Source: Gammaproteobacteria bacterium (GTDB taxonomy: Bacteria; Pseudomonadota; Gammaproteobacteria; Steroidobacterales; Steroidobacteraceae). From it: 64,000 nt of DNA. The notes under the pieces are model-generated. The model was not told the DNA's origin. It saw only the letters and a program-made list of their open reading frames with translations, and searched no databases. Both the position numbers and the translations under genes were made by a program. Below are positions 1 to 64,000 of the stretch, one piece after another. Every line of letters starts with the position of its first letter. The stretch's first letter is position 1. The stretch is from contig JANYLM010000094.1 in the NCBI GenBank assembly GCA_025357835.1, forward strand, positions 1-64,000, written 5' to 3'.

Positions 1-1
1 G

Positions 2-229
2 AAGGTTCGGACGAACAAGTATTTGAACAACCTCATCGAGCAAGACCACCGCGCCATCAAGCGACGCTGCGCGTCGATGGCTGGATTTAAATCGTTCGCC
101 AGCGCGGCGATTACGATTGCCGGCATCGAGCTTGCGCATCGCATTCGCAAGGGACAGTTCTCGTTTGGTCGTGGCCGTCGGCGCCACGGCTGGTCGCGCA
201 AGGCAGAATGGGCAATGGCACTCGCATAG
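2..229 (+). CDS. IS6-family transposase, C-terminal part (cut by window edge)
   Basis: The frame is open from the window edge and reads KVRTNKYLNN, then IEQDHRAIKRR, GFKSF, AGIELAHRIRKGQF. This is the typical end of IS6/IS26-family DDE transposases; the glutamate of IEQDH belongs to the conserved C-terminal catalytic region. About 75 residues are visible, against roughly 230 for a full transposase, and the rest lies outside the window. The C-terminal tail is Arg/Gly-rich and a little longer than in IS26. I could not find a convincing terminal inverted repeat between 230 and 300, so I cannot say whether the element is complete. It adjoins the left copy of the integration-site repeat, consistent with an accessory region. 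Confidence 0.85.
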   Translation, partial: KVRTNKYLNNLIEQDHRAIKRRCASMAGFKSFASAAITIAGIELAHRIRKGQFSFGRGRRRHGWSRKAEWAMALA

Positions 230-300
230 AACAAGGGCGTGAAGCACAGAAGGGCGCCAATTTGACCACAGTGCCCCTGGATGCACCAGAACCACACAAA

Positions 301-482
301 GTTACCCCGATAGTTACCCCGGAAATGTCCGGATGCCCCCGATCCTTGGCGATCGTTAGCGACTATCATTTATAGGTCAATTCGAGTCCGGTACACCTAT
401 TTTTTCAGTGTTTGGCTCGAATTCCGTCCATCTCCGATCGTTACCGATCTTCCCCGAACGTCGCGAATTAGTGGGCCCGCTC
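301..482. repeat. Left copy of 182-bp att-like direct repeat
   Basis: This stretch aligns along its whole length with 10177-10359 in the same orientation, with roughly 80-85% identity judged by eye. It starts at a GGGGTAAC-type motif (reverse strand) and ends in ATTAGTGGGCCCGCTC, which in the right copy is the 3' end of a tRNA gene. Past 482 a weaker match to the tRNA T-arm continues (ATCGAAC against CTCGAAC) and then decays. It is best read as an old attachment site carrying a duplicated tRNA 3' end. The rest of 230-576 holds no gene that I can support. Confidence 0.75.
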
Positions 483-576
483 ACCATCGAACTAAGGGGG
501 GAAATATCTATTTTAATAGAGCCAACGCCAATTCGAAAATTGCAGTTACCCCGGCAATAGCAGCCGCAGAAGGGCC

Positions 577-807
577 TCACGCAGCGTATAATTGACGCAC
601 TGCGAGAATATCTTTGGGACCCACTGGCCGCACTAATTTTGTCGTGAGTGCCACCAATGCTTGCGTGTGGCCGGAGGCAGTTACGAATTCCACCTCGATG
701 GCATCTGCTGAATAGACCTGCACCACGGCTCCAACATCGCCGCTTCTCAGCCCATGACTGGGCAAATCAGCCCTCATGACGACCGTATCGAATTCCTTAT
801 AGCTCAT
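577..807 (-). CDS. DUF4926 domain-containing small protein
   Basis: This 76-residue protein matches the DUF4926 pattern: an opening YKEFDTVVMRADLP, then GLRSGDVGAVVQVY, EVEFVTASGHTQALVAL and a hydrophobic end. The family is a small SH3-like beta barrel, often found beside toxin-antitoxin-like or DUF6883-type genes, with no established biochemical role. Here no obvious toxin partner adjoins it. It lies 73 bases after the stop of the minus-strand envelope operon and could be its last gene or be transcribed separately. It is inside the region bounded by the two att-like repeats. Confidence 0.75.
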   Translation of the reverse strand: MSYKEFDTVVMRADLPSHGLRSGDVGAVVQVYSADAIEVEFVTASGHTQALVALTTKLVRPVGPKDILAVRQLYAA

Positions 808-880
808 TGGCTAATCCTTTGGGTATGACGTTTTGGTTGTGCTGCGAACTGCCGGCCTTTGAGGTGTCACGAACCCTTCG

Positions 881-2527
881 TCACGACGCCTCGCCTTTCT
901 TCGCACAACCCTGCGGCACGGCGTCGTACAAGGTCTTGATAGGGGCATGACCAAGGGGGGCGCTGTAGGTCGAACTGATGGGCTTGGCGTGAAAGATACT
1001 TAGAAAGGTGTTGATGGCGCTGGCGGACCAGGTGGGAATGGCCATGCCCACTCCATAATCCATGAACAGATCCAACGTCGCAGACCGGCAGGTGTAACCA
1101 ATCATGGCCCCCTGCGCGTCGGAGCCTTTGGTCATGCCGGCGCTGATGTTGATGCTCGCATAAGGGCCCACGACCAACCCAAGCGCACCGAGTCCGACAA
1201 TGAACTTGCCGCCATAGCCGATGACGAGACCGTTGACGCCGAGTGAGACGCCGGTGAGCGAGTTCGCCAAGTTTTGCTCCGTGCTCACAAACAAGGGAGC
1301 AGTTGCCGTCGGGCTGCCATTGACGATGCCCGCCGTGACGGTGCCGCCGAATTTGTACTCGCCGTTCGCCTTGATGACGGCCTGCTGGGCGGTGAACATG
1401 GTTTCAATCAGGATGCTTTGATGAAACGTTGCCGCGAACGGCACGATGACGGGCATGGGAAAGGATATATCCAGGGGAATAGCAAAGGCCTGATTGACGT
1501 TTTTGAATTCACCATCGGTTCCGCCCTCGATGCCCACATCGAGCGCGCCCACGCCGGCCAACTCCACCGCCGCCGTCTTCAAGCGGCCATTGCTGATGTC
1601 GAGTTTGAAGGTGAACCGCGGCGAGTTGAGTCGAAGAATGGCATGCGCCATGAACTTGATATTCTTGTTTTGCGGGAAGTCGTAATTGATGGTGGCGCCG
1701 AGCCCTTTGCTCACGTCGGGCACGATCTGAAAGCCATTCATCAAGATCGCCGCGATATCCGAGACCCCCGTGCTGACCGGTAACAGACGACCGGGAGACT
1801 GCGTGCGGTTGCACCCGCTCGCGGGGCCGGAGTTGCCGGCGCCCTCGAAATACACGGTCGACGTGGCGGCAAAGGGTGCCGGATCGTCCTCTTCACCCGC
1901 GGCGCAGGGGCTCGGTCGGTAGGCCGCGAGCACCTGCATCGAGGGGTGGCGCATGCGCCGTGCGGTGGTGTCCGTGGCGGCGGGTTCGGGGGCGTTCCGA
2001 TCGAGGGTCGTTCCGGGATACCCCGCCGGGGCTCGATACACCAGCATCGTGGCCGGATCGATGGAACCGCTGTAGTCGATGTGCGCTTCCTTGATGACGT
2101 CGGTGAGTTCGATGGGACCCAAGGTGACAGCGAAATCGGAACCTTTGCGCTCGACTTTGAGAACCCGCCCCACCACCCGCCCGGTCGCAAACAGAATCTT
2201 GCCGGGCTCAATGCTCGACGCGCCCTGCGCTGCACCATCGATGGTCCAGGTAAATCCATCGGAGGTCGGGGCACGAAGCGCTTCCGCGCCGTGTTCCATG
2301 ACGATGACATCGGGCTGATAGGTCACGCGCGGGTCCAATTTCGGCGAGACGCCGTACCGGGATTCGGCCTCGCTCAATATCGGCGCCGGCGCGCCCGCAG
2401 GTACGCTCGTCGGGGCTTCCGCGCCCGACGCGGCGGGCGACGCGGCGCGTTTGCAGCCACCGACCAACGCTGCTGCCGTCAGGAGCGCGACCCCGATCAA
2501 GGACGACCTCGGCCGCAGCAGACGCAC
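881..2527 (-). CDS. Large predicted lipoprotein of unknown function
   Basis: The 548-residue product begins with a signal peptide ending in VGGC, so Cys25 is the probable lipidation site. A low-complexity Ala/Pro/Ser linker follows. I recognise no domain. The middle contains repeated beta-type hydrophobic/polar alternation, and the last 200 residues are rich in Gly and Ala, with predicted transmembrane-like or amyloid-like glycine stretches (GLGALGLVVGPYASINI). Several cysteines in the mature part could form disulfides in the periplasm. The start is GTG at 2527, three bases after the stop of the upstream DUF4412 gene, so the two are probably cotranscribed and may act together at the cell envelope. 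Confidence 0.7.
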   Translation of the reverse strand: MRLLRPRSSLIGVALLTAAALVGGCKRAASPAASGAEAPTSVPAGAPAPILSEAESRYGVSPKLDPRVTYQPDVIVMEHGAEALRAPTSDGFTWTIDGAAQGASSIEPGKILFATGRVVGRVLKVERKGSDFAVTLGPIELTDVIKEAHIDYSGSIDPATMLVYRAPAGYPGTTLDRNAPEPAATDTTARRMRHPSMQVLAAYRPSPCAAGEEDDPAPFAATSTVYFEGAGNSGPASGCNRTQSPGRLLPVSTGVSDIAAILMNGFQIVPDVSKGLGATINYDFPQNKNIKFMAHAILRLNSPRFTFKLDISNGRLKTAAVELAGVGALDVGIEGGTDGEFKNVNQAFAIPLDISFPMPVIVPFAATFHQSILIETMFTAQQAVIKANGEYKFGGTVTAGIVNGSPTATAPLFVSTEQNLANSLTGVSLGVNGLVIGYGGKFIVGLGALGLVVGPYASINISAGMTKGSDAQGAMIGYTCRSATLDLFMDYGVGMAIPTWSASAINTFLSIFHAKPISSTYSAPLGHAPIKTLYDAVPQGCAKKGEAS

Positions 2528-2530
2528 GCT

Positions 2531-3307
2531 CTAGCCCCCCCGTTGCCGCAAGGACTTCATCATCGGATTTTCAACCTTGGTAAAGCCCGCGGGCACGTCC
2601 CAGGTCGCGGCCGGAATGGGCGCCCGGCTTACGTCGGTGACTTCGGTGGCGGTCGTGAGCTTCGTGATGCCGACATCGACCGTACTCGTGGAGGCCACGG
2701 GAAAGCCCTTGATGCTCTTCATCTTCTCTGCATAGTCAGCGCCCGACTTGGCGCTGGGCCCAAAACTCATGGATTTGCGCATCGATTCTTGGAATTCCGC
2801 GAGCGCGGCCCAGCTCTGGACCGGATACTTGAGGTCATTGGTAACGCATTCGGTCATGCTCATCATGCCGCCCATGTTGATGAGCCACTCCTCGCACGCG
2901 TAGCCGGCCACCTTGCGGGTGACACCGGTTTTCTTCACTTCCGTATTGGAGGCCATGGACGAACTCATGCCTTGCATCATGGCCATCGCCTGCTTCATCT
3001 TCGGGTCGTTCATGCGCGCAGCCATGGCCGCTTGCATGGCCTCCATGTCTTGCCTGGACAGGATGAAATAGGTCTTTTTCTTGCCGTCGATGTTGGTCAT
3101 CGTGCCGCTCTTGAGATCGATGATCACATCGTTGCCTTTCGATTCGGAGTGGCGAATATGATCGCTTGAGATGTAGCTGGTCTGAGTACCTCCCGGCTGA
3201 CCGTTGGTCATGACATTGGAGACCACCGTCAGATCGTCCGCCATGCAAGTCATGCTGGCTGAGCCGGTTGCCGCGAGAATCGTCAACGATAGAAGCCCAA
3301 TTTTCAT
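2531..3307 (-). CDS. Secreted DUF4412-type protein
   Basis: I place the start at 3307 because AGGAG lies six bases upstream and the product then opens with a clean signal peptide (MKIGLLSLTILAATGSAS). The mature part, about 235 residues, resembles DUF4412 proteins: an N-terminal segment dealing with a SDHIRHSESKGNDVIIDL strand, a Met-rich central helix (about residues 90-125) and a C-terminal strand ending near WDVPAGFTKV. The function of the family is unknown; its members are exported beta-rich proteins. The Met-rich helix could bind copper or lie on a membrane, but this is only a guess. The gene sits between an OmpA-like gene and a lipoprotein gene in one minus-strand operon. Confidence 0.7.
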   Translation of the reverse strand: MKIGLLSLTILAATGSASMTCMADDLTVVSNVMTNGQPGGTQTSYISSDHIRHSESKGNDVIIDLKSGTMTNIDGKKKTYFILSRQDMEAMQAAMAARMNDPKMKQAMAMMQGMSSSMASNTEVKKTGVTRKVAGYACEEWLINMGGMMSMTECVTNDLKYPVQSWAALAEFQESMRKSMSFGPSAKSGADYAEKMKSIKGFPVASTSTVDVGITKLTTATEVTDVSRAPIPAATWDVPAGFTKVENPMMKSLRQRGG

Positions 3308-3348
3308 AAATGCTCCTGCAAAAAGATGAACGGTTCGCCAGTAAACGA

Positions 3349-4461
3349 TCATTGCCGGGTGAGTTCGACCCGTCGGTTGCGGGCGCGCCCCGCCAAAGTG
3401 GTATTGGTGTCGCGCGGCACCGAGCTGCCAAATCCGGAGGTCACGAGGCGGGTCTCAGAAACGCCCAGGGGAATCAGAGCGGCGCGCACCGCCGCCGCGC
3501 GCCGCGCCGATAGATCCTGGTTGGCCGGCGCGCCGCCGATGTTGTCGGTGTGGCCTTCGACCGTGAGCGACCACTGCGGATTCTTCTTCATGACGTCTGC
3601 GATGGTCTGCAGCATCGCAGCGGACTGCGGCTTGATCGTCGCGCTGTTGAAATCAAAATAGATTCCGTATGTCACCGCGCGATGATCTTTGGCGAGCGCG
3701 CTCTCGAGAGATTGGGCGGGATTTTCGACCGGGTAGGAGATTCGCACGATGTCCGTCTTGTCGGTGCCGAAGGCAGCGCGCAGCGTGATGGGATTGTGCG
3801 GATCATCGAGGATGTACCACTCAACGGGCACCGCGGCTCCGGCCTGCTGGAAGTCGCCTTTGACATGCCAGGCAGACAGAGATACCAGGGCATCGTTGAC
3901 GATCATCGGGTACAGCACGGGCTTGGGCTCTACAGCACGAATAGTACCGGCGGCGGTCAAGTAGGGTGTCCTCGGCTGATTCGAACTCGCTCCGGGCACC
4001 ATTTGCAAAAAACCACCCAGCATCGCCGCCAGTCCGCCCATCTCGCCATCGAGCGTGACCGCGGCAGCGCCGCCCGTCCGCAGCTCTCTGATGACGGCAG
4101 CCGATGTCCCCATGGCTGTTGTGCCGGGGTACTCATCGGCGCCGGTCGAGAACATGTATTTGTAGGTGCGCGCCTGGTCGCGGTCGCTGGAATTCACGTC
4201 ACGGCTGAACGAAACCGGCTTGGGCTTTCCGCCCGCCGGGTCCGGCAGATCGGCGGAGATCGTGAGATGCAGCATCCCGTCGGCATCCAAGTCTTCGACA
4301 TTCAGGGTGGATTCGTAGTCTCCCTGGCGCTCGCTGACGGCGTGCACCAGCGTCAGTCCCGGGATGAGCGGAATCACCACGGGCGATGCAGCTGCCAGCG
4401 CCGCAGCCAACCCGAACAACAGCACGAGAGAAAATGCCTGCGATCGGCGAAAGCGCTTCAC
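3349..4461 (-). CDS. OmpA-family peptidoglycan-binding envelope protein
   Basis: The 370-residue product has an N-terminal signal peptide (residues 1-25), a central domain of about 235 residues that I do not recognise, and a C-terminal OmpA-like domain from about residue 265 (YGIYFDFNSATIKP, then VEGHTDNIGG and LSARRAAAVRAAL). The OmpA-like domain normally binds diaminopimelate in peptidoglycan, and the TD..R residues needed are present (HTDN and the LSxxRA helix). The GTG start overlaps the stop of the upstream lipoprotein gene by four bases (GTGA), indicating translational coupling. It probably anchors this envelope operon's products to the cell wall. Confidence 0.85.
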   Translation of the reverse strand: MKRFRRSQAFSLVLLFGLAAALAAASPVVIPLIPGLTLVHAVSERQGDYESTLNVEDLDADGMLHLTISADLPDPAGGKPKPVSFSRDVNSSDRDQARTYKYMFSTGADEYPGTTAMGTSAAVIRELRTGGAAAVTLDGEMGGLAAMLGGFLQMVPGASSNQPRTPYLTAAGTIRAVEPKPVLYPMIVNDALVSLSAWHVKGDFQQAGAAVPVEWYILDDPHNPITLRAAFGTDKTDIVRISYPVENPAQSLESALAKDHRAVTYGIYFDFNSATIKPQSAAMLQTIADVMKKNPQWSLTVEGHTDNIGGAPANQDLSARRAAAVRAALIPLGVSETRLVTSGFGSSVPRDTNTTLAGRARNRRVELTRQ

Positions 4462-5144
4462 AGTTTCGACAGCACTTTGGTGGCCAGCGCGACGGCAACC
4501 GCGCGTCCTTTGACTTCCTCCGGTGTTCCCTGCTTTTTGCTCACAGCGGCGACGGTGGCGAGGGCGCCCTGCATGTCGTCGGCGCCTTTCAACCCTGCTT
4601 GCAGCGGGTCATGCTTCTCGGTCTTCATGAAATCCTTCATTGCCTGAGCTTGCTCCGGCGAGCCCATCCTGGCCTCGGTCACTTTGCCGAATGCCGCCAT
4701 GGCTGCGATCTGCTGATAGTTCGGCGGTTGAATCGTGATGACCGTGTCGCCTTTGCGCACGTAGAGGACCGACATTGCGCCGAAGAACGCGTCGTCGCCC
4801 AAATGTGGGACGTCCTCGGCCGTACCGCCGAGCATGCCGGTCGCCTTGCGTGCGCCTGCCATGGACCCTTCCGAGTCGTTTTCATCCTCGACGCCGACAG
4901 TGGCCTCCAGTGACAGAGTGGCGGTTTTGTAGTCCATATCGCTTGCGGCGCCTTCCGCCGATGTGACCGGCTGGCCAAGGATGGCAGACACCTCGTCGCG
5001 CGTAAGCACGCCTAGGCCCGCGCCGTGACGGCCGGCAGCGTCGTACCGCGCGGCTTTCTCCGCGTGCGCCTTGGCAGCCGGCGACTGACCGCACGCGGTC
5101 AGACAGATCGCCAGCAGAGTGAGTGAACATAGGGGTATCTTGAT
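4458..5144 (-). CDS. Predicted lipoprotein, probable non-standard ATC start
   Basis: From the first conventional start (GTG at 5009) the product is 183 residues and lacks any export signal. The frame, however, is open further upstream and encodes a textbook lipoprotein signal, KIPLCSLTLLAICLTAC, followed by GQSPAAKAHAEKAARYDAAG. The only codon at the right place is ATC (5144-5142), preceded by GGGAAGGG at a normal ribosome-binding distance. I therefore annotate 228 residues with an ATC start, or an ATG lost by point change. The rest is unrecognised; it has a DEVSAILGQPV segment typical of small periplasmic proteins that bind or sense an unknown ligand. It is first in the minus-strand envelope operon. 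Confidence 0.6.
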   Translation of the reverse strand: MKIPLCSLTLLAICLTACGQSPAAKAHAEKAARYDAAGRHGAGLGVLTRDEVSAILGQPVTSAEGAASDMDYKTATLSLEATVGVEDENDSEGSMAGARKATGMLGGTAEDVPHLGDDAFFGAMSVLYVRKGDTVITIQPPNYQQIAAMAAFGKVTEARMGSPEQAQAMKDFMKTEKHDPLQAGLKGADDMQGALATVAAVSKKQGTPEEVKGRAVAVALATKVLSKL

Positions 5145-5447
5145 GGTGGAGCCCTTCCCGTGAGCTGGTGCTGTTGTAGAAATTGATCGCTCGATAGGGA
5201 ATACGGCAACGGAGAGGTTCTACTGACATCGGCGTCGTGAATCGGCCGCTGTTCGATCCTGCTGAAGTCGTTGCGGACACCGGTGGCCCTTCGCACGGCC
5301 GGCTCGTCGAGCTTATGGATCGCAATCAATTGCCTGCACTCTCAGCTAGCTTGGATCCTGCAATCGGACATAACGCGGCGGTTGCGGAACTGCGGGAATG
5401 AGATCAACCTGCCTTGCGTCACCGCTACAAGGCAAGTGCCGGATACC
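5145..5447. promoter_or_regulatory. Divergent control region between envelope operon and sigma-factor operon
   Basis: This 303-base stretch separates the first gene of the minus-strand envelope operon from the plus-strand ECF sigma gene, so promoters for both must lie here. I see no reading frame that I would support and no sharp sigma-70 box pair. ECF-dependent promoters would not be recognisable without knowing this factor's specificity. The layout suggests that the sigma factor may control the envelope operon, which is inference only. Confidence 0.4.
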
Positions 5448-5984
5448 ATGGAAACCGCCGAACCTTCCGAGCGCCTGTTTGCGCAGGCCTACGATGAGTT
5501 GCGCCGCATCGCGAGTCAGCAACGCCGGCGCGTCGGCGAATCGGCCACATTGAATACGACGGCTCTTGTTCACGAAGTCTATCTCAAATTCTCGGCCGGA
5601 TCGCTCGCGCAAGGACTCGACCGGGCGCATTTCCTTGCGTTGACCGCCCGAGCGATGCGTCAGGTGCTGATCGATCATGCGCGCAGCCGCATTTGCATCA
5701 AGCGCGGCGGTGAGATCATTTTCACCGAAGCGGACGAGAATCACCGAGACGCCTCGGGCGACATGGCGGACATCCTCGCGCTCGATCAAAGCCTGAACGA
5801 GCTTGCGGAGCTCGACGCACGCGCGGGGCAGGTGGTCGAGTGGCATGTCTTCGGCGGGCTCAGCATCGAGGAAATCGCGGCACTGCAGGGGCTCACCGTG
5901 CGCACTGCCTATCGAGATTGGCGCCGCGCCCGCGCCTTTCTGGTGCAGCGACTTGGCCTGACCGACGCGGTTACGGCACGCTGA
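5448..5984 (+). CDS. ECF sigma factor, sigma-70 X6 / kinase-associated type
   Basis: The 178-residue product has sigma region 2 at about residues 10-85 (TTALVHEVYLKF, ARAMRQVLIDHARSR) and region 4 at about 112-170 (LDARAGQVVEWHVFGGLSIEEIAALQGLTVRTAYRDWRRARAFL). The TxLVHExYLKL pattern in place of the usual acidic DLxQExF motif marks the TIGR02999/X6 group, which overlaps ECF43. Members of that group studied in Vibrio and Xanthomonas are switched on by phosphorylation from a neighbouring Hanks-type kinase. The start at 5448 is the Met that gives the normal family length. The kinase gene begins one base after this stop, so the pair is an operon. Confidence 0.88.
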   Translation: METAEPSERLFAQAYDELRRIASQQRRRVGESATLNTTALVHEVYLKFSAGSLAQGLDRAHFLALTARAMRQVLIDHARSRICIKRGGEIIFTEADENHRDASGDMADILALDQSLNELAELDARAGQVVEWHVFGGLSIEEIAALQGLTVRTAYRDWRRARAFLVQRLGLTDAVTAR

Positions 5985-5985
5985 C

Positions 5986-7263
5986 ATGGATACCGAGCGC
6001 TGGCGTCGCATCAGCGCAGTGTTCGATCAGGTCGTCGAAACCCCGCCGGGCGAGCGCACTGCGTTGCTTGACCTTGCCTGCAATGGGGACGACAGGTTGC
6101 GCCTCGAGGTGCAGTCCCTTATCGATGCCGACGCAGCCGGAGAAGTTCTCGAGCGGCACGCACCGAAGCTTCGCAACGCTGTCGCCATGGAGTGGGCACG
6201 GGATGTCGATGCAGCGCCGGTTGGAAGCATCGTCGGCTCCTGGCGAACGCTCCGCGAATTGGGCCGCGGCGGTATGGGTGTCGTCATGTTGGCGGAGCGT
6301 GTGGACGGCCAATTCGAGCAACGCGTCGCGCTGAAGCTGATCAAGCGCGGCATGGATAGCGAAGCCGTGCTGACCCGCTTCCTGCGTGAACGCCAAATCC
6401 TGGCGCGGTTGTCCCATCCCAATATTGCCCGGCTGCTTGACGGCGGCCTGTCGGCCGACGGCCGCCCCTACTTCGTCATGGAGTACGTTGAGGGCGCGCC
6501 GATTCTGGACTATTGCGCGGGTCACTCTCTCGGCCTCCGCGCACGGCTCGACTGCGTTCTGCAAATTTGCGCGGCTTTACAGTTCGCTCACCGGCGGCTC
6601 GTCGTACACCTCGATATAAAGCCCTCGAACGTCATCGTCACCGAAAGTGGTGAAGTGAAGCTGCTCGACTTCGGGATCGGCAAGCTGCTCGGCGAGATGC
6701 CCGACGATGCCGCCATATCGACCCACACACATCGGCAGCGGCCTCTGACGCCGGGCTATGCGTCTCCGGAACAATTGCTGGGAGAGCCGGTCAGCACGGC
6801 GACCGACGTCTACGGGATCGGTTGCCTGCTTTATGAACTTCTCACGGGTTATCGGGCAACGGGAGCCGTGGCGCCGGCAAGCCTCGACGAGGCGCTGCAC
6901 GGGATCAGCCGCAATGAACCGTTGGCGCCGAGCAAGGCAGGCTCCGCTCAAAAGGTCCCAGGGATTTCCTTGCGAAAGCTGCGGGGCGACCTAGACACCA
7001 TCGCACTCAAGGCATTGAAGAGCGAACCGGAGCGGCGCTATCCGACAGTGGACGCCCTGGCCGAGGACCTACGACGGTTTCTTGACGGGCAACCGATTGC
7101 AGCCCGGCGCGACACGCTGCTTTACCGCTCGGGCAAGTTCGTCGCGCGCCATCGATTCGGCGTCGGGCTCGCAATCCTTGGCTTGGCAGGTTTAGTGGCG
7201 GCGACCACCTTTGCCCTAGTGCAAGCAGCAAGTGCGCGCACGCACTGCGCGCGCAAGCGGTGA
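5986..7263 (+). CDS. Hanks-type Ser/Thr protein kinase, N-terminal part of frameshifted kinase-TPR gene
   Basis: The 425-residue product has an 80-residue N-terminal segment common in sigma-linked kinases, then a kinase domain: glycine loop GRGGMG (93-98), Lys117, HLD (208-210), Asn215 and DFG (228-230), followed by a transmembrane segment at about 392-413. HRD is changed to HLD, so it is a non-RD kinase. Right after the membrane segment the frame ends (TGA 7261-7263), while the next frame continues with the TPR domain expected in this architecture; the intact paralogue at 25083-27533 shows what is missing. A one-base loss in the GC-rich run around 7232-7240 explains the break. Its likely target is the sigma factor encoded just upstream. 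Confidence 0.85.
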   Translation: MDTERWRRISAVFDQVVETPPGERTALLDLACNGDDRLRLEVQSLIDADAAGEVLERHAPKLRNAVAMEWARDVDAAPVGSIVGSWRTLRELGRGGMGVVMLAERVDGQFEQRVALKLIKRGMDSEAVLTRFLRERQILARLSHPNIARLLDGGLSADGRPYFVMEYVEGAPILDYCAGHSLGLRARLDCVLQICAALQFAHRRLVVHLDIKPSNVIVTESGEVKLLDFGIGKLLGEMPDDAAISTHTHRQRPLTPGYASPEQLLGEPVSTATDVYGIGCLLYELLTGYRATGAVAPASLDEALHGISRNEPLAPSKAGSAQKVPGISLRKLRGDLDTIALKALKSEPERRYPTVDALAEDLRRFLDGQPIAARRDTLLYRSGKFVARHRFGVGLAILGLAGLVAATTFALVQAASARTHCARKR

Positions 7264-8951
7264 CCCAGTATCTCGTCGATGTGTTCCGCGTTGCGGACCC
7301 GAAACGCATGCCGGGCGGTCTCAAGCTCAGCGTACGCGAAGTGCTGGATGCCGGCGCAAAGGGCCTGCAGAGCCAGCTCGACCAGCAACCGCAACTCGAG
7401 GCTTCGTTTTCTGCTGTGCTGGGCAGCATCTATCAAGGTTTGGGCGAAAACGATCGCGCCATCGACCTGTTGCAACACTCGTTGAATTTGGGCGCGGCCG
7501 ATGGGCCGGGCGAGGTCTCGCACGCCGACACGCTCGCACTGTTGGCGCGCGCGGAATACGAGAAGGGCGACTATTCATCGGCTGCAGAAATGTCAATCCG
7601 GGCTCGTGCCGAACACCTCGCGCAGGGAAGAATCGAGAGTCCTATGATCGCCAATGACCTCGCGCTGCAGGGTGAGATCGCGCGCCGCGAGGGCGAATTC
7701 GCGAAGGGCGCGGCACTGCTCAGACAGGCACTTGCAATGTCTCGCTCGACGATAAGGAGCCCGAACGCGCAGATTGCTGCCCAACTCAATCAGCTCGCCG
7801 CGCTGTACGGCGACATGAATCGAATCGACCAGGCCACTCAGTTGACCGAGCAATCACTGGCTATGTTCCGTTCGCTGTACGGAGAGAACCATCTCGATGT
7901 CGCTGAGAATCTCGTCAATCTCGGCGTGTTTCTCATGCAAACCGATCGCATCGCTCGCGCGCTGCCGGTGTTTGATGAAGCCATCGCGATTTACCGCCGC
8001 CTGCTGCCGTCCAATCATCCTCTGCTCGCGCTTGCGCTCGCGAACGAGGCGCGTGCATTCGATCGTTTGAAGCGCTATCACGATGCCGATCCGCTATATC
8101 GAGAAGCGCTGCAGATGCAGCAACAAGTCCTCGGCCGCAAGCATCCGGACCTGGCCACGACCTTGAACAACCTGGCGGTGCTGCGCATGCACGTCGACGA
8201 TTTCTCGGGCAGTGCCGACTACAGCCGCGAAGCCATGGCCATCTGGGCGGCGCAGGGCAAGCCCGAGCATCCATTCGCCCTGATCTCGAAGGCCCACCTT
8301 GCGACGGCGTTACGAGAATCGGGAGACTTGGTGCAATCCGAACTTATCACTCGTGAGGTTCTGGCTGCGCGCCGGCGACAGCTGGGCGAGGAGAGTCGTG
8401 CCGTGGCGATGAGCTTGGATGATCTCGGCATCGTATTGCGCTTGACCGGGCACGCCGAGAAGGCCGTCACGGAGCAAAAGCATGCGCAGACCATACGCGT
8501 GGGATTGAGCGACGTGCCGCCGCAGGAGGCGGCCGCCGCGCGTGTTCAGTACGCTCTCAGCGAATCCGGCGCCGGCAACTACGAGGATGCGCGCCGCGAC
8601 GTCGAGGCCGGAATAGCGCAAATCACAGGCATGAAAGCGGTCGATCAGGAACAACTGGCGAACGCCATTCTGGCCGATGCCCGCATCGAACTCTGCGGGC
8701 ACGACGTAGCGCTCGGCTGCACGCTCGCACGACAGGCGCTCTCCATGCGTCCCCCGGATGATCCGGATACCGGCTGGCGACATGCCGAGGCGCAGGGTGT
8801 CTATGGCGAGTGCTTGGCCAAGCGCGGCCAAATGCGGCCAGCCCGGTATCAGTTACAGGCCGCCCTCGCCGCCTTGGAGCGCGCGCGGGGCGCGGATCAC
8901 TGGATGACACGCAACGTGCGGACCACCTTGCTCGCTCTGCGGAAGGCGTGA
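7260..8951 (+). CDS. TPR-repeat protein, probable C-terminal part of the frameshifted kinase
   Basis: The 563-residue product starts with TQYLVDVFRVADPKR and VREVLDAGAKGL, which aligns with SSFLVNLFKLSDPEENRGN and ARELLDSGAKRL inside the intact paralogue, so it is not a natural N terminus. Tetratricopeptide repeats of the kinesin-light-chain kind fill about residues 40-450 (for example LATTLNNLAVLRMHVDDFSGSADYSREAMAIW). Such periplasmic TPR sensors follow the membrane segment of these kinases and probably bind a protein or peptide signal. A GTG at 7260 overlaps the kinase stop as GTGA, so separate translation by coupling is possible, but a frameshift (true or from sequencing) is simpler. Confidence 0.85.
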   Translation: MTQYLVDVFRVADPKRMPGGLKLSVREVLDAGAKGLQSQLDQQPQLEASFSAVLGSIYQGLGENDRAIDLLQHSLNLGAADGPGEVSHADTLALLARAEYEKGDYSSAAEMSIRARAEHLAQGRIESPMIANDLALQGEIARREGEFAKGAALLRQALAMSRSTIRSPNAQIAAQLNQLAALYGDMNRIDQATQLTEQSLAMFRSLYGENHLDVAENLVNLGVFLMQTDRIARALPVFDEAIAIYRRLLPSNHPLLALALANEARAFDRLKRYHDADPLYREALQMQQQVLGRKHPDLATTLNNLAVLRMHVDDFSGSADYSREAMAIWAAQGKPEHPFALISKAHLATALRESGDLVQSELITREVLAARRRQLGEESRAVAMSLDDLGIVLRLTGHAEKAVTEQKHAQTIRVGLSDVPPQEAAAARVQYALSESGAGNYEDARRDVEAGIAQITGMKAVDQEQLANAILADARIELCGHDVALGCTLARQALSMRPPDDPDTGWRHAEAQGVYGECLAKRGQMRPARYQLQAALAALERARGADHWMTRNVRTTLLALRKA

Positions 8952-8984
8952 CACCTGTCGTCCGCAAAAAACCCGGTCACGCTC

Positions 8985-9308
8985 ATGCGGGCGCAAGAAA
9001 GTATTCGTGATGCAGCCCACCCAATATTGGCTTCATGGACGGCGTACGATTCTCCGCGGCGATGGCGAGAATTTGGATGCGGGTGGAATATGCAGCGCCG
9101 GGCACACGAAGCGGTCCTCGATGCGATGCAGCGGCGGCTGAATCCCAAGTTGGACGCCATGACGCTACGGCGACGAACCATCGAACATGTCTTCGGAAAG
9201 CTGAAGCACTGGATGGGTTCTAATCACTTCCTCACCCGCAGACTTGAAAACGTTGGCACGGAAATGAGCCGGATGGTGCTCGCTTACAACCTCAAACGCG
9301 CCACTTAA
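8985..9308 (+). pseudogene. Transposase remnant, IS1182-like C-terminal fragment
   Basis: Only the last 80 or so residues resemble a transposase: RRAHEAVLDAMQRRLNPK, RRRTIEHVFGKLKHWMG, NHFLTRRLENVGTEMS and VLAYNLKRA. This is the C-terminal block of IS1182/DDE_Tnp_1-like transposases, with the catalytic glutamate in IEHVFG. The upstream catalytic aspartates are absent and the sequence before about 9070 does not match, so the element is a decayed remnant. No complete terminal repeats were found around it. It separates the kinase/TPR gene from the truncated ion channel gene and may be what broke the latter. Confidence 0.75.
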
Positions 9309-9477
9309 AACTAAGTGATGTGTGCCACAAAGCCGGTTCCGCCCACGTTCTCACACAGCCTCGGCCGATAGCGGTCGGATTTCGTCGGGCAACCGCACGC
9401 ACGGCGCCAAGCCGCCGTTACAGTCAAGCGCATGCCAAGAGAATCCATGAGCTTTCGAACCGATTCATAACGCGGCT

Positions 9478-10026
9478 TTGCGCCCGGGGCTAGGAGCAGT
9501 TGACCCTTACTTGAGCAACCGAGAGAAATTCCCGCAAATAGAGTTTGCCGGACACTTCCGCGACGCGTACGACAATTGGTACAAGCAGCTCCACCCGACC
9601 TCTTCTATGCTGAAAGCTGCGTTAGACATACTGTGGTTCAAGATCAGAGTTTGGGTTACTCCAAAATATTTTTGGCTTGCACTTTCCTACAAGCGCCAGT
9701 ATGTGATTAGCCTGTTCGAGGCGGCCCTGTGGGGTTATGGAGAAAGGCCGGGGAGGGTCTTCTTATTTGCCACTGTGGCGATTATCGCGTTCACGACAAT
9801 CTACTTCGTAGGTCATGACCATCTTACTAACTTCCCGACGTCGGACTGGTTCGATCGCCTGTTCAATTCTGCGTATTTTTCGGTCGTGACATTCACTACA
9901 TTAGGGTACGGCGACATTTATCCGGGGAACAACGCAATGAAAGCTGTGTGTGCGGCCGAGGCGCTAACTGGGGCATTCACCATGGGGATGGTGGTCGCGG
10001 GATTCGCAAATCGAGGGAGATACTGA
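9478..10026 (+). CDS. Two-TM potassium channel protein, probably 5'-truncated
   Basis: The 182-residue product has two membrane segments (about residues 92-110 and 160-177) flanking a pore loop with the selectivity filter TTLGYGD at about 141-147, so it is an Ion_trans_2-type K+ channel. The part before the first membrane helix (about 90 residues, aromatic-rich) resembles the linker seen in bacterial channels that carry an N-terminal pentapeptide-repeat or cytosolic domain. The frame is closed by a TGA at 9448-9450 and the first start available is a TTG without a good ribosome site. The native N-terminal domain therefore seems to be missing, and the gene may not be expressed. Base use is more AT-rich than that of its neighbours. 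Confidence 0.65.
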   Translation: MRPGLGAVDPYLSNREKFPQIEFAGHFRDAYDNWYKQLHPTSSMLKAALDILWFKIRVWVTPKYFWLALSYKRQYVISLFEAALWGYGERPGRVFLFATVAIIAFTTIYFVGHDHLTNFPTSDWFDRLFNSAYFSVVTFTTLGYGDIYPGNNAMKAVCAAEALTGAFTMGMVVAGFANRGRY

Positions 10027-10176
10027 GGAGCGATGACGTCAGCTAATTCGATTATGCAACGTGCGAAATCGAATTGAATCCGGAAAAGCGAATTAGAGAG
10101 AATTACATGCAGTTTTCGCGCTGATTTTACTCATCAAACGGCGCGTTACGGGGGTAACTCCAACAGGACACCCAAA

Positions 10177-10359
10177 GTTACCCCCAAAGTTACCCCGGAA
10201 ATGTCCGGCTGTCCCCGATCTTCGGCGATCGTTAGCGACCATCGTTTGTAGGCCAATTCGAGTCCGATACACCTGTTTTTCCGGTGTTTTGCCCCGAATG
10301 CCGTCCCTCCCCGATCGTTACCGATCGTCCCCGACCATCGCAAATTAGTGGGCCCGCTC
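10177..10359. repeat. Right copy of att-like direct repeat, adjoining the tRNA 3' end
   Basis: This is the partner of 301-482. It starts with two GGGGTAACTTT-type direct repeats (reverse strand, about 10177-10200; a further half-copy lies near 10150), which may be integrase arm sites. It contains inverted CGATCGTTA(G/C)CGA motifs (about 10226 and 10311) and ends inside the last 11 bases of the tRNA gene. An element that integrates into a tRNA 3' end leaves exactly this arrangement. No integrase gene is present between the two copies. The remainder of 10027-10176 shows no gene. Confidence 0.75.
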
Positions 10360-10651
10360 GGACTCGAACCGAGGACCAAGGGATTCACTCTAGCCCCGCC
10401 GTTTCCGGAGGGAGTGGACTATCTCTTCACCCCAGTGGGGTGCGGGACGCTCTAGCCTGTTATTAAGCGCACCTTAAGCGCTCAGGTAGTCTCTGCACCT
10501 TCCGGCGGTGTACCGCCGGCTTGGCTCAGGGTTGCCATCAGCCTTAGGCTGTTAAGGTTTCCCTGAATTCATCCCGTCCACTTCGCACCTTGCGATGCGA
10601 AGGCACCATTATTGATGAGTCCCCTGCTCTAACCAACTGAGCTACAGGCCC
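10349..10651 (-). tRNA. tRNA-Ile(CAU)-type gene interrupted by a group I intron
   Basis: On the minus strand exon 1 (10651-10615, 37 nt) gives the acceptor strand GGGCCTG, a normal D-arm (GCTC AGTTGGTTA GAGC) and GGGGA CTCAT. Exon 2 (10385-10349, 37 nt) gives AA TCCCT, a variable loop, T-arm CTCGG TTCGAGT CCGAG, acceptor CGGGCCC and discriminator A. Joined they make a 74-nt cloverleaf with loop CTCATAA, so the anticodon is CAT. The acceptor and the CTTGGTC variable region resemble minor isoleucine tRNA (C34 modified to lysidine by TilS) rather than elongator or initiator Met; identity is inferred. CCA is not encoded (CTA follows). The 3' end is the integration target of the neighbouring repeat. 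Confidence 0.9.
10386..10614 (-). ncRNA. Group I intron (self-splicing ribozyme) in the tRNA anticodon loop
   Basis: The 229-nt insert follows anticodon CAU and ends in G, as group I introns do. Visible on the minus strand are a guide GGUG near the 5' end that pairs with CAU through a terminal U-G wobble (P1), a P2 hairpin CTTCGCA/TGCGAAG, P3 CGGGAT/GTCCCG, P4 TCAGGG (10566-10561) with CCCTGA (10531-10526), P6 CCGGCGG/CCGCCGG (10519-10513 and 10508-10502), P7 GACTA (10491-10487) with TAGTC (10421-10417), P8 AGCGC/GCGCT and a P9 stem capped by GAAA. The ATGGCAACCCTGAGCCAAGCC-like core and AGAGACTA/GATAGTCC boxes match the IC3 introns of bacterial tRNAs, such as the well-known Azoarcus tRNA-Ile intron. 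No homing endonuclease is encoded. Confidence 0.92.
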
Positions 10652-10710
10652 GACGGGGCGCATCTTATCATGCGTCGGCAAGCCTGCCCTTGGGTTATCT
10701 TAGGGTGCTC

Positions 10711-13248
10711 GTGAGCCCTCCTCCGCTACCCAATTTACCCATCAATGAGGCCCTGCCGGCGCTGGCCCAGGCTCTTGCAGCGCGCCGCAGTGTGCTGTTG
10801 GAGGCCCCGCCGGGTGCGGGTAAAAGCACCATAGTGCCGTTGTTCTTGCGCGCAAGTCCTTGGCTTGGGAAGCAAAAGATCTTGATGCTGGAACCGCGCC
10901 GCATTGCCGCGCGCGCCGTAGCCAGCCGCATGGCGCATCTGCTCGGGGAGCCCGTCGGCCAGAGCGTCGGGTTTCGCACCCGGCTCGAGACGCGGGTGGG
11001 CCGTGAGACCCGCATCGAAGTGGTCACGGAGGGCATCCTCACACGCATGCTGCAGGATGACTCGAGCCTGACGGGTATCGGCTGCGTGATCTTCGACGAG
11101 TTCCACGAACGCAGCTTGAATGCCGACTTGGGGCTGGCGCTGTGCATCGAATGTCAGCAGAACCTGCGCGAGGATTTGCGTATCGTGGTGATGTCCGCGA
11201 CCCTGGATTTGCAGCCCATCGCCAAGCTGCTGGGGGACGCGCCCATCGTCGCCGCGCGCGGCCGCAGCTTTGAGGTAGCGACCCAGTATGTGGCCCGCCG
11301 CCCCGAAATCTACATCGAACAACAAACGGCGCAGTTGCTGCGTACGGTCCTGCGCGAGCACGACGGCGACATCCTGTGCTTTTTGCCGGGTGCGGCGGAA
11401 ATTCGTCGGGTGCAGCGCGCCCTGGAGGACGCGGGGCTGGATCGCCATGTGCGTGTGCTGCCTTTGTACGGCGAACTGGAGGGTGCGGCGCAGGATGCGG
11501 CCCTCATGCCGGCGCCAGCGGGACAGCGCAAAATCGTTCTCGCCACCAGCATCGCGGAAACCAGCCTGACCATAGAAGGCGTCCGCGTGGTCGTCGATTC
11601 AGGATTGCGACGCTATGCGGAGTTCGATCCTGCTACGGGCATGAGTCACTTGGTCACCACCAAGGTCTCGCAGGCGGCAGCCGACCAACGCCGCGGCCGT
11701 GCCGGCCGTTTAAGTGCGGGCACCTGTTACCGTCTATGGTCGGAGGGAACTCAGGCGTCCCTAGCGCCGCAAACGGCGCCGGAAATACTGCATGCAGATC
11801 TTGCTCCCCTGGCTCTGGAGCTCAGTTGCTGGGGTGCGGTGGACGCTGGGGGCCTGCGCTGGCTCGATCCACCGCCCGCAGCGCCGCTGGCGCAAGCACG
11901 TGATTTATTGCATCAGCTCGAGGCTGTCGATTCGGGCCTGCGAATCACTGCGCATGGAAGAATGCTGGCGAAGCTTGGGCTGCATCCACGACTGGCTCAC
12001 ATGCTCGTCAGGGCGCGCGAACACGGCGCGCCGCGCTTGGCCTGCGACCTCGCGGCCATCTTGAGTGAGCGCGACATCTTGCGCGCCGGCGCCGGCGCGC
12101 GCGATGTGGATCTGCGGCTGCGCGTGGCGGTAATGCGCGGCGATGTGCGGGATTTGCCGCCGGGAATCACCGTGGACAATCGTGCCATGACTCAGGCGGC
12201 GCGCAGCTCGGCGCATTGGCAGCGCGACTTTATACGCGGCCGCCCGGACTCGGTGGATCCGCATGAATGGACCGGCATACTGTTGGCCTGGGCCTATCCC
12301 GACCGCATCGGCCAAGCGCGCAGCGACGGCGGCCGATACTTATTAGCGAATGGGCGAGGCGCACGCTTCGGGGAGCCACAAGCGCTGTCCAAAGCCGACT
12401 TCATCGTGGCGGCGGAATTGGACGGCGCGGAACGCGAGGCGCGGATTTTCTTAGCCGCCCCACTGAGGCTGGCGGATCTTGAGGAGCATTTCTCGGCGCA
12501 AATCTACGATCACGCCGAAATATCCTGGGACGTTCGCGAACACGCCATCCGCGCGCGGCGCGAGCGCCGCCTGGGCGCGCTGCTGCTGGAATCAGCCGAA
12601 ATTCGCCATCCCGACAGTCAAGCAATGCAGGACGCGGCGCTTGTGGGCCTGCGGCAACTGGGCATCGATGGCCTGCCGTGGAGCGCGGAGTTGCGACAGT
12701 GGCGGGCACGCGTGGGATTGATGCGGCAATATGCGGTGCCGGCACCGGAACCTTGGCCGGATTTGAGCGACACGGCGCTCGCCGCCACTCTTGATGAATG
12801 GGCAATACCCTGGATTTCCGGTTTTACCCGTCGCGAGCACTTTTCGCGACTGGATCTGGGGCAGGCATTGCGAGCTCGTTTGACCTATGGGCAAGGCGTG
12901 ATTTTGGACCGGGAGGCGCCCACCCATTTCACCGTTCCCAGCGGTTCAGCGATACCCATCGATTACCTGGACGGCGAGATTCCCACCTTGTCGGTGCGCC
13001 TGCAGGAAATATTCGGCCTGCACCAGACACCGAGCGTCGCCGCCGGCCGGCTGCCGCTGCTGCTGAAGCTATTGTCACCGGCGCGCCGTCCGGTGCAAAT
13101 TACCCGCGATCTGATGAGCTTTTGGAATCGTGGCTACCATGAGGTAAAAAAAGACTTGAAGGGTCGGTACCCAAAGCATTACTGGCCGGAGGACCCCTAT
13201 ACCGCCGAACCTACTCGCCGCGCACGGCCGCGCACGCCTTCCCGCTAG
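10711..13248 (+). CDS. hrpB: ATP-dependent helicase HrpB
   Basis: HrpB is a DExH-box RNA/DNA helicase-like ATPase of uncertain physiological role, about 820-850 residues long in other proteobacteria. From GTG 10711 the product is 845 residues. Walker A (APPGAGKST) is at about residues 32-40, DEFH at about 129-132 and the SAT motif at about 162-164. Then come the helicase C domain (SIAETSLTIEGVRVVVDSG, QRRGRAGR), the HA2 domain and the HrpB-specific C-terminal domain ending in YPKHYWPEDP. An earlier TTG at 10690 is possible, but AGGG before GTG 10711 and the fit to the family favour the later start. The MATE gene begins within its stop codon. Confidence 0.93.
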   Translation: MSPPPLPNLPINEALPALAQALAARRSVLLEAPPGAGKSTIVPLFLRASPWLGKQKILMLEPRRIAARAVASRMAHLLGEPVGQSVGFRTRLETRVGRETRIEVVTEGILTRMLQDDSSLTGIGCVIFDEFHERSLNADLGLALCIECQQNLREDLRIVVMSATLDLQPIAKLLGDAPIVAARGRSFEVATQYVARRPEIYIEQQTAQLLRTVLREHDGDILCFLPGAAEIRRVQRALEDAGLDRHVRVLPLYGELEGAAQDAALMPAPAGQRKIVLATSIAETSLTIEGVRVVVDSGLRRYAEFDPATGMSHLVTTKVSQAAADQRRGRAGRLSAGTCYRLWSEGTQASLAPQTAPEILHADLAPLALELSCWGAVDAGGLRWLDPPPAAPLAQARDLLHQLEAVDSGLRITAHGRMLAKLGLHPRLAHMLVRAREHGAPRLACDLAAILSERDILRAGAGARDVDLRLRVAVMRGDVRDLPPGITVDNRAMTQAARSSAHWQRDFIRGRPDSVDPHEWTGILLAWAYPDRIGQARSDGGRYLLANGRGARFGEPQALSKADFIVAAELDGAEREARIFLAAPLRLADLEEHFSAQIYDHAEISWDVREHAIRARRERRLGALLLESAEIRHPDSQAMQDAALVGLRQLGIDGLPWSAELRQWRARVGLMRQYAVPAPEPWPDLSDTALAATLDEWAIPWISGFTRREHFSRLDLGQALRARLTYGQGVILDREAPTHFTVPSGSAIPIDYLDGEIPTLSVRLQEIFGLHQTPSVAAGRLPLLLKLLSPARRPVQITRDLMSFWNRGYHEVKKDLKGRYPKHYWPEDPYTAEPTRRARPRTPSR

Positions 13249-14588
13249 TGCCGTCTTCCCACTCTCACTCCACGAGCCGTCTGACTCACCGCGAGATCTT
13301 GAGAATCGCGGTACCTATCATGATCTCGAACATGTCCACGCCGCTAATCGGCCTGGTGGATACCGCCGTGGTCGGTCAGATCCCGGACGCGGCGTACATA
13401 GGAGCGGCCGCCATCGGCGCACTCATCTTCACCTTCGTCTTTTGGGGCTTCGGATTTCTGCGCATGGGCACGACAGGATTGACCGCGCAGGCGCACGGTG
13501 GTGGCGATGTCGCGGGAGCTGCGGCAGTGCTTGGCCGCTCGCTTTTGGTGGCTCTCGTGGCAGGCACTGCACTGATCGTATTGCAGTGGCCGATTCGGGA
13601 ATCGGCGTTCGCCGCCATTCATGCCAGTGCGCGAGTCGAAGGCCTGGCGCGCGGTTACTTCGATATACGCATCTGGGCGGCGCCCGCCACTCTCGCCAAC
13701 TACGCACTGCTCGGGTGGTTCATCGGGCTCGGGCGCACCGACATCGGCTTGATTCTGCAACTCGTTTTGAATCTCACCAATATGGCGCTCGACATGCTGT
13801 TCGTGCTGGGCTTCGGGTGGGACGTTCGCGGCGTCGCACTGGGCACGTTCCTGGCTGAAGTATGTGCCGCCGCGATCGGCATCGCGATTGCGGTGCGCCA
13901 CATTCGCGGCATGGGCGCAGTTTGGAGCGTGCAGCGACTATTGATGCCGGCCCAGCTAAAACGCACTTTCGCCGTGAACGGCGACATCATGATCCGTACA
14001 TTGGCATTGATCACGGCATTCCTATGGTTTGCAGCGCAAGGCGCCCGTCAGGGCGATGTGGTGCTTGCCGCAAACTCCATCCTGCTGCAGTTCATTGCCG
14101 TAGCCGCGTTCTTTCTCGACGGCTTTGCCTTCGCCACCGAATCGCTGGTCGGTCGTGCCATTGGCGCGGCGCATCGCGCCGGGCTTACCCTGGCCGTCAA
14201 GATGACGACGACGTGGGCGGCCGCAGTCGCAGTGTTGGTTTCGCTGGTGCTTTTGTCGGGCGGTCCCTGGCTCATCGATCGTCTAACCGTGGATCTGGCG
14301 GCGCGCGCCGCGGCCAGCGCGTATCTGCCGTGGGCAGCAGCTGCGCCGCTGCTCGGAGTCTGGGCGTTCCAGCTCGACGGCATCTTCATCGGCGCCACCC
14401 AAACCGCCGACATGCGCAACGCCATGCTGGTGTCGCTCGGGATTTTTCTCGTCGCCTGGTGGGTGCTCAGACCCTTCGGCAATCACGGTCTGTGGGCCGC
14501 TTTCTATGTGCACTACGTGGCGCGCACGGCGACGCTGCTGCACTACTACCCGAGGCTGGTACGAAATGTGCCGGCTACGGCCGGTTGA
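13248..14588 (+). CDS. dinF: MATE-family efflux transporter, DinF-type
   Basis: The 446-residue product is a 12-helix inner-membrane protein with MATE features: MISNMSTPLIGLVDTAVVGQI in helix 1 and a second homologous half starting near KRTFAVNGDIMIRTLAL. The order and the short loops match the DinF branch, which exports drugs or organic cations in exchange for H+ or Na+. In E. coli dinF is under LexA control, but I see no SOS box here because the gene is fused to hrpB by a TAGTG stop/start overlap. The substrate cannot be told from sequence. Confidence 0.88.
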   Translation: MPSSHSHSTSRLTHREILRIAVPIMISNMSTPLIGLVDTAVVGQIPDAAYIGAAAIGALIFTFVFWGFGFLRMGTTGLTAQAHGGGDVAGAAAVLGRSLLVALVAGTALIVLQWPIRESAFAAIHASARVEGLARGYFDIRIWAAPATLANYALLGWFIGLGRTDIGLILQLVLNLTNMALDMLFVLGFGWDVRGVALGTFLAEVCAAAIGIAIAVRHIRGMGAVWSVQRLLMPAQLKRTFAVNGDIMIRTLALITAFLWFAAQGARQGDVVLAANSILLQFIAVAAFFLDGFAFATESLVGRAIGAAHRAGLTLAVKMTTTWAAAVAVLVSLVLLSGGPWLIDRLTVDLAARAAASAYLPWAAAAPLLGVWAFQLDGIFIGATQTADMRNAMLVSLGIFLVAWWVLRPFGNHGLWAAFYVHYVARTATLLHYYPRLVRNVPATAG

Positions 14589-14632
14589 CAACGCCGCCGC
14601 AGCGGTTAGGGTAATCAAAGGCGCACCACTCG

Positions 14633-14986
14633 ATGAAAGACTTCAGCAATCATTTCCGCGAACTCGTCAAACGTCAGCTCGGCGATGACCCGCGAATCCT
14701 GGTGCCGCGCGGAGCGCAGGACATGATGATCCTGGCCACATGGCGACTGGCAAGCAACGCGCTGCACCCTAACAAGCGCTCGCGGATGATCCGCATCGTG
14801 ATTTCGCAGGAAGCGCTCGCCATCTATGCGCGTGGCAGCGATGCGGCGCGCGTGGCAGCGGATGAGCGTTTTGTGGCATGGTTTCGACGTCAATTGAGCG
14901 TCTTCGACCCCAATCATGACGCGCCGCTCGGCGTGGAGCCGCCGTCGGTGACCTGGCCGGTGAGCACGGGCGTACTTAACGACTGA
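14633..14986 (+). CDS. Hypothetical protein, 117 residues
   Basis: I do not recognise this protein with certainty. It is soluble and basic in its first half, with segments PRILVPRGAQDMMILATWRL and NKRSRMIRIVISQEALAIYARG that look like an alternating beta sheet with a helix, as in small cytosolic DUF families of Betaproteobacteria and Gammaproteobacteria. The repeated ARGSDAARVAADERF suggests an amphipathic helix before the C-terminal tail. It lies 44 bases after the MATE gene and just before alkB on the same strand, so it may be part of that transcription unit. No signal peptide or membrane helix is present. Confidence 0.6.
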   Translation: MKDFSNHFRELVKRQLGDDPRILVPRGAQDMMILATWRLASNALHPNKRSRMIRIVISQEALAIYARGSDAARVAADERFVAWFRRQLSVFDPNHDAPLGVEPPSVTWPVSTGVLND

Positions 14987-15033
14987 TTTCGTTGCCCTTG
15001 GATTGGCTGGGCATTCGGGTAATGTGAGCACCT

Positions 15034-15693
15034 ATGCAAGGGCACACGCGGGATCTATTTGACGGCGCCTCACTCGATACTAGACACGAGCCACTGGCGC
15101 CGGGTGCTTGGCTGCTGCACGGATTCGCACTCGACAAAGTGACGGCCGTCTTGGCGGCAATCGAGGATATCAGAGCGGCTGCGGCCTTTCGTCACCTGGT
15201 GACCCCCGGAGGCTTTCGCATGTCCGTGGCGATGACTAATTGCGGCCGCTTAGGATGGGTTAGCGATCGCCGTGGATATCGCTACGCTGACTGCGATCCC
15301 CTGAGTGGCCGACCCTGGCCGCCGATGCCGCGGGTGCTTCTTGAGCTGGCCCAAACCGCAGCGCAGGCGGCGGGATTCTCCGACTTCGACCCGGATGCCT
15401 GCCTGGTCAATCGATACGAACCCGGCGCCCGCCTGACTCTGCATCAGGACAAGGACGAAGGCGATCTCAGCGCCCCCATCGTGTCGGTATCGCTGGGTTT
15501 ACCGGCGACTTTCTTGTTCGGCGGGGACTTGCGAAAGGACCGGCAGCGCCGAGTGCCGCTGCAGCACGGCGACGTGGTGGTTTGGGGCGGCCCTGCGCGC
15601 CTGCACTATCACGGTGTGCTGGCGCTCAAAGACGGCAATCACGTGGTCCTGGGCTCACAGCGGCTCAATCTAACCTTCCGCCGCGCCACCTGA
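15034..15693 (+). CDS. alkB: Alpha-ketoglutarate-dependent DNA dealkylase AlkB
   Basis: AlkB removes methyl groups from 1-methyladenine and 3-methylcytosine in DNA and RNA using Fe(II), oxygen and 2-oxoglutarate. The 219-residue product has all iron ligands: His137 and Asp139 (LHQDKDE) and His193 (LHYHGV). It also has the 2-oxoglutarate-binding Arg210 and Arg216 (QRLNLTFRR), and the substrate-lid part MTNCGRLGWVSDRRGYRY. Length and spacing agree with the E. coli enzyme (216 residues). No ada gene is next to it, so it is probably expressed on its own or with the upstream small gene. Confidence 0.95.
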   Translation: MQGHTRDLFDGASLDTRHEPLAPGAWLLHGFALDKVTAVLAAIEDIRAAAAFRHLVTPGGFRMSVAMTNCGRLGWVSDRRGYRYADCDPLSGRPWPPMPRVLLELAQTAAQAAGFSDFDPDACLVNRYEPGARLTLHQDKDEGDLSAPIVSVSLGLPATFLFGGDLRKDRQRRVPLQHGDVVVWGGPARLHYHGVLALKDGNHVVLGSQRLNLTFRRAT

Positions 15694-15724
15694 CTTAAAG
15701 ACCCTGCATCCGCAACAAGCAGCG

Positions 15725-17326
15725 CTAGGAATTTTTTTCCCGTTCTGCTGCCTCGACCGCCGGAGTACGCCAGCCGCTGCGCAACCCCCAATAGTAGAAA
15801 GCCAGCGCAGCCAGCACGACGCACAGCTGATCCCAACCGTATCGAATGTAGTCGTGCCCCTCGAACTCCTTGCTGCCGGCCCAGGACAACGCGGTCATAG
15901 CGGACAGGTAGGCAATCAACCACCAGGAGGCGCGTAGCTGCCGATCGAAATCGCGCCAACCGGACTTGCTTTGGTAATACAGGTACACCGGCAGCGGCAG
16001 AATCAACAGCAGCATGATCTCACCGGTGTGCGGCCAGCGCGCCCAGAACAGCATCAGCGTAGCGAGCACAAAGGCCATGGGCGCCAGCACCTGCAAACCG
16101 GGTACGCGCAGCGGGCGGTGCAGATTGGGCGCGGTACGTCTCAGCACCATCACGCTGATCGGCACCACGAGGTAGGTGATGATGGTGGCAACCGAAATCA
16201 CTGCCGCGAGCTTGCCCCAGCCGCGAAAGAAGAACAAAAAGATGAACGACACCAATAAATTGAACCACATCGCAGGCCGCGGGATGCCGAAGCGCGGATG
16301 CACTCGACCCAGCACCTCGGGTACCGTGCCGCTGCGCTCCATGGCATAGATTTGGCGGGCAGTCGCGGCCGTGTAAGCGGTGCCGGTGCCGCTCGGACTG
16401 ACGAAGGCATCGGCATACAGCAGGATGGCCAACCAGTTCAGATTCAGCGCCAGCGCCAACTGCGCGAACGGTGAACTGTATTCCAGCGCAGCCCAACCCT
16501 CGTGCAAGTGCTCGGGCGCGACGGCGCCGAGGAAGGCCACCTGCAGCAGCAAGTAGACTACTGTGCTCAATGCGATCGAACCGAAGATGGCAAAGGGTAC
16601 GCTGCGCCCTGGGTCGCGCGCCTCGCCGGCAAGACTCACGGGAGTCTGGAAGCCGTTGTAACTGAAAATGATGCCGCTGGTAGCGACCGCAGTCAGGATT
16701 GCTGCGGCATTTCCGACGTGCTGTCCGCCGTGAATACCCACGCGGAAATTTTCCCAATGAAAACCCGTGCACATCATCGCCACGGCGGTGGCCGCCGGCA
16801 CCACCAATTTGAAGAAGGTAATAGCGCTATTGGTATTCGCAAAAACCTTCACACTCCAGAAATTGACCAGGAAATAAATCACCACCAGCGCGGCGGCAAT
16901 ATACAAGCCAGGCACGGTCAACTCGCCCTGGCCGTTGGCGGCATGCACGTACAGCCGCTGCGCCCACTCCCAAGGCCAGGAACTCATGTACTGTACCGAT
17001 GCCTCCGCCTCCACCGGGATCACGGAGACAATGGCAATCCAGGCGGCCCAACCGGCGACGAAACCCACCAGCGAGCCATGCGAATAGTGCCCGTAGCGTA
17101 CCGCGCCACCGGATTCAGGAAACATGGCTCCGAGCTCGGCGAAGGTCAGTGCGACGAAGAGGATGATCACTGCACCGATGATCCAGGAATAGACCGCACC
17201 GGGGCCGGCGAGCTGCGCGGCGCGCCAAGCGCCGAATAGCCAGCCCGACCCGATGATCGAACCCAAGCCGGTGAACATCAGAGCGATGGTTCCGACCTCG
17301 CGACGAATCGCACTTTCATTGGACAT
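15725..17326 (-). CDS. APC-superfamily amino-acid permease
   Basis: The 533-residue product has about 12-14 membrane segments. The first helix carries the APC substrate-binding pattern GLGSIIGSGWLFG, where glycines break helix 1. A second conserved part, SYNGFQTPVSLAGEARDPGRSVP, is the usual helix 6 region and following loop. The last 100 residues hold extra helices and end in a charged tail. This resembles proton-coupled amino-acid permeases, but the substrate is unknown. It faces the DUF2062 gene on the other strand, and its stop lies 32 bases from the alkB stop (convergent). Confidence 0.85.
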   Translation of the reverse strand: MSNESAIRREVGTIALMFTGLGSIIGSGWLFGAWRAAQLAGPGAVYSWIIGAVIILFVALTFAELGAMFPESGGAVRYGHYSHGSLVGFVAGWAAWIAIVSVIPVEAEASVQYMSSWPWEWAQRLYVHAANGQGELTVPGLYIAAALVVIYFLVNFWSVKVFANTNSAITFFKLVVPAATAVAMMCTGFHWENFRVGIHGGQHVGNAAAILTAVATSGIIFSYNGFQTPVSLAGEARDPGRSVPFAIFGSIALSTVVYLLLQVAFLGAVAPEHLHEGWAALEYSSPFAQLALALNLNWLAILLYADAFVSPSGTGTAYTAATARQIYAMERSGTVPEVLGRVHPRFGIPRPAMWFNLLVSFIFLFFFRGWGKLAAVISVATIITYLVVPISVMVLRRTAPNLHRPLRVPGLQVLAPMAFVLATLMLFWARWPHTGEIMLLLILPLPVYLYYQSKSGWRDFDRQLRASWWLIAYLSAMTALSWAGSKEFEGHDYIRYGWDQLCVVLAALAFYYWGLRSGWRTPAVEAAEREKNS

Positions 17327-17424
17327 GCATAAACTCCCTCGGATCGACTGTAATGGCTCGACCGGACTTAAGCCAAGCCAAGTATCGGATTCCCCCGAAT
17401 CCCTCGGGCAATCATTTATTGAAT

Positions 17425-17949
17425 ATGCTCAGGGATGAACCCCTGTTCGGATATTCTCATGACAACGAATCCTTGAGTATCCCCGTGAAGAATTGGTTGT
17501 ACCGCAGAATTCTCGAACCTCTCCTGACTTTATTGAGGCAGGGTATTTCGCCGGATCGGCTTGCGCTCTGCGTAGCGATCGGAGTAGTGGTCGGCAACAT
17601 ACCTATTTTGGGCATTTCGACCATAATCTGCACCGTGATCGCCCTGGTATTTCGTTTGAATCTCCCGGCGATTCAAATCGTGCAGGCGGCCATGGCGCCC
17701 ACGCAAATATTGCTGATCATCCCCTTCGTCCGTCTCGGCGAATGGATACTGCGCCTCCCTCCCCAGCCCGTATCGATCCAGCAAGGGCTCGCACTGATGG
17801 CGCAGGGCGTGGGACGCGCCATCGTTGTGCTGTGGGACGCGATTCTGCATGCCGGACTCGCTTGGATCTTGGTCGCTCCCTTTGCCGTCTATTTGTTCTA
17901 TAAGTTATTGACGCCTGTCTTCACGCGCGCCGCTGCGCAAATCAAGTAG
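17425..17949 (+). CDS. DUF2062 membrane protein
   Basis: The core from about 17485 on matches DUF2062: an amphipathic start (KNWLYRRILEPLLTLLRQGISPDRLALCVAIGVVVGNIPILG), helix ICTVIALVFRLNLPAIQIVQAAM and a C-terminal helix pair. Members are small inner-membrane proteins, some fused to glycosyltransferase-like domains, with no settled function. The start is unclear: the frame is open from 17353, but that would leave only 26 bases to the divergent permease start. I use ATG 17425, and GTG 17485 is also plausible. Confidence 0.7.
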   Translation: MLRDEPLFGYSHDNESLSIPVKNWLYRRILEPLLTLLRQGISPDRLALCVAIGVVVGNIPILGISTIICTVIALVFRLNLPAIQIVQAAMAPTQILLIIPFVRLGEWILRLPPQPVSIQQGLALMAQGVGRAIVVLWDAILHAGLAWILVAPFAVYLFYKLLTPVFTRAAAQIK

Positions 17950-17961
17950 TACCGCGCCGGA

Positions 17962-19020
17962 TCACACGTCGGCTTCACATCCGTGTTCGCAACGGTCTCT
18001 TTCGATTTGCAGAGTGGCGTGATGAATATGGAAGCGCCGCTTCAGATCGGGCGTTAGGGAATCCAGAAGCGCCTCTTCGACGCCGCGTTCCGGAACGACC
18101 AAGTGGGCGGTCAGAGCGACGCTGGTAGTACTGAGCGCCCAAATGTGCAGATCATGCACATCGGTCACTCCGCGCTGATCGGCCAAGTAGGACATCACGG
18201 CTGCGGAATTGACGCTAGCCGGTACCCCGTCGAGCGACAGGTGCAGCGAATCCCGCAACAATCCCCAGGTGCTCCACAAGATTGCCGCGACGATCAATAG
18301 ACTGACGATGGGGTCCAATCGGCTCCAGCCGGTGTACATAATGAGCGCGCCCGACAGTAGTACGCCGACGGATACGGCGGCATCACCCAGCATATGAATG
18401 TAGGCGCTGCGGCGATTCAGATCGCCATGACTACCGGCGTGCAGCAACCAGGCACTCAGCCCGTTGATCACAATGCCACTTGCCGCGACAGCCATCACGA
18501 TCGCTCCCGCCACGGCAGGGGGGGATGCGAGCCGGCCCAACGCCTCCCAGGCGATCGCGCCGCAAGCCAGTAACAGCAAAACTGCGTTCGCGAGCGCCGC
18601 CAGCACCGTGGATCGTCCCAAGCCGTAAGTGAACCGGGCGCCCGGAGGCCGACGCCCAAGGTACATGGCAGTCCAGGCGCACACCAGCCCCAGCACATCG
18701 CTCAAGTTATGACCGGCATCCGCGATCAATGCCACCGAATTGGACAAAAATCCAAAGCCGCCCTCGATGACCACGAAAATCAAGTTCAACCCCACCGCCA
18801 TAGCCATTCGGGTGTTGATGGCTTGGGTGGCTATTCCATGAGCGTGCCCATGCGCATGGTCGTGGGCGTGCCCATGCTTCTCGTCGTGGTCGTGGGATTG
18901 CTCGCGGTCATGTACATGGTCATCGTCATGGCCATGACTGTCGTCGTGGTCGTGGCCGTGGCCGTGGCCGTGGCCGGGCGAATACCCACTATGATCGTGC
19001 TGTTCCATGCGCCGTATCAT
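17962..19020 (-). CDS. Cation diffusion facilitator (Zn/Co/Cd exporter) with His-rich N terminus
   Basis: CDF proteins export divalent metals from the cytosol in exchange for protons. The product (352 residues; a second ATG at 19008 is also possible) starts with a cytosolic segment, residues 8-62, made of repeated HGHDHD-type units that should bind several metal ions. Six membrane helices follow. Helix 2 carries the metal-site pattern with Asp101, His104 and Asp108 (DAGHNLSDVLG), and helix 5 carries the partner pair (YIHMLGDAAVS). A C-terminal ferredoxin-like domain ends with HIHHATLQIE. The combination is typical of the CzcD/ZitB group. No metal-regulatory gene is adjacent. Confidence 0.92.
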   Translation of the reverse strand: MIRRMEQHDHSGYSPGHGHGHGHDHDDSHGHDDDHVHDREQSHDHDEKHGHAHDHAHGHAHGIATQAINTRMAMAVGLNLIFVVIEGGFGFLSNSVALIADAGHNLSDVLGLVCAWTAMYLGRRPPGARFTYGLGRSTVLAALANAVLLLLACGAIAWEALGRLASPPAVAGAIVMAVAASGIVINGLSAWLLHAGSHGDLNRRSAYIHMLGDAAVSVGVLLSGALIMYTGWSRLDPIVSLLIVAAILWSTWGLLRDSLHLSLDGVPASVNSAAVMSYLADQRGVTDVHDLHIWALSTTSVALTAHLVVPERGVEEALLDSLTPDLKRRFHIHHATLQIERDRCEHGCEADV

Positions 19021-19099
19021 ACTTGAGTTGCCCGAATGTCCGTATTGGGACGGGAGTTGGTGCAGCGCCGCCGGCCCTTAATGCCCTTAACTGGCTAGC

Positions 19100-19564
19100 T
19101 CACAGGCCGAGTTCACTCAAACCGGGGTGGTCGTCGGGACGCCGCCCGAGGGGCCAGCGATACTTACGCTCACCTTCTGCAATCGGCAGGTCGTTGATGC
19201 TGGCCAGCCGCAGCTTCATCAAGCCGTGATCGTCGAACTCCCAATTTTCATTGCCATAGCTGCGGAACCAGTGACCGCTGTCGTCGTGCCATTCGTAGGC
19301 AAAGCGCGCAGCGATTCGATTGTCGCGAAACGCCCAGAGCTCCTTAATCAGTCGGTAATCGAGTTCGCGCGCCCATTTACGCGCCAGAAACGCCTGGATG
19401 GCCACTCGTCCCTGCAGAAATTCGGCACGATTGCGCCATCGACTGTCCGCCGTATAGGCAAGCGCAACCCGAGCCGGGTCACGGGAGTTCCAAGCGTCCT
19501 CGGCCATCCGCGCCTTTTGAGTGGCGGTTTCGACAGTAAACGGCGGCAGGGGTGGTTTGTCCAT
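19100..19564 (-). CDS. DUF1348 (NTF2/SnoaL-like) protein
   Basis: The 154-residue product has the full DUF1348 signature: [87 protein letters not shown] and [15 protein letters not shown]. The fold is an alpha+beta NTF2-like cone; such proteins usually bind small hydrophobic molecules or act on them, but no reaction is known for this family. It is cytosolic (no signal) and lies downstream of the RNase T2 gene on the same strand with a 36-base gap. Confidence 0.92.
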
Positions 19565-19600
19565 GGTGGCTCGAGTAAGGCGGGTTTGGAGTTAACGACG

Positions 19601-20305
19601 CTAGCGAATCGGCGGGATGATCACCTGCGGCGCCCGGCAGGCGCCGCGCAAGGCGTCGGCGGAACAGGCACGCGGACCCAGATCACGATCGAGACAGATG
19701 CGGACTTCGCGAAGCCGCGGCGCGCCCTGCCCGCTGCAGGTCACGACGACCGAGTGCGCCGCAAGGCGTGGGTTGGCGTGCAGAAACCAGTCCGCAACCG
19801 CGGCAGGGGGCTGTTCGAGGGCTTGAGTGGGACTCGAAAGTTCTCGCGGAATCGCAACGCCGGCGTAGGCGCGGCGCACCAGCGCAAAGAACTCGGCCGG
19901 CTCCAGGCCGCTGCAGGTGCCGTGCGCCGACCATTCGTGATAAACCAAGCCCCGCGCCGGCATCAAGTCGGCAATGCCCTGCACCACGTTGTCTGGCACC
20001 GGCCGCTGCACGTCGCAATGCTCGGGCCAACCCGATTCGTTTTGCGGCCACAATCCGTGAACGATGAAGCCATAGCGTCGCGGCCCGTTGCATTCGGCAG
20101 AGCCCGGCGACGACAGGCAAAATGCCGGCGACCAAGACAGCGACAGCACATAGTAGGCGAAGTCGCCGGGTGCGCCCTCGCCGGCACGGCCGTGGTGACG
20201 CGCCGACGCATGGTCCGTCGCGCACAAGAACAGCAAGGCGAGTAGCGTAACCATCCCGCGAGAAATGCGGGGAAGTGTTTGCGGCGGGTGAGGCTTCCGA
20301 TTCAT
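19601..20305 (-). CDS. Secreted ribonuclease T2
   Basis: RNase T2 enzymes cut single-stranded RNA through 2',3'-cyclic phosphates in the periplasm or outside the cell. The 234-residue product has an N-terminal signal (about residues 1-36). It has both conserved catalytic blocks: CAS-1 FIVHGLWPQ with His83, and CAS-2 HEWSAHGTC with His123, Glu124 and His128. Cysteines around these blocks (Cys63, Cys72, Cys97, Cys131 and more at the C terminus) suggest disulfides as in E. coli RNase I. The length is normal. It may serve nucleotide scavenging. Confidence 0.95.
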   Translation of the reverse strand: MNRKPHPPQTLPRISRGMVTLLALLFLCATDHASARHHGRAGEGAPGDFAYYVLSLSWSPAFCLSSPGSAECNGPRRYGFIVHGLWPQNESGWPEHCDVQRPVPDNVVQGIADLMPARGLVYHEWSAHGTCSGLEPAEFFALVRRAYAGVAIPRELSSPTQALEQPPAAVADWFLHANPRLAAHSVVVTCSGQGAPRLREVRICLDRDLGPRACSADALRGACRAPQVIIPPIR

Positions 20306-20394
20306 ACGGTTTATCGTAGGATATTGTGCGCACGCTGTCGATGCGCGGCACTGGGAAATACGGTAGCGGAACGAAACTAGAGGAAATCGCCTGA

Positions 20395-20760
20395 ATGGCT
20401 GTCAGCGATGATTTTTTGCAATACGTGCTCGAGCAGCTTGCCGGCATCGGAGGCGTCACGCCGCGACGCATGTTCGGCGGCGTCGGGCTGTATCACGAGG
20501 ATAGGTTCTTCGGGCTCGTTGCCCGCGACACCCTGTACTTCAAAGTGAACGACACCAACCGTCACGACTATGAGGTGCGCGGCATGAGTCGGTTCCGCCC
20601 CTTCGACGACAAGCCCCACTGGAGCATGACTTACTACGAAGTGCCGGCGGATACTCTCGAAGATCCCGACGAGTGCACGGCGTGGGCGCGCAAATCCGTG
20701 GCCATCGCCACAGCAACGACTAAGCCCGCTGCTCGGCGCGGCAAGCAGCGCGCGCACTGA
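20395..20760 (+). CDS. TfoX/Sxy N-terminal-domain protein
   Basis: The 121-residue product has the TfoX N-terminal fold: DDFLQYVLEQLAGIGGVTPRRMFGGVGLY, FFGLVARDTLYFKV and the later PHWSMTYYEVPADTLEDPDECTAWARKSV. In Haemophilus and Vibrio, full Sxy/TfoX proteins with an additional C-terminal domain turn on competence genes. Single-domain proteins like this one are common and have no proven role. It ends in an Arg/Lys/Ala tail. The adjacent genes on both sides are on the other strand, so it is monocistronic. Confidence 0.9.
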   Translation: MAVSDDFLQYVLEQLAGIGGVTPRRMFGGVGLYHEDRFFGLVARDTLYFKVNDTNRHDYEVRGMSRFRPFDDKPHWSMTYYEVPADTLEDPDECTAWARKSVAIATATTKPAARRGKQRAH

Positions 20761-20784
20761 CTTCGGGCCGCCGAGGGACCATCA

Positions 20785-22026
20785 TCAGCGCAGCGCCGCC
20801 GTGGCCGCCGCGAAGAAATCTGCATCCGCCATGACTTCCTTTCCAGTGGGCTTGGGCAGCGCACCCCAGACAACGATCACCACCTGTTCTCGAGGATTCA
20901 CGTAAATATGCTGACCGTAGATGCCGAGTGCCTGGAAGGCGCCTTGGTTGACGGCGCCGGGATTCGCGGAGAACGGCCACATCATATAGCCGTAGTCCAC
21001 CGCCTTGCCGCCGATGATTTTACTGCTGCCGGCGTCCCGGACCCAGCCCTCCGGCAGAATCTGCTCGCCGCCAGCCACTCCGCCGTTCATGAGGAATAAC
21101 CCAAATCGTCCGTAGTCGCGCAAAGTGGCGCTGAGCCCGCTGCCGCCGATCTCCAGCCCGTCGGGGGATTCCAGCCACCACGTCGCGTCGGATTCCATGC
21201 CGACCTTGGTCCATATCCGTTCCGACAAATACTCAGCCAGGGGGCGACCGACCGCCGACCGCACCACGGCGCCGGCAACGAAGGTTTCCCCCGTACTGTA
21301 ATTCCAGAGGGTGCCGGGTGCTCCCGCTCGCGGCAGCTTGGCCATCAAATCCAGGATGGCGCCTGGACGCTGCGCAATTTGTGCATTCAGCATGCGGCGC
21401 CGGTCGGACAGGGGGTTGGTATAGGTCTCGTCCCACTTCACGCCGGAGGCCATTTGCAGTAGGTATCGAATACTCACTCCGTCGTAGGCGCTGCCCTTGA
21501 GCTTCGCCACATACCGAGTCACCGGATCATCGACACTCTTGATGTATCCATCCTGTATCGCCGCACCCATCAGCGAAGACGTGATCGATTTGACCATGGA
21601 CATGGACATCCACCGCGTCTTCTCAGAATTGCCCATTTCATAATCTTCGTAGGCAATTTTGCCGTCTTTCAGAACCAGCATAGCCGTGACGCGATTCAGG
21701 GCCATGTAGTCGATCAGGTCGTAGCTCTTGCCGCCGGAGCTGAACTCCACCCGGGTCAACTGCCTCGCCGCCGCCGGCAGCGGCAGCACATTGGCCCCGT
21801 GCTTGACGACGCGCACGGGAAACAGCTTATCAATGTTGCGAAAAGTGTTGACCTGGATGTCGGAGCTCAGCGAACCGTTGTAAACCTGGGTGACGGTGCC
21901 GATATTTTCCGCGGCGCCGACAGTGGCTGGGTGCGTGAACATACAGACTATCCATAGTACGGTGGCGAGCGAGGCAGTACCCGGTCGAGGCACATGCCAT
22001 GAATGGCTGGAAGCATTAAATGCCAC
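20785..22026 (-). CDS. Exported beta-lactamase-fold serine hydrolase
   Basis: The start at GTG 22026 has GGGAG upstream and yields a signal peptide (about residues 1-37), giving 413 residues. The beta-lactamase-family domain has the S-x-x-K active site SMVK (Ser143-Lys146) and the Tyr-containing second motif YSTG (Tyr243). Near the C terminus HIYVNPREQVVIVVWG corresponds to the third motif region. Similar proteins are esterases, D-aminopeptidases or amidases rather than true beta-lactamases, and the substrate is unknown. It closes a minus-strand operon with an ornithine-cyclodeaminase homologue (12 bases upstream) and alpha/beta hydrolases. Confidence 0.88.
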   Translation of the reverse strand: MAFNASSHSWHVPRPGTASLATVLWIVCMFTHPATVGAAENIGTVTQVYNGSLSSDIQVNTFRNIDKLFPVRVVKHGANVLPLPAAARQLTRVEFSSGGKSYDLIDYMALNRVTAMLVLKDGKIAYEDYEMGNSEKTRWMSMSMVKSITSSLMGAAIQDGYIKSVDDPVTRYVAKLKGSAYDGVSIRYLLQMASGVKWDETYTNPLSDRRRMLNAQIAQRPGAILDLMAKLPRAGAPGTLWNYSTGETFVAGAVVRSAVGRPLAEYLSERIWTKVGMESDATWWLESPDGLEIGGSGLSATLRDYGRFGLFLMNGGVAGGEQILPEGWVRDAGSSKIIGGKAVDYGYMMWPFSANPGAVNQGAFQALGIYGQHIYVNPREQVVIVVWGALPKPTGKEVMADADFFAAATAALR

Positions 22027-22037
22027 GTTGTTCTCCC

Positions 22038-22976
22038 TCAATTGCGCAGGCCTTGCAATGCAAGTTCCGCTATCGCCATATCCTGCACCGCCACGCCCGT
22101 TAGGTCGGCGATGGTAATGTCCTGCCCACTCCGTCGCCACAGCGCCGGATCCTGAATCACTCGGCCGAGCTCCACCAGGTCAGCCGTCTCGATCAGTCCC
22201 TGTTCGAGCGCGAAGGCGGAATCGCCGTATTTGGAGCATTGACTCAAACTATCGACGGCGCGAACCCGGGCGAGCGCGAATAGTTTCGGCTCCAACTCTT
22301 GTTTGCCCCCGCCATCCGCTCCCATGGCGGTAATGTGAGTGCCAGGCCTTACATCCGCCGCGCCAAGCAACCAATCCCGGGAGGCCGTGGTCGTGACGAT
22401 CAGCCGCGCATCCGCTGCGACCTCCGCGGGCGAGGCGACGACTTCGATGTCAAAGCCGGGTACCGTCAGCGCGCGGGCGCGATCGATGGCGCGCGCCCAG
22501 AGCTTGACCCGCCGGCAGGCGGTTACCTCGCGCAAATACTCGAGTTGCAACTTGGCCTGCAAGCCGGCACCGATGATCCCGATACACTCGATGCTCGCCG
22601 GCGCAAGGTACTTGGCGGCGACGGCACCGGCGGCGGCGGTGCGCATGTCGGTCAAGTAGCCCTCGTCCTGAAAAATGGTGAGCAGTTCCCCCGTCTCGCT
22701 GCTGAACACCAGCACCACTCCATTGCTGGACGCCAGGCCGCGCTCGGGATTCTTCCAGAAGCCGGTGGCGATCTTGATGGTGAAAGTCGAGCCTTGCTTC
22801 AAGTAGCCATACTTGATGTGACAATCACCCGGCGGATCCTCGAAGTCCAGCTGCCCCACCGGCGGTATGACCGCTTCCCCGTTCGAGTACGCCGCGAAAG
22901 CGCGCTCCATCGCGGCGATGACCTGCTTGGGCTGAATCACTTGCTCGATCTGCTGGCGCGAATACACGGTCGTCAT
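22038..22976 (-). CDS. Ornithine cyclodeaminase / mu-crystallin family NAD(P)-dependent enzyme
   Basis: Family members either deaminate ornithine to proline or reduce cyclic imines and keto-acid/amine adducts. The 312-residue product has the family layout: an N-terminal oligomerisation part (VIAAMERAFAAYSNGEAVIPP), the substrate-binding loop IKIATGF with its Lys, and a Rossmann motif IGIIGAGLQAKLQLEYL at about residues 132-148. TTTASRDWLLGAADVRPGTHITAMGADGG follows. The exact reaction cannot be assigned: ornithine cyclodeaminase, ketimine reductase, alanine dehydrogenase-like and opine-type activities are all possible. It sits in an operon with hydrolases. Confidence 0.88.
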   Translation of the reverse strand: MTTVYSRQQIEQVIQPKQVIAAMERAFAAYSNGEAVIPPVGQLDFEDPPGDCHIKYGYLKQGSTFTIKIATGFWKNPERGLASSNGVVLVFSSETGELLTIFQDEGYLTDMRTAAAGAVAAKYLAPASIECIGIIGAGLQAKLQLEYLREVTACRRVKLWARAIDRARALTVPGFDIEVVASPAEVAADARLIVTTTASRDWLLGAADVRPGTHITAMGADGGGKQELEPKLFALARVRAVDSLSQCSKYGDSAFALEQGLIETADLVELGRVIQDPALWRRSGQDITIADLTGVAVQDMAIAELALQGLRN

Positions 22977-23065
22977 CGGCGGAATTCCTCACTCTCATCC
23001 CAACTCTGTGGTGAATAATCGAGGTCGGTCGAGCGCCGCAGCGGGTTGCGGCGGCGCTGCGATTC

Positions 23066-23845
23066 TTAAGGCGGTAGGTGGCGATTCACGAGCGTGACCA
23101 TTCGGTCGAGGGCGACATGGAATGGATCCTGACTCAGTTCCGGCAGGTCGACATAAGTGGCGCCGGCTTTGAGCAAGGGCTTGGCCCGCAGGGTTTGCTC
23201 GATAATGTCGTCGTGCGGAGCGAACACCGTCAACGGTGCTTTCAGGCTCTTGAGTTTCTTCTCGATGGCGTAGCCGCAAGCGGCACGAAACGCCGCGCCG
23301 GGATTGGCCGCCAGCACATGCTCCACAAAGCGGCGATGCACGTCGCCCAGGTCGTAGGGTGGTTGGCGAAAGGCGAAGCCGCCGCGCCAGGCGCCCAGCA
23401 CATGGCCGCCCTCTGCTGCCGGCCTAAGAGGCTGTTCGCTGTACTTTTCCATCTGGCGTTGCTGTTCTTCAGGCGTAAATAGCGGCATTCCAACCGCGAT
23501 GACTCGGCGTACCTGGGAACCCATTTGATGGGCTACCTCGATGGCCTCGATGGACCCGATGTGAATACCCAGTATGTCGACCTCGCCCTCGATCCCCGCC
23601 GCTTTTAGCGTGTCGACCGTGCTCTGGGCGTATTGCTCCAGCGACAGAGCCCAAGGGGGCGCGTCGGAAAAGCCATAGCCCAGTCGATCCGGCGCGAAGG
23701 TCGGCCGCTCCAGCCGCTCCTGCAGCAACTCCCACATGGCGCCCGAGCGCGGCGACATGTGCATGAGCACCAGAGGCACTCCCTTGCCATCGTTACTGCG
23801 CAAATGCATTTGTCCGAAGCGCGTCGGATAAATCCGCCGTGTCAT
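23066..23845 (-). CDS. Alpha/beta-hydrolase-fold protein with altered nucleophile motif
   Basis: The 259-residue product has the fold: oxyanion part HMSPRSGAMWELL, PDRLGYGFSDAP, then the nucleophile elbow written as LGIHIGSIEA (residues 92-101). The usual G-x-S-x-G serine is replaced by His95, while Ser98 follows the elbow. A possible acid (HDD near residue 215) and the final histidine (QDPFHVALD) are present. It may therefore be inactive, work by another mechanism, or belong to a branch with histidine at this position. It starts directly after the stop of the next gene upstream, another alpha/beta hydrolase, so the two are coexpressed. Confidence 0.8.
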   Translation of the reverse strand: MTRRIYPTRFGQMHLRSNDGKGVPLVLMHMSPRSGAMWELLQERLERPTFAPDRLGYGFSDAPPWALSLEQYAQSTVDTLKAAGIEGEVDILGIHIGSIEAIEVAHQMGSQVRRVIAVGMPLFTPEEQQRQMEKYSEQPLRPAAEGGHVLGAWRGGFAFRQPPYDLGDVHRRFVEHVLAANPGAAFRAACGYAIEKKLKSLKAPLTVFAPHDDIIEQTLRAKPLLKAGATYVDLPELSQDPFHVALDRMVTLVNRHLPP

Positions 23846-24748
23846 TTAGTGAACGTCCAAAAAGGCTTCAATCAAGGGTGCCACCAAATCCGGTCTGTCG
23901 ATGTGAAGCATGTGACCCGCGCCCGCGACGCGGGCAATTTCAACGTGAGGAAATATAGTGCGAAATGCCGCCGCAGTGCCGTCCGCGCCCAGTTTGGCCA
24001 GATGATCCGACTCCTCGCCCACCAGCATCAACAGCGGCGCACGCAACTCACGCCAGCACGCTTCGGTATCTTCGCGCTTGTACAGAATTGGATTCACCCA
24101 GTGATGGCGCGGGTCGCCAGCCAGCCGCACCCGGCCGTCGGCATCGAGTTTACCCCAGGCCAAGGCCACAAACCGGGCCTGTGCGGCGGAGAATCGCGGG
24201 TAGCGAAATCGAATGATACCGGCCAACTCCTCGAATGATGCGTAGTCCTTTCGCTGTGCCGGGGACTTTAACTGGCCCAGCCACTTGCGCAGCCTCGCCG
24301 GCGCCTGTTCGTGCGAAGTCCGCGCCAGTCCGAATCCTTCGAGATTGATCACACAGCGGACTCGCTCGGGCCGAAGGCCGGCATACGAGCAGGCGATATT
24401 GCCGCCCATGCTGTGTCCGACCAAACAGGCAGGCGCCGCGGGCGATAGCCGATCCAGCAAGGCATCCAGGTCGCCCAGATAATCGGGAAACCAGTAACCC
24501 TGCTGCGGCCACTCGCTGCGTCCAAAGCCACGCCAATCAAGCGCCACTAAGGGCCGATCCCGCAGCAATGCATCCACCATGAACTGAAAAGTCTCGCCGC
24601 AATCCAGCCATCCATGCAGCAGGAAGACGGGTAACACGGACTCCGAAGGCTCCGGCCCCCAACGCGTCACATGCATATCGAGTCCGCGTACCCGCAGGGT
24701 CTCGTGCCGCGGCTCGCGCAGCACCTGGTACGCCGTCAGGCTATCCAA
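23846..24748 (-). CDS. Alpha/beta hydrolase
   Basis: This 300-residue protein is a standard alpha/beta hydrolase: HG oxyanion region LLHGWLDCGETF, DWRGFGRSEWP, the nucleophile elbow GHSMGG with Ser113, an acid in the GEESDHLA region and His in GAGHMLHIDRP. A cap domain lies between about residues 135 and 220. Such enzymes often cleave esters, epoxides, haloalkanes or C-C bonds, and the pocket cannot be read from sequence. The start TTG 24748 lies at the stop of the small upstream gene (TGATTG), and its stop abuts the next hydrolase gene. Confidence 0.85.
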   Translation of the reverse strand: MDSLTAYQVLREPRHETLRVRGLDMHVTRWGPEPSESVLPVFLLHGWLDCGETFQFMVDALLRDRPLVALDWRGFGRSEWPQQGYWFPDYLGDLDALLDRLSPAAPACLVGHSMGGNIACSYAGLRPERVRCVINLEGFGLARTSHEQAPARLRKWLGQLKSPAQRKDYASFEELAGIIRFRYPRFSAAQARFVALAWGKLDADGRVRLAGDPRHHWVNPILYKREDTEACWRELRAPLLMLVGEESDHLAKLGADGTAAAFRTIFPHVEIARVAGAGHMLHIDRPDLVAPLIEAFLDVH

Positions 24749-24964
24749 TCAGTGGTGCATCCCGCTACCGATCAAAGCACCGACGATACCGCCAATGGCG
24801 CCGCCCACCGCGGCGGCCACGGCTACGGCCCTGCTCTGCGGTGGCTTGTCGCTGCCCCCGTCGGGGGTTACTTTGCCGCCGGATCCGCCTACCGGCGTGG
24901 GGCCTTTACCGGGTCCAGGATTGGGGTTGGGCGGCGGCTTGTCAGGATTGTGTCCGTTTGGCAT
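24749..24964 (-). CDS. Small Pro/Gly-rich protein with C-terminal glycine-zipper helix
   Basis: The start at ATG 24964 has AGGAG ten bases upstream; an ATG at 24991 is the alternative. The 71-residue product has a Pro/Asn/Gly-rich disordered part (NPDKPPPNPNPGPGKG) and a hydrophobic glycine-zipper-like end, AAAVGGAIGGIVGALIGSGMHH. This could be a single membrane-inserting helix. There is no recognised domain. It is placed directly before two alpha/beta hydrolase genes with no gap, which supports a real gene, but evidence for expression is missing. Confidence 0.5.
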   Translation of the reverse strand: MPNGHNPDKPPPNPNPGPGKGPTPVGGSGGKVTPDGGSDKPPQSRAVAVAAAVGGAIGGIVGALIGSGMHH

Positions 24965-25082
24965 GTGAGTCCAACTCCTAGGTTCTAGCATTCAGGCCCT
25001 GCTTTCATACACGCAAGCGGCACCCAACCGCAATAGCTGTGGTTGATTGCAGTCTGCCGGTACGGGGGTGCATGCTTTGAAA

Positions 25083-27533
25083 ATGACAGGAGAACGCATA
25101 GGGCCGTATCGCGTACTGCGCACCTTGGGTGTAGGCGGTATGGGAGAGGTGTACCTTGCCGAACGCGCGGACGCGGAGTTCGAGCAGCAAGTGGCCATCA
25201 AAGTGGTTTACGGCGGCTCGCCTGGGGTTCAGTCTCGACTCAAGATTGAGCGTCAGATCCTCGCTCAGCTCGATCATCCCAATATCGCGCATTTGTTGGA
25301 CGGCGGCACCATGCCGGACGGCGGCGCCTACATTGTCATGGAATATGTAGACGGCATCCCCATCGACGTCTTCTGCGATTCGAGCCGCCTCGATATACCC
25401 GGTCGTCTGAAGCTATTTCAGACGGTTTGTGCCGCGGTGCATTACGCTCATCAAAATCTCATCGTTCATCGCGATCTAAAGCCTTCGAACATTTTGGTAA
25501 CTGCGGCCGGAGTTCCCAAATTGCTGGATTTCGGTATCGCCAAATTGTTGGACGAACGCCAAGCGGGACACCATACACTGGCCGTCACTCACGCCGACAT
25601 TCGCATTATGACCCCGGATCATGCGAGCCCCGAACAGGTCCGAGGCCAGGTCATCACCACGTCGAGCGACGTCTATGTATTGGGCGTACTGCTTTATAAA
25701 CTACTGACCGGAAACAGCCCGTTTCTAATCTCATCGATGCGTTTCGCGGACATTGAGCGCGCCATATGCGAAAAGGATCCAGCGTTTCCCAGTCACGCTG
25801 TCATTACTGATGATTCGCCGGAAGCCCGCAACGTCGCGGAGGCAAGAAATACGACAGCGAAGCGAATGCGGCGCACGCTCGGGGGCGACCTTGACAATAT
25901 CGTGCTGATGGCAATGCGCAAGGAGCCGGAGCGCCGCTACGGTTCCGCCCAGCAAATGGCCGGCGATATTCAGCGCCATCTTGAGGGTAAACCAGTCATT
26001 GCCCACCGCGACACGATGTCATACCGCGCGGCAAAATTTGTCCGGCGTCACTGGTTGCCGGTGACAGCAGGCGTAAGCTTGGTGTTGTTGATACTGGCGT
26101 TCGCGACGACGACTTACGTGCAGTCTCTGCGAATTGCCGCGGAGCGCGACCGGGTCGCCGTGCAGCGCGAACACGCTGAACACGAACGGGCACGGGCCGA
26201 AGAGGTGTCGAGCTTCCTAGTAAATCTGTTCAAACTGTCGGATCCTGAAGAGAACCGCGGCAACCTAGTTACGGCCCGTGAATTGTTGGACTCGGGTGCG
26301 AAGCGTTTGCGGGCTGGGCTGAAGGATCAACCAGAAACCAAGGCAGCGTTACTTTCCACCGTAGGGGCTGTTTATGACAGTCTCGGACAGTACCAAGACG
26401 CCTTACCGATATTGGACGAGTCGTTGCGGCTACAGCCGGGTTCCCACGATAAATCACGTGTCAACACCTTGTTGGAACTCGGCCAAGCGCGCATCGGCGT
26501 AGGCGATCTGCCAGGAGCTGAGGCACCCTTGCAACAGGCGCTGCATCTTTCGCAAAGCGACTTTGGCGCAAGCAGCCTCGAGGCGGGACAAGCGCTCTGG
26601 GTACTAGGAATGCTCAGACATCAGCAAGGACAATTTATCGAAGCCAAAGAATTGTATATCCGCAGCCTCGCCATCCTTGGGACGAACTCCGCCCCGCAAA
26701 CAGACATTGCGGCGGTACTCGACGATCTGGCGAAAGTGTACGCGCGCGAGCAGCATTGGGCGCTTGCCAAGGAGCACTATGAACGGGCGCTGGAAATCTA
26801 TAGACATGTCTTGGGCGATGACCATCCACGGGTGGCCATGCGCCTTAACAATTTGGCGACGGTAGCGCAAAACATGGGTAATCTACCCCAAGCTGAGAGG
26901 CTCTACCGGGAGGCAATCCGTCGCTTCGAGAGGGCGTACGGTGAGCGACATCCTGAGACAGCGACGGGCAAGGGCAATCTTGGTTTGCTGTTGCAGGGCG
27001 AAGGACGATTGTCCGAGGCCGAGCCACTTTTGCGCAGTGCGCTCGACATCAATCTGTCTATCTATGGTCCCGACAACTATAACGTCGGATACTCTCGCGT
27101 GAGCTTGGCAATGCTATTGCACGATCAAGGGAACTTTGTGGCGGCTGACGGCGAATTTCGCCAGGCACTGATCGTCTACGACAAATCGCTGCCCGCCAAT
27201 CACCAATATCGCGCGTCGGCGCTAATGCATTTCGCTCGACTTTTGGTGGATCGCGGCAAACCCGGCGAAGCGCTCGTGTTGAGCGATCGATCAATCAAGA
27301 TATGGGATGCGACGTCGACTGGCGCGAGCCCATACACAGCGCATGCCCACGCCATTCACGCCTATGCGCTGGCGCATCTGGGCAAGCCCCGTGAAGCAGC
27401 CGAGGAACTCAGCGCGGCATTGCCTGTGCTGCTGCAGGCGCGAGGCGCCGACGATCCCGTCGTGCGCCGAGCGCAGAATTGGCTCAAGGGAGTTCGTCCT
27501 GTGCCTCTGCAAACCGCAAGCGCCGCGCACTAG
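25083..27533 (+). CDS. Membrane Ser/Thr kinase with periplasmic TPR domain
   Basis: The 816-residue product joins a kinase domain to TPRs. From ATG 25083 the glycine loop GVGGMG is at 16-21, Lys40, HRD at 129-131, Asn136 and DFG at 149-151, so the kinase should be active. A membrane helix follows at about 320-342 (TAGVSLVLLILAFATTTYV). Then comes FLVNLFKLSDPEENRGN and at least seven TPR units of the kinesin-light-chain type (for example VAMRLNNLATVAQNMGNLPQAERLYREAIRRF). It is the intact paralogue of the split kinase/TPR genes at 5986-8951. Unlike that copy it lacks the extra N-terminal 80 residues and has no sigma factor next to it. An upstream TTG (25047) and GTG (25068) are alternative starts. 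Confidence 0.92.
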   Translation: MTGERIGPYRVLRTLGVGGMGEVYLAERADAEFEQQVAIKVVYGGSPGVQSRLKIERQILAQLDHPNIAHLLDGGTMPDGGAYIVMEYVDGIPIDVFCDSSRLDIPGRLKLFQTVCAAVHYAHQNLIVHRDLKPSNILVTAAGVPKLLDFGIAKLLDERQAGHHTLAVTHADIRIMTPDHASPEQVRGQVITTSSDVYVLGVLLYKLLTGNSPFLISSMRFADIERAICEKDPAFPSHAVITDDSPEARNVAEARNTTAKRMRRTLGGDLDNIVLMAMRKEPERRYGSAQQMAGDIQRHLEGKPVIAHRDTMSYRAAKFVRRHWLPVTAGVSLVLLILAFATTTYVQSLRIAAERDRVAVQREHAEHERARAEEVSSFLVNLFKLSDPEENRGNLVTARELLDSGAKRLRAGLKDQPETKAALLSTVGAVYDSLGQYQDALPILDESLRLQPGSHDKSRVNTLLELGQARIGVGDLPGAEAPLQQALHLSQSDFGASSLEAGQALWVLGMLRHQQGQFIEAKELYIRSLAILGTNSAPQTDIAAVLDDLAKVYAREQHWALAKEHYERALEIYRHVLGDDHPRVAMRLNNLATVAQNMGNLPQAERLYREAIRRFERAYGERHPETATGKGNLGLLLQGEGRLSEAEPLLRSALDINLSIYGPDNYNVGYSRVSLAMLLHDQGNFVAADGEFRQALIVYDKSLPANHQYRASALMHFARLLVDRGKPGEALVLSDRSIKIWDATSTGASPYTAHAHAIHAYALAHLGKPREAAEELSAALPVLLQARGADDPVVRRAQNWLKGVRPVPLQTASAAH

Positions 27534-27586
27534 TCACGGGCGCGAATTGTTCGTTCGGCGAGCCGTCCAATGCACTGCGCGTCAAC

Positions 27587-29107
27587 TCAGCCGCCGAGAA
27601 AAATCTTATATGCCGGGTTGTCGGTCTCTTCTGTGTAGGCGTAATGCAATTCGTTGAGATGCAATAGAAAGTCGGCGCGCGTATCGACGGGCACCTGGAT
27701 ACCGGCGAGAACTCGCCCATAATCCGAGCCATGATTGCGGTAGTGAAATAGGCTGATGTTCCAGGTGGTACCGATGGCTTGGAGAAACTTCATCAGTGCG
27801 CCCGGACGCTCCGGAAACTCGAATCGATACAGGCGCTCGTCGCTGAGGCCGCGCGCCTGGCCGCCCACCATATAGCGCACGTGCAACTTGGCCACTTCAT
27901 TGTCGGTCATGTCGCGCGCAGCGAAACCCGCGGCGGTGATGCTCTTCAGCAGCTCTTCGCGCTCGGCCTTGCCGCGAGTGAGGGTAAGGCCGACGAATAT
28001 CTGTGCCGCCTGCAGATCCCCATATCGGTAATTGAACTCAGTGACGCTGCGCCGGCCCAATAGCTCGCAGAACCGCAGAAATGAACCCGGCGCCTCCGGA
28101 ATCTCCACGGCGAACAATGCCTCGCGCTGGGCACCCAAGTCCGCCCGCTCGGCCACATAACGCAGCCGGTCGAAATTCATGTTGGCGCCGGCATTGATGG
28201 CGATGAAAGTACGCTCAGTGCAATTTTCGCGGGCCACGTACTTCTTGATCCCGGCTACCGCCAAAGCGCCCGCCGCCTCGGCGATGGAGCGCGTATCTTG
28301 GAAAATGTCTTGGATGGCGGCGCAGATCTGATCCGTAGTCACCAGGATGATTTCATCCACATACTGTTTGGCCAGCCGAAAAGGCTCCTCGCCCACCCGC
28401 CGCACCGCGACCCCATCGGCGAACATGCCCACTCGATCCAAGGCCACGCGTTTCCCGGCGCGCAGCGATTCGTACATTCCGGCCGCATCTTCCGGTTCCA
28501 CACCGATGATTTTGATGCGGGGATACAGCGATTTCGCATAGGCGGCAATTCCTGCTATCAGGCCGCCGCCGCCCACGGGAACGAAAATCGCGTCGATCTC
28601 ATCGCCGTGGTGCTGGCGGAGGATCTCCATGGCGATGGTGCCCTGCCCCGCGATCACATCGGGGTCATCGAAGGGATGCACGAATACCAAACCTCGCTCC
28701 CGGCCAAGTTCAATGGCGTGCTCGTAGGCCTGATCATAGTCATCGCCGTGCAACACGATTTCACCGCCCAAGTCGGCGACCGCCTGAACTTTGATTTCCG
28801 GCGTGGTCAACGGCATTACCACGACGGCCGGAATGCGCCGCGTGCGGGCGCCCAGCGCCACTCCCTGCGCATGATTGCCGGCCGAAGCGCATATGACGCC
28901 GCGCTGCGCGCTGATGGGCGACAATTGCGCGATCTTGTTGTAAGCACCGCGAATTTTGAACGAAAAGACGGGCTGCAGGTCTTCACGTTTGAACAAGATG
29001 CGATTGTTCAGGCGGCGCGATAGCCGGGGGGCGGCTTCCAGCGCCGTTTCGACGGCGACGTCGTATACCTTGGCCTTGAGGATGCGATCTACGTAGTTTT
29101 CTTGCAT
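27587..29107 (-). CDS. ilvA: Threonine dehydratase, biosynthetic (IlvA)
   Basis: IlvA converts L-threonine to 2-oxobutyrate, the first committed step to isoleucine, with PLP. The 506-residue product has the PLP-lysine motif FSFKIRGAYN (Lys51), the GNHAQG loop (ASAGNHAQGVALGA) and a glycine-rich phosphate site VPVGGGGLIAG. After about residue 330 come two ACT-like regulatory domains (ALFAVEIPEAPGSFLRFCELL and LYRFEFPERPGALMKFLQAI), which bind isoleucine/valine in the E. coli enzyme (514 residues). It lies alone between a kinase gene (convergent) and dsbD (divergent). Confidence 0.95.
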   Translation of the reverse strand: MQENYVDRILKAKVYDVAVETALEAAPRLSRRLNNRILFKREDLQPVFSFKIRGAYNKIAQLSPISAQRGVICASAGNHAQGVALGARTRRIPAVVVMPLTTPEIKVQAVADLGGEIVLHGDDYDQAYEHAIELGRERGLVFVHPFDDPDVIAGQGTIAMEILRQHHGDEIDAIFVPVGGGGLIAGIAAYAKSLYPRIKIIGVEPEDAAGMYESLRAGKRVALDRVGMFADGVAVRRVGEEPFRLAKQYVDEIILVTTDQICAAIQDIFQDTRSIAEAAGALAVAGIKKYVARENCTERTFIAINAGANMNFDRLRYVAERADLGAQREALFAVEIPEAPGSFLRFCELLGRRSVTEFNYRYGDLQAAQIFVGLTLTRGKAEREELLKSITAAGFAARDMTDNEVAKLHVRYMVGGQARGLSDERLYRFEFPERPGALMKFLQAIGTTWNISLFHYRNHGSDYGRVLAGIQVPVDTRADFLLHLNELHYAYTEETDNPAYKIFLGG

Positions 29108-29238
29108 GAGCGGTATCGTTGAGGGACAGCTACATTAGCTCAACCCTCCACGGAGCGGTATGGTGAGCATTCTGTGAGACGCTCCACAGCCCTCGGCGCC
29201 TTTGGGTATTGCCTCGTTTTATTGGGTAACATACGCCG

Positions 29239-31437
29239 ATGCGCACCGTAAAATACTGGCTATGGGGCTTGCTGTTGGCCTCGCCGGCGGCCTTACCTCT
29301 CTCCGGGCCTGTCGTTGCTTCGGACAATGTGAAGGCGCGTTTGGTCAGCGAGGTGAGCGGCATCGCTCCGGGCCAATCGTTCTGGGTGGCCCTGGAATTC
29401 ACAATCCGCGACGGCTGGCATACGTACTGGCGCAATCCAGGGGACTCCGGCCAGGCCACCAAGCTCACCTGGCAACTACCGCCGGGGTTCACGGCGGGCG
29501 ACATCGTCTGGACGACACCGCATCGCTTCGAGCTTCCGCCTCTGGTGAATTACGGCTACGCCAAGCATGCCCTGCATCTAGTGAATATCACGGCGCCCAA
29601 GGATTTGCAGGGGGGGGCGCCCATGGTGTTGTCGGCGAAGGCCGCGTGGCTGGTCTGTTCCGACGTCTGCATTCCCGAAGACGCCGATCTGCAATTGAAA
29701 CTGCCGGTGAACACCCATTCCAGTACCGATCCGGCGGACGCGGCGCTGTTCACGGCTGCGCGTAGTGAGTTGCCGAACGCGGCACCGGCTGCGAGCACCG
29801 CTCGGGTCCAGAACGGTCAAGTGGTAATAACCCTGGGCAAGGAGTGGGGCGCCACGCTGCCGCAGATCAAAACCCTGGCTTTCTTTCCCTATGACGACGG
29901 CGGTATCGAGTACGCCGCACCGCAGACACTGACGCGCAGCGGGGATGCGGTCGAGCTCGCCATGAAGCTGGGCTATCAGCCGCCGCAGGGTCCGGTTCGA
30001 GGCGTGCTGCTGGCCACCGAGCAGAGCGGCAACGATATGGTGACGGTACCCCTGGAGATCGCCGCGCGCCTCACGGCCTCCGGTGCGAGCCCGGTTGCAG
30101 CCAATCCGCGATTCGCGCCGGCAGCGGCCGCTGATACGACGGATACATCGCTGCCTGCTCTGCTTTTCTTCGCCGTTCTGGGCGGTTTGATCCTCAACTT
30201 GATGCCCTGTGTGTTTCCCGTGCTGTCGATCAAAGCCATGGGCCTGGTGGAACAGGCGAAGAAGCATCCCTCGGCGGTGCGCACCAAGGGCTTGGTGTTC
30301 GCCGCGGGCGTCGTCAGTTCCATGCTATGCCTGGCGGGTGCGCTGCTGGCGCTGCGGGCTGGCGGTGAACAGATCGGCTGGGGTTTTCAGCTGCAGTCGC
30401 CGCTGTTCGTCACCTTGCTGGTGTACTTGCTGCTGGCCGTGGGCCTGAATTTATCCGGCGTTTTTGAAGTAGGCGGCGGATTTGCGGGGGTCGGTGACGG
30501 CCTCACCCAAGGGGATGGCTATCGCGCCTCGTTCTTTACGGGTGTGCTGACCACTCTGGTGGCGACCCCATGTACCGCGCCGTTCATGGCTTTCGCGGTC
30601 GGCGCCGCACTGACGCAGCCGCCGTTCATCGCTCTGTGCATTTTCGCGGCCCTGGGACTTGGGCTGGCGTTGCCCTACCTGCTGCTATCCTTCGCGCCCT
30701 GGATGCGGCGCGCCCTGCCGAAGCCCGGCGCGTGGATGGATACGCTGAAGCAAATTTTTGCATTTCCGATCTATGCGTCGGCGGCGTGGCTGCTGTGGGT
30801 GCTCGCACAGCAGACTTCGTCCATCGGCTTGGGCGCCGCGTTGGCCGGAGCCATTCTCATCGCCTTCGCCGCTTGGGCTTACCAAAAATCCAAGTCAAGT
30901 TCCAGTGCCGGCCGCGTGACCGCGCTCGTTACCGCATCGCTCGCCGTGCTTCTCGCCGTGGTTCTACCGGTGCACTTTGCCGGCGTTGCCGCGGCGGCGC
31001 CCGGCGGGTCCGCTCGGGGCGCACAGGCCGCGGATGATTGGCAGCCGTACGATGCGGCACAAGTGGCCACGCTCAATGCGGCCGGACGCCCGCTGCTGGT
31101 GAATTTCACCGCCAGTTGGTGCCTGACCTGTCTGGTCAATGAGCGCAATGCCTTTGCCGACTCCGCGGTTCGAGAGGTCTTCCGCGACAAAGGAGTGACG
31201 CTGATGAAGGGCGATTGGACCAATCGAGATCCAGCCATCACGCAGGCCTTGGCCGCCTTTGGGCGGGCCGGGGTACCGCTCTACGTGGTGTACAACTCCA
31301 AGCCCGGTTCCACAGCACCCGTCATTCTGCCGCAGCTGCTCACGCCAAGCCTCGTGCAAAGCGCCTTCGCCGACACACCCAGCCACGTCTTTCAACAACC
31401 CATGAATACGGCATGCTGTGAGCATGGTTCCCGATAA
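29239..31437 (+). CDS. dsbD: Thiol:disulfide interchange protein, DsbD/ScsB type
   Basis: DsbD-type proteins carry electrons from cytoplasmic thioredoxin across the inner membrane to periplasmic disulfide partners. The 732-residue product has a signal peptide, a large periplasmic N-terminal domain with VCSDVCIPEDADL, an eight-helix core with the paired membrane cysteines (LMPCVFPVLSIKAMGL and VATPCTAPFMAFAVG) and a thioredoxin-like C terminus with WCLTC (Cys628, Cys631). The longer N-terminal domain and size favour the ScsB/DipZ-like branch rather than classic E. coli DsbD (565 residues). The following gene overlaps its end. Confidence 0.92.
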   Translation: MRTVKYWLWGLLLASPAALPLSGPVVASDNVKARLVSEVSGIAPGQSFWVALEFTIRDGWHTYWRNPGDSGQATKLTWQLPPGFTAGDIVWTTPHRFELPPLVNYGYAKHALHLVNITAPKDLQGGAPMVLSAKAAWLVCSDVCIPEDADLQLKLPVNTHSSTDPADAALFTAARSELPNAAPAASTARVQNGQVVITLGKEWGATLPQIKTLAFFPYDDGGIEYAAPQTLTRSGDAVELAMKLGYQPPQGPVRGVLLATEQSGNDMVTVPLEIAARLTASGASPVAANPRFAPAAAADTTDTSLPALLFFAVLGGLILNLMPCVFPVLSIKAMGLVEQAKKHPSAVRTKGLVFAAGVVSSMLCLAGALLALRAGGEQIGWGFQLQSPLFVTLLVYLLLAVGLNLSGVFEVGGGFAGVGDGLTQGDGYRASFFTGVLTTLVATPCTAPFMAFAVGAALTQPPFIALCIFAALGLGLALPYLLLSFAPWMRRALPKPGAWMDTLKQIFAFPIYASAAWLLWVLAQQTSSIGLGAALAGAILIAFAAWAYQKSKSSSSAGRVTALVTASLAVLLAVVLPVHFAGVAAAAPGGSARGAQAADDWQPYDAAQVATLNAAGRPLLVNFTASWCLTCLVNERNAFADSAVREVFRDKGVTLMKGDWTNRDPAITQALAAFGRAGVPLYVVYNSKPGSTAPVILPQLLTPSLVQSAFADTPSHVFQQPMNTACCEHGSR

Positions 31438-31879
31438 CGCCAAGACGATCCCGGTAATAGATTTCCGTCGCCGCAGCATGGTACTGCAATGGCATGCCCC
31501 CGGCGGGACATGGACCGCCTGCGACACGCCGCCGCCGCTGGTGCACGGCGTTGCACTGATCCGCGTCTCGCAGCCGAATATCTGCGTGTACGGGCACGCG
31601 GGACGCTTACGCCTGCAAGTCGGTTCCAACCAGTTCGCGCTGTCGGAAAACTCCCCCCGGATCAGTTGCACCCGCGGCGTGGGCAGCTTCGGGTTTCGCC
31701 GACACTTCACTGTCGACTCGAGCACTGGAAGCGTACTGTACAGCTACTCCTACTGGACCAATCAACGCCATGACTTCTTTCGCTGGCTGGCAACTAAAGC
31801 CGAAGACCCCGACTGGCGGGTCACGAGCGGACGACAGTGGTCGGAAGGTCTCACCGCGGAGGCATTGAGATCGGGCTAA
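31424..31879 (+). CDS. Hypothetical protein overlapping dsbD
   Basis: The start at ATG 31424 overlaps the end of dsbD by 14 bases, giving 151 residues. I do not recognise the family. It has no signal peptide or membrane helix; the middle has alternating hydrophobic beta-like strands (ICVYGHAGRLRLQVGSNQFAL, SVLYSYSYWTN) with many aromatic residues, and the end is acidic/basic (WLATKAEDPDWRVTSG). Two cysteines are near each end of the core. The overlap with dsbD suggests coexpression, so a role linked to envelope redox is possible but only inferred. Confidence 0.6.
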   Translation: MVPDNAKTIPVIDFRRRSMVLQWHAPGGTWTACDTPPPLVHGVALIRVSQPNICVYGHAGRLRLQVGSNQFALSENSPRISCTRGVGSFGFRRHFTVDSSTGSVLYSYSYWTNQRHDFFRWLATKAEDPDWRVTSGRQWSEGLTAEALRSG

Positions 31880-31890
31880 GACTGCATTCT

Positions 31891-32574
31891 TCAACGTGGC
31901 AGCAGGCCGGCAAGTTCGGCATCGGTCAAATAGCGCCACTCCCCCGAACCTAACGCGCCCAGATGAACGTTCATGATGCGCACCCGCTGTAGCCGCTGCG
32001 CTTTGTAACCCAGCGCGGAGCACATGCGGCGAATCTGCCGATTTAACCCCTGCGTGAGAATCATGCAAAACGAGCGCTGATCGATGCGGCCGACTTTGCA
32101 GGGCTTGGTCAATTCACCCATAATTTTGACACCGCTGGCCATCATCTGCAGCGAAAGGTCCGTGATGGCGCGATCCACCGTCACGATGTACTCCTTCTCA
32201 TGATTGTTCTCGGAACGAAGGATCTCGTTGACGATGTCGCCGTTGTTGGTCAGGAGAATCAGGCCCTCTGAATCCTTGTCCAACCGCCCTATGGGAAAGA
32301 TGCGCTCAGAATGCCCGACGAGATGGATGATGTTGTCCTCGATGTCGGCTTCCGTGGTGCAGGTGATTCCGACCGGCTTGTTGAGGGCAATATAGATCTG
32401 CTTTTTCTTTGCGCCGATCGGCGCACCGTCGATGCATACCTCATCCCCGTCGGCAATCTGCGTGCCCAGGGCAGCGAGTTGACCATTGCAGGTGACCCGC
32501 CCGGCCTCAATCCACTTGTCCGCCGCACGCCTGGAACAGACGCCGGTTTCGCTGATGAACTTATTGAGTCTCAC
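31891..32574 (-). CDS. rluF: 23S rRNA pseudouridine synthase RluF
   Basis: RluF converts a uridine in 23S rRNA (U2604 in E. coli) to pseudouridine. The 227-residue product has an N-terminal S4 RNA-binding domain (MRLNKFISETGVCSRRAADKWIEAGRVTCNG) and a RsuA/RluF-type catalytic domain with the catalytic aspartate in GRLDKDSEGLILLTNNG. The HEKEYIVTV motif and FCMILTQGLNRQIRRMC are the RluF signature. It starts at GTG 32574, 12 bases after the previous gene in the same direction. The E. coli protein is about 290 residues; the missing part is a basic C-terminal tail. Confidence 0.92.
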   Translation of the reverse strand: MRLNKFISETGVCSRRAADKWIEAGRVTCNGQLAALGTQIADGDEVCIDGAPIGAKKKQIYIALNKPVGITCTTEADIEDNIIHLVGHSERIFPIGRLDKDSEGLILLTNNGDIVNEILRSENNHEKEYIVTVDRAITDLSLQMMASGVKIMGELTKPCKVGRIDQRSFCMILTQGLNRQIRRMCSALGYKAQRLQRVRIMNVHLGALGSGEWRYLTDAELAGLLPR

Positions 32575-32586
32575 CTTAAGGTTTGG

Positions 32587-33147
32587 CTACGAAAGCCGGC
32601 TCAAGAATGCGCCGATTTGCGTCGCCAAGAGCTGGGAGCCGGCGTTGAATGGATCGGCCCCATAGGCGGCGACATTGACCACCAGGTAGGGATGCTGGAC
32701 CCCTTTCAAGCGTTCCGGGGACGGGACTTCAGCCAACACCAGGCGCCTCACCAGCTGCGGGCTTGCCGCAGCCAGTTCCATGGCGACTTCCGCGCCATAT
32801 TGAAGGCCGAGCAGATCGATCTGGCGCAGCCTCAAATCCTTGGCCAGGGCGCAGATCGCGCCGGCGGCATCGGCAACACCGCGGGCGGGCGAGGGGTCCG
32901 ATTCGCCGCAGCCCGGTAAATCGGGGGCATAGATAGAACGCTCAGCGGCGAGCTCCGGCAAGAACCGGCTGAATGAGCGGCTGGAAGCATCGAGGGGATG
33001 CAAGCAAAACAAGGTCACTTGCTCATCAAATCCGCCCGTCGTCGGAAAGGCCGTGCGCACGTGTAGTTGACCGAATTTGCAATCGAAATAAGCCCGACGA
33101 GTGCGAACCGCTATGGATGGAGGGGATGATATCGAGGCCTTAACCAC
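32587..33147 (-). CDS. Short alpha/beta-hydrolase-like protein lacking the catalytic serine
   Basis: The 186-residue product keeps the N-terminal half of an alpha/beta hydrolase: LFCLHPLDASSRSFSRFLPELA, YAPDLPGCGESDPSP, then the elbow LGLQYGAEVA where Gln116 replaces the nucleophile serine. The second half (cap and the acid/histidine part, usually another 80-100 residues) is missing. The reading frame ends normally, so this looks like a shortened, probably non-catalytic family member rather than a sequencing error. It could serve as a binding protein. It is upstream of rluF in the same direction. Confidence 0.7.
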   Translation of the reverse strand: MVKASISSPPSIAVRTRRAYFDCKFGQLHVRTAFPTTGGFDEQVTLFCLHPLDASSRSFSRFLPELAAERSIYAPDLPGCGESDPSPARGVADAAGAICALAKDLRLRQIDLLGLQYGAEVAMELAAASPQLVRRLVLAEVPSPERLKGVQHPYLVVNVAAYGADPFNAGSQLLATQIGAFLSRLS

Positions 33148-33434
33148 TGACGGACTCCCGTTTTGCTTGCAAATGTTGCGCTAAGGATACGCGAAGTCAC
33201 TTATTGGGTCGCACTGCCGCCTGCCATCGATCTCGATCACTTGTTGCCTTTGGGCAACATTAATTTTCACACTTCTTTGCAATAGAACTAGCTTCGGCGG
33301 CGGCTCAGGATTAGAGTGTTGCTCGAACGCAATAGAACTCTAGGGAAGTAAATAGACCAATCAATGCTAGAGCGCAATAAAAGCGCGCCACAAAAAGGCA
33401 TGGGGACTTAAAAGCCGGGCACTGCCCGGCTTTT
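33148..33434. other. Gene-free stretch with spaced GCAATAGAACT repeats
   Basis: This 287-base stretch has no frame I would call. It carries GCAATAGAACT at 33279-33289 and again at 33329-33339, and a related GCAATAAAA at 33373-33381, thus spaced 44-50 bases apart. It also contains a small hairpin GTTGCC/GGCAAC at 33243-33258. The promoter of the short hydrolase gene (minus) should be near its left end. A strong terminator lies at its right end in plus orientation, so a plus-strand noncoding transcript is possible. Confidence 0.4.
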
Positions 33435-33436
33435 TT
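33411..33436 (+). terminator. Rho-independent terminator (better on plus strand, probably bidirectional)
   Basis: A perfect stem GCCGGGC / GCCCGGC with a three-base loop is followed on the plus strand by TTTTTTATTG. On the minus strand the tail is weaker (TTTTAAG). It directly follows the stop of the minus-strand lipoprotein gene at 33435, so it may serve that gene too; however, the long U run points to a plus-strand transcript coming from 33150-33410. Confidence 0.8.
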
Positions 33437-34112
33437 ATTGTCCTGAGCGATCCCAGACGCGTGACATTGTGAAGCCGCTGGAACGACCTCCCCTGAAGCC
33501 CACTACCTCCACCAGTCGCTGTCTGTCTTCGGACAGGCTGTAATGCTCGTCGAATGGCGGACGCTCGTCGTCGGGATCGCCACCCTGCACAATGAGGGTC
33601 TTTTCCATCCAGCCACAGCGCGCAGGTGACGCATCGCGTGCCCGCGGAACGTCGCCTCGCGGAGAGTCGCCATCCCGTTCCGCGCCGGCACCGTAGTGTC
33701 TGTGATTTTTGCCCGCATCCGTCGGCTGACATACGCGGTTGATGCCGTCGGAGGTAAAGGCGACCACACCGGCTACTTGCTTGATTTCCAGTTGCTTGCC
33801 CGGCCAGTGCAGACCTTCGCTCAGCGCACTCACCGATGGCATGATTGGACCTGTAGGACCGCCGAGATTCATTTCGCCCTGCCCGCCGCGCTGGCGACCG
33901 CCACGGCCGCCGGAACCACCCGAGGGTGAATTGCTCTGGCCGGCGGCAGGAGCGTTGAACTGCGCTTGGATCAGGCGCTGCGGATCGTCGCTATCCGCTT
34001 CGTTGAGTTTCCAGCGGCCGCTGAAATCCACGCCAGCCGGCGGCGCTTGCGCGAGCTTTTCGCCGGCACAGGCCGCAAGACACATCACCGCCAGAACCAC
34101 GACGAGCCGCAT
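33435..34112 (-). CDS. Predicted lipoprotein, unknown function
   Basis: The 225-residue product has a short signal ending in LAAC (Cys15 lipidated). A beta-type opening GVDFSGRWKLNEADSDDPQ follows, then a disordered Gly/Gln/Arg-rich stretch (about residues 60-82) and a strand-rich end. The FSGRWKLN pattern is seen in many secreted proteins of the lipocalin-like or DUF4488 kind, but I cannot place it. It ends right at a terminator, so it is the last gene of its transcript. The upstream gene in the same direction is the CheD-like gene, 45 bases away. Confidence 0.7.
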   Translation of the reverse strand: MRLVVVLAVMCLAACAGEKLAQAPPAGVDFSGRWKLNEADSDDPQRLIQAQFNAPAAGQSNSPSGGSGGRGGRQRGGQGEMNLGGPTGPIMPSVSALSEGLHWPGKQLEIKQVAGVVAFTSDGINRVCQPTDAGKNHRHYGAGAERDGDSPRGDVPRARDASPARCGWMEKTLIVQGGDPDDERPPFDEHYSLSEDRQRLVEVVGFRGGRSSGFTMSRVWDRSGQ

Positions 34113-34157
34113 GCTCCAATCTTAAATGAAGCGCGCCGGGACGGGGTAGCGCTGAAA

Positions 34158-34661
34158 TCAGCCGGCCGCGCGGTGTGTCCGAGGGAGGGCTCGCAAATCA
34201 CTGGGTCCGCAGACCCAAACCCGGCCTTCGAACGGCTGAAAGCACACTCGCAGCGCCTCGGTCCGGCGCGTGGTCTGAGTTCCGCAGGCGATCTTACCGT
34301 CGGCAAGATCGGCCCGAATCAAATCGACCAAGGAGGCGCTAGGCTCGGCCGCGTCCGTCGGCGGCAGCGCATGCGCGAGAATGCGGGCTTGCACCTCATC
34401 GCCGCGCGTCATGTTACCAAGCACTGCACGCTTGAAGCGGTCGAGCACCACCAGTACCGAGCTCAGAGTATTGTCCGTGACATCGCTGGGACGACCCGTC
34501 CCACCCATGAATCGTAAATGCAGCAGCCCGCCGACGCCTCGACCCTCGTCGTGCAGGCAAAGCGCCAGGGCCCCGTGCAATTCGGCGATCATGAGCATGG
34601 GTTCGGGCGAGACATGATAAGTGTCCGGCGCGACCATGACTTCCGAAAGTTCAGTTGGCAA
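34158..34661 (-). CDS. CheD-like protein without the catalytic cysteine
   Basis: CheD deamidates glutamines of chemoreceptors; its active site is a Cys in LGSCVAVCL and a His in GGMNHFMLP. Here the same region reads ELHGALALCLHDEGRGVGGLLHLRFMGG (two pieces, about residues 27-54): the Cys position is Ala31, while His48 is kept. Length (167 residues) and order otherwise match. The start is TTG 34661 with AGGGG upstream. It is therefore probably not a deamidase. No chemotaxis gene is in this window, so it may be a binding protein of the CheD fold with another purpose. Confidence 0.65.
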   Translation of the reverse strand: MPTELSEVMVAPDTYHVSPEPMLMIAELHGALALCLHDEGRGVGGLLHLRFMGGTGRPSDVTDNTLSSVLVVLDRFKRAVLGNMTRGDEVQARILAHALPPTDAAEPSASLVDLIRADLADGKIACGTQTTRRTEALRVCFQPFEGRVWVCGPSDLRALPRTHRAAG

Positions 34662-34831
34662 TGCGGACCCCTGTTATTGATCCCATGATGCTGCCCGTAA
34701 CTGCCAATTCCCTCTGCCGAGCAAATCACGGTTTTGGGGCAAGAGGCACATGACACAGGACCGGCAGTCATAAGCTCATGCTTTCCCGTCATTGGCGGCT
34801 CAGGGGGTACCGGACGTAATGTAAGCCGCTT

Positions 34832-36484
34832 ATGTATCAGTATGATGTGGTCGACAAAACGCTGGTGAACGAACGCGTCGCACAATTTCGCGACCAAACG
34901 CGCCGTTTCCTGGCCGGCGAGCTCAGTGATGAGGAATTTCGTCACCTGCGCCTGCGCAATGGGCTGTACATCCAGCGCCAGGCCCCGATGCTGCGGGTGG
35001 CGGTCCCCTACGGAATGCTGTCATCGACGCAGCTGCGAGCCCTGGGGAGCATTGCGCGCCGCTACGACCGCAGCTATGGTCATTTCACGACGCGTCAGAA
35101 CATCCAGTACAACTGGCCCAGGCTGGAACAAGTACCGGATATTTTGGCCGAACTGGCCCAGGTCGAGATGCACGCAATCCAGACCAGTGGGAATTGCATC
35201 CGCAACACTACGTCCGACCACCTAGCGGGCGTGACCCCGGATGAGTTGGAAGATCCGCGCCCCTGGTGCGAGCTCATCCGTCAATGGTCGACCTTCCACC
35301 CGGAATTCACCTACCTGCCCCGCAAATTCAAGATTGCGGTGACAGGCGCCGCGCAGGATCGTGCTGCCTCGCTGGTGCATGATGTCGGCGTACATATCGT
35401 GCGCGGCGCCGGCGGCGAATTGGGCTTCGAAATTCTGGCCGGAGGCGGCCTTGGCCGCACGCCCATCATCGGCCAGGTGGTGCGCGAGTTCCTGCCACGC
35501 GAACACCTGCTGTCGTATCTCGAAGCTATATTGCGCGTATACAACTTGGAAGGCCGACGCGACAACCTACAAAAGGCGCGCATCAAAATTTTGGTGCGCT
35601 CCCTGGGAATAGTAGAGTTCCGCCGGCGCGTGGAAGCCGAGTGGGAATTAACCCGCGCCGACGGTCCGCGCGTCGATGCTGCCGAAATCGCACGCCTGCG
35701 CAGCTTCTTCAATCCACCCGCCTATCGCAGCCTGGCGGACTGTGAACCGGCCGCCGGCAAGAGCACTGCATTTCGCGCTTGGTACCGCTACAACACAGTG
35801 GCCCACAAGGTACCTGGCTACCGTGCCGTGTTCATATCGCTCAAGAAGCCGGATGTCGCCCCCGGGGACATCACGGACACCCAGATGGAATTAGTCGCGG
35901 ATCTCGCCGATCGCTACAGCTTCGGTGAAGTGCGAGTCACCCACACCCAGAACCTTTTGCTGGCGGATGTGGAGCAGGATCAAGCTTTCGAACTGTGGCA
36001 GACGCTTGAACAGGCCGGCCTTGCCACGCCGAACATTGGCACCCTGACCGATATGATTTGCTGTCCGGGGCTTGATTTTTGCAGCCTCGCCAACGCCGGC
36101 TCCATCGATGTGGCCAAGCTCATCAACGATCGATTCGACGACTACGATTATCTCTACGACCTCGGCGAACTCGAGATCAAGATGTCCGGCTGCATGAATG
36201 CCTGCGGACACCACCATGTCGGCCACATCGGCATCCTCGGCGTGGATAAGAGCGGCGAGGAGTGGTACCAAATCACCATCGGCGGCGCGGCGGGCGCGGA
36301 TGCATCGCTCGGGGCGGTCATCGGCCCGTCAGTGCCGAAGGTCGATGTGGCCGAGACTATTGCGCGCCTGCTCGAAGTCTATGTGGAGCAACGACGTCCG
36401 GAGGAACGCTTCCTCGATACGGTGCGCCGTCTTGGCGTCAAGCCCTTCAAGGAGAGAGCCTATGCCGCGCCGATTGCTGCGTGA
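34832..36484 (+). CDS. cysI: Assimilatory sulfite reductase, siroheme/4Fe-4S subunit (CysI type)
   Basis: This enzyme reduces sulfite to sulfide with six electrons. The 550-residue product has the nitrite/sulfite reductase double repeat: ferredoxin-like half-domains and siroheme-binding domains. The cluster cysteines are Cys411-x5-Cys417 and Cys454-x3-Cys458 (CCPGLDFCSLA and GCMNACGHHHVGHIG). Siroheme-contact residues such as FTTRQNIQYNWP and RNTTSDHLAG are present. It is followed by DUF934, the arrangement seen in many Betaproteobacteria and Gammaproteobacteria that lack the flavoprotein CysJ; a ferredoxin or the DUF934 protein may supply electrons. The next gene overlaps it by 23 bases. Confidence 0.93.
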   Translation: MYQYDVVDKTLVNERVAQFRDQTRRFLAGELSDEEFRHLRLRNGLYIQRQAPMLRVAVPYGMLSSTQLRALGSIARRYDRSYGHFTTRQNIQYNWPRLEQVPDILAELAQVEMHAIQTSGNCIRNTTSDHLAGVTPDELEDPRPWCELIRQWSTFHPEFTYLPRKFKIAVTGAAQDRAASLVHDVGVHIVRGAGGELGFEILAGGGLGRTPIIGQVVREFLPREHLLSYLEAILRVYNLEGRRDNLQKARIKILVRSLGIVEFRRRVEAEWELTRADGPRVDAAEIARLRSFFNPPAYRSLADCEPAAGKSTAFRAWYRYNTVAHKVPGYRAVFISLKKPDVAPGDITDTQMELVADLADRYSFGEVRVTHTQNLLLADVEQDQAFELWQTLEQAGLATPNIGTLTDMICCPGLDFCSLANAGSIDVAKLINDRFDDYDYLYDLGELEIKMSGCMNACGHHHVGHIGILGVDKSGEEWYQITIGGAAGADASLGAVIGPSVPKVDVAETIARLLEVYVEQRRPEERFLDTVRRLGVKPFKERAYAAPIAA

Positions 36485-36947
36485 CGGCCGGATCGTCGAC
36501 GATGACTGGTCCTACCTCGCCGAAGCCGAGGGCAACCCAGCGGCGGCATTGATGCTGACACTCGCTCAATGGCAGAGCGACCGCGACAGCTGGATAGCGC
36601 GCGGCGGACGGCTGGGTGTGGTGCTGCAACCGTCCCACCCGGTGGAATTGCTGGCGCCCGACCTTTCACGGTTTGAACTGATCGGCACGGACTTCTCCGG
36701 ACCCAGCGAAGGGCGCGGTTACTCCCAGGCGCGGATGCTGCGCGAACATTGGAAATTCGGCGGCGAGCTGCGCGCCACGGGGTATGTGCGCCGCGATCAG
36801 CTGTTCTTCATGGCACGCTGCGGCTTCAACAGCTTCGAACTTCCCGACACGGATATCGAGGCCGGGCAGAGGGCACTATCTGCCTTTTCCTGGGCCTATC
36901 AACCGTCGAACGACGCGGGATTGCCGCTCAAGCTGCAGCGCAGCTGA
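36462..36947 (+). CDS. DUF934 protein, sulfite-reductase partner
   Basis: The start at 36462 has AAGGAG eight bases upstream and lies inside the end of cysI (23-base overlap). The 161-residue product has the DUF934 pattern: a start RLLRDGRIVDDDWSYL, then WIARGGRLGVVLQPSHPVELLAPDLSRFELIGTDFSGPSEGRGYSQARMLRE (two pieces) and FNSFELP. The family is almost always encoded right after cysI and has been suggested to assist sulfite reduction, though its biochemistry is not settled. It has no signal peptide or membrane helix. Close overlap predicts translational coupling. Confidence 0.93.
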   Translation: MPRRLLRDGRIVDDDWSYLAEAEGNPAAALMLTLAQWQSDRDSWIARGGRLGVVLQPSHPVELLAPDLSRFELIGTDFSGPSEGRGYSQARMLREHWKFGGELRATGYVRRDQLFFMARCGFNSFELPDTDIEAGQRALSAFSWAYQPSNDAGLPLKLQRS

Positions 36948-37080
36948 CCGGATACACCTGCCAGCGCCTGAAGAGCAGGCCCACTTCCTTGACCTCCGCG
37001 CCCAGGCTATTGGCGTAGCATACGTCCCTGTGCCCGGAGGTGGCGCGCAGCAACGGGTATGGAAGCGGCCCATGTTTCGA

Positions 37081-37120
37081 GAAACTAACTATCGCTTATG
37101 AAGACATGCGTTTTTATACT
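37081..37120 (+). promoter_or_regulatory. Conserved 40-bp box upstream of tauE, candidate CysB site (copy A)
   Basis: The sequence from GAAACTAACTATCGC to ACATGCGTTTTTATACT matches the reverse complement of 39100-39139 at 32 of 40 positions (30 of the first 34). The two sites flank tauE-cysB and cysB-cysH. CysB proteins bind about 40-bp sites, and cysB lies between the copies. A -10-like TATAGT is at 37164-37169, only seven bases before the tauE start. The rest of the gap 36948-37175 shows no gene. Confidence 0.6.
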
Positions 37121-37175
37121 AGACGCCACGGCTCAATGATCCCCTACGCCGCGCGCCCCACACTATAGTGGCTGC

Positions 37176-37943
37176 ATGATCGATTCAGCACAGGCTTTGT
37201 CCGGATTCGCCGTCGGGGCCATCGTCGGGCTCACGGGTGTCGGCGGCGGCTCGCTGATGACGCCGCTTCTGGTGCTGCTGTTCGGCATTCATCCAGCGAC
37301 GGCCGTGGGCACGGACCTTCTGCATGCAGCCATCACCAAGGCGGGCGGAACCTATGTGCATGCAAAGCAAGGGCGCGTCGAATGGCGCATCGCGTACCTC
37401 CTCGCTGCAGGGAGCATTCCTGCGGCCGTGCTCACTCTCTTCGGCTTGCATTACTTCACCAACGGGATCGGCGGCTCCAAGATCATCACGACCACACTCG
37501 GCGTGGCGCTGCTCCTCACGGCGGCCGCACTCGCGCTGCGCACACACCTGCGCCGCTTATCGAAGGCGCAAAGCCCGGAGGTCAAGCGTCATCCTGCCTA
37601 CACCATCCTGACTGGGGCGGTACTCGGGGTGCTCGTTTCCGTATCTTCCGTGGGAGCAGGCTCGCTCGGCATCACGGCGCTGTTCTTTCTATATCCGCAG
37701 CTCAAAGCGTCGCGGATTGTCGGCTCGGACCTGGCGCATGCCGTGCCGCTTACATTGGTCGCAGGCCTGGGTCATTGGCTGTTCGGCAGCGTCGATATGA
37801 GATTGTTACTGTCCTTGCTGACCGGGTCCCTGCCCGGCATCTACCTCGGTAGTCACTTCGCCGGCCGTGTTCCCGAGACAGTGCTGCGCTTTATGCTGGC
37901 CGCGATATTGGTGCTCGTCGGCTCCAGGCTGATCGCGTTTTAG
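37176..37943 (+). CDS. TauE/SafE-family sulfite/sulfonate permease
   Basis: The family exports sulfite or organosulfonates, or moves related anions, through an eight-helix inner-membrane protein. The 255-residue product has the two repeats with the glycine-rich starts VGAIVGLTGVGGGSLMTPLLVLLFG (helix 1, two pieces) and LGVLVSVSSVGAGSLGITALFFLYP (helix 5, two pieces). HPATAVGTDLLHAAITKAGG is another family mark. Its position between the sulfite reductase genes and cysB suggests protection from excess sulfite or sulfur import. A -10 box seven bases upstream of the ATG suggests a leaderless mRNA. Confidence 0.9.
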   Translation: MIDSAQALSGFAVGAIVGLTGVGGGSLMTPLLVLLFGIHPATAVGTDLLHAAITKAGGTYVHAKQGRVEWRIAYLLAAGSIPAAVLTLFGLHYFTNGIGGSKIITTTLGVALLLTAAALALRTHLRRLSKAQSPEVKRHPAYTILTGAVLGVLVSVSSVGAGSLGITALFFLYPQLKASRIVGSDLAHAVPLTLVAGLGHWLFGSVDMRLLLSLLTGSLPGIYLGSHFAGRVPETVLRFMLAAILVLVGSRLIAF

Positions 37944-38026
37944 GTATTGTCGGACCAGCGAACCCCGTGAGGGCTAACGGCCGGCGCTGCACGCCGCAAC
38001 GAACATCCCATCATCTGCATATGCAC

Positions 38027-39010
38027 TTACGGTATGTCGCGCAGCGGAATGTGCAAATCGCCCAAAATGCGGTCCACCTCTTCCTGGGTCTCCAATTTCT
38101 CGGTTTCGCGCACTAATTTGCGCGGCAGGTGCGGCGCCAGCAGCTCGATGAACTCGTACATGTAGGCGCGCAATAGCGCGCTGCGGCGAAAGCCGATCCA
38201 AGTGGTATGACCTTCGAACAGGTGTGCCGCATCGATGACCACCAGATCTTTGTCGGCGACGGGGTCAATGGCCAGGCGCGCCAAGATGCCTACCCCTAAG
38301 CCGATGCGAACATAGGTCTTGATCACGTCCGAGTCGCGCGCCGTCAGCGCCACGTCCAGCGACAAGCCCGCGGTTTCGAATAGAGCCGGCAGCGAGGATC
38401 GCCCGGAAATGCTGAATACATACGTGACGATCGGGTACTCGGCCAGCTTCTTGAGCGTCAGCTTGCCGGCCGCTGCCAGGGGATGGCCGCGCGGCACCAC
38501 CACGGCTCGATGCCAGCGATACACCGGCAGACGCACCAAGTGCGGGAATTGCTCCTCCGAGCCCGTGGCGATGGCGAAGTCGACGCGGTCGCGTGCGACC
38601 ATTTCGGCGATTTGCTCCGAGGTGCCCTGGTGCAGATGCAGACGCACCTTGGGATACTTGAGCCGAAACGCACGAATCACCTGCGGCAGCACGTATCGCG
38701 CTTGGGTATGCGTCGTTGCGATGGACAGTGTGCCGCCATCGGCCTTGCGCAGTTCGGCAGAGGTACGTCGAATATTCTGCATTTCACGCAGAATGCTGGC
38801 GGCCCGCGAAATGATTTCCTCCCCCGCATCGGTGGTCCGGGTAAGCGCTCGGCCCTCGCGCTCGAACAACTGAAAGCCGAGTTCCTCCTCCAAAAGCTTT
38901 AGCTGACGGCTGACCCCAGGTTGCGAGGTATGCAGCTGCCGCGCTGCCGCAGTGATGTTCAGGCCGTTTTCATGAACGGCTACGAGATAGCGTAATTGTT
39001 GGAACTTCAT
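38027..39010 (-). CDS. cysB: LysR-type sulfur regulator CysB
   Basis: CysB activates sulfate-assimilation genes when N-acetylserine signals sulfur shortage. The 327-residue product has the helix-turn-helix of the CysB/Cbl branch (MKFQQLRYLVAVHENGLNITAAARQLHTSQPGVSRQLKLLEEELGFQLFER in several pieces, residues 1-52) and the inducer-binding domain with TTHTQARYVLP, a sulfate/acetylserine-binding CysB hallmark. Length equals E. coli CysB (324). It is transcribed away from cysH, and the region between them carries a 40-bp conserved box, so auto-control is likely. Confidence 0.95.
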   Translation of the reverse strand: MKFQQLRYLVAVHENGLNITAAARQLHTSQPGVSRQLKLLEEELGFQLFEREGRALTRTTDAGEEIISRAASILREMQNIRRTSAELRKADGGTLSIATTHTQARYVLPQVIRAFRLKYPKVRLHLHQGTSEQIAEMVARDRVDFAIATGSEEQFPHLVRLPVYRWHRAVVVPRGHPLAAAGKLTLKKLAEYPIVTYVFSISGRSSLPALFETAGLSLDVALTARDSDVIKTYVRIGLGVGILARLAIDPVADKDLVVIDAAHLFEGHTTWIGFRRSALLRAYMYEFIELLAPHLPRKLVRETEKLETQEEVDRILGDLHIPLRDIP

Positions 39011-39099
39011 CGCCGGGCCGGCCTTATCGTTGAATGAGCGTAACTCGCCATAGCATATTAGTTTAAAGCGACCTGCGCCTTTAGTCGCTGCCGGCCACC

Positions 39100-39139
39100 A
39101 TCACTAAAACGCATGTCCTCATACGCTATAGTTCGTTTC
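39100..39139 (-). promoter_or_regulatory. Conserved 40-bp box between cysB and cysH, candidate CysB site (copy B)
   Basis: Inverted copy of 37081-37120. It lies between the divergent cysB (start 39010) and cysH (start 39205). A -10-like TATAGT at 39159-39164 lies 19 bases downstream in the cysH direction, so the box covers about -31 to -71, the usual place for a LysR activator. A second CTATAGTT is inside the box end (39126). Function is inferred from position. Confidence 0.6.
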
Positions 39140-39204
39140 GCGAAGACACGTCCCGCCCTATAGTTTCTGCCCGAATCCTTCAGCGAAACCGCCGAGACCT
39201 TTAA

Positions 39205-39930
39205 GTGTCTGAGCTCTCCAAAGCCCTGCGCGAGCGCGCAGAGGACAGCATTTCACAGCTCCGCAGCGCCGTCGCGGAGTTTAAAACAGTGTGCTATGCC
39301 AATAGTTTAGGCTCTGAATCCATAGTTCTCACCGATCTAATTTGGGGAGCGGTGCCGGAAATCGAGATTTTCAGCATCGATACCGGGCGGCTGTACCCTG
39401 AGACCTATGATCTTATCGAGCGAGTACAGCAGCGCTACGGCCGAGCCCTGACCATCTACTACCCCAAGACCGCGGACTTGGAGGGCTGGGTCGGCAAGAA
39501 CGGTATCAATGGGTTCCGCGACGGTCTGGACCAGCGCCGCGGCTGCTGCGGCGTCCGCAAGGTGGAGCCCTTCCGCCGCGCCATCGCCGGACGCAATGCC
39601 TGGGTTACCGGCATCAGGCGGGGACAATCGGCCAGCCGCGCACTGGCGGCGCCCGTGGAATGGGATGGCGAATACGGCCTGCACAAGGTCAGTCCTTTGC
39701 TGGAGTGGTCGGAAAACGAGATCTGGGAGTATATTCGCAAGAAGCGGCTGCCCTACAACAGCTTGCATGACACCGGCTTTCCGAGCATCGGCTGCGCGCC
39801 ATGCACACGTGCGGTGCAGCCCGGCGAAGATGAGCGCTCAGGCCGCTGGTGGTGGGAACGCAGCGATTCACGTGAATGCGGCCTGCATCCGCGCCGCCAG
39901 GCGGGCCAGCAGGTAAGCTATTCCAAGTGA
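39205..39930 (+). CDS. cysH: APS/PAPS reductase with 4Fe-4S cluster (CysH)
   Basis: The enzyme reduces activated sulfate to sulfite using thioredoxin. The 241-residue product has the catalytic ECGLH (Cys225) and the P-loop-like SLGSES site (34-39). It also has the cluster cysteines Cys114-Cys115 (RRGCCGVRK) and Cys197-x2-Cys200 (GCAPCTR). The cluster is the mark of adenylyl-sulfate (APS) reductases of plants and many bacteria, whereas the E. coli PAPS reductase lacks it. So this organism may use APS directly and need no APS kinase for assimilation. The start is GTG; cysG overlaps the stop as GTGA. Confidence 0.94.
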   Translation: MSELSKALRERAEDSISQLRSAVAEFKTVCYANSLGSESIVLTDLIWGAVPEIEIFSIDTGRLYPETYDLIERVQQRYGRALTIYYPKTADLEGWVGKNGINGFRDGLDQRRGCCGVRKVEPFRRAIAGRNAWVTGIRRGQSASRALAAPVEWDGEYGLHKVSPLLEWSENEIWEYIRKKRLPYNSLHDTGFPSIGCAPCTRAVQPGEDERSGRWWWERSDSRECGLHPRRQAGQQVSYSK

Positions 39931-41342
39931 ATTATTTCCCCGTCTTTTTCGATCTCACCGGGCAAAAAGTGCTCATCGTCGGCGGCGGCGAAGTGGCGTT
40001 GCGCAAGGTCTCCTTGTTGGAGCGCACCGGCGCATTGATCACCGTCGTCGCGCCCGAAGTCGCGCCCGAACTCGTGGCGCGCGCCGCCGCCCGTCAACTG
40101 ACGCTTAACCGTAGGGAGTTCGCACCCGAGGACTTGGACGGAATGCGCCTGGTCATCGTCGCAACTTCGCGCCGCGCCGTGAATCGATGGATTGCGACAT
40201 TGAGCGAATCGCGCAATATTCCCGTCAATGTGGTCGACGATCGCGAAGCCTCGCGCTTCATTGTGCCCGCCATCATCGATCGCGAGCCCGTGCTGGTGGC
40301 GGTCTCCACCGGCGGCACCTCGCCGGTTTTGGCGCGCCGGCTGCGCGAAAAGCTCGAGGCATTCATCCCCACGAGAATCGGCGAATTGGCGTCGTGGCTT
40401 CGAGCGCTGCGAGGGAGCACACGCAAGAAGCTTCGCGACTCCGACGAACGGCGGCGATTTTTCGAGGCCGTGGTGGACGGCCCCGCGGCGCGGCGCTTCA
40501 TCGAGGGCGACAGCCAGGGTGCGCAGCGCATCGCGCAGCAGCTACTGGCGACGACCTCCGCAGCACCCCGCGCCACGGGCGAGGTGACCCTGGTGGGCGC
40601 CGGACCTGGCGATCCCGAACTCCTGACTATCAAGGCGCTGCGCGCGCTGCAAGATGCCGATGTAATTCTGTATGATCGTCTGGTGCCTGCCGAAGTGCTG
40701 GATTTAGCAAGACGCGACGCGGCGCAAATCTGCGTGGGTAAAGCCGCCGGCAATATCGGCAGCACCCAGCACGAGATCAACGCCTTGCTCATCGAACATG
40801 CGACTCAGGGCAAGCGCGTGGTACGCCTCAAGGGCGGCGATCCCTTTATCTTCGGGCGCGGCGGGGAAGAGTTGCAAGCGTTGGCAGCGGCGCAAATCAA
40901 TTTTTCGGTAGTGCCGGGTATCACCGCGGCCATCGGCGGCGCCGCATACGCAGGCATACCGCTGACGCATCGCGATTACGCGCAGAGCGTTACCTTCGTT
41001 ACCGGTCATAACCAGGACGAAGGCACGGAACCTGATTGGCGCACACTAGTGGTGCCCGGAACCACGACCGTGTTCTACATGGGGCTTGCGCGCCTTGATC
41101 GCATCGTGGAAAAGCTGCTGGAGCACGGCGCGCCGGCCACGCGTCCGGCGGGCATCATCGCGCAGGGCACAATGGCGGGCCAACGCGTCATTACAGCGAC
41201 TCTCGCCACCATTCGCGGTGTCGCATCCGACGCCAAGCTGAATTCACCTGCTCTGCTCGTCGTCGGCGATGTCGTGGCGCTTCACTCGACGCTGGCTTGG
41301 TTCGGCGTCAACGCCGAAATCGGCCTGTCCCAAACAGCGTAG
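39927..41342 (+). CDS. cysG: Siroheme synthase CysG (three activities)
   Basis: CysG makes siroheme from uroporphyrinogen III by two methylations, an oxidation and iron insertion. From GTG 39927 (overlapping the cysH stop) the product is 471 residues. The N-terminal half is the precorrin-2 dehydrogenase/ferrochelatase with LIVGGGEVALRKVSLLERTG, and a linker follows. From about residue 220 comes the methyltransferase with VTLVGAGPGDPELLTIKALRALQ, YDRLV and VVRLKGGDPFIFGRGGEE. E. coli CysG has 457 residues. Siroheme is the cofactor of the sulfite reductase encoded at 34832, so the neighbourhood makes sense. Confidence 0.95.
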   Translation: MNYFPVFFDLTGQKVLIVGGGEVALRKVSLLERTGALITVVAPEVAPELVARAAARQLTLNRREFAPEDLDGMRLVIVATSRRAVNRWIATLSESRNIPVNVVDDREASRFIVPAIIDREPVLVAVSTGGTSPVLARRLREKLEAFIPTRIGELASWLRALRGSTRKKLRDSDERRRFFEAVVDGPAARRFIEGDSQGAQRIAQQLLATTSAAPRATGEVTLVGAGPGDPELLTIKALRALQDADVILYDRLVPAEVLDLARRDAAQICVGKAAGNIGSTQHEINALLIEHATQGKRVVRLKGGDPFIFGRGGEELQALAAAQINFSVVPGITAAIGGAAYAGIPLTHRDYAQSVTFVTGHNQDEGTEPDWRTLVVPGTTTVFYMGLARLDRIVEKLLEHGAPATRPAGIIAQGTMAGQRVITATLATIRGVASDAKLNSPALLVVGDVVALHSTLAWFGVNAEIGLSQTA

Positions 41343-41401
41343 TGCGGAAGATGCGGGACCTACGGCTCCGCCAACGCGAGCTGGTAGGTACGCATGGACA
41401 T

Positions 41402-42385
41402 CTAACCGATTGCCTCTGCAAATCCCCGCTCGGCGATCCAGGCTGCGTTGAACAGCCGCGACTGATACTTCGCTCCGCCGTCGCACAGAATCGTCACTAT
41501 GGTGTGCCCGGGACCCAGCTGTTTGGCGAGAGTCACCGCCGCCGCCACATTGATTCCCGCCGTGCTTCCGAGTAACAAGCCTTCCTCGCGCAGCAGCCTA
41601 TAAACAAAGTGCAAGGTTTGCGCATCCGAGATTCGCAGGGCATCGTCGATCTGGGTACCCTCGAGATTCGCGGTGACGCGGCCGGTGCCGATTCCCTCGG
41701 TAATGGACGAACCGCCGTCGGTTTTCAATTCGCCGTCCTTGAAATAGTGATACAGCGCGCTGCCGGGAGGATCGACGAGAACGACGCGAACCGCACTGCA
41801 CTTGGACTTGAGGTATCGGGCAATGCCCGCCAGCGTGCCGCCGGTGCCCGTGGATGCGCAGAAGGCATCGATTCTGCCGTCAGTGTCGCGCCAAATCTCG
41901 GGACCCGTCGATTCGAAATGCGCGTCGCGATTCGCGGTATTGTCGAATTGATTGGCCCAAATGGCGTCTGGAAGCTCCTGCGCTAGACGTCCGGCGACCT
42001 TCTGGTATTGGTTGGGGTTGCTGTAAGGCACGGCTGGCACCTTGCGCAATTGTGCCCCCAGGGCTTCGATGATTTGGTATTTCTCGGCCGCCTGATTGTC
42101 GGGCATCACGATCACGCATTTGTAGCCGCGCGCATTACACACATGCGCCAAGCCTATCCCTGTATTGCCGGCGGTGCCTTCGACCACGGTGCCGCCGGGT
42201 TTTAAAAGCCCGCGCCGCTCGGCGTCCAGAACGATCCATTTCGCGGCGCGATCTTTGACCGATCCGCCGGGGTTCATGAATTCCGCTTTTCCCAGAATCT
42301 CGCAGCCCGTTTCTTCGCTGACATGACGCAGGCGAATCAAGGGGGTATTGCCGATAGCGCCCGTAAACCCGTCACTGATTCCCAT
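41402..42385 (-). CDS. cysK: Cysteine synthase (O-acetylserine sulfhydrylase)
   Basis: Joins sulfide with O-acetylserine to give cysteine, PLP-dependent. I start at ATG 42385, with GGAAGGA six bases upstream, giving 327 residues. PLP lysine is Lys44 (NPGGSVKDRAAKW); GTAGNTGIGLAHV is the family substrate loop (family: TSGNTGI), and STGTGGTLAGIARYLK binds phosphate. In this copy the loop is EGTAGNTG rather than EPTSGNTG, seen in a branch of CysK-like enzymes that includes cystathionine beta-synthase-like relatives, so a different sulfur donor cannot be excluded. It is convergent with cysG. Confidence 0.9.
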   Translation of the reverse strand: MGISDGFTGAIGNTPLIRLRHVSEETGCEILGKAEFMNPGGSVKDRAAKWIVLDAERRGLLKPGGTVVEGTAGNTGIGLAHVCNARGYKCVIVMPDNQAAEKYQIIEALGAQLRKVPAVPYSNPNQYQKVAGRLAQELPDAIWANQFDNTANRDAHFESTGPEIWRDTDGRIDAFCASTGTGGTLAGIARYLKSKCSAVRVVLVDPPGSALYHYFKDGELKTDGGSSITEGIGTGRVTANLEGTQIDDALRISDAQTLHFVYRLLREEGLLLGSTAGINVAAAVTLAKQLGPGHTIVTILCDGGAKYQSRLFNAAWIAERGFAEAIG

Positions 42386-42443
42386 CAATAGTCCTTCCGA
42401 TTTGTCACAGGTCTTCAGAGTAAACGAAGCGTACCCGTCGGCG

Positions 42444-43724
42444 CTACGCCGCCGCAGCCGGCGGCTCTCGCGAAGATTCCCCGCGCAGCTCACGGCGCAT
42501 TGTGGCGACATCCAGCTCGCCGGTCCATTTGGCGACGACCAAGGTCGCAACACCGTTGCCGATCACATTGGTCAGTGCGCGTGCCTCGGACATGAATCTA
42601 TCGATGCCCAGTATCAGCGCCAGGCCGGCCACCGGCAGCGTACCCAGCGAGGACAGCGTCGCGGCCAGCACGATGAAGCCGCTGCCCGTGACGCCGGCGG
42701 CGCCTTTGGAAGTCAGCATCAGCACGGCGAGCAAGGTAAGTTGCTGCAGCAAATCCATCGGCGTGTTCGTGGCTTGTGCGATGAACAAAGTCGCCATCGT
42801 CAGGTAAATCGAGGTGCCGTCGAGATTGAAAGAGTAGCCCGCCGGAATCACCAATCCCACCACGGATTTGGCGGCGCCGGCTTTTTGCAGCTTGGCGATC
42901 ATTCTGGGCAGCACCGACTCCGAGGATGATGTACCCAGAACGATGAGTAATTCGTCGCCGATATATTTGACGAATTGCCAAATACTGAATCCATGGACCC
43001 GCGCCACCAGCCCAAGGGCGCCGAAGATGAACAGCAGACAGGTCGCATAGAAGCAGCCCATCAGTTCACCGAGGGACAGCAGCGAGCCGAATCCGTACTT
43101 GCCGACGGTGAATGCCATGGCGCCGAAAGCGCCCAACGGCGCCAATTTCATGATGACTCCGACAATCCCGAACAACACCTGCGACAAACCCTCGATAAAG
43201 CCCAGCATCAGCGCGCCGCGCTGCGCCAGGCGTTGCAGTGCGAAGCCGAATAGCACCGCAAACAGCAGAACCTGAAGAATCTCGCCCTTGGCAAAGGCAT
43301 CGACGACCGTCGTGGGAATTACGTTGAGTAGGAACTCCGTCACCGACTGCATTTTCTTCGGATCGGTGTACTCCGCCACGGCGGCCGTATCGAGAGTGCG
43401 GGGATCGACGTTCATGCCGCTGCCGGGGTGCAGGACATTCATGACCACCAGGCCCAGGATCAGCGCCACAGTGCTCATGACTTCGAAATAGATGAGCGCC
43501 AAGCCGCCGGTCTTTCCCACCTTCTTCACGTCTTCCACGCCCGCGATGCCCGTGACCACGGTGCAGAAAATCACCGGCGCGATCAGCATCTTGATTAGCT
43601 TGATGAAGGCGTCGCCGCAGGGCTTCATCGCGGCGCCAGCTTGTGGATACAAAGTACCGAGAAGCACGCCCAACGCGATGGCGACTATGACCTGAAAATA
43701 CAGGGAACGCAGTAAGGGTTTCAC
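42444..43724 (-). CDS. dctA: C4-dicarboxylate/cation symporter DctA type
   Basis: The DAACS family takes up succinate, malate, fumarate or glutamate with protons or sodium. The 426-residue product has eight membrane helices and two hairpins. It has the serine-rich hairpin [11 protein letters not shown] and the helix 7 motif [17 protein letters not shown], then [13 protein letters not shown] and the substrate-site region [28 protein letters not shown]. The RxxTNVxGN motif and overall order favour DctA over GltP. Upstream lies a leader with a hairpin and a palindrome, possible control elements. The cysK gene follows 58 bases downstream in the same direction. Confidence 0.9.
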
Positions 43725-43759
43725 GCGGCGAATTTAAGCGATTCGGATAGGGAGGGTTA

Positions 43760-43788
43760 ATAAAAGAATCCCCGGACTTGCCGGGGAA
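43760..43788 (-). terminator. Hairpin with T-rich tail in dctA leader (terminator or attenuator)
   Basis: On the minus strand CCCCGG-CAAGT-CCGGGG is followed by ATTCTTTTATTAA. It lies 36-64 bases before the dctA start codon, so transcripts from upstream promoters would meet it first. It may end an unseen short transcript or control dctA. Confidence 0.5.
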
Positions 43789-43802
43789 TTCGAGTGGAAC
43801 TG

Positions 43803-43824
43803 GTGTCAGGTAAAAACCCGACAC
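43803..43824. promoter_or_regulatory. 22-bp near-palindrome upstream of dctA
   Basis: GTGTCAGGT-AAAA-ACCCGACAC has nine-base arms with one mismatch. Such dyads are typical dimeric-regulator operators; it lies about 80-100 bases before dctA. The regulator is unknown. Confidence 0.45.
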
Positions 43825-44129
43825 GTCCTTAAATTGGAAGATACGTATGAGGCAATCCCCTCACGTTCCGCCTTGTTTATCTCAATCCAGTGTTGCAACT
43901 AAGTAACGCTGGTTACAAATGCGCGCTGCGTCGACAACTGGATAATAACAGATAGTGTAGATAAATCTAGTGGTTATCGAGCAATGCTTGGAAGTTGCTG
44001 CACTATGTCAACTCTGTCGCCAATTTGTGACATGCAAGCAACAGGTGAGTCGGGCAAGCGGCTCCCGGCGAGTTTGCTTTTAGGCGCCGCTTACTCCAAA
44101 TTCCCTTACCTCATCAGGACAGGGGGCGC

Positions 44130-44549
44130 ATGAAATACCTACATACCATGGTCCGCGTAACGGACATCGAACAGTCGCTGCGCTTCTATCGTGACGCACT
44201 CGGCCTGCGTGAATTATCGCGCCGCGATTACCCCCAGGGGCGTTACACCCTGGTGTTCTTGGCCGCCCCTGGCGACGACGACGCGCAGGTGGAACTCACT
44301 TACAACTGGGACACTGAGAACTACCCCGGCGGCCGCAATTTCGGACATCTGGCGTATGCGGTTGAAGACATCTATGCGATTTGCCAACGCCTGATAGATC
44401 ACGGAGTCACGATCAACCGGCCGCCGCGCGACGGGCGCATGGCCTTCGTGCGCTCGCCGGACAACATATCCATCGAGCTGCTGCAGAAGGGTACGGCGCT
44501 GCCCGCGGCTGAGCCGTGGACCAAGATGCCCAATATCGGCGCCTGGTAG
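44130..44549 (+). CDS. gloA: Lactoylglutathione lyase (glyoxalase I)
   Basis: Converts the methylglyoxal-glutathione adduct to S-lactoylglutathione. The 139-residue product matches E. coli GloA in length and has the four metal ligands: His5 (YLHTMVRV), Glu55 (VELTYNW), His73 (NFGHLAYAV) and Glu116 (ISIELLQKG). RFYRDALGLRELSRRDYP is the usual glutathione-binding start. The short form with no insert predicts a Ni2+-dependent enzyme. It needs glutathione, and gshA is encoded at 57360-58940. Confidence 0.95.
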   Translation: MKYLHTMVRVTDIEQSLRFYRDALGLRELSRRDYPQGRYTLVFLAAPGDDDAQVELTYNWDTENYPGGRNFGHLAYAVEDIYAICQRLIDHGVTINRPPRDGRMAFVRSPDNISIELLQKGTALPAAEPWTKMPNIGAW

Positions 44550-44614
44550 CTGCCACTCGTCTTTCCGCTCGCGCAGCGAGCGCCCAAAGGACGGCACCGC
44601 CGCGTTCGCGCCGA

Positions 44615-46450
44615 CTAGAACATTTCCGACGCGTCCGGAGTTTTGATATCGACCTTGGTGCGCGACGGAATATGATCGCCAGTGATCATTTCGGCGTAGG
44701 CCTGTCCGGGACCGACCATGGGGTAGACGCCGGCGTCCGGATCGATCATCACCTCGAGGAAGGCGGGGCCTTTGAAACGGATGAACTCGTCGATGACTCG
44801 GGGCACATCGGACTTCTTGTCGAGACGCACGGCGTATTTGAAGCCATCGGCCTGCGCCGCCTTGACAAAGTCCTTGGTGTGCAAGCTCTTGTCGCTGGCG
44901 CTGAGACGGCCGCTGTGGAAAAGCTTCTGCCATTGCTTGACCATGCCGTCGCCGCAATTATTGAGTACCACCACTTTAACCGGCAGATCGTAGGTCGTGA
45001 CGGTTTCCATTTCGCCGATATTCATGCGAATGCTTGAATCGCCGTCGATATCGATGACCAAGCGGCTGCGCTGCGCAAACTGGGCGCCAACCGCAGCCGG
45101 CAGGCCGAAACCCATAGTGCCCATGCTGCCCGAAGTCAGCCAGAGCCGCGGGCTGCGGAAATCGAAGTATTGCGCCGACCACATCTGGTGCTGGCCCACG
45201 CCGGTGGTGATGATGGCCTCGCCACGCGTCAGCCGGTTGATTTCCTCTATGACGTAGTAGGGCTGGATCAGAGCGCTGTCGCGATCGTAATTCATGGCGT
45301 ACTTGGAGCGCAGCTCATCGCAGTGCCGGTGCCATTCGGACCAGTCGCGCTTGAAGCCCTTGCGCTTACCGTAGTCCAGCAGGCTGAGCAGGGCATCGTG
45401 CATCAGGCCCACATGACTCCAGTCAACCCGCTTGACCTTGTTGATCTCCGACGCATCGATGTCGAAATGCGCGATAAATTTCGCCCCATGGGCAAACTTT
45501 GTCGGATTGCCGGCGACGCGATCGTCGAAGCGCGCGCCGAGGGCGAGCAAGCAGTCGCAGTCATCGACGGCATAGTTGGCAAAGGCCGCGCCATGCATTC
45601 CGAGCATGCGCATCGACAAGGGGTGCGTGGTATCGACAGCGCCTATCCCCATCAAGGTGGTGACGACAGGCACCGGAAATTCTTTTGAGAATTCATGCAG
45701 CGCGTGCGCAGCGTTGCCGTTGACCACGCCGCCGCCCGCATAGATGAGCGGACGCTTCGCCGCACCCAATGCCGCAAAGAAGTCGGCGCAGGCCGCTTCC
45801 GGCACTTTGCTTTGCTCCAGGCGATTCATTCTCTGCCGGTAGCCGGCCACCGGCAGGCTACCGGTACCATGAAACACGCCTCTCCAATTCTGGACGTCCT
45901 TGGGCACGTCGAGCACCACAGGGCCTGGGCGACCGGTGCGGGCGATTTCGAAGGCCGTGCGTACCGTCGCCTCCAATTTAGTCGGGTCGGTGATCAGGAA
46001 AACATGCTTGGCCACGGCACCCATGATGCTGGGTACGGGCGCTTCCTGGAACGCGTCCGTACCGATGGCCGTCGTGGGGACTTGACCGCAGATCACCACA
46101 ATGGGCACGGAATCGGCCATGGAATCGCGCACCGGTGTCACCATATTAGTGGCGCCTGGGCCTGACGTGACCAGGGCCACACCCACCCTGCCGCTGGCGC
46201 GGGCGAATCCCGCGGCCATGAATCCGGCGCCCTGCTCATTGGCTGGGACGATCAGCGGCATCGAGGCTTGATGGTCTTGGTTGTAGCGAAATACGGCGTC
46301 GTATATCGGCAAAATAGCACCGCCGCTATAGCCGAAAATCGTGTCGACGCCCTCGTCGGCCAGCACCTGCACCAGCATATCCGCACCCGTCATAGTGACG
46401 CCCGCCAGCGGGTGCGCGGCTTGATTTAACATGTCGTAACGGTCTTTCAC
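44615..46450 (-). CDS. ilvB: Acetolactate synthase, large (catalytic) subunit
   Basis: Thiamine-diphosphate enzyme of valine, leucine and isoleucine synthesis. The 611-residue product has the PYR domain (GADMLVQVLADEGVDTIFGYSGGAILPIYDAVF in pieces) with the catalytic Glu in NEQGAGFMAAG, the central FAD domain, and the ThDP/Mg site IDIDGDSSIRMNIGEMETVTTYDLPVKVVVLNN (in pieces, the GDGS-type motif being DGDSS). Length is typical (about 570-600). The usual HEQGA is changed to NEQGA. It faces the small-subunit gene, which lies on the other strand 64 bases away, not in one operon. Confidence 0.94.
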   Translation of the reverse strand: MKDRYDMLNQAAHPLAGVTMTGADMLVQVLADEGVDTIFGYSGGAILPIYDAVFRYNQDHQASMPLIVPANEQGAGFMAAGFARASGRVGVALVTSGPGATNMVTPVRDSMADSVPIVVICGQVPTTAIGTDAFQEAPVPSIMGAVAKHVFLITDPTKLEATVRTAFEIARTGRPGPVVLDVPKDVQNWRGVFHGTGSLPVAGYRQRMNRLEQSKVPEAACADFFAALGAAKRPLIYAGGGVVNGNAAHALHEFSKEFPVPVVTTLMGIGAVDTTHPLSMRMLGMHGAAFANYAVDDCDCLLALGARFDDRVAGNPTKFAHGAKFIAHFDIDASEINKVKRVDWSHVGLMHDALLSLLDYGKRKGFKRDWSEWHRHCDELRSKYAMNYDRDSALIQPYYVIEEINRLTRGEAIITTGVGQHQMWSAQYFDFRSPRLWLTSGSMGTMGFGLPAAVGAQFAQRSRLVIDIDGDSSIRMNIGEMETVTTYDLPVKVVVLNNCGDGMVKQWQKLFHSGRLSASDKSLHTKDFVKAAQADGFKYAVRLDKKSDVPRVIDEFIRFKGPAFLEVMIDPDAGVYPMVGPGQAYAEMITGDHIPSRTKVDIKTPDASEMF

Positions 46451-46514
46451 GATGAAAGACTAGCAGTTCTCGCCCTGGCGCCCAAGTGCCGCCCTCCCGT
46501 ATGCTTGTCGGCCC

Positions 46515-47015
46515 ATGCGCCACCTCATAGCAATACTCCTGCAAAATGAAGCGGGCGCGCTCACGCGCGTTACCGGCCTGATATCCTCTCGCGGCTACAA
46601 CATCGAATCTCTGTCGGTTGCCCCCACCAATGATCCCACCGTATCGCGGGTCACTTTGGTCACCATAGGCTCAGACCACGTCATTGCGCAGATCAATGCC
46701 CAGCTCTTGAAGCTGGTCGATGTAGTGGCGGTCGAGGACATGACCAGCGGCGACACGCTCGCCCGCGAATTGCTGCTGATCAAGCTGCAGATCGCGGCCG
46801 AGCACGTCGAGGCCGTCGACGCATTGCTGCGCCGCGTCGGCGGCAGAGCGCTGTCCGCCAACCCCTCGAGCTACATCGTGGAACTCACCAGCACTGAAAC
46901 CGAGATCGGCGAATTCATAGCCAATGTCGCCGCATTCGGCGAAATCGTCGAAGTCGTACGCAGCGGCGTATTAGGGATAGCCCGTGCCAACCCGCGCCTA
47001 CATGTGGTCAAGTGA
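46515..47015 (+). CDS. ilvH: Acetolactate synthase, small (regulatory) subunit
   Basis: The 166-residue product starts with an ACT domain (MRHLIAILLQNEAGALTRVTGLISSRGYNIESLSVAPTNDPTVSRVT in pieces; ILLQNEAGAL holds the valine-binding Asn and Gly). The small-subunit C-terminal domain follows with MTSGDTLARELLLIKL and ending GVLGIARANP. It restores full activity and feedback inhibition by valine to the large subunit. It is transcribed opposite to the large-subunit gene with a shared 64-base promoter region, which is unusual. Confidence 0.95.
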   Translation: MRHLIAILLQNEAGALTRVTGLISSRGYNIESLSVAPTNDPTVSRVTLVTIGSDHVIAQINAQLLKLVDVVAVEDMTSGDTLARELLLIKLQIAAEHVEAVDALLRRVGGRALSANPSSYIVELTSTETEIGEFIANVAAFGEIVEVVRSGVLGIARANPRLHVVK

Positions 47016-47116
47016 GCGCGCCGATCACGATGACCTGAGCGTGCGGACGGCGACTGCCGCCGCCGGCGGTCGAACGCCCCGAAACAGTTCAATTCAATTT
47101 TAAGGACATTTGCCCC

Positions 47117-47638
47117 ATGCCTGAAATCGAAGTCACACCCGAGCACGCTGCCGATCCCGATACACGCCGTGTCGGAATTATGGTGGGTGTGGTCGGTATC
47201 TTCCTGTCGGTTGTCACCATCGCCTCGCATCGCGCGCATACCGATGCGGTCATCCATAGAACCGAGGCGAACGATGAGTGGGCCTACTATCAGGCCAAGA
47301 AGAATAGGGAATACACCAGCGAGGTGGCAGTGACTCTACTGCACACCCTGGGCACGGACCCCGCCAAGCTGGATGTGCCGATTCAGAAACTCGAGGCCGC
47401 GCACGCCAAATATTCTACGGACGCCGAGAAGATCCAGGAGGAGGCCAAAGCGAAAGACGAAGAGACCAAGCTCGAAGAGCGCCGCGCACTGCGCTTCGAC
47501 ATCGGCGAGGGATTCCTGGAGCTCGGCCTGGTGTTGTGTTCCTTATATTTTTTGGCGCGCAAGATTTTTTTCCCACTCTTCGGCTTAGCTGCAGCCCTGT
47601 TCGGCACCGCGATGGGGATTTGGGGTTTCCTGCTTTGA
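47117..47638 (+). CDS. DUF4337 membrane protein
   Basis: The 173-residue product has an N-terminal membrane helix (GIMVGVVGIFLSVVTIASHRAH), a long charged helix likely to be a coiled coil (about residues 45-125, DEWAYYQAKKNREYTSEVAVTLLHTL then EEAKAKDEETKLEERRALRFDIGEG) and two C-terminal membrane helices. The pattern is DUF4337, whose role is unknown. AATTTTAAGGACATTTGCCCC before the ATG gives a ribosome site. The next gene begins inside its stop codon (TTGA), so both belong together. Confidence 0.88.
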   Translation: MPEIEVTPEHAADPDTRRVGIMVGVVGIFLSVVTIASHRAHTDAVIHRTEANDEWAYYQAKKNREYTSEVAVTLLHTLGTDPAKLDVPIQKLEAAHAKYSTDAEKIQEEAKAKDEETKLEERRALRFDIGEGFLELGLVLCSLYFLARKIFFPLFGLAAALFGTAMGIWGFLL

Positions 47639-48150
47639 GCAAACCGCCCGCGCTTCGCCGCGCCTACGCGCTTGCGGTACTGAGCATGGCGGCGACGCTG
47701 GCCGCAGAGTGCGCCGGCGCCACCGCAGAAACACCGGTGCGGATAGAAGCGCGCTCCGCCGATTTCCTGGCGGTAGGGGTGGTGCATGACGATCGGATGA
47801 CCATTCATCTCAGTCGTGCAATAGATAACGCGCCCGTGCGCGACGCCGCGGTGACGGTGGTGCTGCGCGGCGCCGCCCACCCGGCCACCGCCGAAACCGA
47901 CGGCAGCTTCACGCTGCGGACGAAAGACCTCACGCTGCCGGGCACGGCGGCGGTCGAATTTCAAGTGGTGCAGGCGGCGGGGCGCGAAAGCCTCAAGGGC
48001 ACGTTGCAGGTCGCTGCCGACGCCGACTTAAGGCAGGACAAGAACTCCGCGCGACAGCTGTGGTGGTGGGTGCTTAATTTCGCCGTGTGCTTCGGCTTCC
48101 TATGGCTGTATTCGCGGCGGCGCAAGGCTAGGGAAGGTACCGACGCCTAG
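47635..48150 (+). CDS. Exported protein with C-terminal membrane anchor, unknown function
   Basis: The start is TTG 47635, overlapping the stop of the DUF4337 gene, giving 171 residues. A signal peptide (about residues 1-30) leads to a carboxypeptidase-regulatory-like beta domain (TIHLSRAIDNAPVRDAAVTVVLRG, then TAETDGSFTLRTKDLTLPG) and a C-terminal membrane helix (LWWWVLNFAVCFGFLWLYSRRRK). This arrangement suits a periplasmic domain held by the inner membrane. I find no match to a named family. Its TAG and that of the convergent BamA-like gene share the same CTAG. Confidence 0.7.
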   Translation: MSKPPALRRAYALAVLSMAATLAAECAGATAETPVRIEARSADFLAVGVVHDDRMTIHLSRAIDNAPVRDAAVTVVLRGAAHPATAETDGSFTLRTKDLTLPGTAAVEFQVVQAAGRESLKGTLQVAADADLRQDKNSARQLWWWVLNFAVCFGFLWLYSRRRKAREGTDA

Positions 48151-49826
48151 AAGCTTTGCATGGTTTGCACCAAGAATTGGAATTTCTGGATCCCAGCGAT
48201 ATTGTTGAGCGGAAATGCGAAATCGACGTGCAGCACATTGCCGAGGCCGGTGCGTGTATTGCCCAGCCTCAAGCCGAACCCTACGTCTCGCAGCAACCCT
48301 GGATCGCTGTTGCCAATGATGCCGCGCCCCCAGGTACGGCCCACGTCGGCGAAAATTGCGCCCCCCACCCGCGCCAAGCGAAATGGGTACCAATCGGTAT
48401 AGAATCGCTGCTCCACGGTCAGCAGAGCCCGAGATGTGCCGGACTCGTAGCGCAATGGATAACCCCGTAGGCCGTTGTCGCCGCCAAGCAGCACTTGCAT
48501 ATCATGATCCAGCGAATCGGTGACCCTCCCAGAGATTCCCGCGAAAAGCAGCCAATCGCTGCGCCACCTCCAATAGTATTTAGCCGCGGCATCGGCGATC
48601 AAATTGCGCGCGTGGCCGTCTTCCAGGCGAGATGAGAAGTCGCCGGTAAGGAAAAGCTGCTGCAGCTCGGTCAGTTCGATTCCGCGTAGGGCTTTTGTGG
48701 TAAGCATGATTGCCTTGCGATCCGCGCCGAACGCGGAATTCGACAAACCCATTTCGGCCGTGACCTCGGTGCCGAAATACAAATCCTCGGTGCGGCCGAT
48801 CTGATTCTCGTCACCGACCTTTTTATACTTGTCCTGCAGAAAATCGAATCCAACGAAGGGGTAGGAGAGAGTTCGATCCGGCGGCAGCTGCCGAGCCGGC
48901 AGTGAAGCAGCCGGCGTCGGCAAAAACAAATTGCGGTCGTAGCGCATGCCGAATGTAATGCGCCGGGTCCAGCCGTCGGCCAAGCCGCCGGAAATGCCGC
49001 CGCTCAGTTCGTACGAAGTTTCATTGTCGTTGAATTGATCGACGATATCGCCGCGGTTGTAGCGGGAAATCGCGCGGTCGTATTTCACGGCCGTAATCTT
49101 CGCGCTCCACGGCGCATCCAGCGAATAAAAGGGTCGGATAACTTGCAATGATCGCTGCGAACCATCGCTGGAATTGACATATGTGAGCGCCGAGGTCCAC
49201 CTGGAGCCGAACACATTCGGATCGGTCCAGGCCAGGGTGTCACTGGTGCGATCGACGGTGCTGCCGCGCGACACCTGCAACGCCTTTCCCCAGCCCAGGA
49301 AATTCGTGTCCTGTAGATTAAAGTTGGTGCTATTGGACCCCCCCGCGCGGCCGAACGAAATGCCCGGACTCAAGGTCCAGACATCCTTGGTGATGACCTT
49401 AACGTCCACCTTGCCGTCGGTATAGCGCACGGGCACTACCCGAGCGTCGTAAACATAGGTAAGCAGGCGCAACGTCCGCTCGGTTTCCGCAAGCTTGCGC
49501 GCGCTGTATCTATCGCCGATTGCAATCAGCAGCTGCGCCTTGACGGTCGACACCTTGGTGCGTATGTGCAGGTGGTTCGCAAGCCGGAATAGCCCGTTGC
49601 GCTCCCGGGCATCGCTTTCGTTGAATATATTGCGGATATCAATATCGATATTGCCGATGACGGCACCGGCGGCTTCCAACTCGCTATCGCTGGGCAGGTC
49701 CGCGGGACGCAGCTCCTCGATACGCGTGTGTTCTTGGTCGGTGAATTTCGCCGCAAGCCCGGATTCGGAAATCGACGCGGCGAGTACCGTGAAAACAATC
49801 AGCCGACAACCGTCGGATAAGTTCAT
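48147..49826 (-). CDS. BamA/TamA-family (Omp85) outer-membrane protein
   Basis: The 559-residue product has a signal peptide (about 1-25), a POTRA-like N-terminal domain (about 35-150, including LIAIGDRYSARKLAETERTLRLLTYVYDARV and VRYTDGKVDVKVITKD) and a beta barrel. The barrel holds the Omp85 loop-6 motif in LLGGDNGLRGYPLRY and ends with phenylalanine, as outer-membrane proteins do. It is shorter than BamA (about 800) and TamA (577), with a single POTRA-like unit. Such proteins insert or export other proteins or lipids; the client is unknown, and no partner of TamB type is adjacent. Confidence 0.85.
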   Translation of the reverse strand: MNLSDGCRLIVFTVLAASISESGLAAKFTDQEHTRIEELRPADLPSDSELEAAGAVIGNIDIDIRNIFNESDARERNGLFRLANHLHIRTKVSTVKAQLLIAIGDRYSARKLAETERTLRLLTYVYDARVVPVRYTDGKVDVKVITKDVWTLSPGISFGRAGGSNSTNFNLQDTNFLGWGKALQVSRGSTVDRTSDTLAWTDPNVFGSRWTSALTYVNSSDGSQRSLQVIRPFYSLDAPWSAKITAVKYDRAISRYNRGDIVDQFNDNETSYELSGGISGGLADGWTRRITFGMRYDRNLFLPTPAASLPARQLPPDRTLSYPFVGFDFLQDKYKKVGDENQIGRTEDLYFGTEVTAEMGLSNSAFGADRKAIMLTTKALRGIELTELQQLFLTGDFSSRLEDGHARNLIADAAAKYYWRWRSDWLLFAGISGRVTDSLDHDMQVLLGGDNGLRGYPLRYESGTSRALLTVEQRFYTDWYPFRLARVGGAIFADVGRTWGRGIIGNSDPGLLRDVGFGLRLGNTRTGLGNVLHVDFAFPLNNIAGIQKFQFLVQTMQSF

Positions 49827-49838
49827 CCGATGCGGCGC

Positions 49839-50312
<474 letters not shown>

Positions 50313-50357
50313 CTATAAAGGCCGCCTGATCTTCCGCAGGCAATTCCAAGGAATCCA

Positions 50358-51572
50358 ATGATCTCCACCATTCTCATAATAGGCGGCGGCCAGGCTGGCG
50401 CACAGGCAATCGACACCCTTCGGCGAGAGGGTTTTGCCGGCCGATTGGTGTTGATCGGTGACGAACCGGAGCTGCCCTACCAGCGGCCGCCGCTGTCGAA
50501 GAAGTACTTGTCAGGCGAAATGGCGGCTGATCGGCTCCCGTTCCGGCATCGCGCCTTTTACGACGAACATCGAGTCGAACTTAAACTGGGCAAGCGCGCC
50601 GTGCGGCTTGACGCCGCCGCCCGGCAAGTGACGCTGGCCGACGGGGAGAATTTGACCTATGACCGATTATTGCTGTGCCTTGGCGCGGAATCGCGCCGGC
50701 TCAACTGCCCGGGGGCCACTCTGCCGGGTGTGCACTATCTGCGCGGCCTTATCGATGTGCCGCCTATTCAGGCAGGTCTTAAACCTCAGGCACGCATTGT
50801 CATCATCGGCGGTGGCTACATCGGACTCGAGGCGGCAGCGACGGCGCGCAAGATGGGCTGTGAGGTCACAGTGCTGGAAATGGCCGACCGGCTCATGAAT
50901 CGCGTCGTCGCACCCAGCGTCTCGCGCTATTTTGCCGAGGAACACCGCGCCCACGGCGTCAACATCATCTGCGATACACGAGTTGTACACCTCGCAGGCC
51001 AGGGGCGCATTGAACGGGTGGTTTGCGCCGACGGCGGCAGTCACGCGGCGGACCTCGTCATCGTCGGCGTCGGGGCCATTGCGACGACTGAGCTTGCGAG
51101 CGCGGCCGGCTTGGCCTGCGACAACGGTATCGTAGTCGACGAATATTGCCGCACCGGCGATGCGGCAATCTATGCCGCGGGCGATTGCACCAATCATCCG
51201 TCGCTGCACTTCGGCCGCCGGGTGCGCCTCGAATCCGTGGATAATGCTTTCGAACAGGCGAAAGCCGCAGCGCTCAATTTAATGGACCGGTCGGTCGCGC
51301 ACGATCGGGTGCCTTGGTTCTGGTCCGATCAGTTCGACAATAAATTACTCATTGTCGGGCTCTCACAGGACCATGACGGCCAGGTGTTGCGGGGCGATCC
51401 TGCCTCGCGCAGCTTCAGCGTCTGCTACCTCAAGGGTCGGGAATTGCTTGCGGTGGAGGCCGTCAACCATTCAAAGGACTACATGGCGGCGCGCAAGCTC
51501 ATTGCCGATCGTACGCTGCTGAATGTCGACAAGCTGGCGGACAGCGCCATCGCTCTCAAAGAAGCGATCTAG
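50358..51572 (+). CDS. FAD-dependent ferredoxin reductase
   Basis: The 404-residue product belongs to the putidaredoxin/rhodocoxin reductase family: FAD site ILIIGGGQAGAQAIDTLRREG (two pieces), second Rossmann site IVIIGGGYIGLEAAATARKMG (two pieces, NAD), and the FAD-end motif IYAAGDCTNHPS. A C-terminal domain with WSDQFDNKLLIVGL is also typical. It passes electrons from NAD(P)H to a 2Fe-2S ferredoxin, encoded by the next gene, whose GTG start overlaps its TAG. The final acceptor, usually a P450 or Rieske oxygenase, is not in this window. Confidence 0.92.
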   Translation: MISTILIIGGGQAGAQAIDTLRREGFAGRLVLIGDEPELPYQRPPLSKKYLSGEMAADRLPFRHRAFYDEHRVELKLGKRAVRLDAAARQVTLADGENLTYDRLLLCLGAESRRLNCPGATLPGVHYLRGLIDVPPIQAGLKPQARIVIIGGGYIGLEAAATARKMGCEVTVLEMADRLMNRVVAPSVSRYFAEEHRAHGVNIICDTRVVHLAGQGRIERVVCADGGSHAADLVIVGVGAIATTELASAAGLACDNGIVVDEYCRTGDAAIYAAGDCTNHPSLHFGRRVRLESVDNAFEQAKAAALNLMDRSVAHDRVPWFWSDQFDNKLLIVGLSQDHDGQVLRGDPASRSFSVCYLKGRELLAVEAVNHSKDYMAARKLIADRTLLNVDKLADSAIALKEAI

Positions 51573-51898
51573 TGCCCAAGATCGTATTCACCGAACCCGG
51601 CGGCGGCCGGCGTGAGATAGAGGCACCGCTCGGCATCACCCTGATGGAAGCGGCCCGGCAACATGGCGTGCAAGGTGTGGTCGCGCAATGCGGCGGCGCC
51701 TGTGCCTGCGCCACCTGCCATGTGTATGTCGACCCTGCGTGGCTCGCAAGGCTCGAGCCGCGCGAAGAAATGGAAGAAGCCATGCTGGAGACCGCCTGGG
51801 AGCCGCGTGACAACAGCCGTCTCAGTTGCCAGATCCATATCACGGCGGATCTGGACGGCATGCCGGTCACCGTGCCGCAACGCCAGGGTCAGGGCTAG
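51572..51898 (+). CDS. 2Fe-2S ferredoxin, adrenodoxin/putidaredoxin type
   Basis: The 108-residue product has the cluster cysteines Cys40, Cys46, Cys49 and Cys86 in the C-x5-C-x2-C...C order of the adrenodoxin branch (AQCGGACACATCHVYVD, NSRLSCQIH); Cys44 is extra. It is fused in expression to the upstream reductase by a stop/start overlap. Members feed P450s, or in some organisms serve in Fe-S assembly. The direct pairing with a reductase favours an oxygenase or similar partner elsewhere. Confidence 0.93.
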   Translation: MPKIVFTEPGGGRREIEAPLGITLMEAARQHGVQGVVAQCGGACACATCHVYVDPAWLARLEPREEMEEAMLETAWEPRDNSRLSCQIHITADLDGMPVTVPQRQGQG

Positions 51899-51936
51899 TC
51901 GCGACCCCGTTCGCCGCCGGCTGCTCGCGCTTAAGG

Positions 51937-54900
51937 CTACTCGAAAACAATCAGCAGATCCTTGGTGTCGACTTGCAAGCCAGGCCGCGCCAAGACTTCC
52001 TTGATCGTCCCGCCACGCTCGGCGCGCACGGTGGTTTCCATTTTCATCGCTTCCAGAGTCAGCAGCGCTTCGCCTTTGTTGAGCTTTTGGCCCATATGGA
52101 CAGGCACGGTGGCTATGGTGCCGGGCATGGGGGCGCCCACATGACCCGCATTACCCGGTTCGGCTTTTCGCCGCGGCGGCCGCTTCGCGACCTGGCTGCG
52201 ATCCGCCACGCGAATCGGCCGCGGCTGCCCGTTCAACTCAAAAAATACCGTGCGCGTGCCGTCGTCGTGCGGATCGCTGGTGGTCACGTAGCGCACGATC
52301 AATGTCTTGCCGCGCTCTAGATCGATGTTGATCTCTTGTCCGGAGTCCATTCCATAGAAGAACACGGCCGTCGGCAGGGCGCTGACATCGCCGAAGGCAC
52401 TGCGGTCGGCCGCGTAGTCGACGAATACCTTTGGGTACATCAAGTAAGAAGCGAGTTCATTGTCGGTGATTGCTCGACCTACTTTGGTTTCAGCAAGCTG
52501 GCGCTCCGCCTTAAGGTCCGCCGGCGGCAGCAATTCACCCGGGCGCACCTTAAGCGGGGCCTTGCCGCCAAGGACTTTGTTTTGCAGACCCGCGGGAAAG
52601 CCGCCGACCGGTTGGCCTAGATCGCCGTGAAACAAGTGTACGACTGAATCGGGAAAGGCGATTTCGACCGCAGGATCAAGCACCGCTTCGCGCGTGAGTC
52701 CGCTGGTCACCATGGTGATGGCCATGTCGCCGACCACTTTGGAGGTGGGAGTGACCTTGATGATATCGCCGAACATGTCGTTCACCTGAGCATAGGCCTG
52801 CGCAACTTCCGGCCAACGGTGATCGTCGATTCCAAGCGATCGCGCCTGCTCGCGCAGATTGGTGTACTGCCCCCCCGGCATGCCATGCACATATACTTCT
52901 GAGGCACCCGCACGAATGTCGCTTTCGAAGGCGATATAGCCGCGACGCACCTGTTCCCAATAGGTCGAGATGACCCGCAATTTGTCCGGATCGAGCCCCG
53001 CATCGCGAGGACCGAAACGCAGCGCCTCGACTATGGAGCCCAGATTCGGCTGTGAGGTCAGGCCGGACAACGAGTCGATGGCGCCGTCCACCGCGTCGAC
53101 GCCCGCTTCGATCGCGGCCAGCACACTGGCAGCGGCGATCCCGCTGGTGTCATGCGTATGGAAATGAAGCGGCAGACCCACTTCTTCTTTAAGTGCCTTG
53201 ACCAGCGCCGCCGCCGCCCGCGGTTGACACAGGCCTCCCATATCCTTGATGGCAAGCACATGCGCGCCCATAGCCCGCAATTCCTTGGCGATCTTGACGT
53301 AGTACTTCAGGTCGTACTTGGTTTCTCGAGGATTCGTCAAATTGCCGGAGTAGCAGATCGCCGCCTCGCAGAGCGCCCCTGAGTTCCGGACCGCCTCGAT
53401 GGCGACTTTCATATTGTCGACCCAATTCAGGCAATCGAATACTCGGAACACATCGACGCCGGCATCGGCCGCGCGTCCGACAAAATGCCGCACCACATTG
53501 TCGGGATAGTTGGCGTAGCCGACGGCATTGGCCGATCGGAACAGCATCTGCAGCAGCAAATTGGGCATGGCTTCGCGAAACGCGGCGAGGCGCGCCCAGG
53601 GGTCTTCGCGCAGAAACCGCATGGCCACGTCGAAGGTGGCGCCGCCCCAGCATTCCACCGACAGTAGCTGGGGCAGCAATCCGGCGTAGTACGGCGCGAT
53701 CAGCGCCATATCGTGGGTGCGAAACCGCGTCGCCAGCAACGACTGATGCGCATCGCGCATGCTGGTGTCGGTCAGCAGGATGCGGGACTGTTGTAGCATC
53801 CAGTCGGCAAACTTCTCCGGTCCGAGGCTCGCAAGCTTCTGCTTGCTGCCGGCCGGCGGCGTCTCTAATTGGGTGCGCGGCAGCCGCGGAAACACCGGCT
53901 GCCTGGGCCTGGCTCGACCCTTCACCTCGGGGTTGCCGTTGACGATGACATCGCCGATGAAGCTCAACAGCCGCGTCGCCCGATCGCGCTTGCGCGGACT
54001 GCGAAACAGTTCCGGAGTCTGATCGATGAACTTGGTGGTGTAGTCGGCGGAGACGAAACGCGGATGCATGATCAGTTGATCAAGGAACCGCAAGTTGGTC
54101 ACCACGCCGCGAATTCGAAACTCCCACAGCGCACGATGCATACGTGCGATGGTCTCTTCGGGGGTGGGAGACCAGGCGGTCACCTTGACCAGCAAGGAAT
54201 CGTAGAAGCGGGTAATGATGGCACCGGCGTAGGCCGTCCCGGCATCGAGCCGTATCCCGAATCCGGCCGGGCTGCGGTAGGCCGTGATGCGCCCATAGTC
54301 GGGCACGAAGTTGTTTTCGGAGTCTTCGGTGGTGACGCGGCATTGCAGTGCATGGGCATTGACCCGAATATCTTCCTGCCGGGGCACGCCGCTCTCCGCG
54401 GTACCGATCCGCGCACCGGCAGCGACGCGGATTTGCGCCTTGACCAAATCGATACCCGTCACGCATTCGGTGACGGTGTGCTCCACCTGAATGCGCGGGT
54501 TGACCTCGATGAAGTAGAACTTGCCGGTATCGGCGTCCTGCAGGAACTCGACGGTGCCGGCGGCACGATAGCCCACGGCGCGGCCGATTTTAAGCGCCGC
54601 CTCGCACAAATCGGCGCGCTGCTCTTCGCTGAGGAAGGCCGCCGGAGCGCGTTCCACCACCTTTTGATTGCGGCGCTGCACTGTGCAATCGCGCTCATAC
54701 AGATGGACCAGGTTGCCGTGTGAATCGCCGAGGATCTGCACTTCCACATGCCGCGCGCGCCGGATCAGCTTCTCGAGGTAAACCTCATCCTTGCCGAAAG
54801 CCGCTTTGGCTTCGCGCCTTGCGGCCGCCACCGTCTCGATGAGTTCTCGGTCGTCTTCCACGATGCGCATGCCGCGGCCGCCGCCGCCCCAACTCGCTTT

Positions 54901-55398
54901 GAGCATCACGGGAAAGCCGACGGCATGTGCCATGGCGAGCACTTCGGCGTGGTCGGCGGGCAGGGGTGGAGTCGCCGCCATCACCGGCACCCCCGCTTCG
55001 GCGGCCAAATTGCGCGCTTCCACCTTGTTGCCCAGCCGCCGCATGGTGTCCGGCAGAGGTCCCACGAACACGATACCGGCGGCCGCACAGGCTTCCGCAA
55101 ACTCGGGACTCTCGGACAAGAAGCCGTAACCCGGATGAACGGCATCGGCCTTTGCCTCGGTGGCGATGCGAATGATGTCCTCGATGTCGAGGTAGGCGTC
55201 GATCGGGCCCTTGCCGTCGCCCACCAAGTAGCTCTCGTCGGCTTTGGTCCGATGCAGCGAGAACCTGTCCTCTTGCGAGTGTATGGCGATGGTGCGTATG
55301 CCGAGCTCGGTTGCGGCGCGCATGACACGAATGGCAATTTCACCGCGATTTGCGATGAGGAGGCTCTTAATAGCACCTGTCTTGGGAAATGGTTTCAT
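51937..55398 (-). CDS. pyc: Pyruvate carboxylase, single-chain
   Basis: Makes oxaloacetate from pyruvate and bicarbonate with ATP and biotin. The start at ATG 55398 gives 1153 residues, the normal size. In order: biotin carboxylase domain (LLIANRGEIAIRVMRAATELG at the N terminus; ASWGGGGRGMRIVEDDREL; FIEVNPRIQVEHTVTE), carboxyltransferase domain (DTSMRDAHQSLLATRFRTHDM; VECWGGATFDVAMRFL; HTHDTSG) and a C-terminal biotin domain with biotinyl lysine in LEAMKMETTV. Single-chain enzymes are less common in Gammaproteobacteria than PEP carboxylase. It faces the isoaspartyl peptidase gene. Confidence 0.96.
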   Translation of the reverse strand: MKPFPKTGAIKSLLIANRGEIAIRVMRAATELGIRTIAIHSQEDRFSLHRTKADESYLVGDGKGPIDAYLDIEDIIRIATEAKADAVHPGYGFLSESPEFAEACAAAGIVFVGPLPDTMRRLGNKVEARNLAAEAGVPVMAATPPLPADHAEVLAMAHAVGFPVMLKASWGGGGRGMRIVEDDRELIETVAAARREAKAAFGKDEVYLEKLIRRARHVEVQILGDSHGNLVHLYERDCTVQRRNQKVVERAPAAFLSEEQRADLCEAALKIGRAVGYRAAGTVEFLQDADTGKFYFIEVNPRIQVEHTVTECVTGIDLVKAQIRVAAGARIGTAESGVPRQEDIRVNAHALQCRVTTEDSENNFVPDYGRITAYRSPAGFGIRLDAGTAYAGAIITRFYDSLLVKVTAWSPTPEETIARMHRALWEFRIRGVVTNLRFLDQLIMHPRFVSADYTTKFIDQTPELFRSPRKRDRATRLLSFIGDVIVNGNPEVKGRARPRQPVFPRLPRTQLETPPAGSKQKLASLGPEKFADWMLQQSRILLTDTSMRDAHQSLLATRFRTHDMALIAPYYAGLLPQLLSVECWGGATFDVAMRFLREDPWARLAAFREAMPNLLLQMLFRSANAVGYANYPDNVVRHFVGRAADAGVDVFRVFDCLNWVDNMKVAIEAVRNSGALCEAAICYSGNLTNPRETKYDLKYYVKIAKELRAMGAHVLAIKDMGGLCQPRAAAALVKALKEEVGLPLHFHTHDTSGIAAASVLAAIEAGVDAVDGAIDSLSGLTSQPNLGSIVEALRFGPRDAGLDPDKLRVISTYWEQVRRGYIAFESDIRAGASEVYVHGMPGGQYTNLREQARSLGIDDHRWPEVAQAYAQVNDMFGDIIKVTPTSKVVGDMAITMVTSGLTREAVLDPAVEIAFPDSVVHLFHGDLGQPVGGFPAGLQNKVLGGKAPLKVRPGELLPPADLKAERQLAETKVGRAITDNELASYLMYPKVFVDYAADRSAFGDVSALPTAVFFYGMDSGQEINIDLERGKTLIVRYVTTSDPHDDGTRTVFFELNGQPRPIRVADRSQVAKRPPRRKAEPGNAGHVGAPMPGTIATVPVHMGQKLNKGEALLTLEAMKMETTVRAERGGTIKEVLARPGLQVDTKDLLIVFE

Positions 55399-55451
55399 CG
55401 GTGAATGATGATAGCCTTGCGACGTCTGAGCGACCAGGGGAACTGAATAAG

Positions 55452-56369
55452 ATGTTTGGGCTAGCGATTCACGGCGGTGCAGGTACCTTACCGCGCGCTG
55501 AAATGGGCGCCGAGATGGAACTGAACTATCGTGCCGGTCTGCGCGCCGCACTCGATGCCGGCTGCGCGGTATTGCAAGCGGGTGCCTCGAGCCTGGATGC
55601 CGTGACGCGCGCCGTCGTGGTGCTCGAGGACAATCCATTGTTCAACGCAGGCCGCGGCGCGGTGTTCACGCACGACGGCCACAACGAATTGGATGCCGCC
55701 ATCATGGACGGCAAGACGCTCAAGGCCGGCGCAGTGTGCGGCGTGACCCATATTAGGAATCCCATCGAATTGGCGCGCACCGTCATGGAGCATTCGGAAT
55801 ACGTCATGCTCAGTGGTGCGGGAGCGGAAGAATTTGCCCTGAGCCGTGGCTTCGCGTTCGTGCCGACCAGCTACTTCCACACTCCGGAACGTTGGCGCCA
55901 GCTCGAACGCATCCGCAGCGGCGATGCCAGACTCTCGGCCCTCACCATATCTCATGTGGGTACGGTGGGAGCGGTTGCGCTGGACGGGGAGGGCCGGCTG
56001 GCCGCGGCCACCTCCACCGGCGGCATGACTGGGAAACGCTATAACCGCATCGGCGATTCGCCCATCATCGGCGCGGGAACCTACGCCGACGACCGTTCTT
56101 GCGCGGTGTCGGCCACCGGACATGGGGAAGTGTTTATTCGCGCCGCGGTGGCCCACGATATTTGCTCGCGCATGCGCTTCGGCGGCCGCACCTTGGCCGC
56201 GGCGGTTCGCGAAGTCGTCCTTGAGGAGCTACCGGCGCTGCAGGGTGATGGAGGGGTCATCGCCATCGACCGCAGCGGCGAGATCTGCATGGAATTCAAT
56301 TCCGAGGGAATGTTTCGCGCTAGTAGAAAGTCAAGCGAGGATGCGCGAATTGCTATCTATCGGCCTTGA
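55452..56369 (+). CDS. iaaA: Isoaspartyl peptidase / L-asparaginase (Ntn hydrolase)
   Basis: Cleaves beta-aspartyl dipeptides from damaged proteins and hydrolyses asparagine. The start at ATG 55452 (MFGLAIHGGAGTLPR) gives 305 residues. The enzyme is made as a precursor that cuts itself before Thr171 (SHVG-TVGAVAL), which becomes the nucleophile. The beta-subunit marks ATSTGGMTGKRYNRIGDSPIIGAGTYAD (two pieces) and TGHGEVFIR are in place, so self-processing and activity are expected. No signal peptide: cytosolic. Transcribed opposite to pyruvate carboxylase. Confidence 0.93.
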   Translation: MFGLAIHGGAGTLPRAEMGAEMELNYRAGLRAALDAGCAVLQAGASSLDAVTRAVVVLEDNPLFNAGRGAVFTHDGHNELDAAIMDGKTLKAGAVCGVTHIRNPIELARTVMEHSEYVMLSGAGAEEFALSRGFAFVPTSYFHTPERWRQLERIRSGDARLSALTISHVGTVGAVALDGEGRLAAATSTGGMTGKRYNRIGDSPIIGAGTYADDRSCAVSATGHGEVFIRAAVAHDICSRMRFGGRTLAAAVREVVLEELPALQGDGGVIAIDRSGEICMEFNSEGMFRASRKSSEDARIAIYRP

Positions 56370-56455
56370 GCGCAATAGCGCCTGTCTAGCCCCTAACACC
56401 GCTGTGTTTGTGGCTGGTGGTACTCGGCAGAAGGTTGGGTACGCAACACCCGGCG

Positions 56456-57250
56456 TCAGACGGCACATTGACCGCGGCGCTTTTCGAAGCGGCCCGTTCT
56501 CAATTTGTGGTATTCGGCTTCCAGAACCAAACCATCCCGCGCCACCAGCTCGTGCAGCAGGCAGGCTTCGAGAAAGCGCAGGCGGCTGGTCTTTTCGTGC
56601 ATGTAGTGGACGGAGGCGCCGAACAAATTGGCGGCGATCAGCGCCAGCGCATCGTAGCCGAACTCGCGGCTCGGCAGCTGCAGAGCCGTGCCCGCGACAA
56701 GATAGACGAACATGATGACCCCATTCGCGGCGACCGCGTGGTAGAAAATCAGGCTACCCATGAAATAAATGAAAATTACGGTCAGCATCAAGCCAGGAAA
56801 AAGCATCGACATGCCGCCTAGAGTGGCGATAATCTGAGTCGCGACCACACCCAGGCCGACGATGGTCGAGACAATGATCGCGATCGGTGGGTAGATCCGC
56901 TGGCGTTGCGGCGAGAAACTCGACGCCAGTCCGATCAGCAGCAGCGGGATGATTACCAGCACGTGGATGAGGCCGGGGATACGATTCAGCTCAGAGCCGA
57001 GCGCTATCGATTCCATGGCGGAGAAGGCGATGGTGATGATCACAGCCAGGCACAAATTCACGCGCGTGTGCAGCAAGTTCTCGTCGTAATGCCTGCGGCG
57101 AAATTCACTTTCGAGTTCCGGATTAAAGGTAAGCCAAGGAAAGCCCGCCTGCAATTGGCGCGCTTGTGGGGAATCCGGTAGATCTGCTGTGGGAATACGC
57201 ACGGCGTTGTTCATTCCCTGCACCGTACTCACTTCCAACCTCTCGCTCAA
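56456..57250 (-). CDS. Six-helix membrane protein, probable diguanylate-cyclase sensor part without GGDEF
   Basis: The 264-residue product has about six membrane helices (residues 65-225) and then a short linker RLRFLEACLLHELVARDGL, the sequence that normally precedes a GGDEF domain (LLxELAxRDGLTGL). After ARDGL the sequence departs (VLEAEYHKLRTGRFEKRRG) and stops, so the catalytic domain is absent. It looks like a truncated membrane sensor; the part after 56456 shows no GGDEF in any frame I looked at. Whether it still senses something is open. Confidence 0.6.
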   Translation of the reverse strand: MSERLEVSTVQGMNNAVRIPTADLPDSPQARQLQAGFPWLTFNPELESEFRRRHYDENLLHTRVNLCLAVIITIAFSAMESIALGSELNRIPGLIHVLVIIPLLLIGLASSFSPQRQRIYPPIAIIVSTIVGLGVVATQIIATLGGMSMLFPGLMLTVIFIYFMGSLIFYHAVAANGVIMFVYLVAGTALQLPSREFGYDALALIAANLFGASVHYMHEKTSRLRFLEACLLHELVARDGLVLEAEYHKLRTGRFEKRRGQCAV

Positions 57251-57359
57251 TGACGTGCGCCCCTCTTTGAAGCAAAAAGCTTTGGGAGCGGCCTCCGAAT
57301 TATGTTATGAAAAAAGCTGCTGCCGCACGCTGCCGACCGCAAGGATCGGAACGGGTATC

Positions 57360-58940
57360 TCAATCAGCCAGGTAGTGACCGAGATACGTATCGAAATCCG
57401 AGTTCTCTGCGGCCTCGATGCGCGCCTGCGCGTCGTGCGACTCGCGTGCCGCCGCCGCGAATTCGGCAAGGCGGCGTTCGTTGGGTGGATACAGCCCGAG
57501 GAAGTAGTCCTTGTGCAATTTGGACATTCGCTGCGCGAGGTGGAAAAAAGATTCGCCGGTCTGTCGCATTTCCGTCAACAGCCGCGCCGAGGGCGTGCGC
57601 TCGACATCGTCGATTTTCGCCCGCTGCTGCTCGAGAGCGGAAGTATACGGTCGCGCCGACTCGCCGTGATCGAGCAGTTCGCACAGACCCTGCATGGCGT
57701 CGAGCAACTCGCGCGCCCAATCTTGCATGGGAAAATCTCGCCCCCCGCGCTTCAGCATGAGCTTCGGTTCGCGGCCGCGCCGGGCAACCAGCAAGTGGTT
57801 GGCATCCAGGCTCGCCTGTTCACCCAGTCCTATCGGCGCGCTCTCGCGCAACAGACACAGCGCGAGAAAAGCTTCCAGGAAGCGCAGTTTGTTCTGATTG
57901 ACGCCGACCGGGTCGAAGGCGCTCACATCCAGCGCACGCACTTCGACGTATTCCACTCCGGCCCTTTGCAACGCCTTGGTCGGCCGCTCGCCGGAGCGGG
58001 CAACGCGTTTCGGCCGGATGAAACTGTAATATTCGTTTTCTATCTGCAAGATGTTGGCGTTGAGTTGCTGGTATACGCCGTCGACCTTGACGCCGATCTT
58101 CTGATAGGGCGGATAGGGCGTGTCTATGGCTTGCTTCAGATCGCGCACGTACTCGTCCAAGCTGTTGACGGACACGCTCACCGTCGCTTGATTCTTGTTG
58201 CGATATCCGATATCGCTCATGCGCAGCGAGGTTCCATAGGGCTCGTAGAAAGTGTCGCCGTCGAGCGCGGCCAGAGTGCTCTCGCGTCCCGCGAAAAAAC
58301 TCTTCGATACCGCCGGCGACGTGCCGAACAGGTACAACACCAGCCAGCCGTAGCGCCGATAATTGCGCAGCACGCCGAAGTACTGCTCTGACGCAAAGCT
58401 CTGCTGCGACTGTTTGGACTGATTGATGTCCTCGAGGACGCCCCACAGGCGCGGAGAAAAGGAATAGTTGAAATGCACTCCGGAAATCGCCTGCATGATG
58501 CGTCCGTAGCGCGCACCTAGGCCATGCCGATAGATTGTCTTCATCCTGCCGACGTTCGAAGTGCCGAATTGCGCGAGAGGAATGCTGGCATCGCCGTCCA
58601 GGGCGCTCGGCATGCTCGTCGCCCACAGCAATTCATCATCCAGGTGGCGATACACGAATTGGTGGATGTCGCACAAATACTGTAGTAATTCCCAGGTCTC
58701 GCCAAAGGGCGGGGTCACCAACTCAATGAGCGACTCGGAAAAATCCGTAGTGATATTTTCGTTGGTCAGTGGCGCACCGAGAGCGGCGGGATGGCGCGTT
58801 TGCACGATGTCGCCGGCAGGCGAGACGCGCAACGACTCCTTTTCTACGCCCTTGCGGCCGCCGCGCAGCACACCTCGTTCGCCGGAATTAAAGAGCCCCG
58901 CAAGCCGGCGCTCGAATATCTTGTCAACCACGTTACGCAA
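57360..58940 (-). CDS. gshA: Glutamate-cysteine ligase (GshA, proteobacterial type 1)
   Basis: First step of glutathione synthesis. The 526-residue product has the family opening (RRGGRKGVEKESLRV, with ATP/glutamate-contact residues GVEKESLRV), TTDFSESLIELVTPP, and HFNYSFSPRLW. YEPYGTSLRMSDIGYRNK and VEYVEVRALDVSAFDP are typical of the E. coli-type enzyme (518 residues). The substrate fits with the neighbouring cysteine supply and with gloA. No gshB is nearby. Confidence 0.95.
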   Translation of the reverse strand: MRNVVDKIFERRLAGLFNSGERGVLRGGRKGVEKESLRVSPAGDIVQTRHPAALGAPLTNENITTDFSESLIELVTPPFGETWELLQYLCDIHQFVYRHLDDELLWATSMPSALDGDASIPLAQFGTSNVGRMKTIYRHGLGARYGRIMQAISGVHFNYSFSPRLWGVLEDINQSKQSQQSFASEQYFGVLRNYRRYGWLVLYLFGTSPAVSKSFFAGRESTLAALDGDTFYEPYGTSLRMSDIGYRNKNQATVSVSVNSLDEYVRDLKQAIDTPYPPYQKIGVKVDGVYQQLNANILQIENEYYSFIRPKRVARSGERPTKALQRAGVEYVEVRALDVSAFDPVGVNQNKLRFLEAFLALCLLRESAPIGLGEQASLDANHLLVARRGREPKLMLKRGGRDFPMQDWARELLDAMQGLCELLDHGESARPYTSALEQQRAKIDDVERTPSARLLTEMRQTGESFFHLAQRMSKLHKDYFLGLYPPNERRLAEFAAAARESHDAQARIEAAENSDFDTYLGHYLAD

Positions 58941-58963
58941 TACCTCGATCCTCGACCGTCGAT

Positions 58964-59437
58964 CTACGGCAGCTCGGCAACGACCTCGATTTCAACGAGG
59001 AATCCCGGATCCACCAAACGCTGCACCTGTACCCATGAGGTCGTCGGCAGCCGCTCTTTGTCGTAATACTCGAAACGCAAATCAGAGGCCTTCAGCAAGG
59101 CGTCCATGTTGGTCGTATAAATGGTCTCTTTGACGACTTCGTCGAACCCGGCCCCGTGCGCGGCCAGCGTGCGGCGAATATTGGAGTAAGCAGCACGCAT
59201 TTGCCCCGCCATATCGCCGACCGCCACCAGACGCCCGCTCTGATCGGCGGCGACCGAGCCGGAAATATACAGTGTTTTGTCGATCAACACGGCCTGGGAG
59301 TAGCCGAAGTCCTTTTCATAGGGGTTCAGGTGGAACACTTGCTTGATGCGCGGCGCCGGCGGTTCCGGTTCGCGTTCACAGGCGGTCAGCCCCAACGTCG
59401 ACGCCACCCAAGCAACGAGGATTACTCGGCCCAGCAC
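58964..59437 (-). CDS. Exported RidA/YjgF-family lipoprotein
   Basis: RidA proteins hydrolyse reactive imine/enamine intermediates in the cytosol. This 157-residue product starts at GTG 59437 with a signal peptide ending in LTAC (Cys20), so it should be a lipoprotein outside the cytoplasm. The RidA fold is complete: YSQAVLIDKTLYISGSVAADQ, MAGQMRAAYSNIRRTLAAHGAGFDEVVKETIYTTN (two pieces), and Arg140 (SWVQVQRL) equals the catalytic Arg105 of E. coli RidA. It follows the SRPBCC gene by four bases. The stop is 23 bases from the gshA start. Confidence 0.85.
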   Translation of the reverse strand: MLGRVILVAWVASTLGLTACEREPEPPAPRIKQVFHLNPYEKDFGYSQAVLIDKTLYISGSVAADQSGRLVAVGDMAGQMRAAYSNIRRTLAAHGAGFDEVVKETIYTTNMDALLKASDLRFEYYDKERLPTTSWVQVQRLVDPGFLVEIEVVAELP

Positions 59438-59441
59438 GCGT

Positions 59442-60026
59442 TCACTTTCCCGGTCTTTGCGTCTGGACGAATTCAGCGCGGCTGCGCAGCGCGCGCAACA
59501 TCTTCGGCAAGTCGCGCCGCAGGGCCGCGCGCACGATCCAGTGCGGAACCCAAAAGCCCGGCGCCAGATCGATCGCGTAGCGTGCGATGGTGTAGTCCGC
59601 GTCGCTCTGCAAGCTCCATGAACCTCGAAGAACGCGCAAGTCCCCCGAGACGCGTTCGATCGACACGCGCGACGGTGGGTCATATGCCGCGCGGATTTCA
59701 TACGTCAGTTTGGGGACATACCAGGAATAATCCAACACATGTCGAATCCGCTGCCATGAACGATCCGGCGCCGTTTCCAGCACGTTGCATGCCACCAGGC
59801 CGGGAACCAAGTGCAAGGCCTCTGCGCAGCTCGTGATCAACTGCCAGACCACCTCGCGCCGTGCGTGCATTCTGACCGTTGCACGTGCACTGCCGCTCTG
59901 TTCGGCGGCGTCCAGCGACACGGCGACTTCGATATCGCCACTTTGAGCGGATTCCTGTGCAAGGTTGGCAGCGGGCCGCGCCGAGGCTGCGAATAACAGG
60001 AAAGCCATTGAGAATAAGGTGCGCAC
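59442..60026 (-). CDS. Exported SRPBCC/polyketide-cyclase-like protein
   Basis: The 194-residue product starts at GTG 60026 with a cleavable signal (residues 1-22). It has the SRPBCC (START-like) cavity fold: ATVRMHARREVVWQLITSCAEALHLVPGLVACNVLE (two pieces), WQRIRHVLDYSWYVPKLTYEIRAAYD, GDLRVLRGSWSLQ and the long C-terminal helix WIVRAALRRDLPKMLRALRSRAE. Such periplasmic members bind hydrophobic ligands or lipids; the ligand is not known. It is in an operon with the RidA-like lipoprotein gene. Confidence 0.8.
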   Translation of the reverse strand: MRTLFSMAFLLFAASARPAANLAQESAQSGDIEVAVSLDAAEQSGSARATVRMHARREVVWQLITSCAEALHLVPGLVACNVLETAPDRSWQRIRHVLDYSWYVPKLTYEIRAAYDPPSRVSIERVSGDLRVLRGSWSLQSDADYTIARYAIDLAPGFWVPHWIVRAALRRDLPKMLRALRSRAEFVQTQRPGK

Positions 60027-60101
60027 TGGTTAGTTTGACTCCGATCGACCCATACTGTTCGACAGATATAGCCACCTGGCGGATGTTATGGGCGGCCCGC
60101 A

Positions 60102-61802
60102 TCAGCGTCGAGCCCCCAGCCAGAGCTTCATTTTCGCCTCGAGGATGTCCAAGGGCATGGCCCCGTCCTTGAGGATCTCGGAATGAAATTCGCGGATATC
60201 GAAGCGCGCACCCAGCACCTGTTGTGCATGGCTGCGCAGCGCCTGAATCTTGATTTCCCCCACCTTGCACGCCAACGCCCTTCCGGGCTGCGCGATGAAG
60301 CGGTCGACCGTCGTGTCGGCATCGGCCGCATCGACCGCCAGCTGCGCACGAACATAGTCAGCCGCCTGGGCGCGTGTCCAACCTTTGGCATGCAAGCCCG
60401 TGTCGACGACCAGAGCCACTGCGCATTTCAATTGGCCTAGTAGCGCGCCCCTCAGGGCTTCATCGTCTCGGTATAGGCCCAGTTCCTCGCCAAGGGATGC
60501 GGCATAAAGCGCCCAGCCATCGGCGAAGCCGGACTCGTCGCCGAATCTGCGAAATCTGGGTAAGTCAGTTCGCTCTTGCTGAAGTGCGGATTGAAAGTGG
60601 CGTCCCGGTATCGCCTCCTGCAGAAAACTGGCGATTGCCGAGCTCATGGGCCGCGCGGGCGCCGTCGCCGTATTCACATAGAGGGTGGCGGGTGTCCTAC
60701 CGTCCGGCGCGGCGCTTTGGTAGGCCGGCTGTGTCGCTGCGGCGCTCGCGGGACCGAATGCACGAATCTCGAAATCTGCCTGCGGAACAGCGGAGAATAG
60801 GCTCGGCATGCTCGCAAGAGCTTGCACTTTCAGTTCTTGGTACGCGCTCAGCACCGCACCTAGGTCAGCAGCCGCAGCGACCGGCGGCGCGCCTGCGGGC
60901 AGCGTGACTAGGCGCGCTCGAATGCGTTCTACTTCCGCCACGCCGAGGCCGTGAATCTCGCTCGCCGTCAATTCAGTGCCGGTGGCGAGCTTGACCCGGT
61001 AGGCGTACCAGGACGGTCCTAGCGGCAGAGCCGACAACGCGACGCCGGCTCTTGCCCGCGGCAGGTATTCACTTTGAATGAAATCGTGCAATTCACGATA
61101 GGCGGGCAATAGCTCTTTCTTGACCGCGCCGGTGAGATTGGATGTCAGGCGCGATCGCTCGGGCTCGCCGATGGCCCCGGGCATGGCCCCTACCGCGAGA
61201 TAAAACACATTCGAGGAAGTGTCCTTGCCCAAATCCTGCAGCACGGGCAGCGTTCGCTCCATCAGCACCCTCGGCGATGTGTATCCACGCCTCATTCCCT
61301 CACGCATATTGGCAATCGCCTGCCTCGTCCACAATACATTGCTGTCGATCCGCGCCGGCCAATTCTCATAGTCCTTGGCGCTCCCCACCGGGTGCTGCCC
61401 CAAACTTAAAGCGGCGCGCGCGAATTGCTGCGGCAATCCATCGAAAGGATCGACCGGCAGCAGTTCGGTCGGGTAGGTAAAGCCCTCGATGGCCAACTCG
61501 CGGCGCCTCTTGAAGATGTCGTAAGTCAACTGGGCGTCGGCGCCCAAACGAGCGCGCGGAACGGCGAGAACCTCGGCGAGATAGTGGCGCTCCAGCGCCA
61601 AAGAATCCGCCATGAATTGCGGCGAGAGGGGATTGCCGGGGGCTGGATGCTCCTCCCAATAGCGATCCACGATTCGAGTCAAATCGTCGCGCGGTTCCCC
61701 CGCATTCGCAGTTTGGGATGGGGCGGGCTTGGGCGCGGCCCCGCAGCCGGCGAGCCCTACAAAGACGAGTGCGAGCGAAACCTTTGACGAAAATCGGGTC
61801 AT
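60102..61802 (-). CDS. DUF885 lipoprotein, altered metal-site motif
   Basis: The 566-residue product has a lipoprotein signal (LAGC, Cys20) and the all-helical DUF885 domain, thought to be metallopeptidase-like. Family motifs are recognisable: the region PAYRELHDFIQSEYLPRARAGVALSALPLG, GVAEVERIRARL, and FADGWALYAASLGEELGLY. The usual HEAxPGHH stretch is QEAIPGRHF at about residues 395-403, so two of the conserved histidines are replaced by Gln and Arg. If those bind the metal, the protein may be inactive or use another site. It is upstream of the SRPBCC gene, 75 bases apart. Confidence 0.85.
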   Translation of the reverse strand: MTRFSSKVSLALVFVGLAGCGAAPKPAPSQTANAGEPRDDLTRIVDRYWEEHPAPGNPLSPQFMADSLALERHYLAEVLAVPRARLGADAQLTYDIFKRRRELAIEGFTYPTELLPVDPFDGLPQQFARAALSLGQHPVGSAKDYENWPARIDSNVLWTRQAIANMREGMRRGYTSPRVLMERTLPVLQDLGKDTSSNVFYLAVGAMPGAIGEPERSRLTSNLTGAVKKELLPAYRELHDFIQSEYLPRARAGVALSALPLGPSWYAYRVKLATGTELTASEIHGLGVAEVERIRARLVTLPAGAPPVAAAADLGAVLSAYQELKVQALASMPSLFSAVPQADFEIRAFGPASAAATQPAYQSAAPDGRTPATLYVNTATAPARPMSSAIASFLQEAIPGRHFQSALQQERTDLPRFRRFGDESGFADGWALYAASLGEELGLYRDDEALRGALLGQLKCAVALVVDTGLHAKGWTRAQAADYVRAQLAVDAADADTTVDRFIAQPGRALACKVGEIKIQALRSHAQQVLGARFDIREFHSEILKDGAMPLDILEAKMKLWLGARR

Positions 61803-61866
61803 GAACTGATTATAAGCCGGTAGGTAGGTTCATAATTCGCAGCTTACGAATTCGGGAGCAAGCCCT

Positions 61867-63153
61867 ATGTTAGTCGGAGCAAGTCCGCGACGCGTCGCCA
61901 TTGTCGGCGGCGTGCGCATTCCGTTTGTACGGGGTAACGGCGCCTATGCTCAAGTGGGCAATCAAGAGATGCTGACCGCCGCGCTGCGCGGCGTGGTCGA
62001 GCGCTACGGCCTGCAGGGCCAGCGACTGGACGACGTCGCCGCGGGCGCGGTCATGAAACACTCGAGTCAATGGAATTTGACGCGCGAATCGGTACTTGGG
62101 TCCGGCCTGGCCGCCGAAACTCCGGGGCTCGATTTGCAGCGCGCCTGCGGCACCAGTCTGGAGGCAGCGATTACCCTTGGCAACAAGATTGCGCTCGGCC
62201 AGATCGATTGCGCGATCGCGGCGGGGGTCGATACCGTGAGCGATCCGCCCGTGGTCTATCCTCGGAGCCTGCAGCAGCTTTTACTGCGCAGTTATCGCGG
62301 CAGGACCTTGAGCGAGCGCGTGGGCCCTTGGCTCGGTTTGCGACCGCAGCATCTGCGGCCGGTTCTGCCGGGAATAGCAGAGCCCCGTACCGGCATGTCC
62401 ATGGGCGAGAGCACGGAGCTCATGGTGAAGACCTGGGGAATAACGCGCGCCCAGCAGGACCAACTGGCACTGGAAAGTCATCAAAAAGCCGCGGCCGCCT
62501 ACGCTTCAGGGTTCTACAAGGAGCTGGTGCACGACTATCTGGGCGTTACTCAGGATAATAATATCCGCAGCGACACGAGTCTGGAAAAGCTGGCCAAGCT
62601 CAAGCCTGTTTTCGACGCCTCGGGGGCCGGCACCCTGACCGCGGGGAATTCGACACCGATGACGGATGGCGCCTCGGCGGTGCTGCTGGCGTCCGAAACT
62701 TGGGCGCGCGAGCGCGACTTGCCGGTGCTGGCCTACTTGAGTTACGGCAAGGTGGCCGCCGTGGACTATTTCGACAAGAAGGAGGGCTTGCTCATGGCGC
62801 CGGCCTACGCCCTGCCCCGAATGCTGAGTGACGCTGGTCTTTCGCTCCAGGACTTCGATTTCTATGAAATCCATGAGGCTTTCGCGGGACAGGTTCTGTG
62901 CACGCTCAAGGCCTGGGCCGACCCGATATTCTGCCGCGACAAGCTAAGACTGCCGGGCCCCCTCGGCACAATCGACCGATCCAAACTCAATGTAAAGGGC
63001 GGCAGCCTGGCGATGGGCCACCCCTTCGCCGCGACCGGCGCGCGCATCGTCGCCACGCTGGCGAAGATTCTTGATGAAAATCAAGCCAAACGCGGCCTGA
63101 TTTCGCTCTGCACGGCGGGCGGCATGGGTGTGACGGCCATTCTCGAGCGTTGA
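61867..63153 (+). CDS. fadI: Acetyl-CoA acyltransferase (thiolase), FadI type
   Basis: Last step of fatty-acid beta-oxidation: cleaves 3-ketoacyl-CoA. The 428-residue product has the nucleophile Cys94 (QRACGTSLEA), the HEAFAGQVL active-site His (FadI-branch form of NEAFA), GGSLAMGHPFAATGAR and the second Cys in LCTAGGMGV. The longer insert between the two halves fits FadI/trifunctional beta subunits. No fadJ is next to it in the window; a separate multifunctional subunit would be needed. The next gene (succinate-semialdehyde dehydrogenase) follows in the same direction. Confidence 0.93.
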   Translation: MLVGASPRRVAIVGGVRIPFVRGNGAYAQVGNQEMLTAALRGVVERYGLQGQRLDDVAAGAVMKHSSQWNLTRESVLGSGLAAETPGLDLQRACGTSLEAAITLGNKIALGQIDCAIAAGVDTVSDPPVVYPRSLQQLLLRSYRGRTLSERVGPWLGLRPQHLRPVLPGIAEPRTGMSMGESTELMVKTWGITRAQQDQLALESHQKAAAAYASGFYKELVHDYLGVTQDNNIRSDTSLEKLAKLKPVFDASGAGTLTAGNSTPMTDGASAVLLASETWARERDLPVLAYLSYGKVAAVDYFDKKEGLLMAPAYALPRMLSDAGLSLQDFDFYEIHEAFAGQVLCTLKAWADPIFCRDKLRLPGPLGTIDRSKLNVKGGSLAMGHPFAATGARIVATLAKILDENQAKRGLISLCTAGGMGVTAILER

Positions 63154-63245
63154 CGGTATCGATGAACACGATATCCTTCGCGCCTGCTCGGTACCGCGCC
63201 GCTACAAATTCCTGCATCGATAAATAGGTTAAATAGAAGACACTC

Positions 63246-64000
63246 ATGAAACTCAAAGATCCACTCCTGCTGCGCGAGTTGTGCTTTATTGACGGCGACT
63301 GGGCGCCCGCGGACGACGGCGCCACCTTGCCCGTACACAATCCCGCCACGTCCCAAAAGCTGGGATCGATCCCGAACATGGGTGCCATGGAGACCCGTCG
63401 CGCGATTTCAGCCGCGGCCGCGGCGCTGCCGTCCTGGGCGGCCCGCACCGCAAAAGACCGAGCGACGGTGCTGCGGCGTTGGTTCGACCTGATTCTCCTG
63501 CACCAAGACGACCTTGCCATGCTCATGACGGCGGAACAGGGCAAGCCCCTCGCCGAGTCCAAGGGAGAAATCTCTTACGCGGCCTCCTTCATCGAATGGT
63601 TTGCGGAAGAAGCCAAGCGCGTATATGGCGATGTCATCCCCGGTCATCAGGTCGATAAGCGAATTCTCGTGCTGCGCCAGCCCGTGGGCGTGGTCGCCGC
63701 CATCACGCCCTGGAACTTTCCGGCCGCGATGATTACGCGCAAGGCCGGGCCCGCGCTGGCGGCCGGATGCACGATGGTTTGTAAGCCGGCAACCCAGACC
63801 CCGTATTCTGCCCTCGCGTTGGCCGAGCTCGCCCACAGGGCGGGCATCCCCAAGGGAGTATTCAATGTCATCACCGGAGCTGCGGCCGCCATCGGCGGCG
63901 AGATGACCTCGAACCCTGCGGTGCGCAAACTGACTTTTACCGGTTCCACCGAAATCGGCAAGAAGCTGATGGCCCAATGCGCAGCATCGGTTAAGAAGGT
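63246..64000 (+). CDS. gabD: NAD(P)+ succinate-semialdehyde dehydrogenase, N-terminal part (cut by window edge)
   Basis: From ATG 63246 the frame is open to the window end (about 251 residues of an expected 480). The start MKLKDPLLLRELCFIDGDW, VHNPATSQKLGSIPNMG, ALPSWAARTAKDRATVLRRW and FIEWFAEEAKRVYGDVIP match GabD closely. The cofactor motif TPWNFP (about residue 154), KPATQTPYSALALAELA and FTGSTEIGKKLM are present. The catalytic Glu and Cys would come after the window end. The enzyme oxidises succinate semialdehyde to succinate in GABA breakdown; the true substrate could be another semialdehyde. Confidence 0.9.
   Translation, partial: MKLKDPLLLRELCFIDGDWAPADDGATLPVHNPATSQKLGSIPNMGAMETRRAISAAAAALPSWAARTAKDRATVLRRWFDLILLHQDDLAMLMTAEQGKPLAESKGEISYAASFIEWFAEEAKRVYGDVIPGHQVDKRILVLRQPVGVVAAITPWNFPAAMITRKAGPALAAGCTMVCKPATQTPYSALALAELAHRAGIPKGVFNVITGAAAAIGGEMTSNPAVRKLTFTGSTEIGKKLMAQCAASVKK

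Follow-up and report, generated by a model that had tools for sequence, protein, structure and literature searches.

A tRNA-Ile(CAU) gene, the only one found in a gammaproteobacterial genome, is split by a predicted group I intron with a P7.1 domain also found in phage introns

The minus strand of the window (the whole 64,000-nt stretch of DNA analysed) reads from 10651 to 10349 as a complete tRNA-Ile(CAU) after removal of 229 nt between U36 and A37 (Table 1). Each exon is 37 nt long; in the minus-strand reading the 5′ exon ends in CAT, and the intron begins with CAATAATGGTG and ends in GAGTG. The original prediction, made from the letters alone, had placed a group I intron directly after the CAU anticodon, at the site occupied in Azoarcus, and had proposed an RF00028 search as a check. 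The exon/intron reading agrees with it, and the search gave a match at 10627-10395 of the minus strand that covers the model from end to end (positions 1-253), with 77.8 bits against a gathering score of 50 and E 4.8e-18. It is the sole RF00028 match in the 4.05-Mb assembly. The elements listed in the prediction are all present in the sequence: a guide able to pair with CAU, a conserved P7 (GACTA/TAGTC), a GAAA-capped P9 (GGAAAC) and two features expected of group I introns, the U-G wobble of the 5′ splice site and the terminal G. This confirms that the intron in tRNA-Ile(CAU) was observed correctly to the base.

Table 1. Features of the split tRNA gene and its surroundings (window coordinates)
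Feature	Position	Strand	Evidence or remark
5′ exon of tRNA-Ile(CAU), G1 to U36	10615..10651	-	sequence; ARAGORN -i cloverleaf
Group I intron, 229 nt	10386..10614	-	RF00028, 77.8 bits; junctions from conservation across introns
3′ exon of tRNA-Ile(CAU), A37 to discriminator A73, then CTA, not CCA	10349..10385	-	
Internal guide GGUG	10604..10607	-	can pair with CAU and intron C1 (P1), U-G wobble at the splice site
P7 5′ strand, GACTA	10487..10491	-	
P7 3′ strand, TAGTC	10417..10421	-	
P7.1/P7.1a insertion between P7 and P3	10456..10486	-	CCUG-A-[GCGC..GCGC]-UUAAUAA-CAGG
hrpB-like helicase, divergent neighbour on the tRNA 5′ side	10690..13248	+	
tRNA-proximal att-like repeat, overlaps last 11 nt of the tRNA	10169..10359	+	191 bp, 87% identical to 293-482
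Distal att-like repeat, ends in last 11 nt of the tRNA, without intron	293..482	+	
Stretch between the repeats	483..10168	.	OmpA-like, DUF4412, ECF sigma factor, protein kinase, TPR protein, DDE transposase fragment, ion channel fragment

Standard tRNA searches had been expected to miss or split this gene, and they do. Plain ARAGORN reported no tRNA in the window. With introns allowed, it found a 229-nt intron and full cloverleaf pairing of the joined exons, but the junction was shifted and the gene was called tRNA-Gln(ctg). A scan of the genome with RF00005 gave 34 matches, none of them at the split gene. In annotated genomes of intron-bearing groups tRNA-Ile(CAU) may seem to be absent.

The analysis was extended to 110 loci, comprising the window, 29 relatives and 80 of at least 119 scan loci. 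These contained 98 introns; six further loci were without the AGAGACT motif, four were without a 3′ exon that could be found and two held introns of 23S rRNA genes. The 98 are not fully independent, as L121, L124, L140 and L152 are on the same contigs as other relatives in the set. For the guide, 95 introns were counted, without L098, L136 and L143, which have a second 5′ exon or are mis-delimited. A guide GTG lies close to the intron start in 94 of the 95, the base preceding it pairs with the first intron base as C-G in 89, and the last intron base is G in all 95. L098 (at 1187) and L136 (at 5309) have, some 200 bp before the intron-bearing gene, a second 5′ half of tRNA-Ile that stops close to the anticodon. 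The 23S rRNA introns are in genomes of the same family (L038, 1227-1454 and 1501-1755; L059, 1501-2151), and the two in L038 sit 46 bp apart.

Between P7 and P3 the window intron carries a 35-nt insertion that can form two stems: CCUG, an A, an inner stem, a linker of the UUAAUAA type and CAGG. We analysed pairing in 17 introns, the window intron and 16 relatives chosen from those fetched (genus, family and order). The structure drawn on the window is paired in 96.4% of cells across these introns, and 22 of its 65 pairs change on both sides. None of 500 shuffles reached either the paired fraction or the value for two-sided changes, and slid partners paired in 33-44% of cells. This excludes chance pairing as the source of the structure. 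With presence defined as at least six of eight pairs, P7.1/P7.1a was found in 87 of the 98 introns, and all 87 show eight standard pairs out of eight. The second pair of the inner stem is C-G in 22, G-C in 44 and A-U in 21 of them, while in shuffles an average of 43 pair.

The 11 introns without the domain are four of the Azoarcus type (L098, L101, L134, L157), six with another stem between P7 and P3 (L093, L118, L143, L153, L139 and L035) and one interrupted by N (L058). Among 39 further loci of the same scan, read later, 26 were of the P7.1 type with eight of eight pairs, four were of the Azoarcus type, all labelled betaproteobacteria, three had another stem and six were without the P7 motif. 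Two of the introns with another stem differ in other ways. The one in L035 (genome G051, 1501-1721) follows position 36 of a putative tRNA-Lys(CUU) with tRNA genes around it. The one in L139 (Hymenobacter coccineus, minus strand) is a 667-nt tRNA-Ile(CAU) intron with an HNH-like ORF, which matches phage HNH endonuclease families (phrog_2255, E 3.7e-20) and gives only a weak treble-clef match in Pfam; it is a possible mobile form at the tRNA-Ile(CAU) site.

The original prediction had named two findings that would count against it, the lack of a group I covariance match and a second intact tRNA-Ile(CAU) with this copy not transcribed. The covariance match is there, and no second gene was found by the RF00005 scan, in the fetched loci or by pattern search in the genome, a fragmented assembly (148 contigs, 94% complete) from which an unbinned copy could be missing. 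The 30 fetched tRNA loci include one CAU tRNA, which reads as initiator Met, and four unfetched RF00005 matches, 82-84 nt long, are unlikely to have Ile identity. The genome also encodes TilS (E 6.4e-40), so that a sole CAU tRNA of this type and TilS, as expected for a lysidine-containing tRNA-Ile2, occur together. In the genus, 21 of 23 genomes gave a match to the intron-bearing tRNA-Ile(CAU) pattern, among them every one of the 13 best assemblies. The intronless pattern matched none of the 23, and in G002 and G014 the pattern search found neither form. TilS is above the cut-off in 19 of the 23, with weaker matches below it in two and no match in two. Two genomes gave two intron-bearing matches each (G010, C4 and C48; G018, C255 and C316); three of these four matches are near contig ends, and the doubling may reflect a true second copy or assembly overlap. 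In a class-wide sample of 185 genomes, 12 matched the intron-bearing pattern and 123 the intronless one. G170 is the single genome with both, about 12 kb apart on contig C10 (264905 and 277311).

Since the only source found of an essential tRNA is interrupted, its transcript must be spliced, and with no intronless copy found by pattern in the genus the window intron should be spliced as well; that it would splice itself follows from the family to which it belongs. Taking the mechanism of the group I family as a guide to both splicing and maturation, the pre-tRNA would fold so that P1 forms between the guide GGUG and the CAU end of the 5′ exon. A guanosine bound in P7 would attack after the U-G wobble, and the freed U36 would then attack behind the terminal G, giving joined exons of 74 nt that would pass to end maturation and modification by TilS.

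The history of the intron was examined in a tree of 93 introns, which left out L098, L136, L143, L139 and L058. One starred clade of 22 (SH-aLRT 96) consists of all 19 rows of the genus and three records that duplicate some of them, and the rows of Dyella, Rhodanobacter, Lysobacter and Luteimonas fall in another starred clade of 14. In 18 of the 20 genus loci hrpB begins no further than about 215 bp upstream, the exceptions being G004, with a fragment 2.5 kb away, and G010, with only 4 bp of upstream sequence. Distances between hrpB genes and between introns are correlated (r 0.68, p 1e-4, in 16 of the 20 genomes with a genus locus). By these comparisons the intron looks nearly fixed in the genus and inherited vertically with the chromosome. 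It also occurs outside Gammaproteobacteria, in an Opitutia MAG and in a MAG labelled Actinomycetes, which shows either transfer or contamination.

Introns at the same site were also found in phages. In the Klebsiella jumbo phage RCIP0023, tRNA-Ile(CAU) is split at the same position by a 231-nt intron of the P7.1 type; the gene lies between annotated tRNA-Ser and tRNA-Asn genes and is itself unannotated. KP13-7, Muenster and phiKp_21 gave full-query matches at 99-100%, and a fifth record matched over 84% of the query at 88%. The unannotated gene is at about 822-1130 of L213 (OR532817.1), in the phage tRNA cluster, and is present in OP617745.1, MT708547.1 and LC768485.1 as well. In Muenster, an HNH endonuclease gene comes after the next tRNA. 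These phage introns share gene, site and P7.1 type with the window, and differ in being phage-encoded, richer in A/T, placed in a phage tRNA cluster and unannotated in the records. The core of the RCIP0023 intron has an identity of 0.74 to that of the window, the highest of 11 phage introns compared.

The intron-bearing tRNA-Ile pattern was further found in 14 contigs of IMG/VR (L356-L369). A 3′ exon completing the anticodon stem is present in 12 of the 14, and seven are above the RF00028 cut-off at the site. Seven contain introns of the Azoarcus type (L356, L358, L360, L362, L363, L365, L368), among which L356 and L360 appear to be one sequence; three are of the P7.1 type (L357, L366, L369), and L361 and L364 hold longer inserts. 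Ten proteins encoded on five of these contigs were compared with PHROGs, and five gave a match: in L356 a terminase and a ParB-like protein, in L357 an ATPase and an endonuclease, and in L368 a phage-type NAMPT; the two proteins each from L363 and L369 had no PHROGs match. Intronless tRNA-Ile(CAU) is commoner than the intron-bearing form in viral contigs, with at least 120 stretches. According to the passage cited here from a review (PMC3984707), the phage introns known by 2014 were all located in protein genes. Our literature search for intron-bearing phage tRNA genes found none, with a query so narrow that this proves little.

The P7.1/P7.1a domain is also present in phage introns within protein genes. 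We found it, with a linker of the UUAAUAA or GUAAUA type, in the psbA intron of S-PM2, in the terminase intron of Vibrio phage 11895-B1, in crAss-like phages and, at nrd genes, in introns of Vibrio and Shewanella phages; among the introns compared, domain and linker are absent from T4 nrdD and from two Staphylococcus phage introns. What these domain-bearing introns share with the window is P7.1 with nested P7.1a and the linker, all between P7 and P3. They differ in location, those named from S-PM2, Vibrio and crAss-like phages being in protein genes. Some have an additional hairpin, which we read as P7.2, and in some of the records there is an endonuclease gene at the intron or close to it. 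Their core identity to the window is 61-72%, counting those in protein genes or unassigned places.

The prediction had assigned the intron to the same place and class (IC3) as that of Azoarcus. The place holds; the class is not supported, as the Azoarcus-type introns compared have no such insertion between P7 and P3 and core identity to them is 55-62%. It could still be argued that this is an ordinary IC3 intron of the Azoarcus type which gained an extra stem in Gammaproteobacteria and represents no separate lineage. The insertion site and guide logic are indeed the same and the core motifs similar. In a first core tree, calculated without the viral tRNA introns, neither a single clade of all tRNA-Ile introns (p-AU 0.41) nor a clade of gammaproteobacterial and Azoarcus-type introns (p-AU 0.52) was rejected, so that a common ancestor of the window core and the Azoarcus type is compatible with this tree. 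Against a single lineage, the same stem and linker are found in the phage psbA, terminase, nrd and crAss-like introns. With the insertion removed, seven of the 11 phage introns are 65-74% identical to the window core, compared with 55-62% for the four Azoarcus-type introns, although the other four phage introns fall at 54-62%.

Adding the viral tRNA introns placed ten Azoarcus-type introns (four bacterial, six viral) on one side of a branch with support of 100/97, and 47 other introns together (99/95). The exception is L129, from Opitutia: its intron has the P7.1 stem and yet sits on the Azoarcus side. This later tree was calculated without T4 nrdD and the two Staphylococcus phage introns, which are long or divergent; the end motif truncated the core of L366, the boundaries of L143 and L139 are imperfect and the bootstrap had not settled. 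A clade of the P7.1-type tRNA introns without the phage protein-gene introns was not rejected (p-AU 0.106). Together these comparisons give moderate evidence for a separation of Azoarcus-type from P7.1-type cores, and we consider the origin from a single Azoarcus-type lineage unlikely, though it is the best of the alternatives.

Because phage tRNA-Ile(CAU) genes carry both types at the site, phages carrying tRNA genes are a concrete candidate for the vehicle, and the same-site phage introns hint at how such introns spread. Two group I lineages, the Azoarcus type and the phage-type P7.1, may each have colonised the tRNA-Ile(CAU) site, with homing or recombination seeding the hosts, followed by fixation and vertical inheritance. 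We regard the chances for and against this course of events as about even.

On its 3′ side the split tRNA adjoins an integration site, as had been predicted: the att-like repeats bounding a putative island both end in ATTAGTGGGCCCGCTC, whose reverse complement gives the final 11 nt of the tRNA and 5 nt more. The two repeats, at 293-482 and 10169-10359, contain GATCGTTACCGATC and GTTACCCC motifs. Direct repeats of the tRNA 3′ end are as expected of an island targeted to a tRNA gene. An island's own site-specific integrase was not found in nine ORFs scanned between the repeats; as window base 1 is also the first base of the contig, such a gene may be located beyond it. Within 1-230 the contig opens in what reads by eye as the putative C-terminal part of an IS6-like transposase, and the island side is therefore cut by the assembly. 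The distal copies in G000, G008, G011 and G015 have TTCGAYGGTGAGCGGGCCCACTA in common, which suggests one family of small islands with no integrase in view.

The island end seen in the window is present in six of 23 genus genomes, and these are the six whose tRNA ends in ACTA; in the other 14 with the tRNA end read it is ACCA. In the window's own genome, ARAGORN made 48 calls in the fetched tRNA loci (repeats of the same genes included), and every one ends in CCA. The encoded CCA reads CTA with the family of elements seen here. Since several relatives outside the genus also have no encoded CCA, the element would not be the only route to its loss. Four genus members (G004, G010, G011, G015) have repeats of 20 to 61 bp starting 11-19 nt before the tRNA end, and G008 has the repeat core; most of the remaining members show no repeat within the fetched sequence. 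In G019, the frame of a tyrosine integrase starts no more than about 15 bp from the intron-bearing tRNA. Islands integrate at the 3′ end of the tRNA, downstream of the intron.

The prediction had asked whether the intron moves with such elements or blocks them. The distal repeat is without an intron, and the intron therefore did not travel with this island; att-like repeats or integrases adjoin several intron-bearing copies, and it is therefore no absolute barrier. For archaea, Randau and Soll proposed that tRNA introns prevent integration, in the account given of it in a passage of PMC4090602. Extended to bacteria, this would mean that the intron is kept as a shield of the tRNA gene. Among loci with at least 1.5 kb of sequence, an integrase was found up to 1.2 kb downstream in two of 68 intron-bearing and 11 of 86 intronless genes (p 0.039), but with all loci of at least 300 bp the numbers are five of 88 and 12 of 89 (p 0.12), and the counts ignore relatedness. 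The intronless set consisted of 90 of the 123 loci, and the profile was built from the strongest Pfam hits and is probably mostly Xer-like. The deficit of integrases is thus weak and depends on the cut-off. Several genus members also have att-like repeats past the intron-bearing copy, and directly after one such copy comes an integrase frame. The repeats use only the last 11-19 nt of the tRNA; these belong to the acceptor and T-arm part, which is left untouched by the intron and lies out of its reach. Retention of the intron as a shield is in our judgement improbable; partial shielding may still occur, and the locus lets the proposal be tested in bacteria.

Two further explanations fare worse. 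The loss of the encoded CCA in the window copy, and the fact that activity is argued from sequence, could be taken to mean a decayed pseudogene or a dead intron, but a sole copy with full cloverleaf pairing, compensatory changes and TilS in the genome makes this very improbable. That the intron comes and goes together with its neighbour, the downstream island, was rejected and is hardly credible at all: the distal repeat lacks it, its pattern is in 21 of 23 genus genomes against six of 23 for the island end, and it had no match in a plasmid collection.

Overall, we give a probability of about 85% to the following reading: the sole tRNA-Ile(CAU) gene found in this genome is split after U36 by a predicted catalytic group I intron that is nearly fixed and inherited vertically in the genus, belongs to a set of introns with a P7.1/P7.1a domain also seen in phages, differs in this domain from the Azoarcus type and has islands integrating downstream of it.

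One of the closest known systems is the Azoarcus intron, a small group IC3 intron that interrupts tRNA-Ile(CAU) after U36 and whose 5′ splice site is marked by a U-G wobble. The window intron shares with this type the gene, the U36/A37 site, the guide logic, the small size and similar core motifs. In Azoarcus-type introns the 3′ strand of P3 directly follows P7, whereas the window has its two-stem insertion there, and the three bacterial ones measured are 203-212 nt long compared with 229 nt. An extra pairing between P7 and P3 is also found in group IA2, in IStrons and Pf-WMP3. In the parts of the sources cited, IA2 introns are described with P7.1 and P7.2 (PMC3428280, PMC4227781), as is Twort (PMC1995217), and IStrons with an extended domain 9 of P9.1 and P9.2 (PMC3428280, PMC4227781). 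The window has P7.1 with nested P7.1a and no second hairpin, and a single P9 hairpin followed by 9 nt to the splice site. Assignment to IA2 was rejected because there is neither P7.2 nor an extended P9. The T4 nrdD intron is noted as group IA in its record. Group I introns of bacterial tRNA genes are listed for cyanobacteria and for alpha- and betaproteobacteria in the passage cited from PMC4033280, which refers to work of 1992 and 1996. By the comparisons made here, the tRNA-Ile(CAU) site is also used by a second architecture, with P7.1, which is common in Gammaproteobacteria.
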